NCBI GenBank assembly: GCA_030746295.1
Contig: JASLMY010000187.1
Coordinates: 1 to 9,752, forward strand
DNA from: Alphaproteobacteria bacterium
GTDB taxonomy: Bacteria > Pseudomonadota > Alphaproteobacteria > GCA-2731375
Direction of reading: 5' to 3'
Length of the DNA stretch: 9,752 nucleotides
The notes below the pieces were generated by a model. It ran no database searches and was not told the origin of the DNA. It saw nothing but the letters and a program-made list of their open reading frames with translations. Below, piece by piece: positions 1-9,752 of this stretch (within the stretch, counting starts at the first letter, position 1; every line of letters starts with the position of its first letter). A program made the position numbers and the translations under genes.

Positions 1-681
1 GACGCCAACCTCACCGACGCGATCGACTACGCCCTGCTCGGCGCCTATCTCGGCGAGGTGCTGGTCGACCGGATACCGGTCCTGGAGGGTGTGCCCGCCA
101 CGGTCTCGGCGGAAGAGCTCAAATATCTCGGCTCCTGCGCCAGCGTCACCGGCGCCATCAGCATGTTCCATGTCGCCGGCGTGACGCCCGAGGCGCCGAC
201 AGCCACGCACGCCTTCGCCGGCGAGCCGGCCGCAGACGAACTCACGGTCAGCGATGAGGATCTCGCTCGCGTCCTGGACTCGCTGCGGACCTTCGACGGC
301 CCGCTCGACATGGTCATGCTCGGCAATCCGCAATACACCGTGCGCGAGCTGGCCCGGCTCGCACACTGGCTCGACGGGCGCAAGATCAGCGCGAACGTCG
401 AGCTGTTGGTCTGCACCAACAGCTTTCAGCGCACCCTTGCCGAGCGCATGGGACACGTGGCGACGATCGAGGCGGCCGGGGCCGAGATCCTGGACATCTG
501 CGGCTGCGGCGTGCGCGAGACGCGCTTTGGCCGGCATGCGGTGCGGGCAGCCGAACGGGTGGTCACGGACGGGGTGAAGTCGGCGCTCTATCTGCGCGAC
601 GCCGGCCAGGTGGGCGTCGCCGTCGATACCGCGGCCGAGTGCGTCGAGGCCGCCATCAGAGGAACTTGGCATGGCGGCTGA
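1..681 (+). CDS. Aconitase X catalytic (large) subunit, 3' part
   Basis: This is the C-terminal 226 residues of an aconitase X (AcnX, formerly DUF521) large subunit; the frame is open to the window edge, so the start lies outside. Characterised family members are dehydratases: cis-3-hydroxy-L-proline dehydratase in bacteria and mevalonate-5-phosphate dehydratase in archaea, both with an Fe-S cluster. The clearest signature is GSCASVTGAISMFHVAGVTP at about residues 44-63 of the fragment, followed by a VCT motif near residue 138 and the C-terminal VKSALYL...ECVEAA segment. Candidate Fe-S cysteines are C46, C138, C167 and C169. The end is unusual: DICGCGV stands where I expect a DTCxVV-like motif. 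The stop overlaps the start of the swivel subunit gene by 11 nt, typical of a two-subunit AcnX. Family assignment is firm; the substrate is unknown, and hydroxyproline is only one possibility. Confidence 0.85.
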   Translation, partial: DANLTDAIDYALLGAYLGEVLVDRIPVLEGVPATVSAEELKYLGSCASVTGAISMFHVAGVTPEAPTATHAFAGEPAADELTVSDEDLARVLDSLRTFDGPLDMVMLGNPQYTVRELARLAHWLDGRKISANVELLVCTNSFQRTLAERMGHVATIEAAGAEILDICGCGVRETRFGRHAVRAAERVVTDGVKSALYLRDAGQVGVAVDTAAECVEAAIRGTWHGG

Positions 682-1084
682 GCGGATCTTGCGCGGCCGA
701 TCGCGGGTACCGGGCAACGCTGCCGGCGAGGCCCTCGTCACCACCGAGCCACTCTGTTTCTCGCCGGAGTATTTCGACATTCCGACCGGCACCTACCTGG
801 AGCGCCGCCACCAGCTCTACGGCAAAAGCCTGGCCGGCCGTATCCTGGTTTTCCCCTGCGGCCGCGGCTTCTCGGGCGGTGCCTACTGTATCTACGCGCT
901 CGCCCGCCACGGCTGCGCGCCCGCCGGGGCGGTCGGCGCCAAGCTCGAATCCGTATCCCTGATCGGCATGGTGCTGGCCAGCATTCCGACCATCGATGAG
1001 TGCGAGAGCGATCCCCTTGAGATCATCCGAAACGGCCAGTCCGTCACCGTGGACGCCGACCACGGCCTCGTCCGCCTCGGTTGA
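671..1084 (+). CDS. Aconitase X swivel-domain (small) subunit
   Basis: A complete 137-residue DUF126/aconitase X swivel protein, the partner of the preceding large subunit; together they should form a heteromeric dehydratase. The ATG at 671 is preceded by AGAGGA (658-663) with 7-nt spacing, inside the end of the upstream gene, so translation is probably coupled. Recognisable parts are the N-terminal GEALVTTEPL (19-28), the RRH...GKSLAGRILVFP strand (45-62), the glycine-rich loop CGRGFSGGA (63-71), SLIGMVLASIP (96-106) and PLEIIRNGQSVTVD (115-128). Length fits the usual small subunit. The oddity is the loop: the family normally reads GRGSS or GRGST, and the first Ser corresponds to the catalytic Ser of aconitase. 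Here that position is Phe67, with Ser68 next to it. This could mean altered chemistry or a shifted serine in a divergent subfamily. Confidence 0.87.
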   Translation: MAAERILRGRSRVPGNAAGEALVTTEPLCFSPEYFDIPTGTYLERRHQLYGKSLAGRILVFPCGRGFSGGAYCIYALARHGCAPAGAVGAKLESVSLIGMVLASIPTIDECESDPLEIIRNGQSVTVDADHGLVRLG

Positions 1085-1090
1085 GGCGGG
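1071..1090. terminator. Hairpin between convergent genes, possible bidirectional terminator
   Basis: A perfect 7-bp inverted repeat, CCGCCTC (1072-1078) and GAGGCGG (1083-1089), closes a 4-nt GGTT loop. It spans the stop codon of the AcnX small subunit gene and lies just beyond the stop of the convergent oxidoreductase gene at 1098. The position suits a terminator serving both strands, but neither side has a T tract, so it may only stabilise 3' ends or be chance in GC-rich DNA. Confidence 0.35.
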
Positions 1091-1097
1091 CGTTGCG

Positions 1098-2156
1098 TCA
1101 GCCTGCGGGCTCGGCGCCGATCCGGACCAGGGTTTTGCCGATGTTGCCGCCGCGCAGCATCTCGATGAAGGCGTCGGGCGCGCGCTCCAGGCCATCCGCG
1201 ACGTGCTCGCGATATCGCAACCGGCCCGCCGCCAGCCAGGCGGCCATGGCCTCGATGGCTTCGGGGAAGCGCGGTGCATAGTCGTGGACGATGAAGCCCT
1301 CCATACGGAGCCGCTTGGCCAGCACATAGCCTTGCGGACGCAAGCCCCGGTGGTCGTGGATGGGCTTGTCGTAGTCGGCGATGTGGCCGATGACGACCCA
1401 GCGTCCCCAATCGTTCATGTGACGCCAGACCAAGTCGCCGACCTCGCCGCCGACGTGGTCGAGGTAGACGTCGACGCCGTTGGGACAGGCTTCGGCCATG
1501 GCCTGGCCGAGGTCGTCCGAGGCCCGGTAATTGATTGCCGCATCGAAGCCCAGCACGTCCGTCAGGAAGGCGACTTTCTCATCCGACCCGGCCAAGCCGA
1601 CGGCGCGACAGCCTTGGATCTTGGCGATCTGACCGGCGATGCTGCCGGTCGCACCGGCGGCGGTAGAGACGAGGACGGTCTCACCCGACTTCGGCCGGCC
1701 CAGATCGAGCAAGGCAAAATAGGCGGTCATGCCCGTGCGGCCGAGGACGCTGAGCGCCGTCGAGAGCGGGCCCCGAGCGGGGTCCACCTTGACGACGCCG
1801 GCGGCATCGTCGCTGCGGTCGCCGGCACCGTCACTGACACCGTAAAGCTGCCAGCCGAGCTTGGCCTCGATGAACTCGCCGACCCGAAAATCGGCGTGCC
1901 GGGATTCGACGATCTCGCCGACGACGGCGCCGGGAAGCACCGTGTCCAAGGCGACGACCTGGCCGTACTGGCCCTGGAACTCGGCCGGATCGCGCATGCG
2001 GAGCCGCTGCCAGGGGTCGAGCGAGAGATAGATGCCGCGGACCAGGAACTGGCCCGCCCGGGGCCGCGGCACCGGCGTTTCCACGATCCGGAAGTCGCCA
2101 GGCCGCGGCTGGCCCCGCGGGTAGGCGGTGAGCTGCACCTGTCTGTTCACGACCAT
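1098..2156 (-). CDS. NADP-dependent oxidoreductase, MDR superfamily (PTGR/CurA-like)
   Basis: A 352-residue zinc-independent medium-chain dehydrogenase/reductase of the group with prostaglandin reductase and CurA. Such enzymes usually reduce the double bond of alpha,beta-unsaturated ketones or aldehydes with NADPH. I place the start at the ATG of MVVNRQVQLT because homologues begin near this NRQ motif; the frame extends 21 codons further upstream, but that stretch looks non-coding. Visible features are SLDPWQRLRM (45-54), the Rossmann loop AAGATGSIAGQIAK (166-179), a SDEK motif (191-194) at the expected site for the NADP 2'-phosphate contact, and the terminal GGNIGKTLVRIG (336-347). No structural or catalytic zinc cysteine cluster is visible. 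No strong Shine-Dalgarno is seen. It diverges from the hydrolase-ligase pair and may be co-regulated with it. The physiological substrate cannot be told from sequence. Confidence 0.88.
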   Translation of the reverse strand: MVVNRQVQLTAYPRGQPRPGDFRIVETPVPRPRAGQFLVRGIYLSLDPWQRLRMRDPAEFQGQYGQVVALDTVLPGAVVGEIVESRHADFRVGEFIEAKLGWQLYGVSDGAGDRSDDAAGVVKVDPARGPLSTALSVLGRTGMTAYFALLDLGRPKSGETVLVSTAAGATGSIAGQIAKIQGCRAVGLAGSDEKVAFLTDVLGFDAAINYRASDDLGQAMAEACPNGVDVYLDHVGGEVGDLVWRHMNDWGRWVVIGHIADYDKPIHDHRGLRPQGYVLAKRLRMEGFIVHDYAPRFPEAIEAMAAWLAAGRLRYREHVADGLERAPDAFIEMLRGGNIGKTLVRIGAEPAG

Positions 2157-2236
2157 TGGAGAGGCTATCCGAGCGGTCCCATGGGCGACTATCCTGTGGG
2201 AGCCATGATCGCCGGTCAAACGAGCGAGGGATCACG
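2157..2236. promoter_or_regulatory. Divergent promoter region
   Basis: This 80-nt gap separates the start of the minus-strand oxidoreductase from the start of the plus-strand isochorismatase-family gene and must hold signals for both unless transcripts read through. It contains the 8-bp palindrome CCCATGGG (2178-2185), a possible operator core, and the Shine-Dalgarno GAGGG (2226-2230) six nt before the plus-strand ATG. I could not assign convincing -35 and -10 boxes on either strand. Confidence 0.4.
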
Positions 2237-2881
2237 ATGCATCCATTGAGCCGCGAGCGCACCGCTCTCATCGTCGTCGATATGCAGAACGGGTTCTGCT
2301 CACCGGAAGGCTCGCTAACGCGCATGGGCAAGGATACGACGATGTGCGTCGCCGCGGTGGCACCCTGCCGTCGCCTCGTCGATGCGGCGCACGGGGCGGA
2401 TGTGCCGGTGATCTACACCCGCATGGTCTACCGCGCCGACTATGCCGATCGGGGCCTCATGCCGCATGAGATCCGCCCCGCCTTGAAAGACCTGAAGGCC
2501 TGCGTCGACGGCACTTGGGATGCCGAGTTGGTGCCGGACTTCGTGCCCGAGGCGCGGGACCACGTCTTCGACAAGAATCGGCCCAGCGCCTTCTACAACT
2601 GCGGCATGGAAAGCGCGCTCCGCGCGCTCGACGTGAAGACGCTGGTCATCTGCGGCGTCACCACCAACATCTGCGTCGAAAGCACGGTCCGGGACGCGGG
2701 CCAACGCGACTACCGCACCTTCGTCGTTGCCGACGCGACTGGCGAGCTGGAGCAAGCCCGGCACGACGCGGCCTTGAAGTCGATGGCTTACTTCTTTGCG
2801 CACGTCGTCACCGTCGACGCCGTTGTCACCGCCTGGACCGGGGCCGGCGGCGACCAAGGGCAGGTGATGGCGGGCCCTTGA
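2237..2881 (+). CDS. Isochorismatase-family cysteine hydrolase
   Basis: A complete 214-residue cytosolic hydrolase of the isochorismatase-like fold. The ATG at 2237 is chosen because GAGGG lies six nt upstream and because the family begins with the strand seen in TALIVVDMQNGF. The catalytic triad is intact: Asp15 in VVDMQ, Lys113 in FDKNRPSAF and nucleophile Cys146 in GVTTNICVESTVRDA, with the family's cis-peptide segment VTTN at 141-144. The sequence around the nucleophile resembles the amidases RutB, biuret hydrolase and N-carbamoylsarcosine amidase more than true isochorismatases, so hydrolysis of a C-N bond in a small amide or carbamoyl compound is more likely than isochorismate cleavage. 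Its stop overlaps the TTG start of the acyl-CoA synthetase, so a plausible but untested idea is that it releases a carboxylic acid which the ligase then activates. Confidence 0.88.
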   Translation: MHPLSRERTALIVVDMQNGFCSPEGSLTRMGKDTTMCVAAVAPCRRLVDAAHGADVPVIYTRMVYRADYADRGLMPHEIRPALKDLKACVDGTWDAELVPDFVPEARDHVFDKNRPSAFYNCGMESALRALDVKTLVICGVTTNICVESTVRDAGQRDYRTFVVADATGELEQARHDAALKSMAYFFAHVVTVDAVVTAWTGAGGDQGQVMAGP

Positions 2882-4389
2882 ACCTCGTCGACAACCTGCT
2901 CGCGCACGCGCGGACCCGGCCGACGCACCCGGCGCTGATCCAGGGCGCGCGCATCGTCGACTACGCAGGCCTGGCCTCGCTCGTGACCCGACAGGCCGCG
3001 ACTTTCGCCGGCGCGGGTGTTCGCCAAGGCGACGTCGTCGGCACCTGCCTCGAGGACGACATCGACCACGTCGTCGTGCTCTTCGCGCTGGCGATGCTCG
3101 GCGCCGTGATCCTACCCATCGACGTGCGCTGGCACGCTTCGGAAAAGGCACGGGTCGCCGCCCGCTTCGGCGCCCGGTTCGTGCTTCTGGCGGCGGGCGA
3201 CGAGATTGCCGACGAAAGCAAGGCAATCCACCTCGACGACGGCTGGCGCAATCGCCTCGCCTCGGCGGAACCCTTCGAAGCGATCGCGCGTGGCGACTCG
3301 CTACCGCTCGTCGTCTCGCTCTCCTCCGGCACCAGCGGCGAGCCCAAGGGGCCCCTGATCACGCATCAGAACATGGCCGCCCGCTTTCAGGGCCACTGGG
3401 TCAGCCTGGGCTTCTCGCAGCACGACCGCTTCCTGCTCACGACGCCGCTCTACTACGGCGGCGGGCGGGGCTTCTCCATGTCCTATCTTCATGCCGGCGG
3501 CACGGTGATCTTGTTCCCGCCGCCCTTCGAGCCGGCCGCCCTGGTCGCCACCGCGCACCGATACCAGGCAACGACCGCTTTCCTGGTGCCGACGCAACTA
3601 CAGCGGCTCTTGGAGCTGCCGCCGGCCGAGCGGCCACTGCTCGACGGCCTCCGGCTGTTGATATCCAGCGGCTCGGCCCTTGGTGCCGGCGACCGCCGGG
3701 CCATCCGCGAGCGGATCCAGCCGACCTTCTACGACTACTACTCGTCCACCGAAGGCGGCGGCATCAGTGTGCAGACGCCCGCCGACCAAGACCGTTACCC
3801 CGACGCCGTCGGGCAGCCGATCTACCTCGTCGATCTACAGGTGGTGGACGACGACGGCCGGCCGACCGCGCCCGGCACGACGGGCCGCATCCGCTATTCC
3901 GGCCCCGGCGTCGCCACCGGCTTCCATGGCGGCGATGCCGAGCCCGATCCGACGGGCGGCGCCTTTTTCCGCGACGGCTGGTTCTATCCGGGCGACCTCG
4001 GCAGCCTGAACGAAGCCGGCTACCTGACGCTTTCCGGGCGGGCCAAGGACTTGATCATCCGCGGTGGCGTCAACATCTACCCTCGAGACATCGAGGCGGC
4101 GCTCTGCACCCATGCCCATGTGCGCGAGGCCGCCGTCGTCGGCTGGCCGTCGGCGGTATACGGCGAGGAAGTCGCCGCCTTCGTGGTGCCGCAGGGCTCG
4201 GAAGTCGAAGCGGTCGACCTGATCGCGCATTGCCGCGCGCATCTCAGCCCCTACAAGGTGCCGGCGGCGGTGTTCTTCCTCGACGCGCTGCCGATCACCA
4301 CGAGCGGCAAGCTCTCCAAGAAGGACCTCGTCGCGCGATTGCCGAGGCTTGAAGCCGACAATTCGGATCGAGCCGGCAACGAGACGTGA
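2878..4389 (+). CDS. AMP-dependent acyl-CoA synthetase (class I adenylate-forming)
   Basis: A complete 503-residue ANL-superfamily ligase that converts a carboxylic acid, ATP and CoA to an acyl-CoA through an acyl-adenylate. All core motifs are present: the phosphate loop SLSSGTSGEPKG (147-158), YYSSTE (287-292), Asp373 in YPGDLG, Arg388 in SGRAKD, the hinge segment RGGVNIYPRDIE (395-406) and catalytic Lys478 in TTSGKLSKKD. The frame stays open upstream, but that part is antisense-like readthrough inside the isochorismatase-family gene; homology begins at NLVDNLLAHA. The only nearby start is TTG at 2878, which overlaps the preceding TGA as TTGA, so translation is probably coupled termination-reinitiation; the Shine-Dalgarno is weak. 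The substrate is unclear: size and motifs fit medium-chain, aromatic or branched acids. It ends 12 nt before the convergent acyl-CoA dehydrogenase gene. Confidence 0.92.
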   Translation: MNLVDNLLAHARTRPTHPALIQGARIVDYAGLASLVTRQAATFAGAGVRQGDVVGTCLEDDIDHVVVLFALAMLGAVILPIDVRWHASEKARVAARFGARFVLLAAGDEIADESKAIHLDDGWRNRLASAEPFEAIARGDSLPLVVSLSSGTSGEPKGPLITHQNMAARFQGHWVSLGFSQHDRFLLTTPLYYGGGRGFSMSYLHAGGTVILFPPPFEPAALVATAHRYQATTAFLVPTQLQRLLELPPAERPLLDGLRLLISSGSALGAGDRRAIRERIQPTFYDYYSSTEGGGISVQTPADQDRYPDAVGQPIYLVDLQVVDDDGRPTAPGTTGRIRYSGPGVATGFHGGDAEPDPTGGAFFRDGWFYPGDLGSLNEAGYLTLSGRAKDLIIRGGVNIYPRDIEAALCTHAHVREAAVVGWPSAVYGEEVAAFVVPQGSEVEAVDLIAHCRAHLSPYKVPAAVFFLDALPITTSGKLSKKDLVARLPRLEADNSDRAGNET

Positions 4390-4401
4390 ACGACAGCCCC
4401 G

Positions 4402-5598
4402 CTAATCGCTGGCGAGGCGGGCGCTCATGCCGGCGCCGGCCTGCTGGTTCATGTGGCGCGAGACCAGCAGGCTCAGGATCTCGCTGGAGCCGTCGCCGAT
4501 CTGGAAGAGTTTGCACTCGCGATAGAAACGCTCGACGGGGTGGTCCTTGGTCAGGCCATGGCCGCCCAGGAACTGCACCGCCTGCTGCGTCACCTCGGTG
4601 CAGACGCCGCTGGCGAAGAGCTTGGCCATCGAGGCGGCGATCGACGCATCAGGCGTTTCCGCCTCGGCCAGCGCCGCCGCGTGATAGGACAGTTGCCGTG
4701 CCGCTTCGATCTTGGCCGCCAATTCCGCCGCCCGAAAGCGGAGCGCCTGGAACTGGGCCAGCGGCCGGCCGAATTGCTCTCGCGTCTGCATATATCCGAG
4801 CGCATAGTCCAACGCCCCTTGGGCCACGCCGACGCAGCGGGCGCCATAGATCGCCCGGGTCTTGGCGAAGCCGACCTGGATATAGCGGAAGCCGGCGCCC
4901 GGCTCGCCCATCAGCGCCGAGGCCGGCACCCGGCAATCCTCGAAGACGAGCTCCGCGATCGGGTTGGCGGTATGCGCAATGGTCTCGTAGGTCTGGCCGA
5001 CCGAGAAGCCAGGCGTGCCCGGCTCGATCAGGAAGAGGCCGATGCCCTCGCCCCGCGGCGCCTCCCGGTCGGTGCGCGCGAACAGGACCACGAGGTCGGC
5101 GCGGCTGCCGTTGGTGATGAAGATCTTGCGGCCGTTGATCACCCAGTCGTCGCCGTCGGCACGCGCGAAGGTCTGGATCGAGGCGGCGTCCGAGCCCGCC
5201 TCGGTCTCGGTCAGGGCAAAGGCGGTGATGATCTCGCCTGCTGCCACCCGGGGCAGGAAGCGGCGCTGCTGCGCCTCGCTGCCGGCGAAGATAAGCGGCC
5301 CCGTCAGCAGCGTCACCGGATAGCTGGCGGCCGAGAACCAGACCGCCGAGATCTCCTCCAGGATCAGCGCGGAAGAGAGCGTGTCGAGCCCCAGGCCGCC
5401 GAACTCCGTCGGCACGTCGAGCCCCATGAAGCCCCGCTCGGCCATCAGCTCCAAGACCTCGCGCGGCAGGGCTGCGCCGGCGCGCTCCACCTCGGCGGCG
5501 ATCGGCGCCAGCTCGTCACGGGCGAAGCGGCGGGCTGCCTCCTTGAGGCGGCGTTGCTCGTCGGTCAGCCGATAGGTCGATGCGGGCGACGGGTCCAT
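4402..5598 (-). CDS. Acyl-CoA dehydrogenase family protein with Asp at the catalytic base position
   Basis: A complete 398-residue FAD flavoprotein; the family oxidises acyl-CoA at C2-C3 and passes electrons to ETF. The ATG at 5598 has GGAAGG (5605-5610) six nt upstream, which excludes the much longer open frame reaching back to 6057. Domains run as expected: N-terminal helices (about 11-115), middle barrel with FALTETEAGSDAA (127-139) and WVINGRKIFITNGSRAD (152-168), C-terminal helices with REQFGRPLAQFQ (273-284) and QFLGGHGLTKDHPVERFYR (342-360). The notable feature is IGDGSSEI (367-374): canonical enzymes have Glu (IYEGT or IGEGT) where this has Asp369. The alternative base site of the isovaleryl-CoA type appears to be Thr247, so Asp369 is the only candidate carboxylate I see. 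It lies 23 nt after the amidohydrolase gene and is last in the minus-strand run. Confidence 0.92.
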   Translation of the reverse strand: MDPSPASTYRLTDEQRRLKEAARRFARDELAPIAAEVERAGAALPREVLELMAERGFMGLDVPTEFGGLGLDTLSSALILEEISAVWFSAASYPVTLLTGPLIFAGSEAQQRRFLPRVAAGEIITAFALTETEAGSDAASIQTFARADGDDWVINGRKIFITNGSRADLVVLFARTDREAPRGEGIGLFLIEPGTPGFSVGQTYETIAHTANPIAELVFEDCRVPASALMGEPGAGFRYIQVGFAKTRAIYGARCVGVAQGALDYALGYMQTREQFGRPLAQFQALRFRAAELAAKIEAARQLSYHAAALAEAETPDASIAASMAKLFASGVCTEVTQQAVQFLGGHGLTKDHPVERFYRECKLFQIGDGSSEILSLLVSRHMNQQAGAGMSARLASD

Positions 5599-5621
5599 TG
5601 CTTGCCTTCCCCTTTGGAACG

Positions 5622-6503
5622 CTAAGTCACGCCGCGCCGGTCGAGCTTGTAGAGGCGGATCAGGTTGTCGCGGAGGAACTTCCGCTTCGGCTCCGGGCGC
5701 AGCTCCAGGGCCTCTATCTCGCGCCGCGTACGCTCGAAGTCGAGGACGGGGAAGTCGGTGCCGAAGATCACCTTGTCCTGGCCGTAGGTGTTGATGAAGT
5801 TGACGAAGCTCGCCGGCCAGTATTTCGGGCTGTGGGCGTCGGAGCCGAGATAGACGTTCTTGTGCTTCCAGGCCATGGCGATCGCCTCGTCGGCCCAGGG
5901 GATGCCGACGTGAATGCCGACCAACTTGAGCTCGGGGAAGTCGCAGGCGACGCCGTCCATAGTGATCGGCCGGCCAACCGAGCGGATCGGATAGTCGGCC
6001 GCGTAGACCATCGACTGGCCGATCTGATGCTGGATCGGCACGTCGAGCTCGCAGCACTTGGCATAGATCGGATACCAGCGGGCGTGGTCGATCGGCAGCT
6101 CGAACCAGTGCGGATAGCCGTGCGCGCCGACATAGCCGCGCCGCTCGACCGCGTCCTGGAGCTCGTAGACGGCCCGCATTCCCTGCGTCGGGTCGATGCC
6201 GCAGAGGCCGAAGAAGCGGTCCGGGTGCTCAGCGAGCGCCCGGTCCACGACCTCCAGCGGCATGTGGTAGCAGGACGGGTGGCCCAAGCGGCCGCACTTG
6301 GCGGCAATCAGGAAGGCGCGCTCGATGCCGGCGGTGTCCATGCGGCGCAGCATCTCGTCGAGCTCGACGCCCTTCCGGGTCGCCGCGTCGACCCGCATCT
6401 TGTCGCCGAAGAACTGGTCGCGCCATTCGGGCCGGAAGGCGAGCGCCTCGGCGTTGTAGATGTTGACGACACCGTCGATGGCGAGCACGTCGTGGTCGGT
6501 CAT
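5622..6503 (-). CDS. ACMSD-like amidohydrolase (amidohydrolase 2 family) lacking the HxH metal motif
   Basis: A complete 293-residue TIM-barrel protein of the amidohydrolase 2 group, which contains decarboxylases, hydratases and hydrolases acting on aromatic or keto acids. The barrel end is clear: LKLVGIHVG (192-200) with His198, the YLGSDAHSPKYW segment (218-229) and VIFGTDFP (245-252) with Asp250. The first strand, however, reads IDGVVNIYN (9-17) where metal-dependent members read DxHxH, so both histidines are replaced (Val12, Asn14). The strand-5 histidine also seems replaced, by Gln160 in VPIQHQIG, though neighbouring His159 leaves this open. I believe close relatives share the VVN sequence, which would make this a distinct, uncharacterised subfamily. 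The ATG at 6503 has only a distant GGAG upstream. It lies between the corrinoid fusion and the dehydrogenase, so a step in the same pathway is likely. Confidence 0.85.
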   Translation of the reverse strand: MTDHDVLAIDGVVNIYNAEALAFRPEWRDQFFGDKMRVDAATRKGVELDEMLRRMDTAGIERAFLIAAKCGRLGHPSCYHMPLEVVDRALAEHPDRFFGLCGIDPTQGMRAVYELQDAVERRGYVGAHGYPHWFELPIDHARWYPIYAKCCELDVPIQHQIGQSMVYAADYPIRSVGRPITMDGVACDFPELKLVGIHVGIPWADEAIAMAWKHKNVYLGSDAHSPKYWPASFVNFINTYGQDKVIFGTDFPVLDFERTRREIEALELRPEPKRKFLRDNLIRLYKLDRRGVT

Positions 6504-6525
6504 GGCGCGACATCCGCTCCGAACG

Positions 6526-6559
6526 GGGCGCGGCCAATCCCGAAGGCGTGGCCGCGTCC
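6526..6559 (-). other. Intercistronic stem-loop with UUCG tetraloop
   Basis: CGCGGCCA (6529-6536) and TGGCCGCG (6549-6556) are a perfect 8-bp inverted repeat, extendable to 6526/6559 with one G-T pair on the plus strand. On the minus strand, which is the transcript of the surrounding genes, the 12-nt loop reads CGCCTTCGGGAT and can fold further as CC-UUCG-GG, an exceptionally stable tetraloop. It starts 23 nt upstream of the amidohydrolase ATG, so it could protect or separate transcripts of the cluster. No T tract follows on the minus strand. Confidence 0.6.
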
Positions 6560-6566
6560 GATGAGA

Positions 6567-6634
6567 AACCCGCTCTCCCCAAGCCCGAGAGGCAGTGAGG
6601 ATAGCGAGTTCCCATCGCCGACGCCATTCGGGCT
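6567..6634. repeat. Imperfect palindrome, REP-like intergenic element
   Basis: Two interleaved inverted repeats fill the rest of the gap between the corrinoid fusion and the amidohydrolase: an imperfect 12-bp pair (6567-6578 with 6599-6610, two mismatches) and the perfect 7-bp pair AGCCCGA (6582-6588) with TCGGGCT (6628-6634), the latter reaching into the stop codon of the fusion gene. A small alternative stem CTCTC/GAGAG (6573-6577, 6587-6591) also exists. The style resembles repetitive extragenic palindromes, but only one copy is in the window, so repetitiveness is not shown. Confidence 0.35.
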
Positions 6635-8582
6635 AGGCGGCGAGGAGCTTCTTGGCGAGCGCCACGGCGTCGCCCGCATCTTGGGCATAGCCGTCGGCGC
6701 CGGCATCGTCGGCGAACTTCTGGTTCACGGGCGCGCCGCCGACAATGATCTTGACGGTGTGGCGAAGCTGCGTCTTCTCCAGGCCCTCGATGACGTCCTT
6801 GATCTTCGGCATCGTCGTGGTGAGGAGCGCCGAGAGGCCCAGCACGTCCGGCCTTTCGTCGCGCACCGCCTCGATGAACTGCTCGACCTCGACGTTGGCG
6901 CCGAGGTCGACGACCTGATAGCCGACGCCCTTCAGCATGCTGACGACCATGTTCTTGCCGATATCGTGCAGGTCGCCGAGGACGGTGCCGATGACGACCT
7001 TGCCGGTGTTGCCCGCGTCGGAATCGACGAGGTGCGGTTCCAGCAGCGTGATCCCCTCGTTCATGGCCCGGGCCGAGAGCAAGACCTCGGGAATGAAGAC
7101 GGTGCCGTCGGTGAAGCGGCTGCCGATCAGGTCCATCGCCGGCAGCATGCCCTTGTTGAGGACGTCGCTGGCCGAGATGCCCTGGTCCAAGAGCGCCTGG
7201 GCATCCTCGAGGATACCTTCTTCGTCGCCCTCCAGCACGTCCTCGGTGATCTTCGCGAAGGCCTCTTCGACGACCAGGGTCTGTTCCGTCGCTGCCTCGC
7301 CGGTGGCGGCGGCCCGGGCCTGCTCCAAGGTCTCGGCGCTGACCGGCCGGTAGGCGCCGGCGGCGAGCGGCAGGCTCCCCTCTTTCGCGATCCGCTCGCC
7401 GATGTATTCGAGGCGCGAGAAATCGGCGTTCGGCGGCGTCGTGTCGCCGATCGAGGCGACAAAGCGGGTGCCTGGTGCGACCGCCTTGAAGAAGTCGTCC
7501 ATGAAGTCCTTCAGATCATCGAAGGTGGTCGATTCCTCCAGCAGCATCATCTCCGGGATGCCGCCGTGGATGGTCAGGTGCCCCGGCCGGCACCAGCGGT
7601 CGTAGTACTCGCCGATCTTGACCTTGGTCATCGGCCAGGGCGTGACCGCGTCGGCCACGTCCATGTGGCTGTCGGCGACCAGCTCCATCAGGCCTTCGTT
7701 CTCGCCGTCGGGATGGGTCACCATCACGATGCCTTCGGGCCGCAGCCGGTCGGCGGCCTTGTGGCACCAGGGCAGGAAATGCTCCCGGTAGAGGTCGGGA
7801 TAGGTGATCATGTCGTCGACGTTGGCCGACCAGAGGACGGCATCGACGCCCGAGCCCGCCAGCACCTCGATGAGCTGGTCGTAGTAGTTGCCCATGGCCT
7901 CCGCCAGCGCCGCCATCTCCTTCGGGAAGTCGTGGTGGTGCAGGTAGAAGTCGGTGGCGTCGAGGAAGGTCTTCTGGATGTAGTGGATCGGCGCGGTGCA
8001 GCCGAGCCCGGCGCCGAAGGCGACGGCGACCCCGTCGCCGGCGAGGGATTCGCGCCATTTGTCGTAGCGCTCGTAGGCCGGCTTGATCTTGATGTTCCCG
8101 AAGATGTGGGTCAGCGGCGCATAGTCCTCGCGCCCCTTGATCGCGTGCTCCTTGATCCAGCCGATGGAGGCGCCGGCGCGCTTCATCTCGGTGGTCATGC
8201 CGTGGCGGACGCTGAGCGTGCCCGCGGGCGTCACGTACTCGACGTGGCGCATGTCCTCCTTCTCGTTCCGCTCTCGCGTCACCCGGACCTCGACGTCCGC
8301 CGGTAGCTCGAAGGTGTAGGGCATTTCCTTGATGTCGAAGAGGCCGATGCCCATGTGGTCGTCGTCCTCGGGCCTGGCCAGCTTCTGCCACTCGGGCACG
8401 AACTTGTGCAGCGGCCAACCCATGGCGCGGTGGATCTCCTCGACGCTCATGCCGGCGTAGCGCTCGGGCATGGTGTCGGTCAGCACCTTGGCGTTGTGCC
8501 AGAGGTCGATGCGCGGCACCCAGGGCATGACGTCGACCGTCTCGCCGCGGAAGACGGCCATGATCGTGTCGCGATGGTTCAT
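6633..8582 (-). CDS. Fused URO-D-type methyltransferase / corrinoid protein
   Basis: A complete 649-residue fusion. Residues 1 to about 400 form a uroporphyrinogen-decarboxylase-fold methyltransferase (DTIMAVFRGETVDVMPW at 5-21, WSANVDDMITYPDLY at 251-265, LTIHGGIPEM at 336-345). After a linker rich in Ala and Glu (about 401-437), a four-helix cap (438-517) leads into a B12-binding Rossmann domain with DLHDIG (537-542; His539 is the lower cobalt ligand), the SALLTTTMP strand and loop (584-592) and IIVGGAPVN (612-620). Methyl donor binding and corrinoid carrier are therefore in one chain, as in CmuA (chloromethane). The CoM-type zinc site HxC...C appears changed to His290-Pro-Asp292 and Asp380, arguing against a simple CmuA or MtaA equivalent. 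ATG 8582 has an ideal AAGGAG eight nt upstream. Likely role: cytosolic demethylation (O-, N-, S- or halo-methyl), substrate unknown; a reactivase and methyl acceptor must be elsewhere. Confidence 0.9.
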   Translation of the reverse strand: MNHRDTIMAVFRGETVDVMPWVPRIDLWHNAKVLTDTMPERYAGMSVEEIHRAMGWPLHKFVPEWQKLARPEDDDHMGIGLFDIKEMPYTFELPADVEVRVTRERNEKEDMRHVEYVTPAGTLSVRHGMTTEMKRAGASIGWIKEHAIKGREDYAPLTHIFGNIKIKPAYERYDKWRESLAGDGVAVAFGAGLGCTAPIHYIQKTFLDATDFYLHHHDFPKEMAALAEAMGNYYDQLIEVLAGSGVDAVLWSANVDDMITYPDLYREHFLPWCHKAADRLRPEGIVMVTHPDGENEGLMELVADSHMDVADAVTPWPMTKVKIGEYYDRWCRPGHLTIHGGIPEMMLLEESTTFDDLKDFMDDFFKAVAPGTRFVASIGDTTPPNADFSRLEYIGERIAKEGSLPLAAGAYRPVSAETLEQARAAATGEAATEQTLVVEEAFAKITEDVLEGDEEGILEDAQALLDQGISASDVLNKGMLPAMDLIGSRFTDGTVFIPEVLLSARAMNEGITLLEPHLVDSDAGNTGKVVIGTVLGDLHDIGKNMVVSMLKGVGYQVVDLGANVEVEQFIEAVRDERPDVLGLSALLTTTMPKIKDVIEGLEKTQLRHTVKIIVGGAPVNQKFADDAGADGYAQDAGDAVALAKKLLAA

Positions 8583-8689
8583 CGGTCGCTCTCCTTTTCC
8601 AGGGATCGACGCCCGGCCGTCATGCGTCGCCGCATCCGGGCGGCGACGACGTCGATCTCCACCTGGCGGGCGACTGTCGCTCGCCCCAC
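8579..8689 (-). CDS. Possible 36-residue leader ORF overlapping the methyltransferase start
   Basis: A short frame begins at GTG 8689, preceded by GGGGA five nt upstream, and ends with a TGA that overlaps the methyltransferase ATG as ATGA. The product would be Arg-rich (for example ARMRRRMTAGRR) and soluble; I recognise no homologue. The 4-nt overlap and the plausible ribosome site argue for translational coupling. However, the strong ribosome binding site of the methyltransferase lies inside the ORF, and GC-rich DNA gives such frames by chance. Its coding region also covers the nested hairpin, so translating it would melt that structure. Confidence 0.22.
   Translation of the reverse strand: MGRATVARQVEIDVVAARMRRRMTAGRRSLEKESDR
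8591..8596 (-). promoter_or_regulatory. Strong Shine-Dalgarno of the methyltransferase fusion
   Basis: The minus strand reads AAGGAG, eight nt before ATG 8582. It fixes the start of the fusion gene and is the best ribosome binding site seen in the window. It lies only about five nt after the foot of the nested hairpin, so folding could influence access. Confidence 0.75.
8602..8659 (-). promoter_or_regulatory. Nested hairpin in the leader of the methyltransferase fusion
   Basis: An inner, perfect 9-bp stem, CGTCGCCGC (8625-8633) with GCGGCGACG (8640-8648), closes a 6-nt loop. An outer perfect 8-bp stem, GATCGACG (8604-8611) with CGTCGATC (8650-8657), encloses it, leaving a 13-nt internal loop on one side and a single nt on the other. 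In the transcript the apical loop contains CCGG and the internal loop contains GGCCGGG, so a tertiary contact is possible. The ribosome binding site follows at once. It may be a regulatory leader or a processing or termination structure; there is no U tract. I found no B12-box (GCCACTG-like) element, so I do not call it a cobalamin riboswitch. Confidence 0.5.
8665..8685. repeat. Inverted repeat in the crotonase-methyltransferase gap
   Basis: GGCGGGCGA (8665-8673) and TCGCTCGCC (8677-8685) pair over nine positions around a 3-nt loop, with a G-T pair on the plus strand that becomes an A-C mismatch in the minus-strand transcript. On the plus strand a TTTT run (8692-8695) follows shortly, but no plus-strand gene ends here. 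It may add to the structured leader upstream of the methyltransferase or be a weak end signal. Confidence 0.35.
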
Positions 8690-8741
8690 CGTTTTCCCCA
8701 GTCAGAAGCGGTCCCTCGAAACCCTCTGAAGCCCCCGATGC

Positions 8742-9599
8742 CTAGTCCGTCTCGTCGATCGCACGATTGCGCGTCCAATCCCAGGTTCCCTCGTCACGCT
8801 CGGCGACGGCCTGCTTCCATCCCACCGACTCCGAGCGCGCCTTGAAGGTCAGGCCTTCCGGCGAATGGCGGGTGATACCGTCGAAGATCGTCGCCAGGCG
8901 CTGCGTGCTCATCATGCCGGTGGCCTCGATGGCCTGGTTGATGACCATCTTCTGCATCGCCAACTGGTTGATCGGCACGCTCGCCATGCGGTGGGCCATG
9001 GTCTCGACCTCGGCATCCAGCCGGTCCTCGGGCACGGCCTTCAGGATCAGGCCCATCGCCTCGGCCTCGCGGCCCGTGATCCGGTCGCCGGTGAAGAGCA
9101 TTCGCTTGGCCTTTTCGGGCCCGAGGCGATAGACCCACATCGCCGTCGTCGGGCAGCCCCAGACGCGGGCCGGCATGTAGCCGATCTCGGCCGTCTCGGC
9201 CATCAAGACGAGGTCGGCGCAAAGCGCGATGTCCGACCCGCCCGCCACCGCAAAGCCATGCACCTTGCAGACCACCGGCTTCAGAGCGCGCCAGAGCGAC
9301 ATGAAGTGCTGGGTGTTGGCCCACATGAAGCGGTAGTCCCGAATCGGATCCCAGGGCATCTCTTGCGTCACCTGGTTGGTGCTGTCGCCCTCGGCGTAGT
9401 GGGCGAGGTCATAGCCGGCGCAGAAGGCCCGCCCGGCACCCGATAGGACCATGACGTGCACGTCCGGGTCGGCATCCGCCTCGGCCACGGCGGCGGCGAG
9501 CTCGACCGGCAGGTCGTCGTCGATGGCGTTCATGACTTGCGGCCGGTTCAGCGTGATCCGCCCGATCCGCCCGTCTTTTTCATAGAGCACCTTCGCCAC
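8742..9599 (-). CDS. Crotonase-family protein (enoyl-CoA hydratase/isomerase-like) lacking the usual catalytic glutamates
   Basis: A 285-residue crotonase-fold protein; the family acts on acyl-CoA thioesters by stabilising an enolate in an oxyanion hole. I start it at GTG 9599 because GGAGG (9606-9610) is six nt upstream; the in-frame GTG at 9605 directly abuts that site and would be too close. The fold is clear: RITLNRPQVMNAID (14-27), oxyanion segments AFCAGYDL (58-65) and HGFAVAGGSDIAL (114-126), and RMLFTGDRITGREAEAMGL (166-184). At the two positions occupied by catalytic Glu in rat enoyl-CoA hydratase (Glu144, Glu164), I see Asp123 and Ala144 (in MPARVWGCPTT). Simple hydration is thus doubtful; isomerase, hydrolase or decarboxylase activity, or acid-base residues elsewhere such as the region 72-95, are alternatives. 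It lies 30 nt after the upstream gene, consistent with an operon. Confidence 0.88.
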   Translation of the reverse strand: MAKVLYEKDGRIGRITLNRPQVMNAIDDDLPVELAAAVAEADADPDVHVMVLSGAGRAFCAGYDLAHYAEGDSTNQVTQEMPWDPIRDYRFMWANTQHFMSLWRALKPVVCKVHGFAVAGGSDIALCADLVLMAETAEIGYMPARVWGCPTTAMWVYRLGPEKAKRMLFTGDRITGREAEAMGLILKAVPEDRLDAEVETMAHRMASVPINQLAMQKMVINQAIEATGMMSTQRLATIFDGITRHSPEGLTFKARSESVGWKQAVAERDEGTWDWTRNRAIDETD

Positions 9600-9605
9600 G
9601 ATCAC

Positions 9606-9610
9606 CCTCC
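9606..9610 (-). promoter_or_regulatory. Shine-Dalgarno deciding the crotonase start
   Basis: The minus strand reads GGAGG followed by GTGATCGTG. The first GTG has zero spacing and the second has six nt, so the second (9599) is the likelier initiation codon and the protein is two residues shorter than the longest frame. Confidence 0.6.
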
Positions 9611-9629
9611 GTCGGTATGTCGGGCTGCT

Positions 9630-9752
9630 CTATTCGGCGGCCCGCATGCTCAGGTCCTCTTCCTGCTGCAGGGCGAAGATCGAGCTGTAGCCGCCGGACC
9701 AGTCGGGCGGCATCATGCAGGTCTCCATGTCGAACTCGGCCCAGCGCGCCCG
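9630..9752 (-). CDS. C-terminal end of an unidentified protein
   Basis: A minus-strand frame enters from the window edge and ends at TAG 9630-9632, giving 40 residues that start RARWAEFDMETCMMPPDW and end FALQQEEDLSMRAAE. Evidence that it is coding: it is open throughout, the composition (several Trp, Met, Phe and acidic residues) differs from random GC-rich shadow frames, and it ends 30 nt before the crotonase start on the same strand with a good Shine-Dalgarno between. I do not recognise the family from this fragment. It is probably co-transcribed with the genes that follow. Confidence 0.6.
   Translation of the reverse strand, partial: RARWAEFDMETCMMPPDWSGGYSSIFALQQEEDLSMRAAE

Follow-up and report, generated by a model that had tools for sequence, protein, structure and literature searches.

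A methyltransferase–corrinoid fusion gene of an alphaproteobacterium, probably encoding a single-chain B12-dependent demethylase that acts on ethers

The window, a stretch of 9,752 nucleotides from an alphaproteobacterium, contains eight genes, one of which joins a URO-D-fold methyltransferase to a corrinoid-binding protein (Table 1). Pfam places PF01208 (URO-D) at residues 218-393 of the product (3.5e-7, 30.0 bits against a gathering cut-off of 23.9). PF02607 and PF02310 also exceed their cut-offs and, together with the DxHxxG motif, assign the chain to the corrinoid methyltransferase type. These matches confirm the fusion of 649 residues with DLHDIG described in the initial annotation: a divergent URO-D-fold methyltransferase and an MtgC/MtbC-like corrinoid module in one chain. 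Relatives with 93-94% identity across the full length show that this architecture is not due to chance. By its sequence signs the protein is a B12-dependent methyltransferase, which bears out the function first assigned to it.

Table 1. Features of the fusion gene and its neighbours in the window.
Feature	Position	Strand	Basis or remark
Fusion gene, URO-D-fold methyltransferase + corrinoid-binding protein, 649 aa	6633..8582	-	ORF 8582..6633, start codon ATG; Pfam
Shine-Dalgarno-like AAGGAG	8591..8596	-	8 nt 5' of the fusion ATG
Methyltransferase domain, URO-D fold, residues 1 to about 410	7353..8582	-	
B12-binding_2 (cap helices), residues 443-515	7038..7256	-	Pfam, 3.9e-19
B12-binding domain, residues 527-640	6663..7004	-	Pfam, 5.1e-28
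DLHDIG, residues 537-542	6957..6974	-	Expected lower cobalt ligand motif
HPDGEN, residues 290-295	7698..7715	-	HxD where MtaA-like proteins and CmuA have HxC zinc ligands
Asp380	7443..7445	-	The same in all 20 sequences of alignment A6; close to the third zinc-ligand place, though the placing is unsure
Crotonase/enoyl-CoA hydratase family	8742..9605	-	Upstream; the one neighbour that the 94% relative retains whole
Amidohydrolase family 2	5622..6503	-	Downstream; not adjoining the fusion in the nearest relative
Acyl-CoA dehydrogenase	4402..5598	-	Downstream; tie to the fusion unproven

The C-terminal 205 residues match MtgC/MtbC-type proteins end to end (1e-64), with DxHxxG common to both. The fusion nevertheless scores below the curated cut-offs of these proteins (217.9 against 370 for NF047996, 198.9 against 215.3 for TIGR02370) and differs from them in being joined to a URO-D domain. 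By profile, the solved URO-D structure that matches best is that of CdmB, a haloalkane/chloromethane dehalogenase (9rui, 1.3e-6); a profile search of the PDB with the URO-D part alone gave no match at E 1. HxDGEN and DxHxxG are present in all 120 homologs listed, and 117 of them have exactly DLHDIG; the 1504 matches at E 0.001 among 7995 candidates scored are not a measure of family size. The listed homologs have HxD at the expected metal site; the place of the third metal ligand is unsure in the alignment, the loop at Asp380 being three residues shorter than in MtaA-like proteins. Invariant residues include R24, H200, K275, H290, D292, E294, and R390. According to a rule given in PMC10418091, HxD rather than HxC fits the O-methyltransferase pattern.

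CmuA of Methylorubrum extorquens CM4 (pCMU01) likewise combines an N-terminal URO-D domain and a C-terminal corrinoid module in one chain, and passes the methyl group to H4F via a second protein (PMC3621897). The two proteins are distinct, as the initial annotation had proposed: identity is about 24%, HTC and NTQDIG of CmuA stand against HPD and DLHDIG of the fusion, and CmuA has Gln at the cobalt-ligand place where the fusion has His. The fusion has no match to the MtaA/CmuA model TIGR01463 at E 0.001, and Pfam recognises neither cmuB nor any other cmu gene among the eight genes of the window. The suggested phylogeny, with one CmuA included and MtbA and MtvB left out, gave no close clustering. 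We rejected membership of CmuA on the missing TIGR01463 match, HPD in place of HxC, and the long tree branch.

CdmBC, MtvB, OdmB, VdmB, and MtoB likewise represent the methyltransferase I of the URO-D superfamily, but their corrinoid protein is a chain of its own (PMC13222342). The window protein differs from the CdmBC/MtvB group in its fusion, in a CdmB profile match of just 1.3e-6, and in its neighbourhood. Its unfused relatives (L140-L148) resemble such systems in having a separate corrinoid gene alongside. These methyltransferase counterparts have 400-420 residues and are 43-45% identical; in nine of ten loci a corrinoid gene of 211-225 residues follows on the same strand, 12-136 bp downstream, and in the tenth the contig stops 257 bp downstream of the methyltransferase. 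In our tree, all 35 fused rows lie on one side of a single branch, opposite 19 unfused ones (98 SH-aLRT), so that the fusion arose once in the tree built here; the trees are quick searches without bootstrap. Fused relatives occur in Alphaproteobacteria and Desulfobacterota, and the presence in the latter means that the fusion does not go with aerobic settings alone. COX1 exceeds its cut-off in 9/9 genomes tested, including two Desulfobacterota, which is no proof of aerobic life; genome G001 has one COX1 match (8e-39).

The proposed check for partner genes found them in the 94% relative, in whose genome genes for a corrinoid protein, a URO-D methyltransferase, DUF1638, a MetF-like protein, a pterin-binding methyltransferase (PRK07535, 350.6 against a cut-off of 259), and RACo lie in a row. 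RACo is present in 6/6 and DUF1638 in 7/7 of the fusion-bearing genomes searched. An MtaA-like URO-D gene is found in 12 of the 29 loci clustered, and two unfused loci (L140 and L146) group TRAP, methyltransferase, corrinoid, URO-D, pterin methyltransferase, and RACo genes.

We compared gene neighbourhoods by tblastn on stretches of 3-22 kb. The 30 fused loci comprise seven from the first relative search, G131, three G396 pieces, nine of 11 whole-length places, and ten from a further search; L047 (with a stop) and L049 were left out, L048 is a fragment, and L072 and L073, probably two pieces of one gene (overlap at residues 283-328), were counted once, with L073 omitted. Ten of 16 shorter places gave the unfused loci, and 20 random stretches came from nine of the genomes, some on the same contigs. 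URO-D genes were not compared, as the family itself would be included. TRAP importer genes occur in 13/30 fused and 9/10 unfused loci, against 0/16 other corrinoid and 1/20 random loci. Genes for 2-hydroxyacid use occur in 15/30 fused loci, against 1/16 other corrinoid and 2/20 random ones, and are absent from all ten unfused loci and from 7/10 alphaproteobacterial loci. Kinship among the loci means that p-values from such counts are overstated; after collapsing at 60% identity, importer genes and hydroxyacid genes each touch 5/8 fused clusters, a count made without a control.

Several of these genes exceed NCBIfam cut-offs: the Ni lactate racemase of L156, glycerate kinase of L155, tartronate-semialdehyde reductase of L081, and GlcD of L079 (568.7 against 567.9). 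Others fall below curated cut-offs, namely LarA of L075 (354.5 against 460) and L155 (394.1 against 400), GlcD of L025 (237 against 568), and the dehydratase-like enolase (93 against 500) and 2-hydroxyacid dehydrogenase (189 against 455) of L027. Three of the 16 aligned TRAP binding proteins were compared with the PDB. Entry 2zzv ranks first for those of L155 (1e-52) and L145 (5e-78) and second for that of L027 (3e-38). For each of the three, a chain labelled as lactate-binding TTHA0766 takes second or third place, and 7ug8, a 'ketoacid-binding protein', is also among the matches. By reading of the alignment, another three of the 16 (L076, L079, L006) are of a different DctP kind. The relatives' neighbours for import and use of lactate-like acids suggest an unassigned breakdown route for methylated acids.

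Type 1 mlp clusters likewise group several URO-D methyltransferases with a corrinoid protein and a reactivase (Kountz and Balskus, PMC10418091). Their methyltransferases nearly always have His-Cys-Cys, are proposed to act on S or Se compounds, and are commonest in Firmicutes, and the C. ljungdahlii cluster is described without an H4F methyltransferase. The present family differs in its HxD, in pterin methyltransferase genes at 9/40 fused and unfused loci, and in TRAP genes at 22/40.

Genes for an importer, for hydroxyacid use, or for a C1 partner are all missing from the window, where the fusion lies among acyl-CoA genes. The initial annotation had the demethylase feed a CoA-ester pathway, a link that proves weak. 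Of the neighbours, the enoyl-CoA hydratase alone still adjoins the fusion in the 94% relative, and synteny ends at the fusion stop codon. Around family members, ligase (2/20 against 2/20 random stretches), acyl-CoA dehydrogenase (3/20 against 2/20), enoyl-CoA hydratase (5/20 against 1/20, p 0.09), and amidohydrolase genes (3/20 against 0/20, p 0.12) are not significantly enriched. Some recur: acyl-CoA dehydrogenase, enoyl-CoA hydratase, and amidohydrolase genes near the G396 relative, and ligase, enoyl-CoA hydratase, and amidohydrolase genes at L027. Given the lost synteny and the lack of significant enrichment, a CoA-ester pathway is unlikely to be the function of the family.

Demethylation of a small molecule by a one-piece B12 enzyme is the most likely function, and ethers are probably what the enzyme acts on. 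The reading we favour, with slightly less than even confidence, is that of a corrinoid enzyme which demethylates methyl ethers of short hydroxyacids or sugar acids, the methyl group passing to tetrahydrofolate. We infer cobalamin binding, direction, O-type chemistry, and substrate class, as well as retention of that class by the window enzyme. In favour of this reading are the domains and motifs, the unfused methyltransferases with their adjoining corrinoid gene, the single fusion event, the partner genes, the importer and hydroxyacid genes near relatives with their database matches, and HxD; against it are the acyl-CoA neighbours in the window, the hydroxyacid genes missing from unfused and most alphaproteobacterial loci, the scores below curated cut-offs, the kinship among loci, the binding proteins of another DctP kind, the unsure third metal ligand, and the CdmB match. 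The fusion would then be a substrate:corrinoid methyltransferase (MT I) with its own corrinoid protein in one chain. Its URO-D barrel would hold a small methylated carboxylate, most likely a 2-hydroxy or sugar-type acid in the form of its O-CH3 ether; examples are methoxyacetate, O-methyl-lactate, and O-methyl-glycerate. The barrel would offer the methyl group of this substrate to the cob(I)alamin of the C-terminal module, with His539 as the putative lower ligand. From methyl-cob(III)alamin the methyl group would pass to tetrahydrofolate via a separate pterin-binding methyltransferase, and the methyl-H4F would be oxidised. A RACo-type ATPase with DUF1638 may restore cob(I)alamin, and the freed hydroxyacid would go to racemases, oxidases, or kinases.

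It is possible, though doubtful, that the fused and unfused forms together supply the genetic basis so far missing for the demethylation of aliphatic methyl ethers. O-methyl-2-hydroxyacids or O-methyl sugar acids brought in by TRAP systems would then lose their methyl group to a single-chain corrinoid enzyme, both in Desulfobacterota and, following a single transfer, in marine Alphaproteobacteria that have terminal oxidases. Acetobacterium reportedly ferments methoxyacetate, as described by Schuppert and Schink in 1990; the proposed reaction would explain this physiology of conversion to glycolate, albeit in different organisms. The available parts of PMC12478193, PMC13222342, PMC3621897, PMC10418091, and PMC6011938 name no gene for this conversion. 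The family is absent among the titles and abstract openings of the matches listed in our search on aliphatic O-demethylase genes and fused URO-D/corrinoid proteins, most subscription journals lying outside its scope. Known URO-D corrinoid systems, as far as these sources describe them, use methyl halides, aryl methyl ethers, thiols, or selenols. If our reading is true, a family built on import and use of lactate-like acids extends this range to aliphatic methyl ethers, a carbon pool that has received little study, and bacteria that carry genes for terminal oxidases retain an oxygen-sensitive B12 methyl transfer. Having both a fused and an unfused form, the family offers a natural test of the effect of linking MT I and its corrinoid protein.

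Alternatively, the fusion could be a single-chain O-demethylase of methoxylated aromatics similar to MtvB, OdmB, and VdmB, with the ligase, acyl-CoA dehydrogenase, enoyl-CoA hydratase, and amidohydrolase of the window degrading an aromatic or arylaliphatic acid. We consider this unlikely, although the superfamily and the expected O-type metal site are shared (PMC10418091). Some of the acyl-CoA neighbours recur in close kin, and L081 has an HpaI-like aldolase, albeit below its cut-off (119 against 369). TRAP systems can also carry aromatic acids. However, no ring-cleavage or ring-reduction gene was recognised in 88 Pfam-scanned proteins, some of which are not neighbours, and it is the hydroxyacid genes that are enriched, the acyl-CoA genes not significantly so.

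Demethylation of DMSP or another sulfur compound, with ligase, acyl-CoA dehydrogenase, and crotonase as analogues of DmdB, DmdC, and DmdD, appears improbable. These three genes do lie close to the fusion in the window, the relatives are marine by the titles of their records, and the MtaA-like URO-D genes noted above would suit such a route. HxD instead of the S-type HxC in every listed homolog (by the rule in PMC10418091) and the loss of acyl-CoA dehydrogenase synteny in the 94% relative led us to reject a DMSP route via DmdBCD-like neighbours; the best 60 PDB matches of the three neighbours carry no Dmd labels, a weak sign as the labels are mostly generic.

A quaternary amine demethylase, for example of glycine betaine as with MtgBCD of marine bacteria, is very improbable. 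Models of the MtgC/MtbC type come closest to the corrinoid module, and the relatives' DUF1638, RACo, pterin methyltransferase, and MetF-like genes are as described for Ruegeria pomeroyi. The proteins which that source names as MT I for betaine belong to pfam06253, however, a domain absent from the fusion chain, and Pfam gives no MttB-type methyltransferase match in the fusion at E 0.001.

A CmuA-like dehalogenase of methyl halides, among the substrates first suggested, is highly unlikely: the domain order, the occurrence of both proteins in Alphaproteobacteria, and the CdmB profile match are outweighed by the sequence differences from CmuA, the very long branch to it, a mainly aromatic CdmB cavity (PMC13222342) as against the invariant residues of the fusion listed above, some of which may line its cavity, and the importer context, since a gas would need no periplasmic solute importer.

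Apart from these readings, we observe PhyH genes near the fusion in 4/10 alphaproteobacterial loci, compared with 0/20 other fused, 0/10 unfused, 0/16 other corrinoid, and 0/20 random loci.

The fusion gene has an ATG start and a good ribosome-binding site, and Pfam places a divergent URO-D domain and a complete, two-part corrinoid module in its product. By domain and motif, the window protein is thus very probably a single-chain methyltransferase (MT I) and corrinoid protein. The ORF, Pfam domains and motif bear out the initial annotation, which had described a methyltransferase–corrinoid fusion with DLHDIG. MtgC/MtbC-type models match the corrinoid part confidently, yet under their curated cut-offs; this part also matches the solved corrinoid protein 1y80 (4e-56). 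The URO-D part finds solved counterparts, CdmB (1.3e-6) and MtaA (0.0037), when the profile covers the entire protein; a profile search of the URO-D part alone against solved proteins gave no matches. The motifs DxHxxG and HxDGEN occur in 120/120 listed homologs, the best 120 of the 1504 matches that reached E 0.001 when 7995 candidates were scored; these 120 are whole or partial family members with 56–93% identity.

Features of the window and of loci of related genes
Feature	Position	Strand	Remarks
Fusion ORF	window 8582..6633	minus	649 residues
URO-D domain	fusion residues 1 to about 410	minus	Pfam
Corrinoid module	fusion residues 443-640	minus	Pfam
AcnX (aconitase X) protein, C-terminal half	window 1-681	plus	cut at window edge; Pfam
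PhyH-type dioxygenase genes	L002:4536-5546, L027:15391-16257, L071:10996-11946, L004:11997-12881		beside fusion or one gene away
Unrelated sequence	L002:8544-9841		right past fusion stop
PocR/AraC-type regulator, corrinoid protein and DUF1638	L142:2064-4793		together, upstream of unfused methyltransferase cluster
Second URO-D protein, about 590 aa	L074:8162-9934, L152:1477-3252		near true fusion; HSDG in URO-D domain
MtaA-like URO-D gene, about 340 aa	L074, L075, L077, L140-L142, L146, L148, L151, L152, L155, L156

The fusion is not CmuA. CmuA of pCMU01 and the fusion share 24% identity, or 23% when more sequences are aligned, CmuA has HTC and NTQDIG where the fusion has HPD and DLHDIG, and the TIGR01463 model found no match in the fusion. 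Together with the very long branch of CmuA in our tree, this upholds the earlier proposal of a distinct enzyme.

According to Kountz and Balskus (PMC10418091), URO-D-superfamily S-methyltransferases hold zinc by His-Cys-Cys, and O-methyltransferases have carboxylates or non-coordinating residues in place of one Cys or of both. In our profile alignment, D292 occupies the first Cys place and the third ligand place is a gap. Given that rule, the HxD in the predicted metal site favours an oxygen-type over a sulfur-type methyl substrate. The CdmB structure showed no zinc (PMC13222342).

The nearest relative (94% identical; locus L002) is found in the MAG Rhodospirillaceae bacterium ARS1032, which also holds a 67% paralog. 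Matches were obtained in 3/385, 3/15 and 1/398 of the genomes searched in the class, order and phylum of this MAG, respectively. In the order searched for Desulfobacterota members, 21/194 genomes match at 1e-60; by eye, 10 of these match the whole query (one with an internal stop), one is a methyltransferase-end fragment and 10 match the corrinoid part only. In the corresponding phylum, the methyltransferase domain has matches in 22/395 genomes. Stand-alone proteins of about 400 aa (41–45% identity) emerged when residues 1–353 of the fusion served as the query. In 9 of the 10 unfused loci retrieved, a corrinoid gene of 211–225 aa lies 12–136 bp downstream on the same strand; in the tenth, the contig stops 257 bp past the methyltransferase. 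In the methyltransferase-domain tree, one branch (98 SH-aLRT; quick searches, no bootstrap) separates 35 fused from 19 unfused rows, and the alphaproteobacterial rows, with one further row, nest within fused Desulfobacterota rows. This topology suggests that the fusion probably arose once and later reached Alphaproteobacteria.

The genes for which the initial annotation had proposed a genome check, a corrinoid reactivase and an H4F-type methyltransferase, are present in relatives' genomes as RACo (a reactivase-type ATPase) and a pterin-binding methyltransferase. Both lie in one cluster of the ARS1032 genome with a corrinoid protein, a URO-D methyltransferase, DUF1638 and a MetF-like protein, and the fusion-bearing genomes searched have RACo (6/6) and DUF1638 (7/7). 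A pterin methyltransferase directly adjoins the fusion at loci L075 (Pfam), L076, L077 and L080 (BLAST). Pooled, it is nearby in 4/30 fused, 5/10 unfused and 10/16 other corrinoid loci, and so marks corrinoid systems generally. Ruegeria pomeroyi produces similar partner proteins while demethylating betaine (PMC12478193). These proteins and the partner genes of relatives support a predicted methyl transfer to tetrahydrofolate.

Genes for TRAP solute importers and for hydroxyacid use recur beside the family. Around the first 20 fused loci, compared with 20 random stretches, we counted TRAP in 9/20 against 1/20, LarA in 7/20 against 0/20, and LarA, GlcD or 2-hydroxyacid dehydrogenase in 11/20 against 1/20. 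Acyl-CoA-type genes gave 2/20 against 2/20 for ligase and 3/20 against 2/20 for acyl-CoA dehydrogenase (ACAD); enoyl-CoA hydratase (ECH) gave 5/20 against 1/20 and amidohydrolase 3/20 against 0/20. The test set added 10 further fused loci and as many unfused ones, compared with the same random stretches. The new fused loci gave TRAP in 4/10, LarA in 3/10 and the hydroxyacid set in 4/10 (p 0.03 each), and TRAP or tricarboxylate importer in 4/10 (p 0.08); the unfused loci gave 9/10, 0/10 and 0/10 for TRAP, LarA and the set. With 16 loci of other corrinoid proteins, from the search of the Desulfobacterota order, as an extra control, pooled TRAP counts were 13/30 fused, 9/10 unfused, 0/16 other corrinoid and 1/20 random; for the hydroxyacid set, here including glycerate kinase and GarR, they were 15/30, 0/10, 1/16 and 2/20. 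The loci are kin, not independent; collapsed at 60% identity, the fused ones form 8 clusters; a hand count puts importer genes in 5 of them and hydroxyacid genes likewise in 5. Scores exceed the curated cut-offs for nickel lactate racemase (L156), for glycerate kinase (L155), for tartronate-semialdehyde reductase (L081) and, barely, for GlcD (L079); they fall short for LarA of L075, the second LarA kind of L155 (394.1 against 400), GlcD of L025 and the enolase and dehydrogenase of L027.

The importer binding proteins appear to point the same way as the hydroxyacid genes. Our PDB comparison covered 3/16 binding proteins of one alignment, in which those of L076, L079 and L006 seem to be another kind. 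The best solved match is 2zzv, which we take to be TTHA0766, for L155 (1e-52) and L145 (5e-78); for L027 it is second (3e-38). Lactate-binding TTHA0766, as named by the depositors (7e9y, 8zmz), is high in all three match lists, which also contain the ketoacid-binding protein 7ug8 and, among weaker matches, sialic-acid and sorbitol/mannitol binders. An oxygen-linked methyl of a small carboxylate could well be the family substrate, a reading to which we give slightly less than even credence. Schuppert and Schink are said to have found in 1990 that Acetobacterium ferments methoxyacetate to glycolate and acetate.

That the window enzyme itself acts on such a methyl group is rather unlikely; the window has no importer, hydroxyacid or C1 genes by our count. 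The initial annotation had linked the fusion to a CoA-ester pathway, and this link is weak. The DNA of the 94% relative aligns to window positions 6632-9752, ending right at the fusion stop codon, so that amidohydrolase and ACAD do not adjoin its fusion (unless the short contig is misassembled); ECH does. Similar genes recur elsewhere: a relative with 78% and 75% identity over its two pieces has an aminotransferase preceding the fusion gene and, beyond a downstream flagellin gene, genes for ACAD, ECH, BKACE and amidohydrolase; the paralog locus L027 has ligase, ECH and amidohydrolase genes. A CoA-ester role in the window's clade therefore may apply. In the 94% relative, BLAST places a PhyH-like gene upstream of ECH; such dioxygenase genes accompany the fusion in 4/10 alphaproteobacterial loci and none of the other loci compared. 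The sequence past its fusion stop holds no long intact gene, and one frame resembles, by eye, a cyclase piece.

The second URO-D proteins of L074 and L152 also carry a corrinoid module (by Pfam and BLAST, respectively) and thus represent another fusion lineage. The MtaA-like gene, present in 12/29 clustered loci, is by its motif a predicted thiol-type methyltransferase: HxCG is found in 11 of the 12, and TIGR01463 is over cut-off in L074, the sole one scanned. At L027 and L071, the 67% paralog lies with a LacI regulator, a TRAP importer, a dehydratase-like enolase (under cut-off), an SDR gene and a GMC oxidoreductase, and L027 adds two amidohydrolases, one weakly like fuconolactonase; from this gene content, these loci look like sugar-acid utilization loci.
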